Source: Psychrobacillus vulpis (GTDB lineage: Bacteria; Bacillota; Bacilli; Bacillales_A; Planococcaceae). Taken from it: DNA of 64,000 bases. The notes beneath the pieces are model-generated. The model was not told where the DNA came from. It ran no database searches and worked only from the letters and a program-made list of their open reading frames with translations. Location of the stretch: positions 66,716 through 130,715 of the forward strand of contig NZ_VDGI01000002.1 in assembly GCF_006861825.1 (NCBI RefSeq). The letters run 5' to 3'. Position 1 is the first letter of the stretch; each line of letters opens with the position of its first letter. Of this stretch, positions 1 to 64,000 are shown piece after piece. Position numbers and translations under genes: made by a program.

Positions 1-855
1 TTCGAATGATAGAGACTTTTTCATTTCTAGAAAATCGTTAAAAAAGGCGACACTCCTGCGGGAACAGCGTTAGTCGAATACCCCGGAGCAAGGCGAGGAG
101 TCTGAGGCAACGCCCGCGGAAAGGGAGCCTTTTCAACGATTTTCTTATCTACTAGGATATTGGACAAGCCCATCTGGCACCTTCGAATGATAGAGACTTT
201 TTCAATTCTAGAAAATCGTTAAAAAAGGCGACACTCCTGCGGGAACAGCGTTAGTCGAAGACCCCGGAGCAAGGCGGGGAGTCTGAGGCAACGCCCGCGG
301 AAAGGGAGGCCACTGAAAAACCAAAATTCAGAAAATAAAGTCACCACTTGAGAAGTATATTTGTATCAAAATTGGCATGACGTCCCCATAAACACCCTAA
401 AAAGTGAAGGAATTATGGGATTTCGTTTTTATTTTTTGAAAAAAAGTGACTTTTTCAGTGACCTCCGGAAAGGGAGCCGTTTTAACGATTTTCTAATCTT
501 TTAGGATATTGGACAAGCCCATCCGGCACCTTCGAATGATAGAGGCTTTTTCATTTCTAGAAAATCGTTGAAAAAGGTAACACTCCTGCGGGAATAGCGT
601 TGGCCGAAGACCCCGGAGCAAAGCGAGGAGGTGAGGCAACGCCCGCGGAAAGGAAGCCGTTCCAACGATTTTCTAATCTTTTAGGATATTGGACAAGCCC
701 ATCTGGCACCTTCGAATGATAGAGACTTTTTCATTTCTAGAAAATCGTTAAAAAAGGCGACACTCCTGCGGGAACAGCGTTAGTCGAATACCCCGGAGCA
801 AGGCGAGGAGTCTGAGGCAACGCCCGCGGAAAGGGAGTCGTTTTAACGATTTTCT
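1..855. repeat. Tandem array of four GC-rich intergenic repeats (about 180-bp period)
   Basis: Four copies of a unit start with TTCGAATGATAGAG at 1, 182, 531 and 711. Each has a core of about 122 bp running from ATTTCTAGAAAATCGTT to AACGATTTTCT, so the ends are complementary, with inner arms CTCCTGCGGGA and CGCCCGCGGAAAGG. Core copies lie at 23–145, about 202–492 (split by an inserted element), 553–674 and 733–855. The spacer of units 1 to 3 carries ATATTGGACAAGCCCATC. Related single copies occur at 34164, 56857 and 60608. No gene is visible in this stretch. The units are imperfect palindromes, so they could fold as RNA or cruciform DNA. Confidence 0.9.
308..464. mobile_element. MITE-like insertion inside the second repeat unit
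   Basis: The left end reads GGCCACTGAAAAA (308–320) and the right end TTTTTCAGTGACC (451–463), which form near-perfect terminal inverted repeats. The sequence CGGAAAGGGAG occurs on both sides (298–308 and 466–476) and once in the uninterrupted repeat copies, as expected for a target duplication. The roughly 156-bp insert encodes nothing, so it must have been moved by a transposase supplied elsewhere. The exact ends are uncertain by 1–2 bases. Confidence 0.75.
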
Positions 856-1142
856 AATCTATTGAGGTATTCTACAACTCCGTCTAACAAAGCTGATTAT
901 AAGGACTAGTGGCTTGTTACTTCCCGTCCCTCTTAAAACTTATCCGGGCTGACATGCTGTCCAAAGCACGCTAGAAAAGATGAAGACAAGATACACTTTA
1001 GTGGTTTTTTATTTTTTCGAATTGGAGTATTACCTTTTGGGTAATATAGTAGTTGTACATTGCGATAAACTTTCATTGTCCTTGTAGGTCAAGTATTTTT
1101 TTTTTACAAACCGATGGCGTTGGGGTAAATAGACGCAATATT
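856..1142. other. Repeat tail and gene-free leader upstream of upp
   Basis: From 856 to about 1000 the sequence matches the tail that follows the repeat core at 34287–34340 and continues at 34677–34800 (shared words ACAACTCC, CAAAGCTGATTA, CCTCTTAAAACTTATCCGG). It is therefore part of a longer composite repeat. From about 1000 to 1142 I see AT-rich sequence with no open reading frame worth calling. Confidence 0.6.
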
Positions 1143-1188
1143 AAAAACGTGGGATTACTAGTATGTAACCAACGTTTTTTGTTATAAT
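1143..1188 (+). promoter_or_regulatory. upp upstream hairpin and extended -10 promoter
   Basis: AAAAACGT (1143–1150) and ACGTTTTT (1172–1179) can pair and may terminate an upstream transcript. Immediately after comes TGTTATAAT, an extended -10 (TG at 1180–1181, TATAAT at 1183–1188), 40 bases before the upp start. No convincing -35 is seen at 17 bp, which an extended -10 can tolerate. Confidence 0.5.
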
Positions 1189-1206
1189 TAATAGAATTGC
1201 AAATAA

Positions 1207-1857
<651 letters not shown>

Positions 1858-1860
1858 GAA

Positions 1861-1893
1861 ACTTTCATTAGCGAAAGTGGTTTTCGTTTTTCT
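1861..1893 (+). terminator. Weak hairpin after upp
   Basis: ACTTTC–ATTAGC–GAAAGT followed by a T-rich run (GGTTTTCGTTTTT). The six-base stem is short, so read-through toward the atp operon is possible. Confidence 0.45.
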
Positions 1894-1993
1894 AACTTAG
1901 AAGTGACGAACTTATCACGTAAAAGAAAGTTTTTTAAATTTGTCGATAACATGTCAATTGTGTTCTAATTGTGAAGTTTTTCACTTCTACTAA

Positions 1994-2022
1994 TTGACAT
2001 CATTTTGCCCCTATTGTATGCT
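1994..2022 (+). promoter_or_regulatory. Sigma-A promoter of the atp operon
   Basis: TTGACA (1994–1999), a 17-bp spacer and TATGCT (2017–2022) sit about 108 bases before the first atp gene. The -35 is perfect and the -10 is one base off. It is the only strong promoter-like sequence between upp and atp, and fits the constitutive expression expected of this operon. Confidence 0.75.
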
Positions 2023-2129
2023 TACAAAGGATAATCATGATAGGGGTTTCATGCTTGAAACACTTGTCGTATCAACTTTCTACTAGATTCACAGTTTTTA
2101 CTTCATAAGGAAAAACGTGGAGATTCACT

Positions 2130-2348
2130 ATGCGTCCAAATAGACGTCCATTACAAGGGATAGCAATGTATACTGCGATTCTCTCACAGCTTGTAGGTTC
2201 TATTTTAATAGGTATATTCACAGGAATGTGGATGGATGATACTTATGGAACCACTCCAATTTTTTTAGTAATTTGCCTACTAACTGGCCTTTCAGTCGGT
2301 GTGTTTGCAATGATTACTACCATTCGAAAATATGATTCAGGAGACTAA
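2130..2348 (+). CDS. AtpZ/AtpI-family small membrane protein
   Basis: This 72-residue protein has two transmembrane helices (about residues 12–34 and 44–63) separated by a short acidic loop, WMDDTYG. It belongs to the AtpZ/AtpI family, whose members precede F-ATPase genes and are thought to help assemble the c-ring or carry Mg2+. It is the first gene of the atp operon, with GTGGAG before the ATG, and ends six bases before the next gene. A second AtpI-type protein follows, so the operon has both accessory types. The precise role cannot be read from the sequence. Confidence 0.8.
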   Translation: MRPNRRPLQGIAMYTAILSQLVGSILIGIFTGMWMDDTYGTTPIFLVICLLTGLSVGVFAMITTIRKYDSGD

Positions 2349-2354
2349 AGACCA

Positions 2355-2729
2355 ATGCTAGAAATGCAACGTATCTATACGAAGCAGAAAAAGTACATAT
2401 TTTTTTTGCTAGCAGTATGTGTGCTAGGTTGGGGATTTACCCCGTATTCGACAATTTTTGCAGGATTAGCCCTCGGTTCTTTATTTGGTCTGTATAATTT
2501 CTGGATTCTAGTACGTAGAATGGAGAAATTTGATCGTGTGTTATCTGGTGAAAAAGGACGAGCAGGTCTCGGTACAACATTCCGATTTGCTTCGGGTGTT
2601 GCAGCTGTTGCAATAGCACTTGCCATGCCTGAGTACTTTCATCTCATAAGCACAGTTATCGGTTTAATGATTCCCTATGTTCTACTTTTAGTAGAACGGA
2701 TTATGTATTATGCAAGACACCAACTATGA
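2355..2729 (+). CDS. atpI: ATP synthase subunit I
   Basis: A 124-residue, four-helix membrane protein in the position and size range of Bacillus AtpI, the chaperone-like protein that helps c-subunits assemble into the F0 rotor. Hydrophobic segments lie near residues 12–30, 33–52, 73–92 and 96–115, with the short basic loop RRMEKFDR between. It stands directly before atpB. Subunit I proteins are poorly conserved, so the call rests on topology and position as much as on sequence. Confidence 0.85.
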   Translation: MLEMQRIYTKQKKYIFFLLAVCVLGWGFTPYSTIFAGLALGSLFGLYNFWILVRRMEKFDRVLSGEKGRAGLGTTFRFASGVAAVAIALAMPEYFHLISTVIGLMIPYVLLLVERIMYYARHQL

Positions 2730-2752
2730 GAATGTGAAAGAGAGGTGAATGA

Positions 2753-3466
<714 letters not shown>

Positions 3467-3502
3467 TATAACTGTTTAGAAATTCTAAGCAGAAATAAAT
3501 AA

Positions 3503-3757
<255 letters not shown>

Positions 3758-3887
3758 GAACATCTTAATAAGTCTATAATGGCGGGTTTCTATCCGCCAT
3801 TCTATTTATGAATTAGAAAACAATGAACACAACTTTACAATATAGAAGCAAGTTCTCTTAATAGCGTTTGAAAGGAGTGAAACAATC

Positions 3888-4412
3888 GTGTTTTTTGATT
3901 ACCTTGTACTTGGCGCGAGTGGCCATGATGGGTTAAATATTTTGGATATCTTAGCTACATTATTTTTCTTCGTCCTACTTTTAGTATTGTTGAAGAAAGT
4001 AGCATGGGGTCCACTTATGGGTATTATGAATCAACGTGAAGAGTTGATCGCAAGCGAAATCGAAGCAGCTGAAAATAGCCGCCAAGAATCTGAGCGTCTA
4101 CTTGAAGAACAACGTGACTTATTAAAAGAAGCTCGTACGGAAGCATTAGCGATTGTAGAAAATGCGAAGAAGCAAGGCGAAGTATCTCGTGAAGAAATTA
4201 TTACGACTGCTCGTACAGAAGCTGCGCGTTTGAAAGAATCTGCTATCCGTGAAATTGATACAGAAAAAGAAAGAGCGATTGCAGCAGTACGTGAAGAAGT
4301 CGTTTCACTATCAGTACTTGCAGCGTCCAAAGTTCTTGAAAAAGAAGTTTCGGAAGAAGATAATCGTGCGCTAATCGAGGCAACGATTGCGAAGGCAGGC
4401 GAAGTTAATTGA
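3888..4412 (+). CDS. atpF: F0 ATP synthase subunit b
   Basis: Subunit b is the peripheral stalk that holds F1 against F0. The 174-residue protein has one N-terminal membrane helix (about residues 17–36) followed by a long charged helix rich in Glu, Arg and Ala, as expected for the dimeric coiled coil. A GTG start at 3888 follows GAAAGGAGTGAAACAATC. Its stop overlaps the start of atpH by four bases (TTGA), so the two are translationally coupled. Confidence 0.95.
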
Positions 4413-4945
4413 GTAATTCAACTGCAGCAAAACGTTACGCAATCGCTTTATTCGAACTAGCACAACAAAAAAACGAGCTTCGTTCAGTAGAAGAAGATTT
4501 ACGTGAGCTTAAAATTGTATGGAATGGTAATAAGGAATTGAAGGAATTATTCACTTCTCCAAAGCTTTCTCTAGACAAGAAAAAAGAGCTTATTCGTCAA
4601 ATTTTCGCAAACGCAAATCCAATCGTCGTCAATACACTTTTAGTGCTTATTGATAAGAAAAGATTAGGCGAAGTCGGATTAATCATCGAAGAATTTATGA
4701 CACTTTCGAACGAAGCACAAGGTGTTGCAGAAGCGAAAGTATATTCAACTCGCGAATTAACAGAAGAAGAGCGTACTAACATTTCGACTGTGTTTGCAAA
4801 AAATGTAGGAAAACAATCCTTACGTATTGAAAACATTATAGATCCATCTATTATTGGTGGAGTACGTGTTCAAATCGGAAACCGCATTTACGATAGCAGT
4901 CTAAGCACAAAATTAGATCGTTTAAAACGTAATCTGATCGGTTAA
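4409..4945 (+). CDS. atpH: F1 ATP synthase subunit delta
   Basis: Delta caps the F1 hexamer and links it to the b stalk. The 178 residues show the family start ([18 protein letters not shown]) and the conserved end segment [21 protein letters not shown]. The start is TTG at 4409, inside the last codons of atpF, which gives the expected N-terminus and couples translation to the stalk partner. Confidence 0.95.
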
Positions 4946-6481
<1,536 letters not shown>

Positions 6482-6511
6482 TTCTAAAGTCTAAGTGAAA
6501 TAAAACGATAA

Positions 6512-8836
<2,325 letters not shown>

Positions 8837-8839
8837 TAA

Positions 8840-9265
<426 letters not shown>

Positions 9266-9279
9266 TTTGTATGATTATC

Positions 9280-9311
9280 AACGGGCAGAACAAGTTCTGC
9301 CCGTTTTTTAT
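9280..9311 (+). terminator. atp operon terminator
   Basis: AACGGGCAGAAC and GTTCTGCCCGTT pair almost end to end, with a short loop, followed by TTTTT. The downstream ywzB ribosome site begins about 10 bases later, so some read-through into ywzB is possible. Confidence 0.9.
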
Positions 9312-9329
9312 CATGTGAGGAGGTTGAAA

Positions 9330-9566
9330 ATGAGCTTTTTAACAGGACAACAGGCTATTATTGCAATTTTAGCAAATGTATTTTTTATAGGTATTTCCTT
9401 TTATGCATTAAGAGCTATTATGGTGGAAAAATTCATCAAAAAAAATCATGTTTTCCAAGCTCAGTTATTCTTTATATTGGCTAGTATCATGATTGGATCT
9501 TCTGTGGCTAGTTTCTTTTTGAATCTAACTGCCTGGTCAAATCAACTACCATTCTTATTTGAATAA
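9330..9566 (+). CDS. ywzB: DUF1146 small membrane protein (YwzB)
   Basis: A 78-residue protein with two predicted transmembrane helices (about 8–27 and 46–66) joined by a basic loop (MVEKFIKKNH). It matches the DUF1146 family, known as YwzB in Bacillus, in size and in its place between atpC and murA. I start it at ATG 9330, preceded by GTGAGGAGGTTGAAA; an in-frame upstream start would run through the atp terminator. Its function is unknown. Confidence 0.82.
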   Translation: MSFLTGQQAIIAILANVFFIGISFYALRAIMVEKFIKKNHVFQAQLFFILASIMIGSSVASFFLNLTAWSNQLPFLFE

Positions 9567-9738
9567 AATAGATTCTATATGCTGATGCAAATAATGGTTA
9601 AGTTTGTATGAGCATGTAGAATCTCCTCATATTTCCTAGGAAATAATCTGTCGAATAGGTTTTATGTTAAGCACACTGGGGTAATTTAAGATTATCTACA
9701 CGAAAAGACTGGGTATTACGTATACTATAGGAACAAAA

Positions 9739-9805
9739 AACGGTAAATTTACCGTTAAAAATAGTGTTTTAGATGCTTGTATATAGTCGAAATTCATTGT
9801 ATGAT
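9739..9805 (+). promoter_or_regulatory. murA promoter with upstream 18-bp palindrome
   Basis: The 325-base gap between ywzB and murA holds a perfect palindrome AACGGTAAATTTACCGTT (9739–9756), then a sigma-A-like promoter TTGTAT (9777–9782), a 17-bp spacer and TATGAT (9800–9805). The palindrome ends 20 bases before the -35, a good place for an activator or repressor. I see no other feature in the gap. Confidence 0.55.
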
Positions 9806-9891
9806 GTATATTGTTTTGAATTCCTAATAATGACATCACATATAATTCATCTATATACGCAAATGAGGATAATGAACTCGGAGGGAAAGAA

Positions 9892-11187
9892 GTGGATAAA
9901 ATCGTTGTTAAAGGCGGTCAAACTTTAAAAGGAAAAGTACGTGTAGAGGGTGCGAAAAATGCTGTTCTACCAGTACTTGCTGCTGCTTTACTTGCCACAA
10001 AAGGGATAAATACTATAAAAGACGTGCCAACACTTGCAGACGTTTTGACAATAAATGAAGTTTTAAAAAGCTTGAATACTAAAGTTAAGTATAGTCCGGA
10101 AGATAATGAAGTAATTATTGATTCACAGGAGCCACTTTCAAGTGAAGCCCAATTTGAGTATGTGCGTAAAATGCGTGCTTCTATACTTGTAATGGGCCCA
10201 ATTTTAGCGCGTAATGGATTTGCACGTGTTGCACTTCCAGGCGGTTGCGCAATTGGCTCACGTCCAATTGATCAACATTTAAAAGGCTTCGAAGCTATGG
10301 GTGCAGTAATTTCTTTCGGACATGGCTTTGTGGAGGCAAAAACAAATGGTCGTTTAAAAGGAGCAAAAATCTATTTAGACGTTCCAAGTGTTGGAGCTAC
10401 TGAAAATATTATGACTGCTGCTGCTCTAGCTGATGGTATTACAACAATTGAAAATGCTGCCAAAGAGCCAGAAATAGTAGATTTGGCTAACTTCATAAAT
10501 GAAATGGGTGGAAAGGTAAAAGGTGCAGGTACAGACACAATTCGTATTGAAGGTGTGTCCGAGTTGCACGGTACTGAACATCACATTATTCCTGATCGTA
10601 TTGAAGCTGGTACATTCATGGTTGCTGCAGCAATCACGAAAGGCGATGTACTCATTGAGAATGCAGTTCCAGAACATATGACAGCTCTAGTTTCTAAAAT
10701 GCAAGAAATGGGAGTAGAAGTGACGGAAGAAGAACAAGGACTACGTGTGCGTTCTACTGGTCCACTTAAGTCAGTGGACATTAAAACGATGCCACATCCT
10801 GGATTCCCAACAGATATGCAATCTCAAATGATGGCGTTAATGATGACGGCTCATGGAACAGGTATCATTACGGAAACAGTATTCGAAAACCGTTTTATGC
10901 ATGTGGAAGAATTCCGTCGAATGAACGGTAATATGAAAATTGAAGGTCGCTCTGTTATTATGGAATCACCGTCTAACTTGCAAGGTGCGGAAGTAGCTGC
11001 AACGGACTTACGTGCAGCAGCTGCGTTAATTATTGCAGGTCTAGTAGCAGAAGGTATAACTCGCGTAACAGAACTATATCATTTAGATCGTGGATACGTG
11101 AACTTCGATAAAAAACTTGCAGCACTAGGTGCGGATATTGAACGTATCGGTACAGAAAGCTCAGAAAAGTCAATTCAACTTGTATAA
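9892..11187 (+). CDS. murA: UDP-N-acetylglucosamine 1-carboxyvinyltransferase
   Basis: MurA transfers enolpyruvate from PEP to UDP-GlcNAc, the first committed step of peptidoglycan synthesis. The 431-residue protein has the family start ([20 protein letters not shown]) and the active-site loop [10 protein letters not shown] with the catalytic, fosfomycin-target Cys119. Translation starts at GTG 9892 after GGAGGGAAAGA. In Bacillus this is the murAA position, between ywzB and spoIID. Here spoIID is separated from it by a NERD-domain gene and repeats. Confidence 0.97.
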
Positions 11188-11194
11188 TATATGT

Positions 11195-11232
11195 AAAGCA
11201 CCATGCAAACATACATGCATGGTGCTTTTTTT
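11195..11232 (+). terminator. murA terminator
   Basis: AAAGCACCATGCA (11195–11207) pairs with TGCATGGTGCTTT (11216–11228), followed by TTTT. This is a strong intrinsic terminator eight bases after the murA stop. Confidence 0.93.
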
Positions 11233-11249
11233 GTCCGAATTTTTGGTTT

Positions 11250-11340
11250 GGACTCGATTTAAGGGGGCTTGGTCTCGAATATGGTTCAATTAGTCTCGGT
11301 TAAACTAGATTTGGTCTCGTTTGTAGCTAAATTGGTCTCG
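11250..11340 (-). repeat. 21-bp phased array, copy A (NERD locus 1)
   Basis: Read on the minus strand, the core CGAGACCAA or a close variant recurs with its first base at 11340, 11319, 11298, 11277 and 11256, a period of exactly 21 bp. The 12 bases between cores differ from unit to unit. There are five units. The array lies between the murA terminator and a NERD-gene remnant. Confidence 0.85.
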
Positions 11341-11362
11341 AACAGACATATACTGTAAAATT

Positions 11363-11414
11363 TCATTTCAAAAAAATTGCACTATATTTTGTGTTTCTAG
11401 AACAACCGGTTTTT
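11363..11414 (-). pseudogene. 3'-terminal remnant of a NERD-domain gene
   Basis: Read on the minus strand, this stretch encodes KTGCSRNTKYSAIFLK followed by a stop. It matches the last 16 codons of the intact NERD gene at 11610 apart from Arg to Cys at one position. Homology stops upstream at about 11414. It is the tail of a former tandem copy whose body is deleted, lying 248 bp from the intact gene end together with its own array. Confidence 0.8.
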
Positions 11415-11497
11415 AGAGTTGCTCCTGGGCAGGCAATAGAGTTTGCTCCTGGAGGCAGGAAAGGTGCTTGCGCATTTAGAGAGTGGATTTGTAGTTC
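11415..11497. other. Spacer between the two NERD-locus array copies
   Basis: Two copies of TTGCTCCTGG lie about 30 bases apart, but nothing codes. The stretch separates the remnant gene end from the second array. Confidence 0.4.
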
Positions 11498-11588
11498 TGT
11501 CTCAAATTGACGGGTAATGGTCTCGAATATGGTTCAATTAGTCTCGGTTAAACTAGATTTGGTCTCGTTTGTAGCTAAATTGGTTTCG
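11498..11588 (-). repeat. 21-bp phased array, copy B (NERD locus 1)
   Basis: On the minus strand, core first bases fall at 11588, 11567, 11546, 11525 and 11504, again exactly 21 bp apart. The four inner units match copy A base for base apart from a few substitutions, at a constant offset of 248 bp. This shows that a block of array plus gene end was duplicated. Copy B lies just downstream of the intact NERD gene. Confidence 0.87.
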
Positions 11589-11609
11589 AACAGCCATATA
11601 CTGCAAATT

Positions 11610-12557
11610 TCATTTCAAAAAAATTGCACTATATTTTGTGTTTCTAGATCGACCGGTTTTAAGTAGCATTTCATTTTTTAATATTCGAGTTGCTTCATGC
11701 TTATTGTTTAATTGTAAAAACTGCTGACATTCCATATTAGACATTGTGCTTTTGCAGATTAAGAAATAATCTTTTAAAGATTGTTCATGAGCTCTTTTAT
11801 GATAGATTTTACATCTAGGGCAGAACCAGTTATGCTTTACTTTTTTCATTCCGATGAAGCCGCACTGAACGCATTCAACACCTTTGATAAGAGATTCTGG
11901 CTGTATTTGAAAGTGCTCACATAAGGGAAATGGATTAAAATCTTCGTTTGCATGTAAAATATCATTTTTTAGAGTATTAAGCTGTTCTTCTGTTAATAGT
12001 GGAGTGCCCGTTTTGATGTTCCTTAAAAAAGGTTTAATTCCTTTTCGAAACAAAACGGTTTTATGAGTTGGAGGTGTTTTAATATACCTTGATGCAAAAG
12101 CAAACACCAAGGCACTATAAATTGGGATAGAGATACCTCTTGTTTGAAAGAGTAGATTCAGTTGATATTCGTATTCCTCTAGTTGAATGACTGGATTATC
12201 GAAGGAATGGGACTCGTTCGTATCTAGTTTTCGAGTGAGTTGTTGCTCTGTGAATGTAATCTCTCCTTTTATATTTTTTTCTTCAAAAATTAAAGCGTAA
12301 TATGGACTGATAATTAATACATCCATTTGAAAAAGAGATTCAGAGTATAAAGATAGATTGTGAAAAACATAAAATTTGTATGGCAATTTTACTTGCCCCA
12401 TGACTTGCATAACTGCTTCTTCACCTAGTTCGCCAGCTACTTTTTGCCGGTATTCATTTTGAATCATGAAAAATTTTGAATGGTTCTTCGGTAATCGTTT
12501 ATGTAGTGCTCGAAGCGCATCAAAATAAAGTGAAACGGAATATTTTTTCGCTATCAT
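11610..12557 (-). CDS. NERD-domain nuclease-like protein with zinc ribbon (paralog 1)
   Basis: The protein (315 residues) starts with a helical region, then a NERD domain (about 45–160): GELGEEAV, FHNLSLY, QMDVLIISP and EEKNIKG. The Asp and E-x-K residues of a PD-(D/E)xK nuclease core are all present. A four-cysteine ribbon follows (CVQCGFIG…CPRC, about 232–258), then a conserved tail. NERD domains are known from proteins linked to DNA processing, but no activity is proven here. I start at ATG 12557 after GAGGTGATAGT. The gene interrupts the usual murA–spoIID order on the opposite strand and carries 21-bp arrays downstream. A paralog of almost the same length lies at 54865. Both features suggest a mobile or selfish unit. 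Confidence 0.85.
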   Translation of the reverse strand: MIAKKYSVSLYFDALRALHKRLPKNHSKFFMIQNEYRQKVAGELGEEAVMQVMGQVKLPYKFYVFHNLSLYSESLFQMDVLIISPYYALIFEEKNIKGEITFTEQQLTRKLDTNESHSFDNPVIQLEEYEYQLNLLFQTRGISIPIYSALVFAFASRYIKTPPTHKTVLFRKGIKPFLRNIKTGTPLLTEEQLNTLKNDILHANEDFNPFPLCEHFQIQPESLIKGVECVQCGFIGMKKVKHNWFCPRCKIYHKRAHEQSLKDYFLICKSTMSNMECQQFLQLNNKHEATRILKNEMLLKTGRSRNTKYSAIFLK

Positions 12558-12800
12558 ACTATCACCTCGAGTAAAGACTAGCATAGCTGTAAAATTATAC
12601 TCAAATGCTTAAAACAAAATTTTAATGAATTAATAAGTTTCAAAATTGAATTTTGCACTTAAAAACTCAATTTTGCTCTCTATTATTGATATAAAATTGA
12701 ATTTATGTATTTGTTTAAAATTATTAATATGTGTTCTCTTACTTGTAACTTAGAAACTAAATCTCTCATTATCAATCCGCTTCTCGCATATATTACCCCT

Positions 12801-13763
12801 ATGAAACAAAACATCCTCTTATTATTAATTTGCATTGGCCTCTTGTTTTTACCGTTTTTATTGATCAAAGAAAAGCATGACACAAAAAATGCACCCGAAT
12901 TGAAATTAGACGTAGAAGTAGATTGTCCAATACTAATTGAAGTAAAGGGGGAACAGAAGAGTATTCCTCTCGAAACATATGTACTAGGAGTAGTAGCTGC
13001 GGAGATGCCGATTTCATTCCATGAGGAGGCCTTAAAGGCACAATCTATAGCTGCTAGGACGTATGTGTTGCGAGAGACGAATTACGGGGACAAGGCAATT
13101 TCTAAGACGGTGCAAAAGCAAGTGTATGCGAGTGAGGAAGAACGTAAGAAAAGGTGGGGGGCTTCCTTCCCAGAATACGAAGAAAAACTCAAAAAAGTTG
13201 TAGCATCCACAGAAGGAGAAATAGTCGTATACAAAGATCAACTTATTACTGCAATGTTTTTTTCAACAAGTAATGGGCAAACAGAAAGCGCAAAGAATTA
13301 TAGTGGATATTCGATTCCCTATTTAGTTTCCGTTCCGAGTCAAGAAGAAGAATTGTATGCGCCAAACGTTAATAAACAATTTGAATTTACGAAAAAGGAA
13401 TGGGCAAATGCTTTTGGACTTAAATGGACAGAAGGTATAGCAAAAACATATCGTTTTACGAAAACAGACTCCAACCGAATTAAGTCTATTGAAATGGTAG
13501 GAAAAACTTGGACAGGCAGAGAAGTGCGAACTTTACTTGGACTACCTTCCACAGATTTCAAGATTTCATTTCAAGAAGAAAAGGTTGTAGTAGAAACAGT
13601 TGGATATGGACATGGTGTAGGTATGAGCCAATACGGTGCTGAAGTGTTAGCTAACGATTCGGTAGGGGCCCATGACATTCTACTTCATTATTATAAAGGT
13701 ACAGAAATAAAAAGTTTCTCAGCATGTTTAAAATCTCCTACAAATGCAAAGAATAGCAATTGA
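12801..13763 (+). CDS. spoIID: Stage II sporulation protein D
   Basis: SpoIID is a membrane-anchored lytic transglycosylase that, with SpoIIM and SpoIIP, removes septal peptidoglycan so that the mother cell can engulf the forespore. The 320 residues begin with one membrane helix (about 4–20), then the SpoIID/LytB domain with ETYVLGVVAAEMP, ALKAQSIAARTY and the C-terminal VGYGHGVGMSQYGA. I start at ATG 12801 (MKQ…), the family start, although no ribosome site precedes it. A longer in-frame reading from 12705 exists but adds unconserved residues. Confidence 0.93.
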   Translation: MKQNILLLLICIGLLFLPFLLIKEKHDTKNAPELKLDVEVDCPILIEVKGEQKSIPLETYVLGVVAAEMPISFHEEALKAQSIAARTYVLRETNYGDKAISKTVQKQVYASEEERKKRWGASFPEYEEKLKKVVASTEGEIVVYKDQLITAMFFSTSNGQTESAKNYSGYSIPYLVSVPSQEEELYAPNVNKQFEFTKKEWANAFGLKWTEGIAKTYRFTKTDSNRIKSIEMVGKTWTGREVRTLLGLPSTDFKISFQEEKVVVETVGYGHGVGMSQYGAEVLANDSVGAHDILLHYYKGTEIKSFSACLKSPTNAKNSN

Positions 13764-13773
13764 GGTGATGAAA

Positions 13774-14433
13774 ATGAGAGAAGAACAATCAAACAAGCCT
13801 TCTCAGAAGAATAAAAATCCGAAAAAACCATGGTTTTGGCCACTAATTTATGCGGGATTTTCGGTAGCATTCATTGGAATGATTTGGGGGTACAATGTGT
13901 ATGTAGACACTGACACGGCTGGAGAATCGAAATGGACCGACGCCGGAAAAGACCCCGACAAGGTTACAATCGAAACTAATGCTCAAGCAGAATCAATGAA
14001 ATATCCTTTTAAGGAAACTCTGCTAGACAGTATGGAGATTGTACAGCATTTTTACGACATGGAAGCTGACGAAGCGACACGTGAAAAATCCTTACTTGTA
14101 TTTGATCAAACATATAAAGCAAGTACTGGTGTATCGTTGTCGATGAATGGCGAACCATTCGAAGTAGTAGCAGCAATGAGTGGAAAAGTAGAAGAAGTAA
14201 ATCTAGATCCATTTATGGGGGATGAAATTGTCTTGTCTCACGTAGATGGTATGCAAACAAAATATCGCTCTGTCACTGGCATTCTAGTAAAAGCAGGAGA
14301 TCAAGTAGATCAAGGACAAGCTCTTGGTACAGCAACAGAAAATGAGTACAATCCTACTGCTGGTGTTCACTTGCAATTTGAAGTACTAAAAGAAGGCGTT
14401 CTAGTTAATCCGGAATCATTGTTAGCGTTTTAA
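13774..14433 (+). CDS. spoIIQ: Stage II sporulation protein Q (degenerate LytM/M23 domain)
   Basis: SpoIIQ sits in the forespore membrane and pairs with SpoIIIAH across the intermembrane space during engulfment. The 220-residue protein has a short basic cytoplasmic start, one membrane helix (about 22–43) and an M23-type domain (about 110–215). The metal-binding HxxxD of active M23 peptidases is absent (the region reads SLSMNGEPF), and the HxH motif reads HLQ, so it should be catalytically dead, as is known for Bacillus SpoIIQ. It starts at ATG 13774 after GAGGTGATGAAA and directly follows spoIID. Confidence 0.9.
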   Translation: MREEQSNKPSQKNKNPKKPWFWPLIYAGFSVAFIGMIWGYNVYVDTDTAGESKWTDAGKDPDKVTIETNAQAESMKYPFKETLLDSMEIVQHFYDMEADEATREKSLLVFDQTYKASTGVSLSMNGEPFEVVAAMSGKVEEVNLDPFMGDEIVLSHVDGMQTKYRSVTGILVKAGDQVDQGQALGTATENEYNPTAGVHLQFEVLKEGVLVNPESLLAF

Positions 14434-14502
14434 ATTCATAAAAGCTTATACGAATGCATAAAGTGATGAAAAGTGTTCCTTTACTAACGAAAGGAAGAGT
14501 TA

Positions 14503-14778
14503 GTGCACGAAACGATACGTCATAGATGCATACGTTTAGGTGAAATGGTTATTGAAACAAAGAAAACTGTCCGTGCCATCGCGAGCACAACCGGTCACTC
14601 TAAAAGTACTGTTCATAAGGATTTGACAGAGAGACTCCATTTAGTTGATCCGCAATTAGCAAGAGAAGTCAAAGAAATACTTGCGTATCACAAATCGGTC
14701 AGGCATTTGCGAGGTGGAGAAGCAACGAAACGAAAATGGAAAACAAAAAAGGAAGATGGGAAAGGTCGTGATTTGTAA
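14503..14778 (+). CDS. spoIIID: Sporulation transcription regulator SpoIIID
   Basis: SpoIIID is the small mother-cell DNA-binding protein that tunes the sigma-E regulon and promotes sigma-K production. The 91 residues carry the helix-turn-helix (VRAIASTTGHSKSTVHKDL) and the very conserved HKSVRHLRGGEATKRK basic extension that contacts DNA. GTG 14503 follows GAAAGGAAGAGTTA. A terminator overlaps its stop. Confidence 0.96.
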   Translation: MHETIRHRCIRLGEMVIETKKTVRAIASTTGHSKSTVHKDLTERLHLVDPQLAREVKEILAYHKSVRHLRGGEATKRKWKTKKEDGKGRDL

Positions 14779-14797
14779 CTAATCACGGCTTTTTCTT
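14767..14797 (+). terminator. spoIIID terminator
   Basis: CGTGATT (14767–14773) pairs with AATCACG (14781–14787), followed by GCTTTTTCTT. The spoIIID stop codon lies in the loop region. Confidence 0.75.
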
Positions 14798-15001
14798 ATT
14801 GCCTCATATAATGCTAGAAGGATTTTATCCCACGCAGATGCAAATACAGCAAATCTAGTTATTAATCTAGGTAATTGTAACCACCTTACAAATGTCTAAA
14901 AAAAAGTGTATTTATGACAAAACTATGCTAAAATTATAAGTTAGAGACATATCGAAAAAATACATATTAAATGGTTTAACAGGGAAGGAGAAACACTGTT
15001 A

Positions 15002-15994
15002 ATGTTTGCGAAGGATATAGGAATCGATTTAGGTACTGCAAATGTATTAATTCATGTAAAAGGTAAAGGGATCGTCTTGAACGAACCTTCCGTTGTTGCA
15101 ATAGACAAAAGTACTAATAGAGTGCTTGCTGTTGGAGAAGAAGCTCGTCAAATGGTTGGTAGAACACCGGGTAATATTGTGGCAATTCGACCTCTGAAAG
15201 ATGGTGTTATTGCTGATTTTGATGTAACAGAAGCAATGTTAAAGCATTTTATTAACAAATTAAACGTAAAAGGATTTCTATCGAAACCTCGAATTTTAAT
15301 TTGTTGTCCTACAAACATTACTAGTGTAGAGCAAAAAGCAATACGTGAAGCAGCAGAAAAGTCTGGCGGCAAAAAAGTGTATTTAGAAGAGGAACCAAAA
15401 GTTGCAGCAATAGGGGCAGGTATGGATATATTCCAACCTAGTGGTAATATGGTTGTCGATATCGGAGGAGGTACAACTGATGTAGCAGTACTTTCTATGG
15501 GTGATATTGTTACTTCAGAATCTATTAAAATTGCTGGAGATGTATTTGATAATGACATCCTTCAGTATATTAAAAAAGAGTATAAGCTTTTAATCGGTGA
15601 ACGTACAGCAGAAAGTATTAAGATTACTATCGGTACGGTGTTCCCAGAAAGTCGTCATGAAGAAATGGATATTCGTGGACGTGATATGGTCACGGGTCTC
15701 CCTAGAACTATTACTATCCGTTCGGAAGAAGTAGAAAAAGCATTACGCGAATCAGTTTCCGTAATTGTACAAGCTGCAAAAAATGTACTCGAAAAAACTC
15801 CTCCAGAATTATCAGCAGATATTATTGATCGTGGAGTTATTATTACAGGTGGGGGAGCACTACTGCATGGTATGGATCATCTTCTAGTAGAAGAGCTGAA
15901 AGTACCAGTATTGGTAGCCGAAAACCCAATGGACTGTGTAGCAGTTGGAACTGGCATCATGTTGGATAACATTGATAGAATCTCAAGAAGATAA
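15002..15994 (+). CDS. mbl: MreB-like cell-shape protein Mbl
   Basis: An actin-fold ATPase that guides lateral wall synthesis by the elongasome. The 330 residues show the phosphate-1 loop (DIGIDLGTANVLIH), phosphate-2 loop (VVDIGGGTTDVAVLS) and adenosine motif (VIITGGGALLHGMD). MreB, Mbl and MreBH are close paralogs; Mbl is chosen because spoIIID–mbl–flhO–flhP is the Bacillus order. GGGAAGGAGAAACACTGTTA precedes the ATG. Confidence 0.94.
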   Translation: MFAKDIGIDLGTANVLIHVKGKGIVLNEPSVVAIDKSTNRVLAVGEEARQMVGRTPGNIVAIRPLKDGVIADFDVTEAMLKHFINKLNVKGFLSKPRILICCPTNITSVEQKAIREAAEKSGGKKVYLEEEPKVAAIGAGMDIFQPSGNMVVDIGGGTTDVAVLSMGDIVTSESIKIAGDVFDNDILQYIKKEYKLLIGERTAESIKITIGTVFPESRHEEMDIRGRDMVTGLPRTITIRSEEVEKALRESVSVIVQAAKNVLEKTPPELSADIIDRGVIITGGGALLHGMDHLLVEELKVPVLVAENPMDCVAVGTGIMLDNIDRISRR

Positions 15995-15995
15995 A

Positions 15996-16165
15996 TAGAA
16001 AAGCGGAAGTGCCTATGTATGCCCCGACAGGCAAATGGGGAATTTCGAGGAGGCAGTTCTTCAGCCACCGGAGAAATTAACCATTTGACCCCGAGGGGCA
16101 ACGTTCTTCTGCGACGAGCTGTGCGCAGGAGCAAGGCACTGCAGCTGGACAGATAGAAAAGCGGG
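15996..16165. repeat. GC-rich intergenic repeat between mbl and flhO
   Basis: This stretch is bounded by near-direct repeats ATAGAAAAGCGG (near 15995–16006 and 16155–16166). It contains GGCAAATGGGG, GAGGGGCAACG and GACGAGCTG, is much richer in GC than its neighbours and has no ribosome site. It looks like a dispersed repeat element of a different type from the 122-bp repeats, but I have only this one copy. Confidence 0.5.
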
Positions 16166-16207
16166 AGACACCGCATCAATGGATAAAAAGAGAGTGGAGG
16201 CCTTCTT

Positions 16208-17044
16208 ATGTATCGTGGATTTCATACAGTTGCATCTGGAATGATTGCACAACAACGTAGAACGGAATTACTTACAAATAATATGGCAAATGCAAACACA
16301 CCTGGTTACAAAGCAGAACAATCAGTAATTAGATCATTTCCAGAAATGTTTTTATCTCGTCTTGGCCCATCAAGTATTCCTACGAAAGATCCTGTGAATG
16401 GAAAGTATGCAACAGGTGTTGGAGCATTAGGGACAGGAATTTATATGCAAGAAACCATTCCATTATTGCAACAAGGACAACTTCAAGAAACGGAGTTAAA
16501 TACTGATATTGCTTTAATCGATGGTGCATTGCCTGTTGATGCACAAACTGGACAAACAGGAGCAATATTTTATCGATTGCAGCACCCAGTAGAAGGTGAA
16601 GCGTATACACGTAATGGTAGCTTTACATTAGACGCGGAAGGGTATTTAACAAATCCGCAAGGGTTATACGTCCTTGATTCGAATGGACAGCGCATTTTGC
16701 TTCCAAATGATGATTTCCAAGTAGCCGATAACGGGCAAATTTATGTCGATAATGCTGCTGTAGCACAAATTGGTGTTTCATTTTCAGCACAGCCTGAAAC
16801 GTTAATAAAACAAGATAATGGGTTATTTAAAACAGTCGATGGTACTAACTTACCTTCCGCGTATAATGCAGGAAATGTTAGCTTCTCCATGCGACAAGGT
16901 TTTATTGAACGTTCTAATGTAGATTCAGCAAGAACAATGACCGACCTTCTAACAGCTTACCGTGCATTTGAAGCAAACCAAAAAGTATTACAAGCATACG
17001 ATCAAAGCATGCAAAAGGCAGTGAATGAAGTAGGACGCGTGTGA
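16208..17044 (+). CDS. flhO: Flagellar basal-body rod protein FlhO
   Basis: FlhO is a FlgF/FlgG-type distal rod or rod-hook component exported by the flagellar type III system. The 278 residues start with the rod signature helix (MYRGFHTVASGMIAQQRRTE…NNMANANTPGYK) and end with the matching C-terminal helix (DLLTAYRAFEANQKVLQAYD). The remaining basal-body genes are elsewhere. GAGTGGAGG precedes the ATG. Confidence 0.93.
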   Translation: MYRGFHTVASGMIAQQRRTELLTNNMANANTPGYKAEQSVIRSFPEMFLSRLGPSSIPTKDPVNGKYATGVGALGTGIYMQETIPLLQQGQLQETELNTDIALIDGALPVDAQTGQTGAIFYRLQHPVEGEAYTRNGSFTLDAEGYLTNPQGLYVLDSNGQRILLPNDDFQVADNGQIYVDNAAVAQIGVSFSAQPETLIKQDNGLFKTVDGTNLPSAYNAGNVSFSMRQGFIERSNVDSARTMTDLLTAYRAFEANQKVLQAYDQSMQKAVNEVGRV

Positions 17045-17114
17045 ATTAATCATAAAAATAGCTGACGCTAACTAGCTGAAATGCAAGTGACGATTAGCGA
17101 GGAGGTTCACTGAA

Positions 17115-17954
17115 ATGTTACGAACAATGATTACAGCAACAAATACAATGTCGCAGCTACAGAGCCAATTGGATATTATCGGAAACAATCTTGCGAACTC
17201 TGGTACACATGGCTATAAAGCGAAAGAAGTAAAGTTTCAAGAGTTACTTTATCAACAATTTAATAACGATAAGCTAGATAAAGTAGATCGTCAATCTCCA
17301 ACAGGAATTCGATATGGTGTTGGAGCAGCTCTTGCGCAGACAACCATGAACTGGAAGCAAGGAAGCTTGCAATCTACTGGACGTGACTTAGATTTTGCTT
17401 TTCAAGAGCCAAAACAATACTTTAATGTTCTAATGCCAGATGGTGAAAATGGGCAAAAAACAGCTTACACTCGTCAAGGTGCTTTCTATGTTTCACCTTT
17501 GGAGAATGGTAATCTTATGTTAGTTACTGGCGACGGATACCCTGTTGCTGATGCAAATGGTCAAGCCATTACGATTCCAGATAATGCTTCCAGCTTTTCT
17601 GTAAACGAAAGAGGGATATTAACTGCAAATTATTCAGATGGATCTACTGTACAAAGAGAATTAGCGGTTTCCGTTTTGCAAAAACCACAGCTGATGGAAC
17701 ATCTATCTGAAACGTATATTGCTTTGCCAAATAATTTAGCAGAATTAGGTGTTAATGCACAAGACGTTATGACAAACCTTCAAGGTGCAGGACGCGATCA
17801 AATTGCATTAACAAATCAAGTACTGGAAACATCTAATGTAAACATGTCAAAGGAAATGACTGATCTAATGGGAGCGCAACGTTCTTATCAGTTCAATGCT
17901 CGATCCATTACAATTGCAGACCAAATGATGGGTCTTATTAATGGGATTAGATAA
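17115..17954 (+). CDS. flhP: Flagellar basal-body rod protein FlhP
   Basis: Partner of FlhO, 279 residues. The N-terminal rod motif is SQLDIIGNNLANSGTHGYKA and the C-terminal motif ends SYQFNARSITIADQMMGLIN. The gene lies 70 bases after flhO in the Bacillus order, so the two probably share a transcript. GAGGAGGTTCACTGAA is its ribosome site. Which of FlhO and FlhP corresponds to FlgF or FlgG cannot be settled from sequence alone. Confidence 0.93.
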   Translation: MLRTMITATNTMSQLQSQLDIIGNNLANSGTHGYKAKEVKFQELLYQQFNNDKLDKVDRQSPTGIRYGVGAALAQTTMNWKQGSLQSTGRDLDFAFQEPKQYFNVLMPDGENGQKTAYTRQGAFYVSPLENGNLMLVTGDGYPVADANGQAITIPDNASSFSVNERGILTANYSDGSTVQRELAVSVLQKPQLMEHLSETYIALPNNLAELGVNAQDVMTNLQGAGRDQIALTNQVLETSNVNMSKEMTDLMGAQRSYQFNARSITIADQMMGLINGIR

Positions 17955-17980
17955 TATTTCCTCAATAAGGAGTTAAGTTT

Positions 17981-18241
17981 ATGACAGAAGAAGTTAATAT
18001 TTCTGGCAGACGACAACGAAAACTAGATAAAGCAAAAGAAGTTGAGGCGAAGCAAACTTATTGGGTGCAAATCCGTATGTTCCCTATTTGGCTGCGTATA
18101 CTATTAGTCATTGTTCTTTTTGGTGGAGCAGCTGCGGGCGGACTAATGGTTGGCTATGGAGTTCTCGGTAATGGAACACCAGCAGATGCACTCAAATGGG
18201 AAACGTATCAACATATTTTAGATATAAAAGATGGTAAATAG
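17981..18241 (+). CDS. EpuA-like small membrane protein
   Basis: An 86-residue protein with a charged N-terminus (RRQRKLDKAKE), one strong transmembrane helix (about 42–63, RILLVIVLFGGAAAGGLMVGYG) and a short extracytoplasmic end. It resembles the EpuA family, often mis-named 'DNA-directed RNA polymerase subunit beta' in databases. It sits between flhP and fabZ, as such genes do in related bacilli. AAGGAGTTAAGTTT precedes the ATG. Its role is unknown, and the polymerase name should not be taken literally. Confidence 0.7.
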   Translation: MTEEVNISGRRQRKLDKAKEVEAKQTYWVQIRMFPIWLRILLVIVLFGGAAAGGLMVGYGVLGNGTPADALKWETYQHILDIKDGK

Positions 18242-18262
18242 GAAAAGAACGGAGGAAAATGA

Positions 18263-18703
18263 ATGTTAACAACAGAACAAGTACAAGCAATTTTACCTCA
18301 TCGTTATCCGTTCTTAATGATTGATCGTATATTAGAATTAGAAGAAGGAAAACGAGCAGTTGGGCTAAAAAATGTAACGATAAATGAAGACTTTTTTAAT
18401 GGGCATTTCCCAGGATACCCAGTAATGCCTGGAGTATTGATAGTAGAAGCTCTTGCACAAGTTGGAGCAGTTGCAGTTTTACAAATTCCAGAAAATAAAG
18501 GAAGACTTGCTTTCTTTACAGGAATTGACAACTGTCGCTTTAAACGTCAAGTTAAGCCAGGTGATCAATTAAGACTGGAAGTAGAACTGGTTAAGTTACG
18601 TGGTGCAATGGGTAAAGGTCACGGTATTGCTACTGTAGATGGAGAGCTTGTTTGCGAAGCAGACATTCTTTTTGCATTAGGACCAGTAGTAGAGAGTGTA
18701 TAA
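18263..18703 (+). CDS. fabZ: 3-hydroxyacyl-ACP dehydratase
   Basis: FabZ removes water from (3R)-hydroxyacyl-ACP in fatty-acid elongation. The 146-residue hot-dog fold protein has the catalytic His48 in [12 protein letters not shown] and Glu62 in VEALAQ. It is a standalone gene, away from the main fab genes, in the ywpB position of Bacillus. GAACGGAGGAAAATGA precedes the ATG. Confidence 0.96.
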
Positions 18704-18866
18704 TCGTAGTATTCACTTAAAGAAAGTTGAATATGCTTCATTCATTTTTCAAATGAAAAAACAGGCATTATTGCCATAGGATACTTCCTTCTTTTCTTGG
18801 ACAACCTATCGTAAGTCACATTAGTGTGATGAAGATAAGATAACTAAGAAAGGAGGAATTTTTTTT

Positions 18867-19259
18867 ATGTGGAAAAAAGCCATTCCTACTGTGGCATTGT
18901 GTTCTCTTTTATTAGTCGGATGTAATAATACGGATGACACGATTCCTTCCAATAACGAGACCCCAATGCAAGATCTTCGTCAAGGAGTAGATGAGATCAT
19001 GCCGGATCCGGGAGTGAATACACCATCGCCAACAAATGAAGAGGGTATGTACGATAATACTAACGATGGTTTTAATGGCGTTAACGATAACAATGGGGTT
19101 AATAATGGCGTCAACGATAACAATGGTGTTTATGATGGTATAGAAGATGCTCAACCGAAAGTACAAGATGACATTGTTCCCAATGATGGTAACATCATGA
19201 ATGGACCAGCGAACACAAAAGAAGAAATTATTAAAGAAGATGTAATAATTAAAAAATAA
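18867..19259 (+). CDS. Asn/Asp-rich lipoprotein, function unknown
   Basis: The 130-residue product has a lipoprotein signal ending in the lipobox LVGC (Cys19), so it should be lipid-anchored outside the membrane. The centre (about 65–92) is a low-complexity run in which NDNNGV and NNGV-type words repeat, encoded by matching DNA repeats of AACGATAACAATGG type. It is rich in Asn, Asp and Gly, and could bind cations or act as a flexible spacer. AAGAAAGGAGGAATT gives it a strong ribosome site. I recognise no family. Confidence 0.7.
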   Translation: MWKKAIPTVALCSLLLVGCNNTDDTIPSNNETPMQDLRQGVDEIMPDPGVNTPSPTNEEGMYDNTNDGFNGVNDNNGVNNGVNDNNGVYDGIEDAQPKVQDDIVPNDGNIMNGPANTKEEIIKEDVIIKK

Positions 19260-19272
19260 TTTTTTCTAAATG

Positions 19273-19310
19273 AAAGAGGTTGACTCGGGATATAGAGTCA
19301 ACCTCTTTTA
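19273..19310. terminator. Bidirectional terminator between the lipoprotein gene and ywpF
   Basis: AAAGAGGTTGACTC (19273–19286) and GAGTCAACCTCTTT (19295–19308) form a perfect 14-bp stem flanked by T and A runs. It serves both convergent genes, and the ywpF stop codon lies in its right edge. Confidence 0.93.
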
Positions 19311-19745
19311 ATGTGGTGTTTTATCATTTTTTAAAGAAGGCCTTGTTTTCATTCCATGTTCGAATTTAGACAATAGTTCATCGCCACTTAAACCATCTTC
19401 TATCAATTCTGCAAGCAGTGACTCTGCGTACTTCCTTCTTTGACGTTTCAAAGTCCCTTTAAGCAATACGGAAATATGCTCACCAATTTTCTTGACGGAG
19501 TAAGTTGCTACTTCAAAATGGGCGGGTTCATTTTCTGGGTAAGAAATAATTACTTTGGCATTTACTAATTCATTAGTCGATTGAAATTCTTTGAAAAAGT
19601 CTTCGTATTTTTGTTTAATAAAAAGCTCCAATATCCAAGATCGACTAGTATTTTCTTGATTTATAATAATCCCATCTTCAATAGAAATTGGATAAATCTC
19701 ATCTTCACGAATAATATCAATCGAAATCATTTTAAAAGTTTTCAT
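19308..19745 (-). CDS. ywpF: YwpF-like protein
   Basis: A 145-residue soluble protein that matches the YwpF family in its start (MKTFKMISIDII), size and place beside ssbB. It is mixed alpha/beta, with a basic helix KRQRRKYAESLLAEL followed by an acidic region. YwpF has no established function. It is divergent from ssbB, with the ComK-like box between them, so it might be read from the same control region. Confidence 0.75.
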   Translation of the reverse strand: MKTFKMISIDIIREDEIYPISIEDGIIINQENTSRSWILELFIKQKYEDFFKEFQSTNELVNAKVIISYPENEPAHFEVATYSVKKIGEHISVLLKGTLKRQRRKYAESLLAELIEDGLSGDELLSKFEHGMKTRPSLKNDKTPH

Positions 19746-19906
19746 CTGTATTCACCCTTCTAAAGGAGTTGATTCACCATCATTATAGCATAACTAGAAA
19801 TTTGGAAGCGTCTATTAACAGTAAAATTAATAGCGGAAATGCCAAAATTATATTTTGGATTTTTAGGAACATGAATTTAGATGGGTTTACTTTAATTTCA
19901 GAAGTC

Positions 19907-19985
19907 AAATTTTTATTTTGCATACTAAATATGCTCCAAAATGAAATTATGGACTTTTGCTATCAATTAAAATTGGCCTTATGAT
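19907..19985 (+). promoter_or_regulatory. ComK-like box and promoter of ssbB
   Basis: The sequence AAAT-N5-TTTT (19907–19919), an 18-bp gap and AAAA-N5-TTAT (19938–19950) fit the paired AT-box pattern AAAA-N5-TTTT of ComK sites with the known 18-bp spacing; each box has one mismatch. Just after it lies a sigma-A promoter TTGCTA (19957–19962), a 17-bp spacer and TATGAT (19980–19985). The box ends six bases before the -35, where ComK acts. Confidence 0.65.
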
Positions 19986-20015
19986 AAAGCCAATGAAAGG
20001 GAAGGTGGTGAAAAA

Positions 20016-20414
20016 GTGAACACTGTTTCGATAATCGGACGAATGACAAAAGCTCCACAGCTCAAATATTTATCTGAAGGGAGAGTGCAAACAAGTTTTG
20101 TAGTTGCAGTTAACAAAGGATATAAAACGGACGAAGCGGACTTTGTGCTGTGCACAATTTGGGGAAAGATCGCTGAAACTACCGTGAAGTATTGTGGGAA
20201 AGGCTCACTTGTCGGGATTACAGGTAGGCTAAATACAAGATCTTACGAAAAAAATGATGGAACAAGAGTATTCGTGACAGAAGTAGGTGTGGAGGATATC
20301 CGATTTTTAGTAACAAAGAAACGGGAAGAGGAAGAACAGCAACAAGGACACGAAAAGAAAATGGAAACAGATTTCGAATTTCCAGCAACACATTCAAATC
20401 AACTACCAGTTTAA
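20016..20414 (+). CDS. ssbB: Competence-type single-stranded DNA-binding protein
   Basis: This OB-fold protein coats incoming single-stranded DNA during transformation. The 132 residues have a normal OB domain (about 1–103). The acidic DDDIPF-type tip that housekeeping SSB uses to recruit repair proteins is missing; the protein ends NQLPV. That is typical of SsbB (YwpH) rather than SsbA. GTG 20016 follows GGGAAGGTGGTGAAAAA. The upstream ComK-like box fits competence control. A housekeeping ssb should be present elsewhere near rpsF. Confidence 0.9.
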   Translation: MNTVSIIGRMTKAPQLKYLSEGRVQTSFVVAVNKGYKTDEADFVLCTIWGKIAETTVKYCGKGSLVGITGRLNTRSYEKNDGTRVFVTEVGVEDIRFLVTKKREEEEQQQGHEKKMETDFEFPATHSNQLPV

Positions 20415-20457
20415 TTATTTACTAGACCGCAAAAATAAACCGCTGATAAAAGAGAAA

Positions 20458-20486
20458 AACTGGCCGAAGAAGCACGGCCAGTTCTT
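20458..20486. terminator. Terminator between ssbB and the helicase gene
   Basis: AACTGGCCG and CGGCCAGTT form a perfect 9-bp GC-rich stem, with TTCTTTAT after it on the plus strand and an A-rich run before it. It can act on both convergent genes. Confidence 0.85.
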
Positions 20487-20523
20487 TATATATTATTTAC
20501 TACGGAAGAGCAAATATAACCAA

Positions 20524-23235
20524 TCAAATCTCCAACTTTAACAGATCCTTTATGTCGGTATCAGACATTTCGGTAATCCACTGACTAGAATGGATTAATT
20601 CCTCTGACAACGCTTGTTTTTCGACAAGCAACTTATCAATTTTTTCTTCAATGGTACCAATTGTGATGAATTTATGGACATGGACAAAGTTGGTTTGCCC
20701 AATTCGATATGCTCGGTCTGTTGCTTGGTTTTCTACCGCTGGATTCCACCAACGATCGGCATGCAACACATGACTTGCAGCTGTTAAGTTTAATCCAGTT
20801 CCACCAGCCTTTAATGATAAAAGGAAAATAGGGAACTCCTTTGCTTGGAAGGCTTCGACTAAATGATCACGCTGATTTTTCGGCATGCTGCCTGTTAAAA
20901 AAGGAGCATCAATATCATATATTTCGGTTAGACAATGCTGTAGTAAATGTCCCATCCCAATATATTGCGTGAATATCAAGCATTGCTCTCCACGTGAGGC
21001 AATCTCACCTGCGAGTGAGACAATACGAGCTAGTTTCTCAGAACGCTCCAGCATATCTTCCGCATCATCAAATGGCTCTTTCAAATAGAGGGCAGGATGA
21101 TTACAAAGCTGCTTTAACTTACTAAGCATTTTCAAGATAAGACCTTTTTTCTCAAATCCGGAAAGTGTATCAAGTTTACTTACTGTTTCTTGGATGAGCG
21201 ATTCATACAGTGCAGCTTGTTCAGTCGTCAATGCACAGTATTCACGTTGCTCTAATTTCTCTGGTAAGTTGAGAAGTAACTCTGGATCTTGTTTTGTTCT
21301 TCTCAATAAGAAAGGCTGAATCTTAATGCGCAATTTATGCTTATAAGAATCCGAGTTATCACGCTCAATCGGGACAATATATTTCTCTTGAAACTTATTA
21401 AATGAACCTAGGTAGCCTTTATGAATAAAATCAAAAATAGACCATAGCTCTGATAATCTGTTTTCAACAGGAGTACCAGTTAAAGCTATATGATGCGCAC
21501 CTGATAGCTTCCGTATTGCACGAGATTGTTTCGTATGCATATTTTTAATATTCTGAGCTTCATCTAACGTAATACTAGACCACTCAACTTCTTCCAGTGA
21601 TTCAATATCTTGCATTGCAGTACCGAAAGTTGTAATGACAACATCTGCAGTTTGATCGATTTCTTTCGTACGAGCAGATCCATAATGCGTCTGTACCTTT
21701 AAAGATGGTGCGAATTTTGCTAGTTCTTTTTGCCAATTTCCAAGGACAGAAGTAGGGCATATGATAAGCGATGGAGTTAACTGCGGCTCCTTTTCATGTA
21801 CATGTAGTAAATAAGAAATTAATTGGACTGTCTTCCCAAGTCCCATATCATCTGCTAAGCATGCTCCAAATTTTTCATTTCTCATAAATACTAGCCACTC
21901 GAGACCTAGCTGTTGATAAGGACGCAGTGATGTCAATAAATTCGGTGAAACTTCCACAGCAGGAAATCCTTTTTTCTCCGATAATTGCTCCATCAGTGTT
22001 TGAAGTGATTTTTGAAGTTCAAATTGAAATAATGGATCTTCATTGGAAGATTCTTCATCATCTAAAGCTAGTGCAATTTCTTCGGGAATCTCTCTGAAAA
22101 GTAGCTCCTTAACCGTCCAGTTTTCATCTTCGGATTTCTTCATTAATTCTCGAATTTCATGCATCCAGGCAGCATCTATTCGGAACCACTCATTTCCTGC
22201 TTGTATATAGGAACGATTTTCGTTTACTAGCCGTTGAAAGTCTTCTGAAGATATCTCTTGCCCATTCAATGAGAAACTCCAGTCAAACTTTAATATTTCA
22301 TTAAGTCCTGCAGTAGTTTTATACGTATTGGACGTTTGGGCAATTGTTTTGACACGCATTTTTGTTTCTTTAACTGCTTTTAACCAAGCGGGAAGGACTA
22401 CTTCGAACCCAAGCGCCTGTAATTTCACTAAGTCGTCCCGAAGAAAAACTCGAACTTCCTCATCCATTAGTGTAGCGGAGAAGAATGCATTGGGATTTAT
22501 ATGATCGACAGAAGAAATAAGCGAGAACATTTTCGCTTGAGTTTCGGTAATATAATCACCAAATTCATTCCATTTGTCTGGTAATGCCTCCATTATTGGC
22601 AAAGACTTTTTTCGGAAAGCCGGAGTCCAGTATACACTGCTTTTCTTACCACGAACGACAGTTTCTAACAACCATGTATCCTCGAATTCTTCTGGTTCGG
22701 ATAGCCTTAATGCGACTAATAAACTCGGGTGAGTAGCTTGAGATTTTATTGGCCATCCACCTTGTTTAAAAAATGGAACAAGCGAAACAGCATCTTCCAT
22801 TGTAAGCCCTGATTGAAATAACTTTTGTTTAACAGCATTCGCTACAATAGCTTTCCCGTTTTCATCTAAAGGAGCATCTACTTGAATTGTGTTATCGTCT
22901 AGTTTTAAAAGACTCCATAAATCAGCGTTAGACCAGACGGCAGCAGCTTCTTTAAATGTACTTAACCAGTTTTCAGAATCTATATTAGCACCAGTGAATG
23001 AAATGAAAGGATGTGGAGCTCCTGAAAATAGTTCCATCATTTCTACGGGAGTTGCGATTAATGCATTTTCTTCTATTTGAGCGAGCAGACCGTAAAAACT
23101 TTCGCGGTGGTCTATATATAAACTAGGCACCCATTGTTCTGCAGGTGTCCCAACTGAGATTAAGCGAAAGCTTCCTGCATCTGTACTATTTATTATTAAT
23201 GGAAGTACTTTTGTAATAGACAAAGGTTGAGTCAT
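20524..23235 (-). CDS. ywqA: SNF2-family helicase YwqA
   Basis: A 903-residue superfamily 2 DNA translocase of the SNF2/HepA type. The N-terminal half (about 1–420) is a family-specific bacterial SNF2 region. The C-terminal half has motif I DDMGLGKTVQ, motif II LDEAQ, the GTPVENR motif, and the helicase C domain with LSLKAGGTGLNL and DRAYRIGQ. It overlaps ywqB by four bases in a two-gene operon, so the SWIM zinc-finger protein is a likely partner. Its physiological role is not established. Confidence 0.9.
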   Translation of the reverse strand: MTQPLSITKVLPLIINSTDAGSFRLISVGTPAEQWVPSLYIDHRESFYGLLAQIEENALIATPVEMMELFSGAPHPFISFTGANIDSENWLSTFKEAAAVWSNADLWSLLKLDDNTIQVDAPLDENGKAIVANAVKQKLFQSGLTMEDAVSLVPFFKQGGWPIKSQATHPSLLVALRLSEPEEFEDTWLLETVVRGKKSSVYWTPAFRKKSLPIMEALPDKWNEFGDYITETQAKMFSLISSVDHINPNAFFSATLMDEEVRVFLRDDLVKLQALGFEVVLPAWLKAVKETKMRVKTIAQTSNTYKTTAGLNEILKFDWSFSLNGQEISSEDFQRLVNENRSYIQAGNEWFRIDAAWMHEIRELMKKSEDENWTVKELLFREIPEEIALALDDEESSNEDPLFQFELQKSLQTLMEQLSEKKGFPAVEVSPNLLTSLRPYQQLGLEWLVFMRNEKFGACLADDMGLGKTVQLISYLLHVHEKEPQLTPSLIICPTSVLGNWQKELAKFAPSLKVQTHYGSARTKEIDQTADVVITTFGTAMQDIESLEEVEWSSITLDEAQNIKNMHTKQSRAIRKLSGAHHIALTGTPVENRLSELWSIFDFIHKGYLGSFNKFQEKYIVPIERDNSDSYKHKLRIKIQPFLLRRTKQDPELLLNLPEKLEQREYCALTTEQAALYESLIQETVSKLDTLSGFEKKGLILKMLSKLKQLCNHPALYLKEPFDDAEDMLERSEKLARIVSLAGEIASRGEQCLIFTQYIGMGHLLQHCLTEIYDIDAPFLTGSMPKNQRDHLVEAFQAKEFPIFLLSLKAGGTGLNLTAASHVLHADRWWNPAVENQATDRAYRIGQTNFVHVHKFITIGTIEEKIDKLLVEKQALSEELIHSSQWITEMSDTDIKDLLKLEI

Positions 23236-24812
23236 AACGGCAAGTTTCCTTTCTCTATTTCTTGTTGTAACGCGCGCATACGTCGATATTTTTCACGAAC
23301 AGTTTCTACGTAATCATTCCAATGATCTGTATCATTCGTTTTTTTAGCAATCTGTTTCATTTTTTTCCAAATCCGAACTGCCTGTTTATAGCTATACCGA
23401 TTTTTTTCCAGAATAAATCGCATTGCGTAATGATGGTAAAGCGGAAGTAAAACTTCTGGTGCTTCTTCTTTTACAATCGGAAGTCCACAAGCTTCTGCAT
23501 ATTCCAATGACGAATATGCTGACTGATGCAATGCCATCCAGTCTCGATATCGTTTTTCTTTTATTAATAAATGGGAGTATGACTGAATTCCATACAGCCC
23601 AAATGATTGGTACAATTCTTCCAGCTCTTCCGATTTTAACTGAATCGTATCAAATAGCATTTCCAATCTACGAATGAGCATTACCCTGGATGGTGTTTGG
23701 GCAACTTCATTTAAATAGTACGAAATATGGGGTAATAATTTACGTGCAAGCTGACTAACCATTTCTTTATTAGTAGAATGAAGTGCTTTTTCACAAACTT
23801 CAATCCATTCTAAAAGCTGTTCTCTTTCTAGTTGGTCCGCAGCTTTTAATAATTCGTCTGTCATAGACAGCGTGAGATAAAAATAAGGGAGCACCATATT
23901 TAACGGAACATCATCTTCAGTCTTCTCAAGCGTTTTTAAATAGGCAACTTCATTTTCACGAGTCGCTTTATCGGTCACAAGGGCATCCCAAAAAGATAGA
24001 TAAATTTGCTTCCTATAATTTAAAAGTGTCTCCATTTCAAAATAGAAATGTCGAACACGTTTCATCATTTCATCATAAAACGTATCTGCGGCAAATAATC
24101 TTGGCTTGGAAGCAAGTTGTGCTAACTGATCATCTAACTCAGCAACATATTCATCTAGAAAATGAAACACACGATTCCGCATATTCGATTCTGCAAATGG
24201 TTCTAAATATGGCCAACATTTCATGAGTATTGAAAAATTTACATACACATCAAAAATAGGTTGCCATTCACGTTCAAACGGACGAGATTTCCGAATTTGG
24301 GTTTGTAAATCATGTATTGCAAACTCTAAAAGATAAAAGCTTGTAGGTGGATAATTAGAAACAAACTTACGGAAGAAGTTTTCTATTAGTATATCCCAGC
24401 TTCTTGGACTACGCTCATCTCTAAGTAATTTCATTTGAGTTTGATCCGCCGTTGAGCGCCAATTTGAAATCCAAGTAGATAAGGATTCATATTGTTGGTA
24501 CAAATAAAAAACCGTCGCAACAATATGTCGACACGGCTTATGCGTAGGGCAAGGGCAATGGAAAGTATCTGTCAAAATATTGTACGAAACTTCTATATTA
24601 CTGACATCCCGAACGATAAAATCAATGCGATGCTCTTGGGGATAATAATTAGTTATTGATACTGCGCCATTGCGCACAAAAAATGCTGCACGTCGAATAA
24701 GCTCCTCATCCTCTAAAATAGCAGGGTGGAACTTCTTTTCAATCGTTTGCATCGACTGATCAATATACTGTTTATAATGCGCTGCTAGTTTTTGATAAGA
24801 TGTAAGGTTCAA
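23232..24812 (-). CDS. ywqB: SWIM zinc-finger protein YwqB
   Basis: The SWIM motif CPC(x)nCRH is visible as CPCPTHKPCRH (near residue 90), a zinc site found in DNA- or protein-binding proteins that often accompany SNF2 helicases. The rest is helical and unrecognised. I start it at TTG 24812, right after TAGGAGAGATTCG, giving 526 residues. Upstream ATGs at 24848 and 24923 lack ribosome sites and add a basic, unconserved stretch. The start is the least certain part of the call. Confidence 0.82.
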   Translation of the reverse strand: MNLTSYQKLAAHYKQYIDQSMQTIEKKFHPAILEDEELIRRAAFFVRNGAVSITNYYPQEHRIDFIVRDVSNIEVSYNILTDTFHCPCPTHKPCRHIVATVFYLYQQYESLSTWISNWRSTADQTQMKLLRDERSPRSWDILIENFFRKFVSNYPPTSFYLLEFAIHDLQTQIRKSRPFEREWQPIFDVYVNFSILMKCWPYLEPFAESNMRNRVFHFLDEYVAELDDQLAQLASKPRLFAADTFYDEMMKRVRHFYFEMETLLNYRKQIYLSFWDALVTDKATRENEVAYLKTLEKTEDDVPLNMVLPYFYLTLSMTDELLKAADQLEREQLLEWIEVCEKALHSTNKEMVSQLARKLLPHISYYLNEVAQTPSRVMLIRRLEMLFDTIQLKSEELEELYQSFGLYGIQSYSHLLIKEKRYRDWMALHQSAYSSLEYAEACGLPIVKEEAPEVLLPLYHHYAMRFILEKNRYSYKQAVRIWKKMKQIAKKTNDTDHWNDYVETVREKYRRMRALQQEIEKGNLPL

Positions 24813-24976
24813 ACGAATCTCTCCTAAGAAAAAAGGATTTCCTTCCATTATACGTTTAAATGGTGGCGATTTAAAGGCACAGCTCGAAACCTTTCGAAAA
24901 AACATATGTTTGTTTGCTTTCAAATGTCGCTTGCCAATATTTTAATATAAAATAAGCCATTGCTATTGCAAAAGCT

Positions 24977-25369
24977 TTACTTCCTTTTTGTTGCATTTAC
25001 AAGGAGTTTTTTCATAGTTTTCTCATCTAGAGAAGATAAATAACTAATAAAATTGCGAAATTCTTTTAACTCAATCATATTTGACAAGTACTCGCTTTGA
25101 AACTCCCCAGCATATTGCGATCTGCTTTTTTTTGCCTCTGCTCCAGGATTTTTACTTCTAATACGCTTATCCTCTAGCATACCAATAAAAATATCTTTAG
25201 GAATAGCATAGACCCTTCTAATCTCTGGTAGCAAATCGAGTGGAATTGCAAGCTTACCTAACTCATATTTAGACAAAACAGAATGGTCAATACCCAAACG
25301 ATTCGCTGCCTCGATTTGTGTGATCTCTAATTGCTCTCGATATGCACGAATATGTTCATAAAAAGGCAT
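24977..25369 (-). CDS. XRE-family transcription regulator
   Basis: A 130-residue protein with an N-terminal XRE helix-turn-helix (about 8–62: LEITQIEAANRLGIDHSVLSKYELGK) and a basic then helical C-terminus that may mediate dimerisation. I choose ATG 25369, just after GAGGGAGGTAGTCAT; the longer frame to 25498 has no ribosome site. It lies upstream of ywqB with its own promoter region and is divergent from the gene at 25537, which it may regulate. The target is unknown. Confidence 0.8.
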   Translation of the reverse strand: MPFYEHIRAYREQLEITQIEAANRLGIDHSVLSKYELGKLAIPLDLLPEIRRVYAIPKDIFIGMLEDKRIRSKNPGAEAKKSRSQYAGEFQSEYLSNMIELKEFRNFISYLSSLDEKTMKKLLVNATKRK

Positions 25370-25536
25370 ATGACTACCTCCCTCATCAATGTGACAACAA
25401 TATCGAATAACTACATAAGTAATATTTTTATCGCCAAAATAGCGATTTTTAAGTATATAGTCGAACTTTGTTGTATATAGGAATATACATCCTATCACAT
25501 TTATGAAAATATTAGGAAATAAAAAATAGAAAGGAA

Positions 25537-25914
25537 GTGATTATCGTAGATAAAATTCAGTTTTATATACCTTCTTTATTGGATATTGTAGATTACAATA
25601 CTATATTGAAACTAGAAGAAGTATCAATCGTTGGTGTTAAAACAAGTAATATCAAGTATTTTATTGGATATCCAACGCAAGAAGCGACACATATTAATCA
25701 AATAGTAGCAGAAGATTTTACGATTCACGATTTACAACTAGATTTTCGTTCTAAAACACTTTCATTTTATTTAGAAAGTAAAGGTACTCTACCAAAATCA
25801 GTCATACTTCAGAAAGTATTTCAAACCTTTGCGGTTAGATACAGTCCAAAGGAAGTAGCTTTTCTTCTGTATTCGTCTGGCAAAAATAGACCACAAAAGA
25901 TTAAAATACGTTGA
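25537..25914 (+). CDS. Hypothetical protein, divergent from the XRE regulator
   Basis: A 125-residue, probably cytoplasmic alpha/beta protein with no signal peptide or membrane helix and a basic C-terminus (KNRPQKIKIR). I do not recognise a family. The start is uncertain: the GTG at 25537 lies almost on the AAAGGAA sequence that would be its ribosome site, so translation may begin a few codons later. A clear terminator follows at 25933. The divergent arrangement suggests possible control by the XRE protein. Confidence 0.6.
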   Translation: MIIVDKIQFYIPSLLDIVDYNTILKLEEVSIVGVKTSNIKYFIGYPTQEATHINQIVAEDFTIHDLQLDFRSKTLSFYLESKGTLPKSVILQKVFQTFAVRYSPKEVAFLLYSSGKNRPQKIKIR

Positions 25915-25932
25915 TGAATAACATAAATTTGT

Positions 25933-25966
25933 AAAGCGAATACATAAAGGTGTTCGCTTTTTTTTT
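25933..25966 (+). terminator. Terminator after the hypothetical gene
   Basis: AAAGCGAATAC pairs with GTGTTCGCTTT across a short loop, followed by a run of T. Confidence 0.85.
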
Positions 25967-26047
25967 GAATGTATACACTACACGAAATTTCGTAAATGTG
26001 ATAAAATAATATTAATCAGAAAATTCAAAATAAAAGGAGGGGTTGCG

Positions 26048-26506
26048 ATGTTGCTTGTTCAATTAATGAAACCATTTTATACAAAGCAAGAAGATGGAAG
26101 GATAAAATTAGTATTTGCTTATCAATATTTTTCCATTCGAAAAGACGATGAACTATTTCATTTTATTCCAGTAGAAGGAAAAGAAATCATTGTTAATGCT
26201 AAAACATTACAAGTAGAAAATTTAGCGGAAGTATTTGTTTTCCAAAAAGGAAATCGGTTTATTCGATTACCTCTTTATCAGCTTTTACTAGTTTCGGATA
26301 TTCATATTCATTTACAATCGATTATTGAAACAACCGAATTAAAAGATTCACCCCAATCACTAATTGATGGAACAGAAGAAATCATCCACCAATTAGAACA
26401 AGTAAATTATGAACGAATGATTGATTATGCATTGTGTAATAAAAATGAATCACTATTTAAAGAGCTTCTACAATATAAGAATTTAAATGGAGGATGTCTG
26501 TTTTGA
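26048..26506 (+). CDS. IDEAL-domain protein
   Basis: The C-terminal region (about residues 115–148, YERMIDYALCNKNESLFKEL) fits the IDEAL domain, a short helical motif found in Firmicutes proteins such as YpiB. The N-terminal 110 residues are beta-rich and not recognised. GGAGGGGTTGCG precedes the ATG. The gene stands alone between terminators. No function can be assigned; IDEAL proteins have been linked to protein stability and cofactor complexes in Bacillus, but that cannot be carried over here. Confidence 0.65.
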   Translation: MLLVQLMKPFYTKQEDGRIKLVFAYQYFSIRKDDELFHFIPVEGKEIIVNAKTLQVENLAEVFVFQKGNRFIRLPLYQLLLVSDIHIHLQSIIETTELKDSPQSLIDGTEEIIHQLEQVNYERMIDYALCNKNESLFKELLQYKNLNGGCLF

Positions 26507-26521
26507 TATTATTTAATAACT

Positions 26522-26560
26522 AAAAACACCTAACGAAAAGAAATTTCGAAGGGTGTTTTT
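26522..26560 (+). terminator. Terminator after the IDEAL-domain gene
   Basis: AAAAACACC…CGAAA pairs with TTTCG…GGGTGTTTTT with a small internal mismatch. Its end abuts the converging small ORF at 26566. Confidence 0.8.
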
Positions 26561-26565
26561 ACGTG

Positions 26566-26679
26566 CTATAGGTTAAAAAAAGATGTAAATAAGTAGAGGA
26601 ATAAAATAAAGCCACTTGAACCAAGTACTCCAAACAAAATATCCCCCCAATTAAATCCTAGTAGCTTGTCGATTTTCAT
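26566..26679 (-). CDS. 37-residue membrane peptide
   Basis: A short minus-strand frame encodes MKIDKLLGFNWGDILFGVLG followed by SSGFILFLYLFTSFFNL. The first nine residues are amphipathic and basic, and residues 13–36 are a hydrophobic span. The ribosome site AGGAGTG lies about nine bases before the ATG. It is convergent with the IDEAL-domain gene and ends at that gene's terminator. It may be a membrane-acting regulator or stress peptide, or a toxin of a type I pair, though no antisense RNA is apparent. I recognise no family. Confidence 0.5.
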   Translation of the reverse strand: MKIDKLLGFNWGDILFGVLGSSGFILFLYLFTSFFNL

Positions 26680-26799
26680 GCGCTATATCACTCCTATCTT
26701 GTAAATTTCCCGGGAAATACCACGATTTATGAATAAGTCGGACAAGTATATGAAAAGTTTCATCTAGTATCAGCAAAATTCCCCAAAATTATTCAAAAT

Positions 26800-26812
26800 G
26801 GTGCCAGGCACC
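26800..26812. repeat. GGTGCC-A-GGCACC palindrome, copy 1
   Basis: A 13-base palindrome GGTGCCAGGCACC, followed by TGTAATACTTTTGTAAC. It is one of six full copies in this window. Confidence 0.85.
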
Positions 26813-26838
26813 TGTAATACTTTTGTAACAAATTTATG

Positions 26839-26863
26839 TAAAGATAAAAAAGTAAGTCGATAT
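26839..26863 (+). promoter_or_regulatory. Sigma-D-like promoter of the flagellin gene
   Basis: TAAA (26839–26842), a 13-bp gap and GTCGATAT (26856–26863) resemble the sigma-D pattern TAAA-N14–16-GCCGATAT, with one mismatch in the -10 and a gap one base short. Its place 33 bases before the flagellin ATG supports the call. Confidence 0.6.
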
Positions 26864-26895
26864 TAATAGTAAAACTGTACTAGGAGATGATATAG

Positions 26896-27708
26896 ATGCT
26901 TGGAAAATGGAATTCAACCGGTTTATCCATAATTCGAAATATGAATGCACAGTGGGCTATTGCGAATAAATCAATGGAGAGAATTACCTCAGGTTATCGT
27001 ATCAATCGTGCAGCAGATGATCCAGCAGGACTTGCCATTTCCGAGAAGATGCGTGCGCAAATTCGTGGTTTGGGACAGGCTGCTCGAAATATTCAAGATG
27101 GAATATCACTCGTGCAAACTGCGGAAGGCGCATTGAATGAAACGCACTCTATCTTACAGCGCATGCGAGAGCTTAGCGTAGAAGCAGCAAATGGTACATT
27201 AACAGACAATGATCGAAAACTAATAACTATAGAATTTGAAGAATTGAAAAAAGAAATCAACCGAATCTCAAAAGATACAGAGTTCAATACAAAAAAATTA
27301 CTAGACGGTTCCCAAAACTCTGTGAAAATTCAAGCTGGGGCAAATGCAGGTCAGTCTATTGAACTAACCTTTGGTGACATGGGATCAGCAGCACTCGGTC
27401 TAGATAGTTTATCAATTTTGACAAGAGAAGATGCAGAAAAAGCAATTGGTGAACTAGATAAAGCTATTAATAAAGTATCCAGTGAACGAGCTAGAATGGG
27501 TGCGTATTCTAATCGTCTAGAGCATGCATACAATAATGCAGTCAACATGGAAGAAAACTTAATTGCGGCTGAATCACGAATACGAGATGCGGACATTGCA
27601 AAAGAAATGATGGCTCTTACGAAAGCCAATATTATAATGCAAGCAAGCCAATACGTTTTAAGCATGCATATGCAACAAGCACAATCCATCCTACAACTAT
27701 TGAAGTAA
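26896..27708 (+). CDS. Short flagellin
   Basis: This flagellin is 270 residues long. It has the conserved N-terminal D0/D1 helices (RITSGYRINRAADDPAGLAISEKMRAQIRGLGQA) and the C-terminal D1/D0 helices (AESRIRDADIAKEMMALTK…LLK) with almost no variable D2/D3 domain. Bacilli with this compact form build filaments without exposed outer domains. It starts MLGKWNSTGLSI rather than the more usual M-IN-N, which may mark a minor or alternative flagellin. It is monocistronic with a likely sigma-D promoter and its own terminator. The gene is outside the main flagellar cluster. The hag symbol is withheld because another flagellin may exist. Confidence 0.93.
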   Translation: MLGKWNSTGLSIIRNMNAQWAIANKSMERITSGYRINRAADDPAGLAISEKMRAQIRGLGQAARNIQDGISLVQTAEGALNETHSILQRMRELSVEAANGTLTDNDRKLITIEFEELKKEINRISKDTEFNTKKLLDGSQNSVKIQAGANAGQSIELTFGDMGSAALGLDSLSILTREDAEKAIGELDKAINKVSSERARMGAYSNRLEHAYNNAVNMEENLIAAESRIRDADIAKEMMALTKANIIMQASQYVLSMHMQQAQSILQLLK

Positions 27709-27739
27709 TTGGATGTTTGAAAAACATACGTACAAATAA

Positions 27740-27776
27740 AAAAACAATCGTGAACATCAACTTCACGATTGTTTTT
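27740..27776 (+). terminator. Flagellin terminator
   Basis: AAAAACAATCGTGAA pairs with TTCACGATTGTTTTT. The same stem sequence ends the operon at 31287. Confidence 0.93.
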
Positions 27777-27820
27777 CTTATTGCATCTATCTTCGAGCCA
27801 ATCTCATAGTATTACAAATG

Positions 27821-27847
27821 TGTTACTGGTGCCTGGCACCAGTAACA
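27821..27847. repeat. GGTGCC-T-GGCACC palindrome, copy 2 (27 bp)
   Basis: The palindrome extends perfectly on both sides: TGTTACTGGTGCC-T-GGCACCAGTAACA. It lies between the flagellin terminator and the S41 protease gene. Confidence 0.9.
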
Positions 27848-27934
27848 TTTCTGTAACATGCACTATGAAAAAATCGGCAGATTGGTAGTTTTTCGGTTAT
27901 GATAGGTTTATATGTGTTTTAAGGGGGAATTGTA

Positions 27935-29311
27935 ATGAAGAAGTTTTCGGTTTTAGCTTTATTGGTGATGATGTTTAGCATTTTTGCTGTTCCAGTTTCT
28001 GCATTTGGGTCGACTCTAGATGAAGTGAAAAAAATTGTGAGCGAGGATTACAAAGGGGAGATTCCTGCCGACTTGCAAAATATCACTTCCATCGATGGGA
28101 TTATTGAACTACTAGATCCATATTCTACTTATTTTACAAAAGAAGAATTTGAAGCTTACACAAATTCAATTGATAATACGACTACTGGAATTGGCATTGT
28201 GATTGAAGAACACAAAAATGGTATTCAAATTGTCAATACGTTCGAAGGCGGAGCAGCGATCAGTGCTGGAATTGCACCAGGAGATATTATTCTTTCGGTA
28301 GACGGCGTCTCTACTGAAAACATGTCCGTTCAGCAAGCGTCCTCCCTTATAACAGGCAAAGAAGGTACGTCTGTAAAATTGGAAGTATTAAAAACAACGA
28401 ATCAGAAAGAAACTTACGAGTTAACACGCAAGAAGTTTCATGTACCAGTTGTAACAAAACAACTTCTATATGGAAACACGGGCTATATTTCGATTAATTC
28501 ATTTTCAGAAGATGGGGCGACTTTAGTTAAGTCAGCAAAGGAAGACCTTCAAAAGCAGGGGGCAACTTCATTTATACTTGACTTAAGAAATAATGGTGGG
28601 GGTTACGTCCATACAGCTGAAGAGCTGATTGGTTTATTTCCAAATAGCCCATATGCTTATCGTCTTCAAACGAGAGACCAATCAGGTTTAGTAAAGTCTG
28701 TAAAACAGTCTTCTTCATTTCCAAAAAACACAAAAATACTCGTAAATGGCTACAGTGCAAGTGCTTCTGAAATGACTGCAGCAGCTTTACTTGACCAAAA
28801 ATCAGCGACTTTATATGGACAAAAAACGTACGGAAAGGGCTCCATGCAAACTTTCTACAATTTGTCTGATGGATCCTATTTAAAGTTAACAATTGCAAAT
28901 TTTACTGGCCCAAAAGGAACAATAATCAATAAAACAGGGGTCAAGCCAAACGTAGTGACAGAAATAGGCGAGGAACTGACTAAAGCACATTTAGATACAA
29001 TTGTCGGAACGAATAAATATCAAAAATTGTCCGCACTACAAAATGTGCCAACAACCAAGGAATTTACAGTTACATTTTCAAATGCCGTAGTAGACAATAA
29101 GCAGCAAAAGGTTGAATTAGTAAAGCTAGGCGAAACGAACAGCATTCCTGTTACTATCAAACAAAAATCGCAGAAGCAATTCGTAGTTACACCAAATGCA
29201 CCTTTAGAAAAAGAAGCAGCCTATTTACTACTCATTCATCCAACTTTCCAATCACAAAATGGAATGATGATGAAAAACGGTGCTTATGTGGAAGTAACTG
29301 TTCAACCATAG
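27935..29311 (+). CDS. Secreted S41-family C-terminal processing protease
   Basis: A serine protease of the CtpA type, acting outside the membrane. The 458-residue protein has a signal peptide (about 1–25, ending VSA-F), a PDZ domain (about 80–165) and an S41 domain (about 170–350) with the catalytic Ser in NGYSASASEM and the Lys in YGKGSMQ. The C-terminus (about 372–458) resembles an SbsA-type Ig-like domain (FTVTFSNAVVDNKQQKVEL), unusual for S41 proteases and probably a wall or substrate contact. It is the first gene of a three-gene operon with a membrane protein and a HlyD-like protein. Confidence 0.88.
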   Translation: MKKFSVLALLVMMFSIFAVPVSAFGSTLDEVKKIVSEDYKGEIPADLQNITSIDGIIELLDPYSTYFTKEEFEAYTNSIDNTTTGIGIVIEEHKNGIQIVNTFEGGAAISAGIAPGDIILSVDGVSTENMSVQQASSLITGKEGTSVKLEVLKTTNQKETYELTRKKFHVPVVTKQLLYGNTGYISINSFSEDGATLVKSAKEDLQKQGATSFILDLRNNGGGYVHTAEELIGLFPNSPYAYRLQTRDQSGLVKSVKQSSSFPKNTKILVNGYSASASEMTAAALLDQKSATLYGQKTYGKGSMQTFYNLSDGSYLKLTIANFTGPKGTIINKTGVKPNVVTEIGEELTKAHLDTIVGTNKYQKLSALQNVPTTKEFTVTFSNAVVDNKQQKVELVKLGETNSIPVTIKQKSQKQFVVTPNAPLEKEAAYLLLIHPTFQSQNGMMMKNGAYVEVTVQP

Positions 29312-29326
29312 AGGGGGAACACTAAA

Positions 29327-30004
29327 ATGTTTTTTGATTTTCGATTTTGGAAATACCTTTTTCACCAAGGTAACTTAATGGATTCATTGAAGGAAGCTAC
29401 GATGCGGGGTTTTGAAAAGAGAGTCGTCATCGTAGCATTTTTGGGAGTACTTCTTTTTGCACTTCGAGATATTTGGGGGATGCATACGGAAGCACTCACA
29501 TCCATATTTGTAAATGGCTTTGAAGACACGTATACGGTGGCAAGAATCACTTCATTAATAGGAGCAGTTATTGCATCCATACTATATATGGCGTTTCATT
29601 TTTTTGGAATTGCCTTTCTTTTACATAAAATTATTAACGTGGAACTGTCCAAAGTAGCAGTTCTGCAATTATTTGTTGTTGCGTTACTATTAATGGAAAA
29701 AGCACTTATCTTTTTCATGTATGCAATTGTGGGCTATGCGACTGATTTTTCAATTTTATCGTTTGGTCCACTTGCAGCAACTTACTTAAACAATGAATTT
29801 ATTATTTATTTCTTTAATCAATTAACAATCGTAACGGGACTAATCATTGCAATTCAATTTCAATTCCTGCGTACATTTACAACGATGTCAACGGGTAAGC
29901 TACTAAGCCTATTAATAGCAATTCAAATCATTCTCGCACTAATAACAGCAGGAATGTATGTACTCCCATTAGAAACATGGTTTGAAGGGGGACAACCGGC
30001 ATGA
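29327..30004 (+). CDS. Multi-pass membrane protein (Yip1-like)
   Basis: A 225-residue protein with about five transmembrane segments (near 33–52, 78–98, 110–132, 155–178 and 192–212). The overall pattern resembles Yip1-domain proteins, but no diagnostic motif settles it. It lies 15 bases after the S41 protease and overlaps the HlyD-like gene by four bases (ATGA), so the three probably act together at the membrane. AGAGGGGGAACACTAAA precedes the ATG. Confidence 0.65.
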   Translation: MFFDFRFWKYLFHQGNLMDSLKEATMRGFEKRVVIVAFLGVLLFALRDIWGMHTEALTSIFVNGFEDTYTVARITSLIGAVIASILYMAFHFFGIAFLLHKIINVELSKVAVLQLFVVALLLMEKALIFFMYAIVGYATDFSILSFGPLAATYLNNEFIIYFFNQLTIVTGLIIAIQFQFLRTFTTMSTGKLLSLLIAIQIILALITAGMYVLPLETWFEGGQPA

Positions 30005-31305
30005 ATAAATGGCTAACAATTTGTATTTCTATTGTCATATCGACATTTATTGCAATAAACTCAATTCTATTGTTCACAAATAAAAGTATCATTACTAGAT
30101 CGTATTATGTGAATGAATACGACCGTGTTTTTGAAAACACGTATGCACAACAGCTTGAGAAAGAATCAGTCGTTGTCCCCTCACAAGAAATGATTGTAAC
30201 GATTGATGTAGAGGCAGTGAGTGAGTTTAATATTGTGCCTGGAGATACCGTGCAAAAAGGAATAGAACTTGCCCAATTAAAATCTGATGCTGCCGATAAA
30301 CAGCGTGAACTTTGGGAAGCTGAGCAACAAGCGTACTCGCAGGAACAATCCCAGCTACAGCAAATTATCGGTTCACTCCAATCGGAGCGTGCAGGAGCGG
30401 AATCTACTTCATCTAGTAGTGGTTCCACTACAGGAAACACTACAGATGATGTCATCGACGTCAATGTTCAAGTAGATGTAAATGTTGCTCAGGATGGAAA
30501 TTATGCTCAAGCTATTGCCGAAGCTGAGCAAAAACTAGCGGAAGTGGAACGAAAATTACAAATCGTAAGCACGCAACTTGGTCAAGAAACAAGAGCCTTA
30601 GCTTTACTAAGTCCAATTGATGGAAATGTGGCGAACATTGAGGAACGAAACGGTAAATATTTCATTCAACTTTATTCGAATGAAAAATCAGTCGTCACTT
30701 TCGCAAATGAAGTTGAATGGCATGAGTTAAAAGAAGGTCAAAAAGTAAAGAACTATTCAACTCATCAAAAAGGTGTTGCTGAAGGAACCGTCTCGACGAA
30801 AACGGAAGTGCCAGCGAACGAAACGGATTGGCTAAAAGCGTACAAACATTTTGGAAATGATGAGCAAGTACCTTTATACGAAGTTCGTATTCAATTAGAC
30901 GATCAACTAGAAAAACTGCCGTATGCAGCAAATACAAATTCGGTCATTACGACGAATGAAGTAGAAAATGCTGTACGCGTAAAATCGAAATGGCTACTTG
31001 AACGAAATGAACAGCAAGCAGAAGTATACACACTAACGAATGAGGGACGAATCGTTCGCGCACCGATTACGGTTCCGTTCGAATTGAATCAATACGCCAT
31101 TTTGTCAGAAGGAATAAAACAGGAAAGTGTCGTACTAAATGCCGAACCTAAAAAAGACAATTCACTTGCGTTCCTGCCATTCCCGTTAGATCTCCCAACA
31201 TGGAACAGCATCAAAGCAGTTAGTTGGAAAGACTATATGAAATATTCTCTATCTGGTGCCTGGCACCCAAACATTCATGTCAATTCAAACAATCGTGAAA
31301 ACTAA
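30001..31305 (+). CDS. HlyD-like membrane-fusion protein
   Basis: The 434-residue protein has an N-terminal membrane anchor (about 4–25), half-lipoyl/barrel-sandwich segments (about 55–90 and 195–215, DTVQKGIELAQLKS and LLSPIDGNV), a coiled-coil hairpin interrupted by a Ser/Thr-rich linker (about 90–190), and a beta-barrel end. Such adaptors normally serve an ABC or other exporter, but none is next to it; the partner may be the Yip1-like protein. The last 18 codons, from Trp in GAWHPNIH, are encoded by an inserted palindromic repeat and a terminator, so the natural C-terminus has probably been replaced. Confidence 0.75.
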   Translation: MNKWLTICISIVISTFIAINSILLFTNKSIITRSYYVNEYDRVFENTYAQQLEKESVVVPSQEMIVTIDVEAVSEFNIVPGDTVQKGIELAQLKSDAADKQRELWEAEQQAYSQEQSQLQQIIGSLQSERAGAESTSSSSGSTTGNTTDDVIDVNVQVDVNVAQDGNYAQAIAEAEQKLAEVERKLQIVSTQLGQETRALALLSPIDGNVANIEERNGKYFIQLYSNEKSVVTFANEVEWHELKEGQKVKNYSTHQKGVAEGTVSTKTEVPANETDWLKAYKHFGNDEQVPLYEVRIQLDDQLEKLPYAANTNSVITTNEVENAVRVKSKWLLERNEQQAEVYTLTNEGRIVRAPITVPFELNQYAILSEGIKQESVVLNAEPKKDNSLAFLPFPLDLPTWNSIKAVSWKDYMKYSLSGAWHPNIHVNSNNREN

Positions 31306-31401
31306 AACTTTCACGATTGTTTTATTTTTCATGTTTTTCATGAATTTCATGTTTAACACGTTTTTCACGTTTTTCGTGTTTGTTTGGGTGCCAGGCACCA
31401 G
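31253..31401. mobile_element. Inverted pair of GGTGCC-W-GGCACC repeats
   Basis: CTGGTGCCTGGCACCCAAAC (31253–31272) and its exact reverse complement (31382–31401) flank 109 bases. The interior holds the operon terminator and several CATGTTTTTCATG-like words. The left arm lies inside the coding end of the HlyD-like gene. The arrangement is like a REP doublet or a small MITE. Confidence 0.75.
31287..31322 (+). terminator. Terminator of the S41 operon
   Basis: AAACAATCGTGAAA pairs with TTTCACGATTGTTT, followed by ATTTTT. The gene's stop codon lies in the loop. Confidence 0.88.
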
Positions 31402-31472
31402 TAACACTTCTGTAATGATTTTAACTTTGTTATACTGAAGTGAATAATTATTTAGTGCAGGGGAGGATGCAT

Positions 31473-31733
31473 ATGGATCCTAGATTTAAAATCGCTCATC
31501 GGGAGGCACTTATTGGTGTTGGACTTGCAGTCGTTCACTTTCTTTGGTGGTTCGGATTTGCGTATGGACTTGGCTCTCGACCAGTAGAGGAATATACGTA
31601 TATACTCGGTTTCCCTTCCTGGTTTTTCTATAGCTGTATTGTTGGATTTATTTTAGTGGCAGTTACGGTTATTATACTGGCCAAATTTATATTAAAGGAT
31701 GTTTCTTTTGAAGATGAGGGGGATGAGGTATGA
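31473..31733 (+). CDS. yhdT: YhdT family protein (DUF997)
   Basis: An 86-residue protein with two transmembrane helices (about 14–34 and 52–74). It belongs to DUF997, whose members are encoded immediately before the pantothenate symporter gene in many bacteria, as here. I start it at ATG 31473 after GGGGAGGATGCAT rather than at a distant GTG. It overlaps panF by four bases (ATGA), so it may be an accessory subunit of the symporter. No biochemical role is known to me. Confidence 0.85.
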   Translation: MDPRFKIAHREALIGVGLAVVHFLWWFGFAYGLGSRPVEEYTYILGFPSWFFYSCIVGFILVAVTVIILAKFILKDVSFEDEGDEV

Positions 31734-33175
31734 ATATTCAAGTTATCATCCCAATGATTATCTTTCTTGGGATCATCTTTTTTATCGGCTTTTGGTCGAG
31801 TAAAAAGCTAGAGACGTCCACAGGTGGATTCCTACAAGAGTATTTTTTAGGTGGACGAGAACTTGGTGGTTTTGTACTTGCGATGACGATGGTGGCTACG
31901 TATGGAAGTGCATCAAGTTTTCTAGGAGGACCTGGAACTGCTTATACGATGGGATTCGGTTGGGTTCTGCTTGCGATGACGCAAGTCGTTACAGGTTATT
32001 TTGTACTCCTTATTTTAGGAAAGAAGTTTGCTATTTTAGCTCGTCGCTACAACGCCATTACGTTAATTGACTTCTTGAAAGTGCGATATAACAGCACAGC
32101 GGTTGTATTGCTAGCCGCTATTAGTATGATTATCTTCTTATTTTCTGCTATGACGGCTCAGTGGGTTGGTGGTGGCCGTTTAATCGAATCATTAACCGGT
32201 ATGAAATATACTACTGCATTATTTATTTTTGCTGTATCAGTTCTTGTTTATGTAGTAATTGGTGGATTCCGTGCAGTTGCGGTGACAGATGCTGTACAAG
32301 GTGGGGTCATGGTTGTTGGGACCCTCATATTACTGATCGCGGTTATTATTGCAGGTGGTGGCGTACCGAATATTATGCAAGATTTGCTTGCTGAAAATCC
32401 AAAGCTTGTGACGCCATACGGCAATGAAGGAAATTTATCCGCAGCATATGTCTCATCTTTTTGGATACTTGTTGGGGTAGGGGTTGTCGGGCTTCCGCAA
32501 ATGGCGGTGCGTGCAATGTCGTATAAGAATACTCGATCTATGCACCGAGCGCTTGTAATCGGAACGATTGTTACAGGTTTTATTATGCTAAATATGCATC
32601 TCATTGGTATATTTGCTCGTCCTATCTTACCAGGTGTGGAAGTCGCGGACACAGTTATTCCTCTAGTTGCACTAAAGGTTCTACCGGCTTGGCTAGCAGG
32701 AATTGTTTTGGCTGCACCACTTGCGGCAATTATGTCGACAGTGGATTCATTACTTATTTTAGTCAGCTCTTCCATCGTGAAGGACGTGTATATCAATTAT
32801 ATGAAACCGAATGCAAGCGAGAAAACAGTGAAACGGATGAGTTTTGGAGTAACAACTCTTCTAGGATCGATTGTCTTTTTATTAGCATTAAATCCTCCTG
32901 ACTTACTAATTTTCTTAAATTTATTTGCATTTGGAGGATTAGAAGCTGCATTTATTTGGCCTGTTGTGTTAGGTCTGTACTGGTCTTATGGCAATAAATA
33001 CGGTGCAATTGCATCAATGTTTACTGGAATTATTTCCTATATTGCGTTACACTTTTATAACCAATCATATGGTAATCTATTCGGCGTGCACACTGTAGTT
33101 GTGCCAGTCATTTTATCTCTTTTTGCATATGTAGCATTTAGTTTATTAATCAAAAAAACAAAATACGTATTTTAA
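31730..33175 (+). CDS. panF: Sodium/pantothenate symporter
   Basis: A 481-residue member of the sodium:solute symporter family with about 13 transmembrane helices. It imports pantothenate, the coenzyme A precursor, using the sodium gradient. Family segments visible include FFIGFWSSKK, EYFLGGRELGG and YGSASSFLGGPG near the N-terminus, and the LAAPLAAIMSTVDSLLI motif (about 330–346). Coupling to the DUF997 gene makes PanF more likely than other SSS members such as proline symporters. Confidence 0.92.
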   Translation: MNIQVIIPMIIFLGIIFFIGFWSSKKLETSTGGFLQEYFLGGRELGGFVLAMTMVATYGSASSFLGGPGTAYTMGFGWVLLAMTQVVTGYFVLLILGKKFAILARRYNAITLIDFLKVRYNSTAVVLLAAISMIIFLFSAMTAQWVGGGRLIESLTGMKYTTALFIFAVSVLVYVVIGGFRAVAVTDAVQGGVMVVGTLILLIAVIIAGGGVPNIMQDLLAENPKLVTPYGNEGNLSAAYVSSFWILVGVGVVGLPQMAVRAMSYKNTRSMHRALVIGTIVTGFIMLNMHLIGIFARPILPGVEVADTVIPLVALKVLPAWLAGIVLAAPLAAIMSTVDSLLILVSSSIVKDVYINYMKPNASEKTVKRMSFGVTTLLGSIVFLLALNPPDLLIFLNLFAFGGLEAAFIWPVVLGLYWSYGNKYGAIASMFTGIISYIALHFYNQSYGNLFGVHTVVVPVILSLFAYVAFSLLIKKTKYVF

Positions 33176-33191
33176 TAAAGGAGTTCCTCGG

Positions 33192-34106
33192 ATGAAACAA
33201 TGGAATATTTACTTAATGCTTGTGTTCGTCATGTTCGTTTGGGGAGCCAACCTACCCATACTAAAATATTTAGTTACCATCGTTCCCCCAGTTACACTCA
33301 CTGCATTTCGAGTTCTCTCATCTGGCTTTGTTGTACTGTTGATATTATGGCAAATGAAACTACTTCGGAAGCCAACAAAGCAGGAATGGAAATACATATT
33401 ATTAGGAGCGCTTACCAATGTGGTGGCACATCACTATTTTCTAAATATCGGACTTTCTATTACTAGTGGGACACATGGAGGACTCATTTTAGGAACAGGG
33501 CCAATGCTAACGGCGATTTCTGCGGCCATTATATTAAAATACTTTCCAACGCGAATCCAGTGGCTTGGATTATTACTAGGTCTTGCGGGAGTGAGCGTGT
33601 CCATCTTAGTAGGTGGTGGAGAATCTAATGGAGCAAATATTGGTGATTTCTATGTATTACTCGCTATTCTAGCGCAAGTACTAAGTTATATGGTCGTCAG
33701 TAAAGCAGCAAAAACGCTCGATCCAAGACTTCTAACAGCATACATGATGCTAGTAGGTGCACCTGTGCTAATTGCGATCAGTTTTGTACAAGAGCCAGGA
33801 GGATTTTCTAAGTTTGGGGAAACAACGCCATACTTTTGGGGGCTATTTTTAGCATCAGCCATCATTTGTACAGCGATTGGTCACCTTATGTATAATTACG
33901 CAGTAGGCAAAGCGGGAGCAACAAAAGCAGCAATATTTATGAACTTAAATCCATTATTCTCGATGCTTCTTTCTGCTATTTTCTTAAGTGAGATTCTGAA
34001 CATCCGTCACTTCATCGGCCTATTCCTTATTGTAGCTGGCGTAATACTTGGTTCAGGAGCAGCAGAAGACATGTGGAAAAAAAGACAAAAGTCCAAGATA
34101 TCTTAG
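33192..34106 (+). CDS. EamA-family (DMT) transporter
   Basis: A 304-residue protein with ten predicted transmembrane helices in two repeated EamA halves (about 5–140 and 150–290). DMT transporters export or import small metabolites; the substrate cannot be told from sequence. It lies 16 bases after panF with AAGGAGTTCCTCGG before the ATG, and a terminator follows, so it closes the panF operon. Confidence 0.88.
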   Translation: MKQWNIYLMLVFVMFVWGANLPILKYLVTIVPPVTLTAFRVLSSGFVVLLILWQMKLLRKPTKQEWKYILLGALTNVVAHHYFLNIGLSITSGTHGGLILGTGPMLTAISAAIILKYFPTRIQWLGLLLGLAGVSVSILVGGGESNGANIGDFYVLLAILAQVLSYMVVSKAAKTLDPRLLTAYMMLVGAPVLIAISFVQEPGGFSKFGETTPYFWGLFLASAIICTAIGHLMYNYAVGKAGATKAAIFMNLNPLFSMLLSAIFLSEILNIRHFIGLFLIVAGVILGSGAAEDMWKKRQKSKIS

Positions 34107-34125
34107 GAATCAAACAATAATATAC

Positions 34126-34166
34126 GACTGTAAAATTCATTAATTGAATTTTACAGTCTTTTCATT
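34126..34166 (+). terminator. panF operon terminator
   Basis: GACTGTAAAATTCA (34126–34139) pairs perfectly with TGAATTTTACAGTC (34145–34158), followed by TTTTCATTT. Confidence 0.9.
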
Positions 34167-34800
34167 TCTAGAAAATCGTTGAAAAAGGCGACACTCCTGC
34201 GGGAATAGCGTTAGCCGAAGGCCCCGCAGCGAGCGAGGAGGCTAAGGCAACGCCCGCGGAAAGGGAGCCGTTTCAACGATTTTCTAATCTACTGAGGTAT
34301 TGTACAACTCCATCTGACAAAGCTGATTAGAAGGACTTTATTAGTGCCCTCCTCGCTTTCCCGCAGTAGTCTCATACGCCACGCTAAATTCTCTTATATA
34401 AAAAAGGATGCCGTAAATAGTTCCTATCAAAGTACTAATTTCATACCATCCTCGTTTTTGTTCATATGTTTTATGGCATTAATAGTTGAAAAAAAAGCAG
34501 CAACTAAAATTGAGAAGCGAAGAGCGCACGAAATTGTATCTTCGGGCGCTGCTCTCCATGTAGATAGTATCTATTCTTTCATTAACCTAAAGCAAAAGTC
34601 ACCTGACTATAACCGTTTCAAGCGGGCGAAGGACAAACGACAGCTATAGGATTACCGAAAAAGAGGGACAGGAAGTGGCTTGCTACTTCCTGTCCCTCTT
34701 AAAACTTATCCGGTAATAAGATGGCCGACATACTGTCCAAAGCATGCTAGAAACGATGAAGAGAAGATGCACTTAGAGGATGCTTGCGCATTTTTCGAAT
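34164..34800. repeat. Composite intergenic repeat with a 16-bp hairpin
   Basis: A 122-bp GC-rich repeat core (34164–34286) is followed by the same tail as at 856–1000. The tail is interrupted here by about 340 extra bases (about 34335–34675). These end in a perfect hairpin: AAGAGGGACAGGAAGT (34661–34676), an 8-base loop and ACTTCCTGTCCCTCTT (34685–34700). The first copy lacks the extra bases and the left arm. The frame across 34344–34649 has no ribosome site, so I treat the region as non-coding. The rest of the gap to 35072 is AT-rich; a short inverted repeat TAACATT–CTTC–AATGTTA overlaps a TATAAT near 34900 that may be the promoter of the Pel locus. Confidence 0.7.
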
Positions 34801-35072
34801 TGAGTGAAAAATTTATATATACAAAATACTATTTAAAGACTATTATTTGGAAAAAGTATATAATTATTTTATATAAACCATTAACATTCTTCAATGTTAT
34901 AATGACTTAAGTATCATTATAATAATAATATAGTTGATTGGATAACTATTTATGTGTAAAAAGTCCTTGATAATGTATTGGCAAAAAAAATGAAATTATC
35001 ATTTTAATACCGACAAATAATATCAATGGTTAATTTTTCAATTGTAAGAGTAGCAAAACATATGAAAGCAGG

Positions 35073-36425
35073 TTGCTTGAATTGAATGTAAAAGGAAATT
35101 TATTGTCTTACATATATATAAAGAATGTTATAAAAGCATTTCTATTTAGTACATTTGCATTTTTAGCATTTTCACAACATACGGATGCAGCAAATTTAGA
35201 TAAGAGTATATTCTATGTATCAAATAATGGAAGTGATTCTTACGATGGAACGATAGACGCTCCTTGGAGAACAATCCAAAAAGCAGCGGATAGTTTAAAA
35301 CCAGGGGACACTGTTTATGTTCGAGGGGGCACTTACGCTGAATTTGTAAGTATAACAAATTCTGGTTCTAAAGAGGAAGGCTATATTTCATTTAAAGCAT
35401 TTCCAGGAGAAATTCCGGTGCTAGAAGGCGAAAATCTTACAATAAAGAGTGGAAATAGAGCCTTATTTCATTTAGAAAACACTCACTATATTATTCTTAA
35501 AGGTTTTGAAATCAGAAACCTAAGTACAGATGATTCTAAGAAATATCCAACGGGCATCCTTGTAAGTGAGGGTGGAAGTAATATACAGCTACTGAACAAT
35601 CATGTTCATCATATAAAAAATATGTCTAAAAAAGGTAATGCACACGGAATTCTTTTCTATGGTAATTCATCACAAAAAATGAGTGATATAAAGATTGAAA
35701 ATAATAACATACATCACTTAACGCTAGGTAGTAGTGAATCACTTACACTTAGCGGAAATATTGATGGTTTTACTATTTCGCGAAACAGTATACACCATAA
35801 CAATAATATAGGAATTGATGTAGCAGGATTTTATGATGCATGTGAAACGAATTGTCTTGATCAAGTGAGAAATGGAACTATTTCTTATAACAAGGTTTAC
35901 GATAACAGCTCTGGAAAGAATCCTGTATATAGGGGTAGTCATTCAGCAGCAGGAATATACGCCGATGGTTCAACAAATATAGAGATTAAAAACAATTTCA
36001 TTTATAACAATGATTTTGGGATTGAATTGGCAAGCGAAAACTATGGAAAACAAACAAGCTATATCTCTGCAAAAAATAATGTTGTTTACAACAATAATGG
36101 TGCGGGAATAATTATTGGTGGAGCAAGTGTTTCAAATGGTGGAGCTTATAAAAATGTAGTAACAAATAATATTCTTAGCTTTAATGATCAATTAAAGGAA
36201 GGGTATGGCGAAATAACAGTTCAATGGAATGCCTCAGAAAATCAATTTATTAATAACGTTATTTACAGCAAAAATAAAAAAAATATTATTCAACAAAATG
36301 ATCCAAATGAAAATAGTAATTTATTTATTAATAATAGTATTTATGCATTTGAAAAGCAGCCTTCACTTACTAAAAGAATTACAACTAAAATTAAAAATAT
36401 ATTCAATGAAAAAGATGACGATTAG
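35073..36425 (+). CDS. Secreted right-handed beta-helix protein
   Basis: The 450-residue protein has a signal peptide (about 18–40, FSQHTDAA) and a parallel beta-helix made of pectate-lyase-like coils rich in NN and N-x-I-x-x-N (about 50–410). The opening STNGSDSYDGTIDAPWRTIQKA-type segment (actual: NNGSDSYDGTIDAPWRTIQ) is the DUF1565-like start found in secreted polysaccharide-binding or lyase proteins. It is the first gene of the Pel locus, so it may cut, epimerise or bind the polymer. The start is TTG, at 35073 or 35082; AAAGCAGG fits the second better. Catalytic residues cannot be identified. Confidence 0.78.
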   Translation: MLELNVKGNLLSYIYIKNVIKAFLFSTFAFLAFSQHTDAANLDKSIFYVSNNGSDSYDGTIDAPWRTIQKAADSLKPGDTVYVRGGTYAEFVSITNSGSKEEGYISFKAFPGEIPVLEGENLTIKSGNRALFHLENTHYIILKGFEIRNLSTDDSKKYPTGILVSEGGSNIQLLNNHVHHIKNMSKKGNAHGILFYGNSSQKMSDIKIENNNIHHLTLGSSESLTLSGNIDGFTISRNSIHHNNNIGIDVAGFYDACETNCLDQVRNGTISYNKVYDNSSGKNPVYRGSHSAAGIYADGSTNIEIKNNFIYNNDFGIELASENYGKQTSYISAKNNVVYNNNGAGIIIGGASVSNGGAYKNVVTNNILSFNDQLKEGYGEITVQWNASENQFINNVIYSKNKKNIIQQNDPNENSNLFINNSIYAFEKQPSLTKRITTKIKNIFNEKDDD

Positions 36426-36466
36426 AAGAAAATAGTAAAATTGATGGGGATAGGAAGGGAAAGTAA

Positions 36467-38641
36467 ATGAGAGTATTAATTACAGGCGGGTACGGTTTTA
36501 TTGGATCTCATATAGCCGATAGATATTACAAAGAAGGCTATGAAGTATTTATTATAGACAATTTTTCAACAGGGAAAAAAGAAAATATCTCATTTAAACA
36601 TAAAAATTACAAACTATCAGTAGAGGATCCAAAATGCGAGGAGATCTTTAAGTCATATCACTTTGATGTAGTCGTTCATCTAGCTGCACAAGTTAGTGTT
36701 GCAAAATCGATCGTAAATCCGAGAGAAGATATAGAAGCAAATGTTGTTGGCCTTGTTAACATCATAACGCTTTCTCAGAAGTATCAAGTAAAGAAATTTA
36801 TTTTTGCTTCCTCAGCGGCTGTTTACGGTGTAAATGAAGTCATTCCATTAAAAGAAGATGAAATTATTAAACCGATTTCTCCATATGGAATTAGTAAATG
36901 GATAGGGGAAGAATATTGCAATAAGTGGAAAGAAATACACGACTTTGAGAGTGTATGTTTTCGTTTCTCCAATGTATATGGACCTAGACAAAATAATGAT
37001 GGAGAAGGTGGGGTAATATCTATCTTCTTGGATAGAATCATTAACAACGAACCAATAGATCTGTTTGGGGATGGAGAACAAACGAGGGATTTTATCTATG
37101 TGGAAGATGTTGCAGATGCTATCTTTAGAGCTTCTAATTCTAATATAGAGGGAATTTACAATTTATCCACCAATACGGAGTACAGTATTAATCATGTTAT
37201 AGATAAAATGAAAAATATTCATGGGGATATTCAAACAAATTACAAGTCAGGTAGAGTAGGGGATATCTATAAATCTGTATTAAGTAACCAAAAGGTGAAG
37301 GACGAGCTTGATTGGAGTCCCATGTATGATTTGGATGAAGGTTTAGAGCGTACGTATAATTGGACAATTACAAATCAAGCTAGTAAAGAAAGTGCCGTTA
37401 CAATTACTCCATCAAAGAGTAAGACCACCGTTATTTATAAAAAAATTCAACCTTATATTGAAAACTTATTAGTATTTTCATTTATCAGCTGGCTGATATT
37501 AACGAATCAGGTAAGTATGTTAGATACGATTGATGTAGGTATATTTTACATCATGATAATAGGGGTCATTTATGGGAATCGACAATCAATTATTGCAGTA
37601 GGATTATCCGTGTGGTTACTTGTTGCTGAAAAACTATTTGAAGGTCGCGAAATTATTTCTTTATTATATGATACTACTTTCTTTTTCCAAATTGCTCTCT
37701 TTTTATTTGTTGGTTTAGTTGTAGGTTACTCAATACAACGAAAAAATAATATGCTTAAAGAGCAAAAGATCAAAATAGAAGAATTGGATAAACGATATGA
37801 CTTTTTAAATGGAGTCTATGCGGAAGTGAGAGAAGTAAAGGAAGAGTTACAGTTACGAATGCTAAACAGTGGAGATAGTTTTGGAAAAATCCATTCAATC
37901 TTGAAGGAATTAGAAGGACTAGAGCCTGAAAAAGTATTTACAAGTACAGTTAACGTTGTACAAACGATAATGAATGTAAAAAACGTCTCCATTTATATTT
38001 TAAATAAAAATAACTCATTTTTAAGGTTAATAGCTAATTCAAATAAACCAGACATGTCTAGTATCAACTCACTTAAAGTTGATGAAGTGAAATATGTTCA
38101 AAATATATTAAAAGATGGAAAAGTATTTGTTAATAAACAATTACTTTCCGATATACCTTTAATGGCAGCCCCAATTTATCATGATAATAAAGTTGCAGCA
38201 ATTATTACAATAAACGACCTTGATTTTGAGAAATTTTCACTTTATCATGAAAATCTTTTTAAAGTAACAGCAGATTTAGTTGAGTCTGCTTTAGGAAGAG
38301 CATTCAGTTATATTGAAGCAACTGAAATGAATCGATATATTCCAAACACCAATATTCTGAAGTACAGCGTGTTTGAAGAAATTCTATCTAGTAAAAAAGA
38401 AGCGAAAGAAATGCATAAAACTCCTTTCTTATTATTAGAAGGCCTTTTTGAAGGGAAATCGATTGCTGAATATTCTAGAGTGATTTCAGGACTTTTGCGA
38501 GAAACGGATTATATAGGACAAAGTAAAAAAGACAACATCTTAGTTCTCTTATCCAACACAACAAGAAATGATGGAGAAGTTGTTTTATCTAGATTTAAAG
38601 AAAAAGGAATTAATTTCAAGTTGTTAGAAGGAGAGATATAA
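36467..38641 (+). CDS. Sugar-nucleotide epimerase fused to PelD-like c-di-GMP receptor
   Basis: Residues 1 to about 308 form an NAD-dependent epimerase/dehydratase of the GalE type: the dinucleotide loop GGYGFIG (7–13) and the catalytic Tyr140-x3-Lys144. After a linker come about four transmembrane helices (about 340–430), a coiled coil, a GAF domain (about 475–610) and a degenerate GGDEF domain. The GGDEF active-site motif is replaced by KKDNI, but the inhibitory site RxxD is kept as RETD (678–681), the residues PelD uses to bind cyclic-di-GMP. Family knowledge: PelD is the c-di-GMP sensor that turns on Pel synthesis, and GalE-type enzymes make UDP-GalNAc or UDP-Gal precursors. The in-frame fusion puts precursor supply and sensing in one 724-residue protein. 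Confidence 0.85.
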   Translation: MRVLITGGYGFIGSHIADRYYKEGYEVFIIDNFSTGKKENISFKHKNYKLSVEDPKCEEIFKSYHFDVVVHLAAQVSVAKSIVNPREDIEANVVGLVNIITLSQKYQVKKFIFASSAAVYGVNEVIPLKEDEIIKPISPYGISKWIGEEYCNKWKEIHDFESVCFRFSNVYGPRQNNDGEGGVISIFLDRIINNEPIDLFGDGEQTRDFIYVEDVADAIFRASNSNIEGIYNLSTNTEYSINHVIDKMKNIHGDIQTNYKSGRVGDIYKSVLSNQKVKDELDWSPMYDLDEGLERTYNWTITNQASKESAVTITPSKSKTTVIYKKIQPYIENLLVFSFISWLILTNQVSMLDTIDVGIFYIMIIGVIYGNRQSIIAVGLSVWLLVAEKLFEGREIISLLYDTTFFFQIALFLFVGLVVGYSIQRKNNMLKEQKIKIEELDKRYDFLNGVYAEVREVKEELQLRMLNSGDSFGKIHSILKELEGLEPEKVFTSTVNVVQTIMNVKNVSIYILNKNNSFLRLIANSNKPDMSSINSLKVDEVKYVQNILKDGKVFVNKQLLSDIPLMAAPIYHDNKVAAIITINDLDFEKFSLYHENLFKVTADLVESALGRAFSYIEATEMNRYIPNTNILKYSVFEEILSSKKEAKEMHKTPFLLLEGLFEGKSIAEYSRVISGLLRETDYIGQSKKDNILVLLSNTTRNDGEVVLSRFKEKGINFKLLEGEI

Positions 38642-38642
38642 A

Positions 38643-39560
38643 ATGATGTACATGTATATGCTGTATATTATTTTATCTGCATGTGTCCTTTTATTCATTT
38701 CGAACAAAAATTTAAAAGAGTGGCTATTAAAAATGACGGTAGTATCATTTTTGCCGATAATTGGATGGTTTTTGCCTGTTATATGGGCAAAGAAGTTTAT
38801 AAAAAATAAAGGTGATATGTTTGGTAAGTATATAAACAAACAAAACGAGGATATTTCTGTAGAGTTATTAGCTATTCAAGAAAAAATAGAAAAAGAAAAA
38901 GAGCTGAATATTGTTCCGATTGAAGAAGCTTTAGTAGTGAGTGATTACTCCGCAAGAAGAAAAGTAATGATTGATGTATTAAAAGAGGATACATTGCAAT
39001 ACATGGACGTAATTAAAACAGCGGTACTAAACGAAGATACAGAAACTTCTCATTATGCTGTTACAGCAGTGATGGAGATAAAAAGAAAACTATCTATTTC
39101 ACTGCAAGAGCTTTCTGTTAAATTTGATCAGAATAATAGTGATACTCACATAGCTCGCGCGTACGCACAAGTTTTGAAGGAGTACATGGATAGTGGATTT
39201 TTGGACGATCAAACTATTCGAAAATACAAATTTACTTATATTCATGTATTAAATCAACTTATTCAAAATGATGATGGAGATGGGGAAACTTTTGAAGAAA
39301 AGGTGACAACTGAAATGGAGTTGAGTGAATATTCCACTGCAGAAAATACTTGCCTAGAATATTTAAGGAAATATCCAAATTCAGAAAAACCTTATATTTG
39401 TTTATTGAAATTATATTACACTACTAAATCTACAATAAAAATGCAAAGTACATTGGATGAATTAAAAAGATCAACGATTAAACTTTCCAATCAAGCGCTT
39501 ACTATTGTTAGGTATTGGTCGGGAGGAACTGGATATGAAGGTAAAAGGGAACTTCTCTAA
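38643..39560 (+). CDS. pelE: PelE-like membrane/TPR protein
   Basis: The 305-residue product has two N-terminal transmembrane segments (about 5–20 and 30–48), a coiled-coil linker and a helical region with TPR character (about 90–300, e.g. AENTCLEYLRKYPNSEKPYICLLKLYY). That is the PelE layout, and it lies between the PelD and PelA-like genes as in known pel clusters. PelE scaffolds the synthase at the inner membrane. It starts one base after the previous stop. The family call depends on position and topology more than on sequence motifs. Confidence 0.75.
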   Translation: MMYMYMLYIILSACVLLFISNKNLKEWLLKMTVVSFLPIIGWFLPVIWAKKFIKNKGDMFGKYINKQNEDISVELLAIQEKIEKEKELNIVPIEEALVVSDYSARRKVMIDVLKEDTLQYMDVIKTAVLNEDTETSHYAVTAVMEIKRKLSISLQELSVKFDQNNSDTHIARAYAQVLKEYMDSGFLDDQTIRKYKFTYIHVLNQLIQNDDGDGETFEEKVTTEMELSEYSTAENTCLEYLRKYPNSEKPYICLLKLYYTTKSTIKMQSTLDELKRSTIKLSNQALTIVRYWSGGTGYEGKRELL

Positions 39561-41370
39561 AGAAATATACATTATAATCCTTTTCGTTCTACTATTTGGT
39601 ATTTTATTGGAGTTTTCGCGTTCGCAATTTATATTAAAATTTCAACAAAATCAAAGTTTAATTGAAAAGAGAGATGAAATTTTAGCGGATATTTCTAAAG
39701 AGAATATAGTAGAACCGAGTGGAAGTAATTACTGCATACTATATAATCCTACAGATGAATACAGCGAAAAATTAAAGGGAAATGCGATTAAAACGCTTGA
39801 ATATATGAAAAAAAAGTCAACAGAAGTTAAAGTGAATGAAACAAAGGTTGATTTTAAGAGTTGTGATGTAATTCTTCTCACTACTGATCAGTTAAAAGAT
39901 ATTGGTAATACAGAGGAAATTGAGCAATATGTGTTTCAAGGAGGATATATTTTTTTTATGTCTGTGTTAGACATAGATACAGATTATCAAATACTATATC
40001 GTAAATTTGGTATTACCTCTTTCGATAAATCAGTAGATGCAAAAGGAATTCATTTAACCTCAGATGTATTAATTGGTGAAAAAGATCTTTTTATTGACGA
40101 TGATTTTATCCATAATTCTTCCATAAGTGTTGGGCTTGATGATGGAACAGAGTTACTTGCTGAAAGTGCAAATGGAATACCACTATTATGGAAAAATGAA
40201 TATGGCAAAGGCGCATTTATGAATTTTAACGGTACTATGCTACAAGAAAAAATAAATCGAGGCTTTTTTGCTGGTGCATTAAGTTTATTGGAACCCAATT
40301 TTATATATTCTATTTTTAATTTGAAGGTATTTTTCATTGATGATTTCCCTTCGCCCATTGCAAAAGGAACTAATCCGATTATTTATAAAGAGTACAAGAG
40401 AGATATATCTGCTTTCTACCAAGAAGTATGGTGGCCAAATATGCTGAAAACTTCCAAAAAATATGATATGAAATATACCGGTGCAATTATTGAGTCATAC
40501 AACGATCGTGTGGAGCCTCCTTTTAATTATACAGAAGATAAGGATAGTCATTATCTTATCTCATATGGTCGTGAGCTTATTAAAAGTGGAGGGGAATTGG
40601 GCTTTCATGGTTATAACCATCAATCTTTAGTACTTGATAAAGAGGTATCTTCCCAATTTGGTTATAAAGAATGGAGAAAAGAAGAAGACATGTCCGAGTC
40701 AATTGATGAGCTTCTTACCTATACGAAAAGTGCATTTCCTGGATATACAGTTACATCTTATGTGCCTCCCTCCAATGTTCTTTCTAAAGAAGGAAGAGAA
40801 GCAATGAAAAAGGTGTGGCCAGACTTAACTGTAATCTCCTCATTATATGGAGAAGATGAAAGTGGAGTAGCTTATGTTCAAGAATTCGATGTAGCGGAAG
40901 ATGGAATTATTGAAATGCCCCGTATTACTTCTGGTTATTTTGAGAGAGAGTACGACCGCTGGGCAGAAGCGAACACGATGACAGGGGTAGGTGTATTTTC
41001 TCACTTTGTTCATCCAGATGATGTAATAAGTAGTGATAGAAGCAACAATATGGGGTGGGAAAAAATCTATAAGTCATTCAATGATTATATGTCCCGCGTG
41101 CAAAAGACGTATCCTTGGCTTCGAGCGTTACCTGCTACTGAAGCAGCGCTAGATATGGCTACAAATATTCATACTCAAGTAAGCTGGAAGAACGGGGAAA
41201 ATAGTGTTGAAGGTAATATGGACAAATACAATGGGGAGACTTCCTATATTTTACGTTCAAAAAGAAAACTGGGGCGCTTAGAAAATTGTACTGTTAAAAA
41301 AATAGGCGACAATGTTTACTTAGTAACAGCAAATGCATCTAAATTCAAAATAGAATTTGGGGGAAATTAG
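39535..41370 (+). CDS. PelA-type polysaccharide deacetylase (DUF2194)
   Basis: A membrane-anchored extracellular enzyme of 611 residues: one helix (about 11–27), an alpha/beta domain (about 60–255), then a DUF2194/polysaccharide-deacetylase domain. Catalytic and metal residues are visible as Asp269-Asp270 (FFIDDFPSP), His358 and His362 (GFHGYNH), and a later FSHFVHPDD motif. By family it should remove acetyl groups from the GalNAc-containing polymer. The glycoside-hydrolase half of proteobacterial PelA is absent, as in other Gram-positive forms. I start at ATG 39535 after GGGAGGAACTGGAT; it overlaps pelE by 26 bases. Confidence 0.85.
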   Translation: MKVKGNFSKEIYIIILFVLLFGILLEFSRSQFILKFQQNQSLIEKRDEILADISKENIVEPSGSNYCILYNPTDEYSEKLKGNAIKTLEYMKKKSTEVKVNETKVDFKSCDVILLTTDQLKDIGNTEEIEQYVFQGGYIFFMSVLDIDTDYQILYRKFGITSFDKSVDAKGIHLTSDVLIGEKDLFIDDDFIHNSSISVGLDDGTELLAESANGIPLLWKNEYGKGAFMNFNGTMLQEKINRGFFAGALSLLEPNFIYSIFNLKVFFIDDFPSPIAKGTNPIIYKEYKRDISAFYQEVWWPNMLKTSKKYDMKYTGAIIESYNDRVEPPFNYTEDKDSHYLISYGRELIKSGGELGFHGYNHQSLVLDKEVSSQFGYKEWRKEEDMSESIDELLTYTKSAFPGYTVTSYVPPSNVLSKEGREAMKKVWPDLTVISSLYGEDESGVAYVQEFDVAEDGIIEMPRITSGYFEREYDRWAEANTMTGVGVFSHFVHPDDVISSDRSNNMGWEKIYKSFNDYMSRVQKTYPWLRALPATEAALDMATNIHTQVSWKNGENSVEGNMDKYNGETSYILRSKRKLGRLENCTVKKIGDNVYLVTANASKFKIEFGGN

Positions 41371-41371
41371 A

Positions 41372-42784
41372 ATGAAAATTTGTTTGATAGCTGAAGGATC
41401 ATATCCTTATGTCACTGGAGGGGTATCAAGCTGGATTCATAGTCTCATTACAGAGATGAAAGAGCATGAATTCATTGTGTATGCTATTGGAGCCGAAACA
41501 AAACAAAGAGGGAAATTTCGTTATGAGCTGCCTCAAAACTTAATAGAGATAAAAGAAATCTTTTTAGATGAATATTTGTTAGAAGAGAAAAAATGGGGGA
41601 AACGATATAATCTTACATCAAATGAAAGGGATAACCTTGTTTCTCTTGTAAGTGGAAGCATTGATGTTAATTGGAAAGAATTATTTGAATTAATTAGGAG
41701 CAAAAAATTTGAAAACGTTGGTGAGTTTTTAGCAAGTAAAGATTATTTTGATCTTGTAGAGTATTTAGGGAAAAACGAATATAGCCAAGTTCCTTTTACA
41801 GAATTATTCTGGACTATTAATTCAATGATATTACCCCTATTTTTAACGATTCGCCACGATGTTCCGAAAGCCGATGTGTATCATTCCGTATCTACAGGTT
41901 ATGCCGGAGTAGTAGGAACCCTTGCGAAGAATCTACATCAAAAACCGCTCATACTGACAGAGCATGGTATCTATTCTCGAGAAAGAGAAGAAGAAATTAT
42001 TAAGGCGGATTGGGTAAAAGGATATTTCAAGGATTTATGGATTAACTACTTTTACACTTTGTCGAATTCCATTTATGATGCTTCGGACAAGGTGATAACA
42101 TTGTTTAATCGAAACAAAGAAATAGAAGTAGAATTGGGATGTTCAGAAGACAAAATCCTTATTATTCCGAATGGGGTAGAAGTGACAAATTACAGCAACC
42201 TTTCTAAAGCTCCTGACGATGGCATAATTCGCATAGGAGCAATTGTTCGAGTCGTTCCAATTAAAGACATTAAAACAATGATCCAAAGCTTTGCTTTAGT
42301 AGAGAGAGAAGTACCAAATGTAGAGTTGTACATTATGGGACCATCAGAAGAAGATGATGCTTACTATGAAGAATGCTTGCAAATGGTTGAAGCATTAGGA
42401 GTGGAACGTATAACTTTTACTGGAATGGTACAAGTAAAAGATTATTTAGGTCAAATGGATATTCTGATGCTAACAAGTATTAGTGAAGGACAACCTTTAG
42501 CAATTTTAGAAGGTCTAGCTAGTTCGAAACCATTTGTATCTACAAATGTTGGTGGTTGTAAAGAGTTGATAAATGGTAGTGCGGATGATGACTACGGCAG
42601 TGCAGGTTTTATTGCACCAGTTATGCATTATGAAGAAATTGCAAATTACGTAATTCAATTATGCAAGGACAAAAAGCTAAGAGAAAAAATGGGTGAAAAT
42701 GGGTATAGTCGAGTGAAAAATGATTATAAACGAAGTGAATTTATTTCAAGCTATCGAGAATTGTATCAATCAGTAGGGGGGTAA
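41372..42784 (+). CDS. pelF: Pel polysaccharide glycosyltransferase
   Basis: PelF is the cytoplasmic GT4 glycosyltransferase that polymerises the Pel chain from UDP-GalNAc. The 470-residue protein starts with the family hallmark MKICLIAEGSYPYVTGG and VSSWIHSLI, and has the GT4 E-x7-E motif in SEGQPLAILEGL (near residue 370). I start at ATG 41372, just after the end of the deacetylase gene, with GGGGGAAATTAG before it. It is the most securely identified gene of the locus. Confidence 0.93.
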   Translation: MKICLIAEGSYPYVTGGVSSWIHSLITEMKEHEFIVYAIGAETKQRGKFRYELPQNLIEIKEIFLDEYLLEEKKWGKRYNLTSNERDNLVSLVSGSIDVNWKELFELIRSKKFENVGEFLASKDYFDLVEYLGKNEYSQVPFTELFWTINSMILPLFLTIRHDVPKADVYHSVSTGYAGVVGTLAKNLHQKPLILTEHGIYSREREEEIIKADWVKGYFKDLWINYFYTLSNSIYDASDKVITLFNRNKEIEVELGCSEDKILIIPNGVEVTNYSNLSKAPDDGIIRIGAIVRVVPIKDIKTMIQSFALVEREVPNVELYIMGPSEEDDAYYEECLQMVEALGVERITFTGMVQVKDYLGQMDILMLTSISEGQPLAILEGLASSKPFVSTNVGGCKELINGSADDDYGSAGFIAPVMHYEEIANYVIQLCKDKKLREKMGENGYSRVKNDYKRSEFISSYRELYQSVGG

Positions 42785-42790
42785 AATAGA

Positions 42791-45700
42791 ATGGCAGGTA
42801 TAGGTTTTGAACTGCGAAAATTATATAGAGAAGAAGGAATTCTTCAAAATATTAAAGCTTATGCATACTCTTCCTTGACAACGATTGGTCCAATGGTTTT
42901 ATGTATAATTTTAGTGTTTGTACAACAAAATATGATGCTATCTAATGGAAGTAGATTTTTAGATAATGAATTATTTATATCAACAATGACTTATTGTTTC
43001 ATTTTTTCTATCATTTTGACCTCTGGACTCTCTATGGTTTTAACTAGATTCATAGCGGACATGATATATCAAAACAAATATGAACAAATTATTTCATCGT
43101 TTTACGGAGCTTTGATTATCATTTTACCAATTGGGGGGCTTGTTACAGGAGTTTTCTTATATGGTGTTCAGGAGAGCATAGGGTACAAAATAGCAGCCTA
43201 TTTATTTTTTATGGAGCTTGTGGTTATTTGGATTCAAAGTGTGTACTTGTCAGCACTTAAAGATTACAAAAGGATTGTACGTGGCTTTTTAGTTGGGGTA
43301 TTAGTATCTATTATTATGAGCTATTTATTATTCCATTTAACTACCATTAGCCCAACTACTATTGCTTTAATTGGGATGGATGTAGGTTTTGCTATTATTG
43401 TCGGGATGTCTATGTACCATTTTGAACAAGTATTTCCTCGTAATGAAAAAAGAAATTATTTTTCTTTTGTACATTACTTCCGAAAATATCCAACTGTATT
43501 CTTCAGTGGTTTTTTTGTTTACTCAGGTGTATATGTTCATAACTTGATCTATTGGTTTTTTTCGGAAGATCGTTTAATCGTATCAGAGAGATTCCGATTA
43601 ATGCCTTTTTATGACTTACCAGTCTTTTATGCTTATATTTCTGTTGTACCTTCGCTTGTCATGTTTGTAGTAATAGTAGAAACCGATTTTTATGAGCGTT
43701 TTTTAAATTATTATAAGAATGTAGTAGATGGTGGTACATATAAAAGTATGAATATTGCAAAGCAAAAAATGCAAAAAGTATTGCTTCATCGTATCGGTTT
43801 TTTAGTAGAAGTTCAGCTTCTATTTACTGCTTTAGCTATCGCGATAGGAATTATCTTTTTACCGAAGATTGGATTTTCAATGGAGCAATTAGATTTGTTT
43901 ATTTTATTATGTCTAGCTTATTTTTTCTTCATAATTATGTTTGTAATAATTCATGCGCTAATGTATTTTGATGATCGGAAAGGCGTGATATTTATTAGCG
44001 CATTGTTTTTTGGTTTAAATGGTATTCTAACTTTTATAACGATGAAACTAGGGATAAATGGATTAGGAATGTTCATCGCTTCGTTCATAGTATTGTTAAT
44101 AACAATAGGAAGACTATTGTATGTTTTGTCTAACATTGATTATTATACGTTTTGTTCGCAACCAATGTACTCGAGGAAAAAACAGAAAAAATCATATTTT
44201 TCTTTTTCAAAGCCTGTTACGATGCTAGCTATCATTATAGCTTCTAGCATTATTATGTCTGGCTGCACCAATGAAGTAAAAACAGAAGATCCAGAACAAG
44301 AAAAACAAAATGTAGTAGTAGAAGAAAGTTCCAGTAATGAAAAATTAGTAGAGGATAAAAGACTATATGAGCGGGATGAGGACAGCTCAATAAAATCATT
44401 ATATATCACTATTTTACCTGATGAAGATAATTTAGATTGGTATTCCTTAAATAGAATAACGGATAGATATAGCGAAGAAAAAATGGATATTATTTTTTCA
44501 GAAGGTACCGAGGACGGTACAGGACCAAAAGAAGGAATGTTTGGTTATGGAGCAGTAGATGCGAATGCTAAAATTAGTCTAAGGGGTAATACTGCACGTT
44601 ACGCAGCTCAGAAATCATACAAAATTAAATTATTTGATAATGCGGGCCTATGGCAAAATCAGCGAACAATAAATTTAAACAAACACATCGGGGATTTAAG
44701 CCGAATTCGTAATAAGTTAAGTTTTGATTTGATGGAAAATATGTCTAATATAACGAGTCTTCGTACGCAGTTTGTTCATTTATATGTGAAAGATAAGACA
44801 AATGGTGATAAAACAACGTATGAAGATTATGGATTGTATACACAGGTCGAACAACCAAACGAAATGTTTTTAAAAAATCATTGGTTAGATCCAGGTGGAT
44901 ACTTATACAAAGTCAATTTTTTTGAATTTCAACGCTATCCAAACGAAATCAAATCACAAACAGATCCAACTTATGATAAAAAAATGTTCGAAACAATTCT
45001 CGAGATAAAGGGAAGGGAAGAACATGACAAATTAATCGCAATGTTGGACGACCTTAATAATATGGAGATACCGATTGAGGAAGTAATGGAGAAGCATTTT
45101 GATTTAGATAACTTTTTAACATGGACTGCTATGAATATTCTGATGGACAACATGGATACTGACGCTAATAATTTCTACCTTTATTCACCGTTAAATTCAG
45201 ATAAATGGTTTATTTTACCTTGGGACTATGACGGGGCATGGGAATTACAAAGAAGCGAAAATTCAATAAGGACTTATCAAGCTGGTATAAGTAACTTTTG
45301 GGGAAGTACTTTGCATAATCGTTATTTCCGCAATGAAAAAAATGTGCAACAACTTATCGATAAAGTGGAAGAACTCTCTCGAACAATTAATGCAGATACT
45401 GTTGGTGCACAAATAAATAAGTATGCAGAAATAGTTAAACCCTTTCTATTTAGAGAACCGGATATGAAGTTTTTACCTGAATTGAACACTTCATTTGAAG
45501 AAAACTTGCAACAGATAAAGGATACACCCGAACGAGCAAAACAAAGATTTTATGAAGACATTGAGAAGCCTAAACCTTTTTTTACGGACGATGTCATCGT
45601 AACAGACACGGAGCTATTGTTCACTTGGCAAATTTCATTTGATATTCAACAAGATGACCTCTTTTATACTGTAACTGTTGCTCGGGATCCATTGTTTACA

Positions 45701-45886
45701 GAGGTTTTAGAAGTGAAAAAAGATATTCGTGAAAATGAATTTACAATGAAAAAACCTCCAAATGGACAGTATTACTGGAAAGTCACTGTAGTAGATAGTA
45801 AAGGGAACGAACAAACATCGTTTGATATGCACATTGACGAGGAAGGTAATGAGTTCTTTGGAATCAGAGACTTTGAGGTGAAGTAA
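42791..45886 (+). CDS. PelG transporter fused to CotH-type kinase lipoprotein
   Basis: Residues 1 to about 456 are PelG: the signature MAGIGFELRKL start and about 12 transmembrane helices, the expected full length for the Pel-exporting flippase-like protein. At residue 459 a Met begins what reads as a complete lipoprotein signal (RKKQKK, hydrophobic 477–489, lipobox MSGC with Cys492). Then follows a CotH domain (about 520–880): RGNT at 598–601, KSYKIKL, and the kinase-site motif PWDYD with Asp812 and Asp814, plus a C-terminal Fn3-like domain. CotH proteins are atypical kinases of spore coat and surface proteins. No ribosome site precedes Met459, so one long product, perhaps split by signal peptidase II, is likely. 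Confidence 0.88.
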   Translation: MAGIGFELRKLYREEGILQNIKAYAYSSLTTIGPMVLCIILVFVQQNMMLSNGSRFLDNELFISTMTYCFIFSIILTSGLSMVLTRFIADMIYQNKYEQIISSFYGALIIILPIGGLVTGVFLYGVQESIGYKIAAYLFFMELVVIWIQSVYLSALKDYKRIVRGFLVGVLVSIIMSYLLFHLTTISPTTIALIGMDVGFAIIVGMSMYHFEQVFPRNEKRNYFSFVHYFRKYPTVFFSGFFVYSGVYVHNLIYWFFSEDRLIVSERFRLMPFYDLPVFYAYISVVPSLVMFVVIVETDFYERFLNYYKNVVDGGTYKSMNIAKQKMQKVLLHRIGFLVEVQLLFTALAIAIGIIFLPKIGFSMEQLDLFILLCLAYFFFIIMFVIIHALMYFDDRKGVIFISALFFGLNGILTFITMKLGINGLGMFIASFIVLLITIGRLLYVLSNIDYYTFCSQPMYSRKKQKKSYFSFSKPVTMLAIIIASSIIMSGCTNEVKTEDPEQEKQNVVVEESSSNEKLVEDKRLYERDEDSSIKSLYITILPDEDNLDWYSLNRITDRYSEEKMDIIFSEGTEDGTGPKEGMFGYGAVDANAKISLRGNTARYAAQKSYKIKLFDNAGLWQNQRTINLNKHIGDLSRIRNKLSFDLMENMSNITSLRTQFVHLYVKDKTNGDKTTYEDYGLYTQVEQPNEMFLKNHWLDPGGYLYKVNFFEFQRYPNEIKSQTDPTYDKKMFETILEIKGREEHDKLIAMLDDLNNMEIPIEEVMEKHFDLDNFLTWTAMNILMDNMDTDANNFYLYSPLNSDKWFILPWDYDGAWELQRSENSIRTYQAGISNFWGSTLHNRYFRNEKNVQQLIDKVEELSRTINADTVGAQINKYAEIVKPFLFREPDMKFLPELNTSFEENLQQIKDTPERAKQRFYEDIEKPKPFFTDDVIVTDTELLFTWQISFDIQQDDLFYTVTVARDPLFTEVLEVKKDIRENEFTMKKPPNGQYYWKVTVVDSKGNEQTSFDMHIDEEGNEFFGIRDFEVK

Positions 45887-45887
45887 T

Positions 45888-46592
45888 GTGATACACAATA
45901 AAAAGTTTAGGCATGAAATGAAATATTATCTACATGTTTTTGATTACCTCTCACTTCGACAAAAGGTTTCGGCTGTTCTGACGTTAGATAAAAATTCGCT
46001 AAATGAAGAAGGATATGGAATACGTAGTTTGTATTTTGATGGTATACACAACCATTCTATTTATGATAAAAACAATGGCGTTTTTAATAGAGAGAAATAT
46101 CGTATTCGTATTTATAATGGCAGTGATCAAAAAATAAGTTTAGAAAGAAAGAGTAAGTATGGAGATTATGTTTGCAAAGAAGCAGCCCCTATTACTCGCG
46201 CTGAATATGAGGCAATTCTAAATAGAGATATAGATGTTTTGTCCCAAAAGGATCATCCATTATTAGTTGATTTCTATGCTGCACTAAAATACCGAAACTT
46301 TCTTCCATCTGTTATTGTCGATTATGTCCGAGAAGCGTATATTTATGAACCTGGAAATGTGCGTATTACATTTGATAAAAGATTATCAGCTGGAGTAAGC
46401 AATGTGGATTTATTTGATTCAAACTTAATTTTTGAAGAACCTTTAAAACCAGAGCAGACGATTTTAGAGGTCAAGTTCGATCAATATTTGCCAGATAACA
46501 TACGTCAGCTTGTACAACCAGAAAGATTTGTTCGTTCTGCAATATCTAAATACGTGATTTGTAGAGAAGTAAATATAAAACGTTTTAAATAA
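45888..46592 (+). CDS. VTC-domain polyphosphate polymerase-like protein
   Basis: The 234 residues match the VTC domain, an inorganic-polyphosphate polymerase or polyphosphate-binding tunnel first known from yeast vacuoles: FRHEMKYYL, SLYFDGIHNHSIYDKNNG, KYRIRIYNG, KISLERKSKYG, VIVDYVREAY and the Glu in TILEVKFDQ. The basic residues that would line the tunnel are present (Arg/Lys in RIRIYNG and LERK). It lacks membrane helices, so it is cytoplasmic. It starts at GTG 45888, two bases after the PelG–CotH stop. CotH, VTC and DUF4956 genes frequently occur together in bacteria. Confidence 0.85.
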   Translation: MIHNKKFRHEMKYYLHVFDYLSLRQKVSAVLTLDKNSLNEEGYGIRSLYFDGIHNHSIYDKNNGVFNREKYRIRIYNGSDQKISLERKSKYGDYVCKEAAPITRAEYEAILNRDIDVLSQKDHPLLVDFYAALKYRNFLPSVIVDYVREAYIYEPGNVRITFDKRLSAGVSNVDLFDSNLIFEEPLKPEQTILEVKFDQYLPDNIRQLVQPERFVRSAISKYVICREVNIKRFK

Positions 46593-46612
46593 TAGGTTCA
46601 TAGAGGGGTATA

Positions 46613-47296
46613 ATGATGAATGATACAATAAATTTTCAAGATGTGATAAAAAAAAGTGTACTACATCTTGAAGCATTTCGAAGTGTGTCCTATATTGACA
46701 TATTTCTAGGACTAGCATGTTCATTTGCAATTGGTATGTTTATCTACTGGGTATATAAAAAATATTTCCGTGGAGTTGTATATAGTTACAATTACAATGT
46801 TTCTTTTGTATTAATGACGATGATTACTACATTAATCATTATGACTATTAGTACAAATATCATCCTATCACTAGGGATGGTAGGGGCGTTAAGTATTGTG
46901 CGATTTAGAACCGCTGTGAAAGATCCCTTAGACATTGTTTATATGTTTTGGGCAATAGCAGCAGGAATTGCCACGGGTGCGAAAATGTATCCACTAGCAT
47001 TAATCGGTTCTCTAGCGCTTGGTGCAACACTAGCTTGGTTGTCTAAAAAGAAAACGAAGCATGAAGCTTATCTAATGATCATTCGTCATACAGATGAAGC
47101 AACAGACGAATTAAGAGTCCAACTAAGAAAACTAAATACAAAACTAAAATCCAAATCAATCCGAAATAATTTCACAGAACTAACCGTAGAAATAAACCTA
47201 CGTGACGACAATACCGCATTTATGACAACCATTAACAACATAAATGGTGTCATAGAATGCTCACTAGTCAACTACACAGGAGACTATGCACAATAA
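46613..47296 (+). CDS. DUF4956 membrane protein
   Basis: A 227-residue protein with about four transmembrane helices (near 28–46, 58–78, 85–100 and 108–135) and the DUF4956 signature LGMVGALSIVRFRTAVKDPLD, then a basic cytoplasmic domain (about 150–227). DUF4956 proteins accompany VTC-domain genes and may form the membrane channel through which polyphosphate leaves the cytoplasm, or a Mg2+/ion pathway related to MgtC-type proteins. The function is inferred from the pairing only. It is the last gene of the Pel locus, with a terminator 31 bases later. Confidence 0.8.
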   Translation: MMNDTINFQDVIKKSVLHLEAFRSVSYIDIFLGLACSFAIGMFIYWVYKKYFRGVVYSYNYNVSFVLMTMITTLIIMTISTNIILSLGMVGALSIVRFRTAVKDPLDIVYMFWAIAAGIATGAKMYPLALIGSLALGATLAWLSKKKTKHEAYLMIIRHTDEATDELRVQLRKLNTKLKSKSIRNNFTELTVEINLRDDNTAFMTTINNINGVIECSLVNYTGDYAQ

Positions 47297-47326
47297 CAAA
47301 ATAACCAACTAACAAACTTGAATACC

Positions 47327-47363
47327 AAAGAGAGCTAACTTATAAAAGGTAGCTCTCTTTTTG
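47327..47363 (+). terminator. Pel locus terminator
   Basis: AAAGAGAGCTA (47327–47337) pairs with TAGCTCTCTTT (47350–47360), followed by TT. Confidence 0.9.
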
Positions 47364-47386
47364 TCAGGACACTATGTTACAGATAC

Positions 47387-47411
47387 ATTACTGGTGCCAG
47401 GCACCAGTAAT
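47387..47411. repeat. GGTGCC-A-GGCACC palindrome, copy 5 (25 bp)
   Basis: ATTACTGGTGCC-A-GGCACCAGTAAT is perfectly palindromic. It lies between the Pel terminator and the next promoter. Confidence 0.9.
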
Positions 47412-47438
47412 ATATCTGTAATATATTATTTTCAATTT

Positions 47439-47468
47439 GACCCCCCAAAAAAGAAATGCCTATACGAA
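47439..47468 (+). promoter_or_regulatory. Sigma-I-like promoter
   Basis: GACCCCCC (47439–47446), an 18-bp gap and CGAA (47465–47468) fit the sigma-I pattern, a run of C at -35 and CGAA at -10. It precedes the secreted-protein gene at 47524, next to sigI itself. Confidence 0.6.
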
Positions 47469-47523
47469 TAATAGAGTGTCCGAACAAGAATACGGACGAA
47501 AACTTATCCGAGGTGAATCGATA

Positions 47524-48276
47524 ATGCAGATGAAATGGAAGAAAACTGGAGCAGCGCTATTAGTAGCTGGAATGACATTAACAGGTGCTGGATATGCATG
47601 GGCAAATGAAAACTTATTCGATACTGTAGACTTAAGTAAATTAAACTCAAAAAATCCAGAAGAAACAAAAGGGAATTCCGTAAATGCTGTTGTAACGATT
47701 CCTGAAAACACAGTAAAGCCTACAACAGCAGAAGCAGCTGTTAAAGAAAGTGATCTTCCTGAAATTCCTGAGGGATACACTGCCGGAAACCTAGAAGCAC
47801 TGTATAAAGCATATGAAAATGCGGGAAGTCCTACTGCTAAAGCCGCTATTAAACGTAATATCGAAAGTGCTATTGCTAAATATGAAGCTTCTATAAAAGA
47901 AGTGGAGAACACAACAGAACAACAAGTAGACGCTGAAGATACTACAAAAAAAGAAGAAAAAGCTGCTGTAAAAGAGGAACGTAAAGAACTTCATGAAAAG
48001 CAAAAGGAAGAACGTAAAGCGCTACAAGCGAAACAAAAAGAAGAGCGCAAAGCATTAAAAGAAGACAATGATGATGACGACGATGATTACGATGACGACA
48101 ACGATAACGATGAACAAAAAGAAGCAGTTGAGAATCATAAAGAAATAAAAGAAAAACAAAAAGAAGAACGTAAAGCTTTAAAAGAAGAACAAAAAGCTGA
48201 AAAACACGAAAACAAAAAGAACAAAAACGACGATGACAATGAAGACGACGAAGATGATAATGAAAACGAAGATTAA
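47524..48276 (+). CDS. Secreted charged-repeat protein, likely SigI target
   Basis: The 250-residue product has a signal peptide (about 1–25, GAGYAWA-N). A helical N-half is followed by a highly charged region where KEERKAL and KEKQKEERK-like words repeat between two runs of Asp (about 180–198) and end in an Asp/Asn/Glu tail. It could bind calcium or the wall. I start at ATG 47524 after GAGGTGAATCGATA. A sigma-I-like promoter lies 60 bases upstream. The gene sits directly before sigI, so it is probably an output or a sensor of that system. No family is recognised. Confidence 0.75.
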   Translation: MQMKWKKTGAALLVAGMTLTGAGYAWANENLFDTVDLSKLNSKNPEETKGNSVNAVVTIPENTVKPTTAEAAVKESDLPEIPEGYTAGNLEALYKAYENAGSPTAKAAIKRNIESAIAKYEASIKEVENTTEQQVDAEDTTKKEEKAAVKEERKELHEKQKEERKALQAKQKEERKALKEDNDDDDDDYDDDNDNDEQKEAVENHKEIKEKQKEERKALKEEQKAEKHENKKNKNDDDNEDDEDDNENED

Positions 48277-48362
48277 TCATTTCGTAGAATAACCGCTTTT
48301 CATTTTCTGCTAACCCTATTACAATGATAGGCGAGCGGATAAAGTGAGAACGGGGGGTATAT

Positions 48363-49118
48363 ATGCTTTTGTCCATTATTCAAGGGATATTCAAAACAAA
48401 AACAAAACAAACAATGAGCGAGCTTGCTCAAAAGGCAAAAGCAGGCGATGAGGAGGTTCTTAGTGACCTCCTTTTTGCCTTTACACCATTTATGAAAAAA
48501 ACTGCCTCCTTTATTTGTAAAAGACCAATAGACGAGCATGATGAAGAGTTTAGTATAGCAATGAATGGATTTCATGAAGCAGTGATGGCTTTTGATCATA
48601 CAGAAAGTGCCTCTTTACAGACATTTGCGCATCTCATAATAAAAAGACGAATGGTCGATTATATTCGGAAAGAGAGTGCTAGAAAAGAAAAAGTTTTTTT
48701 AATGCAATCAGCGAGTGAAGAAGAATACATATCAGAGCAACATTATTTATTAGATAAACAATCAATTACAACATATACAGAAAACCAACAAACGGCTGCG
48801 AGACGAGAGGAACTTATACGATTCAGTGAAATATTAGTCGTGTATAATTTATCATTTGAAGAGCTGACAAAGGCGGCTCCAAAACATGCAGATGCGAGAA
48901 AAACTGCTTTTCAAATAGCTCAAATTATTGCAGATTCGGAAGAATTCTATGATTATTTACTAAAGAATAAAAGATTACCTATGAAAGAAATTGAGGCACT
49001 AGTTGAGGTATCGCGAAAAACGCTGGAACGGCATCGTAAGTATATGATTGCTGTTGTATTACTCTTAAACAGTGACCTCGTTTATATAAAAGATTATGTC
49101 AAGGGAGAAATCATATGA
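48363..49118 (+). CDS. sigI: RNA polymerase sigma-I factor
   Basis: SigI is an alternative sigma factor of bacilli and clostridia, used in heat and cell-wall stress. The 251 residues show the sigma region-2 core (HDEEFSIAMNGFHEAVMAFDHTE, RRMVDYIRKESAR) and the SigI C-terminal domain with a helix-turn-helix (LPMKEIEALVEVSRKTLERHRKYMIAV). The start follows ACGGGGGGTATAT. It overlaps rsgI by four bases, the usual sigma/anti-sigma coupling. Confidence 0.93.
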   Translation: MLLSIIQGIFKTKTKQTMSELAQKAKAGDEEVLSDLLFAFTPFMKKTASFICKRPIDEHDEEFSIAMNGFHEAVMAFDHTESASLQTFAHLIIKRRMVDYIRKESARKEKVFLMQSASEEEYISEQHYLLDKQSITTYTENQQTAARREELIRFSEILVVYNLSFEELTKAAPKHADARKTAFQIAQIIADSEEFYDYLLKNKRLPMKEIEALVEVSRKTLERHRKYMIAVVLLLNSDLVYIKDYVKGEII

Positions 49119-50128
49119 TGCGCACATATAGAGGCATTGTTTGCGAAAAGAAAAATAAATATATGGTTTTTCTGACGAAGGAAGGCGAGTTTCTACGTGG
49201 TATTCCCCTTGGTAGCCCTAATGTGGGTGAGGAAGCAGAATTTCATGTCGTATCAGCAGCAAGCCCTCGTCAAAAACGATTAAAACCTTTTTTCATCGCT
49301 CCTGCTCTAATCGCTGCAGTGCTACTTGTATTTATAGTGACATCATTATTTCCTAACACCAATAGTGCATTAGCTTATGTTCAATTAGAAGGAGAAACCG
49401 CACTAGAATTGGGAGTAAATCAGAAAGGCAATGTAGTGTCTCTCCGGTCTTTAGATGAATATTCATTGCTGAATATAGACGAGTGGGAAGGACTTTCCTT
49501 AGTCACGGTGCTTGATAAAGCTGTAAGACAAATGGGTCCTGAGTCAGCTAAACTTGAATTAATAACAGTGTATAAAAGTAACGAGCAACTAGATACGAAA
49601 AAACTTATTGAAGAAGCAGTCCGTACCGTTCAAAAGGAGCATACGGACCGATCTTGGCATGTGTCCGAGAGCACAGTAGAAGAAAGAGATAAAGCAAATA
49701 AAAACAACCAAACTATCCAACAACTTAGACAAACTGAAAAAGCACCAGTGAAAGAGGAAGAGAAGGAGCCAATAAAGCCAACTCCAACTCCAACAAATCA
49801 ATCTGATCACCAAAATGAATCAAACAAACAAGAAAACAACTTGGAAAAAGAGCACAACAATAAAGAGAAACAAACACCACCTAAAGAAACAAATGACACA
49901 CCAAAAGAAGAAAAACAACCTAAAACAAAGCAACAGAAGCAAGAAGAAAAAGAACAGGAAAAATGGGAAAAACAGAAACAAAAACAAGATGAAAAACAAC
50001 AAGCTAAAGAAGCAAAAGAAGAAGAGGAAGAAAAGAAGAACAGAGATAAATGGGAAAGAAAAAATGAACATGAAGAAAACGATGACCATGATGATAAAGA
50101 CAACGATAACGAAGATAATCAAGATTAG
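49115..50128 (+). CDS. rsgI: Membrane anti-sigma-I factor RsgI
   Basis: RsgI holds SigI inactive until an extracellular signal releases it. Residues 1–55 form the RsgI N-terminal domain (MRTYRGIVCEKKNKYMVFLTKEG), followed by one membrane helix (about 68–86) and an extracytoplasmic domain (about 88–160). The remainder (about 190–337) is a Pro/Gln/Lys/Glu-rich stalk with an acidic Asp-rich end, similar in makeup to the end of the protein at 47524. The usual NPS self-cleavage motif in the extracytoplasmic domain reads ETA here (LEGETALELG). The start ATG 49115 overlaps the sigI stop. Confidence 0.9.
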   Translation: MMRTYRGIVCEKKNKYMVFLTKEGEFLRGIPLGSPNVGEEAEFHVVSAASPRQKRLKPFFIAPALIAAVLLVFIVTSLFPNTNSALAYVQLEGETALELGVNQKGNVVSLRSLDEYSLLNIDEWEGLSLVTVLDKAVRQMGPESAKLELITVYKSNEQLDTKKLIEEAVRTVQKEHTDRSWHVSESTVEERDKANKNNQTIQQLRQTEKAPVKEEEKEPIKPTPTPTNQSDHQNESNKQENNLEKEHNNKEKQTPPKETNDTPKEEKQPKTKQQKQEEKEQEKWEKQKQKQDEKQQAKEAKEEEEEKKNRDKWERKNEHEENDDHDDKDNDNEDNQD

Positions 50129-50147
50129 AAATGAATAAAGAATTCCT

Positions 50148-50182
50148 AAAAAGAGCGACAGCCACCAGCGTCGCTCTTTTTT
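50148..50182 (+). terminator. sigI–rsgI terminator
   Basis: AAAAAGAGCGAC (50148–50159) pairs with GTCGCTCTTTTT (50170–50181), in a T-rich context. Confidence 0.9.
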
Positions 50183-50192
50183 ATATGACAGG

Positions 50193-50240
50193 ATTGTTAC
50201 TGGTGCCTGGCACCAGTAACAATCCCAGGCACCAGTGACA
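50193..50240. repeat. GGTGCC-T-GGCACC palindrome, copy 6 (31 bp), plus half-copy
   Basis: ATTGTTACTGGTGCC-T and its mirror half form a 31-bp perfect palindrome (50193–50223). The half-copy CCAGGCACCAGTGACAAT follows at once (50225–50242), as if a second element had been inserted or deleted here. Confidence 0.9.
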
Positions 50241-50269
50241 ATACTTTCATAATTCGTGTGTTTAAAACA

Positions 50270-50321
50270 TATTTTTATATATAAAAATACAGTTGACTTT
50301 ATAAATATGCAGTAATATAAT
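50270..50321 (+). promoter_or_regulatory. argC promoter with upstream operator-like palindrome
   Basis: The promoter is TTGACT (50293–50298), a 17-bp spacer and TATAAT (50316–50321). Directly upstream is a perfect 20-bp palindrome TATTTTTATATATAAAAATA (50270–50289). Its right half with the next bases (TATATATAAAAATACAG) resembles the Bacillus Arg box (CATGAATAAAAATTCAAG), so ArgR/AhrC repression is likely. The match is partial. Confidence 0.65.
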
Positions 50322-50351
50322 TATTTCTATCTTAAAGTTGAGGTGATTCGC

Positions 50352-51386
50352 ATGAAAGTAGGTATTATTGGTGCATCAGGATATGGCGGTCTGGAACTAA
50401 TACGTCTACTACACAACCATACTGAAGTAGAGACGATAGATCTATTCACGTCCTCAGAAGAAGGAATTATCTTTTCGCATAAATATACACACTTACTAAA
50501 TATTCATGACGAGCCTCTTCTTAAAATAGAGAATGATAGGCTGGCAGATTTCGATGTTGTGTTTGCGAGTACTCCGTCAGGTGTAACAAGCGAGTTACTT
50601 CCTCCTTTAATAGGAAGAGGTCCAAAGCTCATCGATTTATCTGGAGATTTCCGTCTAAAAGATCCGTCGCAATACGAACAATGGTATAAGAAAAAGCCTG
50701 CCCCCATACACGCTATCGAGAAAAGTGTATACGGCTTAACGGAATGGAATGAAACAGCAATCCAGCATGCACCACTCATTGCTAACCCGGGATGCTATCC
50801 AACTGCGGTCCTGCTATCTTTACTTCCACTATTAAAGGAAAACCTAATCGACGCGACACAAATTGTCATCGATGCGAAAAGTGGAATTTCAGGAGCAGGC
50901 AACAAGCCGAGTCAAATGACGCATTTTAGTGAAACGAATGAAAATACCGCCATCTATAAATTACATCAGCACCAGCATATACCGGAAATTGAGCAAGCAA
51001 TCAACCGCTTTGCCGATCATTCATCGCCGATTACATTTACAACACATCTCGTTCCGATGACAAGGGGCATTTTAGCAACAAGCTATGCACCCTTAAACGA
51101 AGGAACGACCGAAAAACAGTTAATCGAGTCATTGCAAGAAACATATAAAAATCACCCATTCGTGCGAATAATCAAAGAAACAAATAAGTTCGGAACAAAC
51201 CAAGTATACGGTTCTAACTTCTGTGATATTCACGTAAAAGTCGACCCGCGTACGAATCGAGCAACAATCGTTTCAGTAATCGATAACTTAGTAAAAGGAG
51301 CAGCCGGGCAGGCGATTCAAAACATGAACGTTCAGTTCGGTTTCGATCAAATAACAGGACTCCAGCAAGTCCCGCTTTTCATTTAA
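50352..51386 (+). CDS. argC: N-acetyl-gamma-glutamyl-phosphate reductase
   Basis: ArgC reduces N-acetylglutamyl phosphate to the semialdehyde with NADPH, the third step of arginine synthesis. The 344 residues have the nucleotide loop GASGYGG and the catalytic Cys in NPGCYPT. I start at ATG 50352 after GAGGTGATTCGC, giving the family N-terminus MKVGIIGASGYGG. It is the first gene of argCJBD. Confidence 0.97.
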   Translation: MKVGIIGASGYGGLELIRLLHNHTEVETIDLFTSSEEGIIFSHKYTHLLNIHDEPLLKIENDRLADFDVVFASTPSGVTSELLPPLIGRGPKLIDLSGDFRLKDPSQYEQWYKKKPAPIHAIEKSVYGLTEWNETAIQHAPLIANPGCYPTAVLLSLLPLLKENLIDATQIVIDAKSGISGAGNKPSQMTHFSETNENTAIYKLHQHQHIPEIEQAINRFADHSSPITFTTHLVPMTRGILATSYAPLNEGTTEKQLIESLQETYKNHPFVRIIKETNKFGTNQVYGSNFCDIHVKVDPRTNRATIVSVIDNLVKGAAGQAIQNMNVQFGFDQITGLQQVPLFI

Positions 51387-51478
51387 ACATAAGTGTAATT
51401 CAAAATCTTGGCGGCGCACCAATGAGCTTGCGCTGCACCTAAAAAGCCAAGGTGAATTTGATATTAGGAGGAGTCCAT

Positions 51479-52702
51479 TTGACAACAATGACAACGATGA
51501 AGTCGATTTCATATAAAAACATCGCTTCGCCAAAAGGGTTTAAAGCGACAGGCATCCACTGTGGTATTAAGCACAAGAAAAAAGATCTAGCACTACTAGT
51601 TAGCGAAGTACCAGCAAGCGTAGCCGGTGTATTTACAACGAACGCCATACAAGGTGCTCCACTTATCGTGACAAAAGAAGTTGTGCAGAAGACAGGAAAA
51701 ATGCAAGCAATTATCATCAATTCGGGAATTGCAAATTCCTGTACGGGTAAACAAGGGATAATTGACGCTTATACGATGCAAGAAAAAACTGCTGAAAAAC
51801 TAGGGATTGAGCCAAATTTAGTCGGTGTCGCATCAACTGGGGTTATCGGGGAAATGATGAAAATGGATTCACTCATAGCGGGCATCCAAAAGTTAAACCC
51901 GATCGACGAGTTAGAAGGAGCAATCGGGTTCGCTCAAGCGATTATGACGACAGATACGGTAACGAAAAACACGTCGTACAAAACAATCATCGACGGCAAA
52001 GAAGTAATCATTGCAGGGACGGCAAAAGGATCCGGGATGATCGAGCCGAATATGGCGACGATGCTTGGTTTTATTTCAACAGATGCGAACATCGAATCAA
52101 ACCATCTGCAAGAAGCACTCAAATCCATTACAGACATAACCTTTAACTCCATCACAGTTGACGGAGACACGTCCACGAATGACATGGTCATTGTCATGGC
52201 AAATGGTTTAGCAGAGAACAACACGTTAACACCTGAGCACCTAGACTGGGCGAACTTTGTGCAAACATTGCATGCCGTTTCTCAAGACTTAGCAAAAATG
52301 ATAGCCAAAGACGGGGAAGGTTCAACAAAACTTATAGAAGTCGAAGTACAAGGGGCAGTTACAGATGCAGAAGCACGCATCGTTGCTAAAAAAGTTGTTG
52401 GCTCACCCTTAGTCAAGACAGCAATTTTTGGTGCAGATGCAAACTGGGGAAGAATCATTGCGGCAGTTGGATATAGTGGTGCGAAGCTCGATCCTTATGC
52501 AATTACAATATATATCGGTACAACAAAAGTTGTAGAAAATGGCGAGCCTGTCCCTTTTTCAGAGGAAGATTTGTTTATTTATTTAAAACAGCATGAAGTG
52601 AAAATCATCGTGGAGCTTCACCAAGGGGATGGCGAAGGAATAGCATGGGGGTGCGATTTAACGTATGACTACGTCCAAATCAACGCAACTTACCGCTCTT
52701 AA
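51479..52702 (+). CDS. argJ: Bifunctional ornithine acetyltransferase / N-acetylglutamate synthase
   Basis: ArgJ moves the acetyl group from N-acetylornithine to glutamate, recycling it and also able to make N-acetylglutamate. The proenzyme self-cleaves at the conserved MATMLG site, whose Thr becomes the nucleophile of the beta chain (about residue 190). I choose the TTG start at 51479, seven bases after AGGAGGAG, giving 407 residues as in Bacillus; the ATG at 51488 is an alternative. argB starts inside its last codons. Confidence 0.95.
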   Translation: MTTMTTMKSISYKNIASPKGFKATGIHCGIKHKKKDLALLVSEVPASVAGVFTTNAIQGAPLIVTKEVVQKTGKMQAIIINSGIANSCTGKQGIIDAYTMQEKTAEKLGIEPNLVGVASTGVIGEMMKMDSLIAGIQKLNPIDELEGAIGFAQAIMTTDTVTKNTSYKTIIDGKEVIIAGTAKGSGMIEPNMATMLGFISTDANIESNHLQEALKSITDITFNSITVDGDTSTNDMVIVMANGLAENNTLTPEHLDWANFVQTLHAVSQDLAKMIAKDGEGSTKLIEVEVQGAVTDAEARIVAKKVVGSPLVKTAIFGADANWGRIIAAVGYSGAKLDPYAITIYIGTTKVVENGEPVPFSEEDLFIYLKQHEVKIIVELHQGDGEGIAWGCDLTYDYVQINATYRS

Positions 52703-53444
52703 GCGAATCGTCATTAAACTAGGTGGCAGTATGCTTGAACGGTTGAATAAAGAGCATATAGCCAATTTCAAACAACTGCAACAACAAGGAACAGAACTTA
52801 TTATTGTTCATGGCGGTGGCCAAGCAATAAATAAGCAACTTGAAAAAAACGGTGTAACCTCCACAACCATTAACGGTTTCCGAGTGACGTCAAAAGAAGC
52901 TGCCGATATTGTCCAAACAACATTAATCGGCCAAGTAAACCCAACTCTTGTCCACCAACTGAATAAAAGCGGGATAACCGCTATAGGTCTCAGTGGATAC
53001 GACGCGAACTTATTAGATTGCGACGTACTAGATAAAGAAACATACGGATTTGTAGGAGAAATAAAAGAAGTAAACAGCTCTCTACTCGACACATTAATAG
53101 CAAGCGGAATTACGCCGGTCATTTCGTGTGTTGGGTGCGCAGAAGATGGAACACCACTCAATATAAACGGTGATACAGTGGCAAGTAAAGTTGCTCTTGC
53201 AATGAAAGCAGACAGCTTACTCCTTGTAACGGACACACCTGGCATAAAAATCAATGGAGAAATTCTGCAACTAGTATCTACTTCAGCTATTAACAGTTGG
53301 ATTGAAACAGCTGACATATACGGGGGGATGATTCCAAAAGTATCTGCTGCCCTAGATTGCTTAGCTGCTGGAATTCCATCTGTACAAATTGTCGGGGAGA
53401 AACTAGAAGGTACGACTATTCTAAAACAGGGGGTATTCGCATGA
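52665..53444 (+). CDS. argB: Acetylglutamate kinase
   Basis: ArgB phosphorylates N-acetylglutamate, the second and controlling step of the pathway. The 259 residues show the amino-acid kinase motifs KLGGSML, VHGGGQAIN and the later INGDTVASKVA. The start overlaps argJ by 38 bases; the N-terminus is about a dozen residues longer than the Bacillus enzyme, so a later start is possible but no better ribosome site is visible. It overlaps argD by four bases. Confidence 0.94.
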   Translation: MTTSKSTQLTALKRIVIKLGGSMLERLNKEHIANFKQLQQQGTELIIVHGGGQAINKQLEKNGVTSTTINGFRVTSKEAADIVQTTLIGQVNPTLVHQLNKSGITAIGLSGYDANLLDCDVLDKETYGFVGEIKEVNSSLLDTLIASGITPVISCVGCAEDGTPLNINGDTVASKVALAMKADSLLLVTDTPGIKINGEILQLVSTSAINSWIETADIYGGMIPKVSAALDCLAAGIPSVQIVGEKLEGTTILKQGVFA

Positions 53445-54565
53445 GTGCATTATTCCAAAACTACGCGCGTCGTCCAGTTCATCTCATACAAGGAAAAGGC
53501 ACAATCGTTACGGATGATACTGGAAAAGACTATCTTGACTTTACTAGTGGAATTGCCGTTCTAAGTCTTGGGCACGCTCACCCTGCAATTGTTCAAGCAA
53601 TTCAACAACAAAGCGAAAAGCTGTGGCACACATCCAATTTATTCGAAAGTCCAGAGCAAGAGCAGCTCGCAGCTTCACTCGTAAAGGGTACACATCTCGC
53701 ACGCGGCTTTTTCTGTAATAGCGGAGCAGAAGCAAATGAAGCTGCTATCAAACTAGCTCGAAAGCATACTGGAAAACATGTCATCATCACATTCGAAAAA
53801 TCATTTCATGGTCGCACATTCGGAGCAATGTCCGCAACGGGGCAAGAAAAAGTACGTCAAGGATTCGGTCCATTACTAGACACATTTAGAACCATTCCAT
53901 TCAATGACGTAGATCAACTCGAAGCATTAATTGACGACGGAGTAGCTGCAATCATGCTTGAAGTCATTCAAGGTGAGGGTGGGGTTAACAAAGTGTCTCC
54001 CGAATTCGCCCAAGCAATTGCAGCCATTTGCGATTCAAAAGACATTTTACTTATCATTGACGAAGTGCAAACAGGAATCGGTCGTACTGGAACACGCTAT
54101 GCCTACGAGCAAACCGCCCTAAAACCTGACATTTTGACGTTAGCGAAAGGTCTTGGAGGTGGGTTCCCGATTGGAGCTATGCTTGGTACGAGTGCGTTAC
54201 ATGATTCGTTCGGACCCGGTACCCACGGATCAACATTCGGTGGTAACCCTCTAGCAGTGGCCGTTGCACAAACAGTTATCAATAATGTATTTACTTCTGA
54301 ATTTTTAATTGCTGTGAATGAAAAATCTACCTACTTTATGGGTAAATTAAAAACAGCACTACCAGCTTATGAAATTGTTGGCTCTGGCTTACTACTCGGT
54401 ATCGTTTGTCCAGATGAAGTTGCGCCATACATAGCGCAAGCAGAACAAGCGGGTCTTTTACTAGTAGCAGCTGGACCAAACGTTATCAGACTCCTGCCAC
54501 CATTAACGGTTACAACCGAAGAAATCGACCAAGCAGTTAATGTACTTTCTTCTATATTAATATAA
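53441..54565 (+). CDS. argD: Acetylornithine aminotransferase
   Basis: ArgD makes N-acetylornithine from the semialdehyde and glutamate, using PLP. The 374-residue fold-type I enzyme has the PLP-phosphate contact NSGAEANEAA, the acidic DEVQTGIGRTG motif and the Schiff-base Lys in LAKGLGGGFPIGAM. It starts at ATG 53441 after GGGGGTATTCGC, overlapping the argB stop. The operon ends here; carAB and argF, which often follow in Bacillus, are not in the window. Confidence 0.96.
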   Translation: MSALFQNYARRPVHLIQGKGTIVTDDTGKDYLDFTSGIAVLSLGHAHPAIVQAIQQQSEKLWHTSNLFESPEQEQLAASLVKGTHLARGFFCNSGAEANEAAIKLARKHTGKHVIITFEKSFHGRTFGAMSATGQEKVRQGFGPLLDTFRTIPFNDVDQLEALIDDGVAAIMLEVIQGEGGVNKVSPEFAQAIAAICDSKDILLIIDEVQTGIGRTGTRYAYEQTALKPDILTLAKGLGGGFPIGAMLGTSALHDSFGPGTHGSTFGGNPLAVAVAQTVINNVFTSEFLIAVNEKSTYFMGKLKTALPAYEIVGSGLLLGIVCPDEVAPYIAQAEQAGLLLVAAGPNVIRLLPPLTVTTEEIDQAVNVLSSILI

Positions 54566-54615
54566 CTTCATCCAACTTGAATTAAAGCGCTCAGCGAATC
54601 GCTATTCATTCCTTT

Positions 54616-54648
54616 AAAAGCTGTCTTATGTGATAAGGCAGCTTTTTT
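54616..54648 (+). terminator. arg operon terminator
   Basis: AAAAGCTGTCTTAT (54616–54629) pairs with ATAAGGCAGCTTTTTT (54633–54648), a strong intrinsic terminator. Confidence 0.93.
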
Positions 54649-54669
54649 ATATGGAAATAAAATCCGTTC

Positions 54670-54816
54670 CGAGAGAATCTTGGGGCTATCCGAGAGAACC
54701 AGATCCTTATGCGAGAGAATCTTGGGGCTATCCGAGAGAACCAGATCCTTATGCGAGAGAATCTTGGGGCTATCCGAGAGAATCCACATTCTATCCGAGA
54801 GAATTTATCCTTGTAT
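54670..54816 (+). repeat. 21-bp phased array upstream of NERD paralog 2
   Basis: The core CGAGAGAA begins at 54670, 54691, 54712, 54733, 54754, 54775 and 54796: seven units, each exactly 21 bp apart. The 12- to 13-base remainders alternate between TCTTGGGGCTATC and CCAGATCCTTATG in the first five units, so a 42-bp pair was duplicated, and then become unique. The frames read open on both strands because 21 is a multiple of three. No ribosome site is present, so I treat it as non-coding. Confidence 0.93.
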
Positions 54817-54864
54817 AGATTTTCCAAATAGAATGTGCTAATCTATCGGGGAGGTGATAGAACA

Positions 54865-55815
54865 TTGATTGTAAAAGCATTTTCGCAATCGTTATATTCA
54901 GAAGCACTAACGGCATTATCCAAACGACTCCCTCGTTTACATCCAAAATATGCATCCATTAAAGAAGAACAATACAGAATAGCAGCAGGTGATGCAGGCG
55001 AAGAAGCCGTTATGAAAAAACTTGAATCATTAACATTGCCATGCAAGCACTATGTATTCCACAACATTTCTCTCTACGGTGATTCGCTATTCCAAATGGA
55101 CTTGCTCATCATCACACCCTACTTTGCAATGATCCTCGAAGTAAAAAACATCAAAGGCACTATTGAACTCTTGACTAATCCATCCCAGTTAAAAAGAACA
55201 CTCGAAACCGGCGAAGTCCACACGTTCGACAGCCCCGAACCGCAATTAGAGGAATCCATGTACCAACTAACTCGAATATTTAAGGAACATAACATCGATC
55301 TCCCTATTCGTGGTGCGATCGTATTTGCTTTTGCGAAAAACTATATTAAAACAATAACTAATCAAACGACCATTTTACTGCGTAATGAAGTGCCATCTTA
55401 TGTTAGAAAAATAAATAGGGAAAATCCTATTCTTTCCGATGCAGACTTAGAGAAACTGAAAGAATATCTTCTAAAGAAGGATGTTCCATTTAAGCCTTTT
55501 CCATTAAGTAGCTATTTCAGCATCCCAGCATCTGAAATAAAGTCAGGAGTAGAATGCTCAAATTGTAGCTTTATCGGTATGTTAAAGCTCCCAAGAACAT
55601 GGTACTGTCCAAAGTGTAGAAAATTTGAACATAAAGCACATGAGCAAACGATAAGAGAATACTTCCTTCTATATAAAGGCTTCATAACTAATAAAGACTG
55701 CCGACAATTTTTCCAATTAAACAATCTACATGAAGCTACTAGAATTCTAAATGGATCCAATCTAATGAAAACCGGGAATGGAAAAAATACAAAGTACTTT
55801 AAAATGGATTTTTAA
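54865..55815 (+). CDS. NERD-domain nuclease-like protein with zinc ribbon (paralog 2)
   Basis: Paralog of the product at 11610–12557, matching along its entire 316-residue length. The NERD domain has GDAGEEAV, FHNISLYGDSLFQMDLLII and LEVKNIKG, again keeping the Asp and E-x-K of a PD-(D/E)xK core. The ribbon is CSNCSFIG…CPKC and the end is LMKTGNGKNTKYFK. I start at TTG 54865 after GGGAGGTGATAGAACA, which gives the same N-terminal pattern (MIVKAFSQSLYSEAL). The gene lies after the arg terminator, with arrays of 21-bp units on both sides. Its DNA target and activity are unknown. Confidence 0.87.
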   Translation: MIVKAFSQSLYSEALTALSKRLPRLHPKYASIKEEQYRIAAGDAGEEAVMKKLESLTLPCKHYVFHNISLYGDSLFQMDLLIITPYFAMILEVKNIKGTIELLTNPSQLKRTLETGEVHTFDSPEPQLEESMYQLTRIFKEHNIDLPIRGAIVFAFAKNYIKTITNQTTILLRNEVPSYVRKINRENPILSDADLEKLKEYLLKKDVPFKPFPLSSYFSIPASEIKSGVECSNCSFIGMLKLPRTWYCPKCRKFEHKAHEQTIREYFLLYKGFITNKDCRQFFQLNNLHEATRILNGSNLMKTGNGKNTKYFKMDF

Positions 55816-55822
55816 TCCTTTA

Positions 55823-55920
55823 TGAGAGAAAAAGAATGCCAACCGAGAGAATATGCCCCTCATGCGAGAGAATAAACAGTTTATCCGAGAGAATCCACCA
55901 CTTATCCGAGAGTAAATGAC
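55823..55920 (+). repeat. 21-bp phased array downstream of NERD paralog 2
   Basis: Cores begin at 55823 (TGAGAGAA), 55844, 55865, 55886 and 55907 (CGAGAGTA): five units, again exactly 21 bp apart, eight bases after the gene. Together with the upstream array, twelve units bracket the gene in the same orientation. Confidence 0.92.
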
Positions 55921-56001
55921 CCTGACTCCAAATTATCATTGCCACTTGTGTAAACTATTGGTACACTCATCCTACATAAGACAATTGGAGGAGTAAAATA
56001 C

Positions 56002-56469
56002 ATGCAAACTTGGCACAAAGAAATACAAATCCCAGCACCGATAGAAACTGTTTGGAATCTATTTCAACTAGATCAAATCCAGCGTATCATGCCAAACGTC
56101 GTGGAGCACAAACCATTAGAAATTAAAGAAGGTGTAGTCGGCTCAACTTATCAGCAAACATACAAAGAAGGAAAAAGAACGGAAACTTACATCGTGACGG
56201 ACATAGAGCACGAGAATACGCCCAATAAGAAACATAACAAGATTGAGTTTTCCTTAGCAAAAGTGTTTAAAATACAAGCGGCATTCACCTTAATAAAAGT
56301 AGACGATCAAACAACAACATTTATCTATACTGGCCAAAATGAAGGCATCAATTTAATGGGCCGTATTTTGACTAAGCTAGCTACAAAAAAACAAAACGAA
56401 AAAGTAGTGAATGGATTCGTGGAACTAGTTCGCACGGAAGCATTAAAAGACTTAAATAAGGAGTCATAA
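56002..56469 (+). CDS. SRPBCC (START-like) family protein
   Basis: A 155-residue cytoplasmic helix-grip protein. The start (WHKEIQIPAPIETVWNLFQLDQIQRIMPNVVEHKPL) is typical of the polyketide-cyclase/CoxG branch of the SRPBCC superfamily, which bind hydrophobic small molecules. The ligand is unknown. ATTGGAGGAGTAAAATAC precedes the ATG. It is followed after two bases by a DUF1761 gene, so the two may function together. Confidence 0.8.
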   Translation: MQTWHKEIQIPAPIETVWNLFQLDQIQRIMPNVVEHKPLEIKEGVVGSTYQQTYKEGKRTETYIVTDIEHENTPNKKHNKIEFSLAKVFKIQAAFTLIKVDDQTTTFIYTGQNEGINLMGRILTKLATKKQNEKVVNGFVELVRTEALKDLNKES

Positions 56470-56471
56470 TC

Positions 56472-56852
56472 ATGTCAATCGATTGGAGTAATATGAACTT
56501 TATAGCCATTCTTGCTGGAGGGCTATTATATATGATTTATGGTGGAATTTATTATTCTGTTCTACTATCTGGAAAAAAAGACAATCAAAGCAATGGGCCG
56601 TTCAAATACATTTATTCTGTTATTATTGCATTCATTAATTCATTTTTAGTAGCGATTCTCCTTCAAGCAACGTCTTCGGATAGCGTGCTGCAAGGAGCGG
56701 CAATCGGATTCATTATTGGGATCATTATTACGATGGTTTATGTGAAAAACGCATTATTTGGACTCATTTCTAAAAAATCATTAGTCATCGCAATTGGAGA
56801 TCATTTAATCATATTTACATTACTTGGTATTTTGCATAGTTTATTAGCTTAA
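56472..56852 (+). CDS. DUF1761 membrane protein
   Basis: A 126-residue protein with four transmembrane helices (about 8–30, 46–66, 74–92 and 100–122), fitting DUF1761. AAGGAGTCATAATC lies over the upstream stop codon. Its function is unknown. Confidence 0.75.
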   Translation: MSIDWSNMNFIAILAGGLLYMIYGGIYYSVLLSGKKDNQSNGPFKYIYSVIIAFINSFLVAILLQATSSDSVLQGAAIGFIIGIIITMVYVKNALFGLISKKSLVIAIGDHLIIFTLLGILHSLLA

Positions 56853-56856
56853 TAAA

Positions 56857-56978
56857 AGAAAATCGTTGAAACGGCTCCCTTTCCGCGGGCGAGCCTTAGC
56901 CTCCTCGCTGCGCTGCGGGGTCTTCGGCTAACGCTATTCCCGCAGGAGTGTCACCTTTTTCAACGATTTTCTAGAAAT
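56857..56978 (-). repeat. GC-rich 122-bp intergenic repeat, minus orientation
   Basis: A copy of the core repeat in reverse: AGAAAATCGTTGAAACGG at one end and CAACGATTTTCTAGAAAT at the other, with CCGCGGGCG and CGCAGGAGTG inside. It begins five bases after the DUF1761 stop, so it could also serve as that gene's 3' structure. Confidence 0.85.
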
Positions 56979-56979
56979 T

Positions 56980-57024
56980 AAAAAGTAGAGTGTGGGAATT
57001 GTTAAAGTTCCCCCTCTACTTTTT
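56980..57024. terminator. Bidirectional hairpin
   Basis: AAAAAGTAGAG (56980–56990) pairs with CTCTACTTTTT (57014–57024), with GGGAA/TTCCC inside. It would terminate both the DUF1761 transcript and the convergent cupin-regulator transcript. Confidence 0.75.
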
Positions 57025-57090
57025 GGCCTATTAGACAAACTCTAAAAAACTAGTTAGCTACAATCTTATTATTTTTACATAGGATAGATT

Positions 57091-57216
57091 TGGTTTTCCG
57101 AAGCTTACCGCTCGCTTTCCGCGGGCGAGAGCCGAGCCACTTCGTCGCTATGCTCCTGAAGGGTCTCGTCTGTCTCGCTTATCCCGCAGGAGTCTAGCGC
57201 ACGCTTCTCCAAACCA
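57091..57216 (-). repeat. Divergent GC-rich repeat, subtype 2
   Basis: Similar inner arms (CTTTCCGCGGGCGAG and CCCGCAGGAGTCT) but different outer arms (TGGTTTTCCGAAGC with GCTTCTCCAAACCA). A second member lies at 60822. This is a separate subfamily of the same repeat design. Confidence 0.65.
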
Positions 57217-57295
57217 TTAAAGTGATACCTTTCTACTTCAATCTCGGGTGTGAGAAACCTTATGATGGGCTACCCTTTTCCCACTAGTGTTTCTT

Positions 57296-57850
57296 CTAAA
57301 AACTATGTGTCATCGCCCAAATAGACACGGCGTTTTCTTCACCGAGATTCATGAAACGGTGAGGGAGAGAGCTGTCAAAGTAAACGCTATCGCCTTCATT
57401 GATAATATGAATCTCACCTTCTACCTCAATTCGCAAACTCCCCTTTAGCATAATACCGCATTCTTCGCCAACGTGATACATTAGCGGGGCATTTAAATCC
57501 TCACCAGGCTCTACGACCATTTTGAAAAAGCTCATTTGTTTTCCAGAACTTGGTGACAACAACTCATAGCTAACATTTGGGCGAACCCGTTTAACTACCT
57601 TTGTTTCCTTTGCCCGTGAAATTTTGACGATATTAGATTCTTCCATTTCAAAAAATGAAAAAACAGGAACTTGTAAACTATGGCTCAATTTCCAAAGCGT
57701 CTCTAGCGATGGAGAGACCTGTCCTCGTTCAATTTGAGAAATCATACTCTGACTTATTCCTGCAAGTTTCGCAAGCTCCTCAGAAGTTAACCCTTGTGAT
57801 TTCCTTAAATACCTTATTCGTTTTCCTACTTCCGTTTTTGGAAACTCCAT
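57296..57850 (-). CDS. XRE–cupin transcription regulator
   Basis: The 184-residue protein has an N-terminal helix-turn-helix (about 9–63: GLTSEELAKLAGISQSMISQIERGQVSPSLETLWKLS) and a C-terminal cupin domain (about 105–180) that would bind a small effector. Regulators of this design often control amino-acid or polyamine uptake and use. It is divergent from the amino-acid ABC transporter operon at 58126 and is its likely regulator. Its start is ATG 57850. Confidence 0.88.
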   Translation of the reverse strand: MEFPKTEVGKRIRYLRKSQGLTSEELAKLAGISQSMISQIERGQVSPSLETLWKLSHSLQVPVFSFFEMEESNIVKISRAKETKVVKRVRPNVSYELLSPSSGKQMSFFKMVVEPGEDLNAPLMYHVGEECGIMLKGSLRIEVEGEIHIINEGDSVYFDSSLPHRFMNLGEENAVSIWAMTHSF

Positions 57851-57872
57851 TAAGCAACACTCTCCCGTTGTA

Positions 57873-57886
57873 TGAATAATTATTCA
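57873..57886. promoter_or_regulatory. ARG-box-like palindrome
   Basis: TGAATAATTATTCA is a perfect 14-bp palindrome that matches the ARG-box core TGAAT-WWWW-ATTCA used by ArgR/AhrC. A second partial match (TGAATATTTTATTAA) starts at 57909. It lies 22 bases before the cupin-regulator start and 240 bases before the transporter, so it might instead be the operator of the cupin regulator. Confidence 0.6.
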
Positions 57887-58125
57887 TTTGACAGAATAAT
57901 TAAACGTCTGAATATTTTATTAATACTAAAACAAAGACTCTCATAAACTCTAATTAATAGACCCTTATCCTATATTTTGCACTTTTTTTCCAATAGAATC
58001 AATAATAAAAATATTATAACGAGTTATTTTTTATGTAGACAGGTGAATAATAATAACTTATACTACTAATAATTCAGTAGATAAATAAGGGGAACTGAAG
58101 AAATTATAAATGGGGGTAATGATAA

Positions 58126-58953
58126 ATGAAAAAATGGCTAGTAGCTATACTAATGATATCTGTGTTAGTTATCGCAGGCTGTAGTAATGATTCGGGTGGT
58201 GGAGTTTCCACGGAAAATTCGACAATCCAAAAAGTATTGAAAGACAAAAAATTAGTCATTGGGATGTCTCCAGGATATTTCCCATTTGATATGAAAGATC
58301 CAAACGGCGACTTCGTGGGGTATGACGTAGATTTCGCAAACGCGCTTGGTGCAGCTCTTGGAAAAGATATTAAAGTGGAGTACAAGCAATTCACTTTTGA
58401 CGGATTAATTCCTGCACTTCAAACGGGAGAAGTTGACATGGTTTTCGCTGGTATGACAATTCGTGGTGACCGGGCATTAGCAGTAAGCTTTGCAAATCCA
58501 TATTTCCAAACAGGTCAAGCTGTTATGCTTCCATCATCAGATACAAAAACGAAAACTTGGCAAGAACTTGATGTAAAAGGGAACAAAATCGCTGTAGGTA
58601 TTGGAACAACTGGTGCATTACTTGCGAAAGATGTATTTAAAAACGCAGAAGTATTAGACTTTGAAGAATTCCCATCTGCAGCAGCAGCAATGGCACAAGG
58701 AAAAGCGGATGCAGTTGTTTATGATGAACCAGCAATCGCAGTTTGGAATTTGAAAAATGCGGGCGAAGTAAGAGCATTAGAAGGTTTAATTTCTTCTGAA
58801 AACCTTGGTATTGCTATTAAGAAAAATGATTTCGAAACACTACAATGGGTTAACTCATTCTTAGCAAGCTATATTGGAAGCCCATCAGAACTAGCTTCTC
58901 GCCACAAATGGTTTGAAACTTCTGATTGGTTAACAGAAGTAGTAGAGGAATAA
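58126..58953 (+). CDS. Amino-acid ABC transporter substrate-binding lipoprotein
   Basis: A polar amino-acid binding protein of the SBP_bac_3 type, 275 residues. The signal peptide ends in the lipobox IAGC (Cys19), so it is lipid-anchored. The ligand-site signature MTIRGDRALAVSFANPYF is visible (about 106–123). The ARG-box-like site upstream hints at arginine or another basic amino acid, but the ligand cannot be read directly. It is the first gene of a three-gene importer operon. Confidence 0.92.
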   Translation: MKKWLVAILMISVLVIAGCSNDSGGGVSTENSTIQKVLKDKKLVIGMSPGYFPFDMKDPNGDFVGYDVDFANALGAALGKDIKVEYKQFTFDGLIPALQTGEVDMVFAGMTIRGDRALAVSFANPYFQTGQAVMLPSSDTKTKTWQELDVKGNKIAVGIGTTGALLAKDVFKNAEVLDFEEFPSAAAAMAQGKADAVVYDEPAIAVWNLKNAGEVRALEGLISSENLGIAIKKNDFETLQWVNSFLASYIGSPSELASRHKWFETSDWLTEVVEE

Positions 58954-58983
58954 TAACTCTAGCAACTTAGAGGAGGAGCAACG

Positions 58984-59643
58984 ATGTATAGTTACGACTG
59001 GAGTGTTATTACTCGCAATATGGACGTCTTTATAGATGGGGCATTGAAAACGCTGGAAATTTCAGCGCTTGCGATCCTCATCGCTATTCCAATCGGTATT
59101 ATTTTTGGGATGGGACGTATTTCGAAAAACAAGTTTTTTAGATTAATATCTTCTATATATGTAGAGATTATTCGCGGTGTTCCACTGCTCGTATTACTTA
59201 TTTGGATTTTCTTTGTACTCGGACAATTCTTGAAGCTTGGTTCCTATTGGGGTTCGATTTGGGGACTTGCGATATTTGCTGGTGCATTTATCGCAGAAAT
59301 CGTTCGTTCTGGGATTCAAGCTGTCCCAAAAGGGCAAATGGAAGCAGCTCGTTCACTTGGGATGTCTCATGCAAAAGCAATGACATATATTATTTTGCCG
59401 CAAGCATTTAGACGAGTATTACCACCACTTGCATCACAATTTATTATGCTAATAAAAGATTCGTCTCTTGTATCTGTCATTGCAGCCACCGAGTTAACGC
59501 TAAACGCAAAAAACTTAGTAGCAACATCATTCCGTTCTATTGAAGTATGGACGTTCGTTGCGCTAATCTATTTCATCATGACATTCAGCTTATCGTTAAT
59601 CATTCGATACTTCGAAAAACGATTACTGAAGAGCGAAGCATAA
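58984..59643 (+). CDS. Amino-acid ABC transporter permease
   Basis: The 219-residue HisM/ArtM-type permease has about five transmembrane helices and the ATPase-contact loop EAARSLGMSHAKAMTYIILPQAFRR (about 120–144). It is encoded alone, so it probably forms a homodimer. GAGGAGGAGCAACG precedes the ATG, and the ATPase gene follows after 20 bases. Confidence 0.94.
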   Translation: MYSYDWSVITRNMDVFIDGALKTLEISALAILIAIPIGIIFGMGRISKNKFFRLISSIYVEIIRGVPLLVLLIWIFFVLGQFLKLGSYWGSIWGLAIFAGAFIAEIVRSGIQAVPKGQMEAARSLGMSHAKAMTYIILPQAFRRVLPPLASQFIMLIKDSSLVSVIAATELTLNAKNLVATSFRSIEVWTFVALIYFIMTFSLSLIIRYFEKRLLKSEA

Positions 59644-59663
59644 CGTTGAGGAGGGTGTAACCA

Positions 59664-60392
59664 ATGATATCTATTAAAAATGTCAATAAAAGCTTCGGCG
59701 ACCACCACGTCCTAACCGACGTTTCGCTTGAAATACCGAAATCGAACGTAGTTGCACTAATTGGACCAAGTGGAGCAGGGAAATCAACGCTCATACGTAC
59801 AATTAATGCATTGGAGCCGATCAATACTGGTGAGATAATTGTAGATGGCGTGTCAATTCACGATAAAAAGACGGATATTAACGTAGCTCGATTGAACATC
59901 GGCTTCGTATTTCAAAGCTTCAACCTATTTCCGTTCTTAACGGCATTGGAAAATGTGACGATTTCACCGATGAAAGTAAAAGGACTTTCGAAGGAAGTTG
60001 CTGAAAAAAGAGGGAAAGAACTATTGACCTCTCTTGGACTAGGAGACAAATTTGACTCGTACCCAAGCAGACTTTCTGGTGGACAACAACAACGTGTAGC
60101 GATCGCACGCGCACTTGCAATGGACCCACAAGTTATGTTATTTGACGAACCGACATCTGCACTCGATCCAGAAATGGTAACAGAAGTGCTTGATGCGATT
60201 CGTAAACTAGCAAAAGACGGGATGACTATGGTTGTAGTAACACACGAAATGGGCTTCGCGAAAGAAATCTGTGATGAAATCGTATTCATGGCAGAAGGTA
60301 AAATCGTCGAACGTGCGGCACCAGATAAATTCTTCAGTAACCCAGACACAAAACGCGCACAAGACTTTTTATCAAAAGTATTAAACCACTAA
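59664..60392 (+). CDS. Amino-acid ABC transporter ATP-binding protein
   Basis: A 242-residue ATPase of the GlnQ/ArtP type: Walker [10 protein letters not shown] (about 33–41), Q-loop FQSFNLFP, signature LSGGQQQR, Walker [13 protein letters not shown] and the switch His in VTHEM. GAGGAGGGTGTAACCA precedes the ATG. It energises uptake of the amino acid delivered by the lipoprotein at 58126. A terminator follows. Confidence 0.95.
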
Positions 60393-60412
60393 AAACTATT
60401 CCAATGTTTCCC

Positions 60413-60461
60413 GACTGTAGGCAAACTCGATAAATTCGAGTTTTACCTATGGTCTTTTTTC
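60413..60461 (+). terminator. ABC transporter operon terminator
   Basis: A long imperfect stem, GACTGTAGGCAAACTCGA against TTCGAGTTTTACCTATGGTC, followed by TTTTTT. Confidence 0.88.
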
Positions 60462-60489
60462 TTATTAAATAAAATTTTATTGAGTTCAG

Positions 60490-60937
60490 AAAAAACACTC
60501 GCTTTCCGTGGATGAATCACCAAGTCCCTTCCACACAGAGCTGTGGCCACAGAGGAAGTCCTTGTAACCAGCTTTGGCAGACGGGGTTGTACAATATCCC
60601 AATAGATAAGAAAATCATTGAAATGGCTCCCTTTCCGCGGGCGTTGCCTTAGCCTCCTCGCTACGCTGCGGGGTCTTCGGCTTACGCTATTCCCGCAGGA
60701 GTGTCGCCTTTTTCAACGATTTTCTAGAAATGAAAAAGTATTTAGTCATTAGGCTCGTAAATTAGAATCTACGTTTTGTCTTCAATCTTTTCTTTGTAAG
60801 ATAGAGTGAAGACTAATTGAATTTCGGAAAAAGCTAATCGCTTTCCGCGGACGAATCGCCAAGCCTCCACCTAGCTACGTTCGTGCGGGGTCTTGGACGC
60901 TCCGTTTTTCCGCAGGAGTCTCGCAGCTTTTTCCTCT
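60490..60937 (-). repeat. Cluster of GC-rich intergenic repeats
   Basis: Three elements, all in minus orientation. 60490–60607 is a degraded copy that keeps the tail words (ACAACCCCGTC and AAGGACT when reverse-complemented). 60608–60731 is a complete core of the 122-bp type. 60822–60937 is a subtype-2 copy with outer arms TTTCGGAAAAAGCT and AGCTTTTTCCTC. No coding region is visible. Confidence 0.75.
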
Positions 60938-61170
60938 ACGTATTGAGTCAAGTAGTTGGTTTACGATGCTGACCAAAAACATACAAATTCTTTGGCGAGA
61001 AAGAGTAAATGCATAACATGGTGTTTGTGAAATACATCCTCATGGAGAAATTGATGGAATTGTAAGAGGAAATGGATAAAAAATTAAAAGGTTTCAGGAG
61101 GGGGCATTCCCGAAAACTTTTTTCTTCTATTAAATAGGAAATAATCTTTTTATCAACATATAAAAAAAGA

Positions 61171-61242
61171 AAAAACGCCTTTGGCATTAGCCGAAGGCGT
61201 TGAAATAAGAAAAGAAGCATCCGATCTTCAGATGCTTCTTTT
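61171..61242. other. Two adjacent hairpins in the gap before the S-layer gene
   Basis: AACGCCTTTGG–CATTAG–CCGAAGGCGTT (about 61174–61201) reads as a terminator on the minus strand, where it is followed by a run of T. AAGAAGCATC…GATGCTTCTT (about 61212–61240) reads as one on the plus strand. They may bound an unseen small transcript; no supported gene lies between 60937 and 61717. Confidence 0.5.
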
Positions 61243-61589
61243 CTTGAGCGATAAAACGAAGGAAGTAGAAGGCTGCACACTAATGAATGTACAAACAAGT
61301 TTACGGCGTTACACATCTATAAGTAACCTTCTATACTGTACATCATAACACAAATATTTAAAATTGCACGCATTTAATTTAATTAAAATAAAAAAATATA
61401 TAGAAAAATAAATCTACTATTATTAAAAGAATATTAAGTAATTTTGAACAATATAAAAATAGTAAGAATTATTCAGAAAAAAAGGTGGCGCAAATGGAAA
61501 CATTGCTGTAATATGGAATGTGTAATAGTGTCCTTGGTGCTTTCAAAACCTCATCCTCGAAAAAAACTGGTAATCTTTTAGGATTTTAG

Positions 61590-61623
61590 TTGATTTTAGC
61601 ATATGAGTTTTGTATACTCATAT
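61590..61623 (+). promoter_or_regulatory. S-layer gene promoter with operator-like inverted repeat
   Basis: TTGATT (61590–61595), a 17-bp spacer and TATACT (61613–61618). The -10 lies inside an inverted repeat ATATGAGT–TTTGTAT–ACTCATAT (61601–61623), which could be an operator. The transcript would have a leader of about 90 bases. Confidence 0.65.
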
Positions 61624-61717
61624 ATTAGTTAGGGTGAAGATATTGGACGCGATCAAGCGACCGGTGTTACACACTAAAAAAAAAAGCAACACACAAGCGA
61701 AGGGAGATCACAAGTTT

Positions 61718-63937
61718 ATGAAGAAAAAAGCTATCAAAATTGCAGCTTCAACTGCAGTAGCAGCTTCAGCATTCGTTGCAGCAGCACCAGCAAACCAAGC
61801 TGACGCAGCAACTAATGTAAACCAATTAGTAACAGACGCACAAAATGCAGGTACAGTATTAAAATGGGCTATCTCAGTAGAAGGTACTGCAGATTACAAA
61901 ACACAACCAATGGCACAATACAATGCTGCTAAAAAAGCTATCGCAGCTGCGGAAAAAGCAGCAGCTAGTCTTTCAACTTCTGAAAAATTAGCAGTAGACG
62001 CTAAACTTGTTGATGCAAAATTACAAGTGAAACGCGCTCAAGCTTACATTGATGCAATCACTTCAAGTGTAAAAATCAAAGAATTGACAGCTAACTTAGA
62101 TGCAGCTATCAAATCTAATGACATCGAAAAAGTTGAAGCTGCTTACCACAAAGCAACTGCTGAGTACCGTAAACAAGCTGCTCTTTTAGACCGCGTATAT
62201 GGTCAATCAACTCGTGACGGTATCCGTAACGAAGTGAAACCAGCTATAGAAAAATTAGTAGCATCAGTTAAAAACGAAGTAACTGTTAACATGCTTGCAA
62301 AAGCAGCAGCTGCTGACGTTAAAGCAGGTAAAACTGCAGATGCTTCTAAAAAGATCGCTGAAGCACAAGCAATCCTTGATGCTAATGATCTTAAATGGGA
62401 AACATCTTTACAAAAATCAGTTACTGATGTAGTAACTGCATTACCACTTGCTGTTTCTTCAGTAAGTTATGTAGACAATAAAACTGTTGTTGTTACTTTA
62501 ACTAAACCAGTTGTTGCAGTAGCGGGTTCTGAATTCGTTCTTGACAATGGCGCAGTAGTTACAAAAGCTGAACTTGCAGCTGACAAAAAGACAGTTACAT
62601 TAACAACTACAGCATTAGATGCTGCAACTAAATATACAGTAACTTACAACGGTTCTTCAGTTCAGTTTGAAACACCTGCAACTGGTGCTGGAAATATCGG
62701 AGTAGATGCAACTGCATTACATGCAGAAGATACTCAAACTCTTGCAGTTACAGCTTCTTTCAAAACTGCTCAAGGAACAACATATAACGGTCCAGTGAAA
62801 ATTTCTTTCACTCAAGCTGGTTATGAATTTAATACAGTAAATGGTATTCCTTACTCTTCATTAACTAGTGATACTGTTTATCCAGTTAACGGTCAATTAG
62901 TTGTTACTGTAAAAGCGGCAGCTGGAAAAGTTACTGGTGGTAAAGTTAAATTTGATACTTTAACTGGTGCTACAGGTTCTGTTACTGAAACAAAATACTC
63001 AGGAGCATTAAACTTCTATCATTTAGTTGATTCTGAAACACCTCTATTAGCTGATGCTTCTGGAACTGTAAAATATGTAGATGCAGCTAATAACTATTTT
63101 GTAAATAACAACAATGATAAATTTGTATTAAAAGCAGCTGGAAATGTATATCAAGATACTAACAATGGTGTGCTTTCTCTAGATGCATTTAAAGCAAAAT
63201 TAACAAAAGGTGATATCGTTACAGGTAATTATATTCCAGGTGCTGGATCTGTTCTAAAATTAGCACTTGATAAAGTAGCTGGTGTTGATTTCTCAGTAGA
63301 TCAAGATTATATGGGAGCTACTGATACATTCCGTGTTGAAGGTAATACAATTACATTAACAGGTACTGGTGAAGCTGGTAAAACAGTTTCAGTTTACAAT
63401 ATTGCTTTAGAACGTCCGGTAGCTCAAACAGTAGTTGGATCAAATGGAAAATGGAGTGTTACAGTTTCAGTAGATCCTACACAAAAAGTAAGCTTCCAAT
63501 CACGTCAATCAGTAGCAGTTAACGAAATAGCTCCAAATTACTCAGTAGCTACTGGTTTAAGTGACCAATTAGACGTTGTTGCTGGTAAATTTACAGCTAC
63601 TGCTGTTAATGCAGCTTCTGGAGACGGAGCATTATCTGGAGATGTAATTCCATTTAATTCTGTTAAGTCTGAAGATGCAAATAATGTTAAAATTGCAGCT
63701 AAAGCATCAATCGTATTATTAGATGGTGATTTAACAAAAGCTACTTATGTAGATGGTGTGAACGGTACTTCAATTACTGAAACAACAACTGGATTTGAAA
63801 TCAAATTTGGTGCTCCATCTGCAATCTCTGGTGGAGATGGTAAATTATCAGGCGCATTGACTGTAAATGGCGTTACTGGTATTACAAATGAGTATGGTTT
63901 GAAAGTTAATATTACAAATTCAATTGCTAATTATTAA
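61718..63937 (+). CDS. S-layer protein without SLH domains (SbsC-like)
   Basis: The 739-residue product has a signal peptide (about 1–31, ANQADA-A), then a helical, Ala/Lys-rich N-terminal region (about 32–245) like the wall-polymer-binding part of SbsC-type S-layer proteins. It continues with SbsA-type Ig-like modules (about 250–330: VDNKTVVVTLTKPVV) and beta-rich, Thr/Val/Ala-rich repeats to the end. No SLH motif is present, so it should bind a secondary wall polymer through the helical part. I start at ATG 61718; the frame runs open further upstream, but the signal peptide begins there. The codon bias looks strong (GCA, GTA, ACT), as in highly expressed genes. A terminator follows. Confidence 0.85.
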   Translation: MKKKAIKIAASTAVAASAFVAAAPANQADAATNVNQLVTDAQNAGTVLKWAISVEGTADYKTQPMAQYNAAKKAIAAAEKAAASLSTSEKLAVDAKLVDAKLQVKRAQAYIDAITSSVKIKELTANLDAAIKSNDIEKVEAAYHKATAEYRKQAALLDRVYGQSTRDGIRNEVKPAIEKLVASVKNEVTVNMLAKAAAADVKAGKTADASKKIAEAQAILDANDLKWETSLQKSVTDVVTALPLAVSSVSYVDNKTVVVTLTKPVVAVAGSEFVLDNGAVVTKAELAADKKTVTLTTTALDAATKYTVTYNGSSVQFETPATGAGNIGVDATALHAEDTQTLAVTASFKTAQGTTYNGPVKISFTQAGYEFNTVNGIPYSSLTSDTVYPVNGQLVVTVKAAAGKVTGGKVKFDTLTGATGSVTETKYSGALNFYHLVDSETPLLADASGTVKYVDAANNYFVNNNNDKFVLKAAGNVYQDTNNGVLSLDAFKAKLTKGDIVTGNYIPGAGSVLKLALDKVAGVDFSVDQDYMGATDTFRVEGNTITLTGTGEAGKTVSVYNIALERPVAQTVVGSNGKWSVTVSVDPTQKVSFQSRQSVAVNEIAPNYSVATGLSDQLDVVAGKFTATAVNAASGDGALSGDVIPFNSVKSEDANNVKIAAKASIVLLDGDLTKATYVDGVNGTSITETTTGFEIKFGAPSAISGGDGKLSGALTVNGVTGITNEYGLKVNITNSIANY

Positions 63938-63957
63938 TTAGTAGTATTGAATTTAGG

Positions 63958-64000
63958 CTGTTCCTAAAGTCGATATCATCGACTTTAGGACAGTTTTTTT
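63958..64000 (+). terminator. S-layer gene terminator
   Basis: CTGTTCCTAAAGTCGA pairs with TCGACTTTAGGACAG with one bulged base, followed by TTTTTTT to the window end. Confidence 0.93.

Follow-up and report, generated by a model that had tools for sequence, protein, structure and literature searches.

NERD-domain genes with a zinc ribbon and a predicted winged helix are usually accompanied by phased direct-repeat arrays whose cores follow the protein lineage

Genes encoding NERD-domain proteins that end in a zinc ribbon and a predicted winged helix usually adjoin arrays of short direct repeats, phased at 20 to 21 bp, as judged from the genomes compared here, beginning with a locus in Psychrobacillus vulpis. 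The tailed NERD protein and the phased array beside its gene very probably constitute a cognate pair, and the core of each repeat is probably bound through the winged helix. Comparison among loci supports the association itself, lineage-specific cores, the dispersal and turnover of arrays, and an intact predicted active site. We read the whole as a sequence-specific nuclease paired with an array of its own sites, resembling the REP/RAYT partnership and spreading with the help of the nuclease, and we give this reading a probability of about one half.

The NERD gene and its arrays in the window

The window, the whole 64-kb stretch of DNA that was analysed, contains seven exact CGAGAGAA cores upstream of a NERD gene (54670..54803, + strand; cores at 54670, 54691, 54712, 54733, 54754, 54775 and 54796) and five cores downstream of it (55823..55914, + strand), three of them exact (55844, 55865 and 55886) and two with one mismatch (TGAGAGAA at 55823 and CGAGAGTA at 55907). 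Every step inside both arrays is 21 bp, and the computed positions of the twelve cores confirm the number and exact spacing given in an earlier note on this DNA. That note also described the remainders between the cores as mostly different, a description that fails upstream, where they are largely a 42-bp dimer repeated in about three copies with a 94% match. The first downstream core lies 7 bp past the stop codon of the NERD gene. Exact CGAGAGAA occurs 11 times in the window against 1.5 expected, a count reached in 0 of 100 shuffles; ten of these 11 lie inside the arrays, and the remaining one, at 36720, is unrelated. Throughout the 4.02-Mb genome, the pattern CGAGAGA-14N-CGAGAGA is found 34 times and the same pattern written backwards is found 0 times.

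The upstream array is situated directly 3' of argD and of a hairpin with a T-run at 54616-54649, which was recognized by eye and is absent from the output of the computed scan. The open reading frames (ORFs) were called mechanically, and the array is open on the + strand as an ORF of 62 aa. Here and below, argD, gatB, ribH, murA and spoIID are provisional names given from the look of the sequences. A separate, dispersed GC-rich repeat containing TTTCCGCGGG has eight copies in the window (at 113, 294, 642, 823, 34253, 56880, 57116 and 60632) against 0.03 expected.

The only gene between the two arrays (54865..55815, + strand) has a likely TTG start at 54865, preceded by GGAGGTGAT; the query protein began one codon earlier, at 54862, and residue numbers count from there. 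Pfam finds only the NERD domain in its product (PF08378, PD-(D/E)xK class; 54988..55326, + strand; 56.3 bits against a curated cut-off of 22.1; E 5.3e-15), with predicted active-site residues E47 (55000), D80 (55099), E93 (55138) and K95 (55144). Across 73 proteins G43, G46, E47, D80 and K95 never vary, and at least 90% of the proteins have E93. The alignment of 73 proteins also delineates a zinc ribbon, C232/C235...C249/C252 (55555..55617, + strand), in which C235, C249 and C252 are invariant and C232 is retained in at least 90%. The NERD domain and the CxxC...CxxC ribbon agree with what the earlier note had said of this gene; overlooked there was a winged helix behind the ribbon (55636..55800, + strand). 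In an AlphaFold2 model of the window protein (mean pLDDT 95.1, pTM 0.88), the predicted C-terminal three helices (259-270, 277-284 and 289-298) and two-strand wing (302-304 and 311-313) have the winged-helix layout, and helix 289-298, encoded by codons 55726-55755, is the modelled recognition helix. Foldseek with this model found nothing that reached E 0.001; its best matches, too weak to rely on, were proteins of PD-(D/E)xK type, among them Can2, Bax1 and Nt.BspD6I, and a sequence search of solved structures gave weak zinc-ribbon matches only.

An origin in a plasmid, phage or virus was considered and rejected: tblastn with the single window protein found no match in 72,556 plasmid records at E 1e-10 and none in 50,697 phage records at E 1e-5, and viral sequences likewise gave none for this protein. 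The arrays also lie on a chromosomal contig beside argD, which together with these searches agrees with the previous opinion that they are not iterons.

The window contains a second NERD gene of the family with its own array, at 11.3-12.6 kb, which the earlier note had likewise overlooked. The gene (11610..12584, - strand) has the core CGAGACCA, and its array (11497..11588, - strand) consists of five units at 21-bp steps: CGAAACCA, CGAGACCA, CGAGACTA, CGAGACCA and TGAGACAG. Directly downstream of the gene lies a duplicate of its 3' tail and array (11270..11440, - strand), with cores at 11340, 11319, 11298 and 11277. NERD 3'-end fragments directly adjoin arrays in this place (window 11270-11440) and at L174:4799-5050, as if gene tail and array had been copied together or the gene had decayed from its 5' end.

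Phased arrays across the family of tailed NERD genes

An array of at least five units was detected in the 1.2-kb flanks of 95 of 109 distinct tailed NERD genes by a detector that chains 8-mers, with one mismatch allowed, at 19-22 bp. These genes come from the window genus, its family and six other array-bearing families of the class; they were selected by homology along the length of one alignment and sampled from ranked lists and chosen stretches, so that most belong to one genus and are related, and some are broken (stops or fragments in 7/88 of one subset). Five loci (L368, L372, L378, L380 and L381) have no ribbon by a simple pattern and yet possess arrays. Locus L366 gave no match. Full-alignment matches in 249 sampled genomes of the phylum were confined to the window's own class.

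NERD genes without the ribbon and winged-helix tail had an array in 1/36 cases (Fisher against 95/109, 4e-21), namely one gene that scored 6 among 16 and none in a further 20, where the top score was 4. The 20 loci L386-L402 and L406-L408 are outside the 109 and were used as negative controls. Control segments had an array in 4/131 cases, and three of these four are arrays with the core of the NERD gene at the same locus, the other being of low complexity. These counts uphold the earlier proposal that phased cores are tied to this type of NERD gene. Coincidence, or ordinary tandem repeats that merely happen to lie near NERD genes, is hardly credible: higher-order duplications do indicate that ordinary tandem duplication lengthens arrays, and CGAGAGA triplets do occur in unrelated taxa without NERD, but the controls contradict it and the cores follow the protein lineage.

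With no lag preselected, the flanks contain 1560 exact 8-mer pairs at lag 21, 282 at lag 20 and 124 at lag 19, whereas each remaining lag between 9 and 38 has 0-34; among chained steps 861 are of 21 bp, 118 of 19 bp and 94 of 20 bp, and a 20-bp period prevails at a few loci (L232, L248 and L251). The units of 20-21 bp are non-palindromic and comprise a core of 8-12 bp and a remainder of 9-13 bp. Because steps of 19 and 20 bp disrupt any reading frame, the arrays are not part of a translated repeat protein, the outcome that the earlier note had named as one that would overturn its reading. Its suggestion of repeated binding on one face of the helix fits the predicted winged helix, the binding itself being a prediction.

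The flanking of the window gene on both sides, which had been described as bracketing, is not a general feature, the arrays being only 3' of the gene in 55 cases, only 5' in 25, on both sides in just 15 of the 109, and on neither side in 14. The 3' arrays begin a median of 38.5 bp past the stop codon, 48/70 of them within 60 bp. Both arrays have the same orientation at 14/15 two-sided loci and are inverted only at L249; they are therefore unlike paired inverted transposon ends, and the proposal that they mark the ends of a selfish element was abandoned.

The constant orientation has a bearing on a reading at the level of RNA, according to which gene and array are transcribed together and the array gives rise to small RNAs that direct the nuclease or block it, in the manner of OMEGA/TnpB or of type III toxin-antitoxin systems. 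The single core orientation relative to the gene at those 14/15 two-sided loci would suit such RNAs, as would arrays placed between stop codon and terminator (L170). We nevertheless regard this reading as quite improbable, given that the 20-21-bp step is a number of the DNA helix, that the array of L214 comes after the terminator (by eye) and those of L249 are inverted, that remainders are not conserved and 53000-58000 of the window has no Rfam match, that the protein combines a winged helix with a PD-(D/E)xK fold, and that gene-free arrays keep no steady orientation to local genes (32/49 on the majority strand). In the type III toxin-antitoxin system ToxIN, a nuclease gene also stands beside a tandem array; the ToxI repeats lie upstream, are longer and are conserved throughout, whereas NERD arrays have variable remainders and are found mainly on the 3' side of a gene whose product appears to be directed at DNA.

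The closeness of array and gene, with 48/70 3' arrays less than 60 bp from the stop, would also be expected if the arrays were a DNA sink or an operator that keeps a potentially harmful nuclease inactive or regulates its expression, the nuclease acting in defence on foreign DNA or under stress. Several paralogues per genome and fast evolution do resemble conflict genes, and passages of two accounts place NERD domains in described or proposed defence systems (PMC12458937, PMC10910872). Against this, the window protein matched no PADLOC family at E up to 1 and had no PHROG match, its gene is set among housekeeping genes on either side with no defence island, a 5' array, on the operator side, accompanies only 40/109 genes, and a sink leaves unexplained the large dispersed families and the gene-less arrays of genome G009 described below; we consider a restrained nuclease distinctly unlikely. 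Three loci (L299, L300 and L302, from G007, G014 and G004) hold adjacent pairs of NERD genes of another type, with products of about 356 aa and about 180-256 aa, possibly a separate two-gene system.

Cores, protein lineages and dispersed arrays

Different lineages of the protein are associated with different cores, among them CGAGAGAA in the window, CGACAAAC, GCAAGTAA, AGCAACCA, CGAGACCA, CGCCCGAG, CCCATAAA, ACCACATA, AGTTCCAC, ATCGCTCAAT and ATCGGTCGAAT, and AATCGCTCAAT is the core of another paralogue lineage. Genes of the same lineage have a common core across genomes (L170/L200, L195/L202, L194/L204 and L212/L218/L220); paralogues within one genome have differing cores. For 66 loci with a usable motif, the similarity of cores was correlated with protein identity (Mantel) at r 0.46 for the NERD domain, 0.41 for the winged helix and 0.35 for the ribbon. 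Given the NERD domain, the partial r is 0.116 for the winged helix (4/2000 permutations as high) and 0.043 for the ribbon (245/2000); given the winged helix, it is 0.25 for the NERD domain (0/2000). The NERD domain accordingly adds to the correlation beyond the winged helix, which may not be the sole determinant of the core. The alignment columns best tied to the core are T293 and N288, both placed at the modelled recognition helix 289-298; the 20 best columns also include L289 and H290. On these comparisons, NERD genes and core motifs look like matched partners that evolve together.

Changes of core are also evident at fixed chromosomal sites. A NERD gene follows argD in 8/19 genomes of the genus; in the seven besides the window genome, identity with the window sequence is 48-54% for the NERD protein, against 78-86% for ArgD. 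The cores at this site include CGAGAGAA, TACGAGAG, CGAGAGTAA, GCAAGTA and CGACAAA. The second NERD gene of the window is flanked by murA and spoIID and has the same neighbours in six other genomes, where the NERD proteins are 59-66% identical and MurA 93-96%; the core is CGAGACCA in the window genome and AGCAACCA-like in G010, G011, G014 and G017. Apparent positional orthologues, then, are seen to have different cores and to evolve faster than their neighbours. That the NERD genes remain at old sites argues against a vigorous mobile element. Some genomes have an array at the argD site but lack a NERD gene within the following 1.5 kb: in G002, G010 and G017 its core is that of a distant NERD gene, in G003 roughly that of a NERD gene elsewhere, in G006 it was unmatched among the G006 genes examined, and in G009 none of the three full-length NERD genes is cognate to it.

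Arrays are dispersed well beyond the genes. The window genome contains nine further clusters of the phased CGAGAGA core, all overlooked by the earlier note, and one of them adjoins a decayed NERD fragment (L174). Phased pairs of GCAAGTA number 170 in G009, 29 in G008, 1 in G005 and 0 in G000 and G015; for ATCGCTCAAT, pairs were found in G000 beside the gene and in three further places, in G003 beside the gene and in a single further place, and 0 times in G004, G007 and G013. Reversed-pattern controls gave 0 for the genomes tested for dispersed pairs. The largest family, the 170 pairs of G009, has a core that is absent from the three full-length NERD genes of that genome; arrays, therefore, either outlive the gene or do not need it. 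The syntenic DNA of Psychrobacillus antarcticus (L100), ~70-76% identical to the window, has a CGAGAGA-core array in a gap that is array-free in the window.

The gap after gatB contains arrays of four core types in 9/19 genomes and none in ten (by eye). These arrays follow a terminator hairpin (by eye), and in G005 and G015 their core is unlike that of the genome's own argD-site gene, as would be expected of relics. Other distant arrays for which no cognate gene was found look like relics as well. The idea that a change in the protein updates every gene-free array in concert was rejected on the ground that the gatB-site arrays of G005 and G015 keep a different core. In one genome (L178:4867-5317), the gap after gatB holds a 14-unit array in three blocks about 169 bp apart, with AT-rich palindromes between phased cores; in G001, G008 and G012 the gap is occupied by stretches resembling the TTTCCGCGGG GC-rich repeat.

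Distribution among intergenic gaps is uneven. Of the 49 gene-free or distant array groups, 11 overlap ORFs of at least 80 aa and were excluded when gap types were compared; the gaps of the rest are convergent in 16 cases, codirectional in 20 and divergent in 2; array-free gaps at the same loci are 6 convergent, 59 codirectional and 25 divergent (convergent against divergent, arrays against array-free, Fisher 3e-6). A replication- or gene-strand orientation of gene-free arrays was rejected, there being no steady bias toward the majority coding strand (13/21, 11/13, 5/9 and 3/6; pooled 32/49). In two near-complete genomes, 7/13 and 4/13 clusters lie within 150 kb of the cognate gene, against about 0.9 expected, as computed from typed positions. 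In gene-free units the remainders are almost without information and the cores informative, a contrast that is only indicative because the units were chosen by their core.

Several of these features would suit a use by the host, in which the cell employs the arrays as dispersed protein-docking sites, for instance to organise the chromosome or to block read-through downstream of genes. The nuclease fold would then serve for binding or see little use, and spread would be a by-product. Arrays favour gaps after genes (16 convergent and 2 divergent, against 6 and 25 array-free), those at gatB come after the terminator hairpin (by eye), the remainders of gene-free units, selected by core, are nearly random while their cores are informative, and NERD genes remain at fixed sites. 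A preference for 3' gaps is, however, also expected from tolerated insertions; the gatB site is array-free in 10/19 genomes, with a core that varies between species; the active-site residues are invariant in 73 proteins; and arrays cluster near the cognate gene in two genomes (7/13 and 4/13 against about 0.9). We judge host use, both as docking sites and in its account of the nuclease fold, to be rather unlikely.

The earlier note held that finding the same arrays widely with no NERD gene nearby would tell against a link. Such arrays do occur for CGAGAGA, but in several families the core matches that of a distant NERD gene, so that a test by proximity misleads when a core-matched gene exists elsewhere in the genome. 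Triplets of CGAGAGA were found in at least 117 further stretches, mostly from unrelated taxa, and the fetched DNA of the listed 117, together with 3 viral stretches, gave no NERD match. Three IMG/VR viral contigs (L290, L291 and L292) have 3 to 6 CGAGAGA cores, mostly at 21-bp steps, and CGAGAGA arrays with a strict 20-bp step lie at the edge of the fetched stretches in Lentibacillus sediminis (L083 and L102).

A candidate nuclease and arrays of its proposed binding sites

We propose that the gene product is a sequence-specific DNA-binding nuclease, in which an N-terminal PD-(D/E)xK (NERD) domain is followed by a zinc ribbon and, at the C-terminus, by a winged helix, and that the adjoining array is a row of its own putative binding sites. 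The winged helix would read the 8-12-bp core of each unit, and a repeat of two helical turns would let monomers dock side by side along one face of the helix. Protein and core would change together, each lineage in a genome having a private core. Binding and nuclease action at the arrays may promote recombination that lengthens them and seeds arrays at new gene-free sites, and a change of specificity would strand older array families as relics. The pair would then behave as a long-resident, fast-evolving nuclease accompanied by dispersed non-coding repeats. Binding and cutting by the NERD protein are predictions from its domains; that the nuclease drives the spread of arrays falls somewhat short of an even chance, and only tentatively do we suggest an undescribed repeat-disseminating class in which a PD-(D/E)xK nuclease, its winged helix open to repeated switches of specificity, binds phased arrays of its own core and drives their growth and seeding. 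Counting against the mechanism are the 14/109 genes without an array of five units, the G009 family and the G006 array with no matching gene among those examined, the deviating gatB-site arrays of G005 and G015, and the 120 CGAGAGA loci whose fetched DNA gave no NERD match.

The arrangement parallels, by analogy, that of REP sequences and RAYTs, although the nuclease is unrelated. According to passages of PMC2817692, RAYT/REP systems comprise dispersed intergenic repeats and a cognate DNA-cleaving protein whose gene lies beside its own repeats; between RAYT orthologues at a given site the repeats have changed, and these orthologues diverge more quickly than adjacent genes. The likenesses are a repeat that is cognate to the protein and changes with it (here r 0.46 over 66 loci), repeats dispersed away from the gene, and faster evolution of the gene at a fixed site (48-54% against 78-86%, and 59-66% against 93-96%). 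RAYTs, however, are HUH (Y1) tyrosine transposases rather than NERD proteins with a ribbon and winged helix, and REPs are palindromic and form inverted pairs around the gene, unlike the non-palindromic direct units on a 20-21-bp grid.

The STAR elements of staphylococci are intergenic direct repeats with a short conserved core and a variable spacer, at loci stable within species and different between them, and their function and mechanism of spread are given as unknown in the relevant part of PMC3532100. They differ, again on that part of the account, in a 14-bp GC-rich core, at least 40 bp between repeats and no known partner gene (PMC3532100); NERD arrays, by contrast, have different cores, a 20-21-bp step and a partner gene. 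As in CRISPR, a repeated core and a variable part alternate next to the gene of a nuclease, but CRISPR repeats measure about 20-40 bp and their spacers are about as long or longer, as opposed to cores of 8-12 bp in units of 20-21 bp, and NERD arrays are dispersed genome-wide with cores that differ between closely related genes. There is also no cas gene among the listed neighbours of the window array, and the former judgement that it is not CRISPR holds.

Other NERD proteins (SmdA, TALON and CRISPR-linked NERD) have the NERD domain in common with this family; NERD genes lacking the ribbon and winged-helix tail had arrays in just the 1/36 noted above. SmdA is described as a membrane protein without several conserved NERD residues, and its authors remark, in a passage of their paper, that to their knowledge NERD function had been unstudied in any bacterial protein (PMC9040797). 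In the open-access literature, searched by word matching of mostly titles and abstract openings, we recognized no description of NERD-linked arrays, and an earlier account elsewhere is possible.

The association provides a partner gene, and thus an experimental handle, for a class of bacterial intergenic direct-repeat arrays, and it attaches a putative DNA target to NERD proteins, whose domain was called unstudied in bacteria as recently as 2022 in the passage just mentioned (PMC9040797). For deciphering a winged-helix recognition code there are dozens of natural helix-core pairs to draw on, and specificity that turns over at fixed loci would be a bacterial case of fast protein-DNA coevolution. 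If the tentatively suggested repeat-disseminating class is real, a natural code would link recognition helix to core over many cognate pairs, and these proteins would represent a second, non-HUH solution to the role of the RAYTs.
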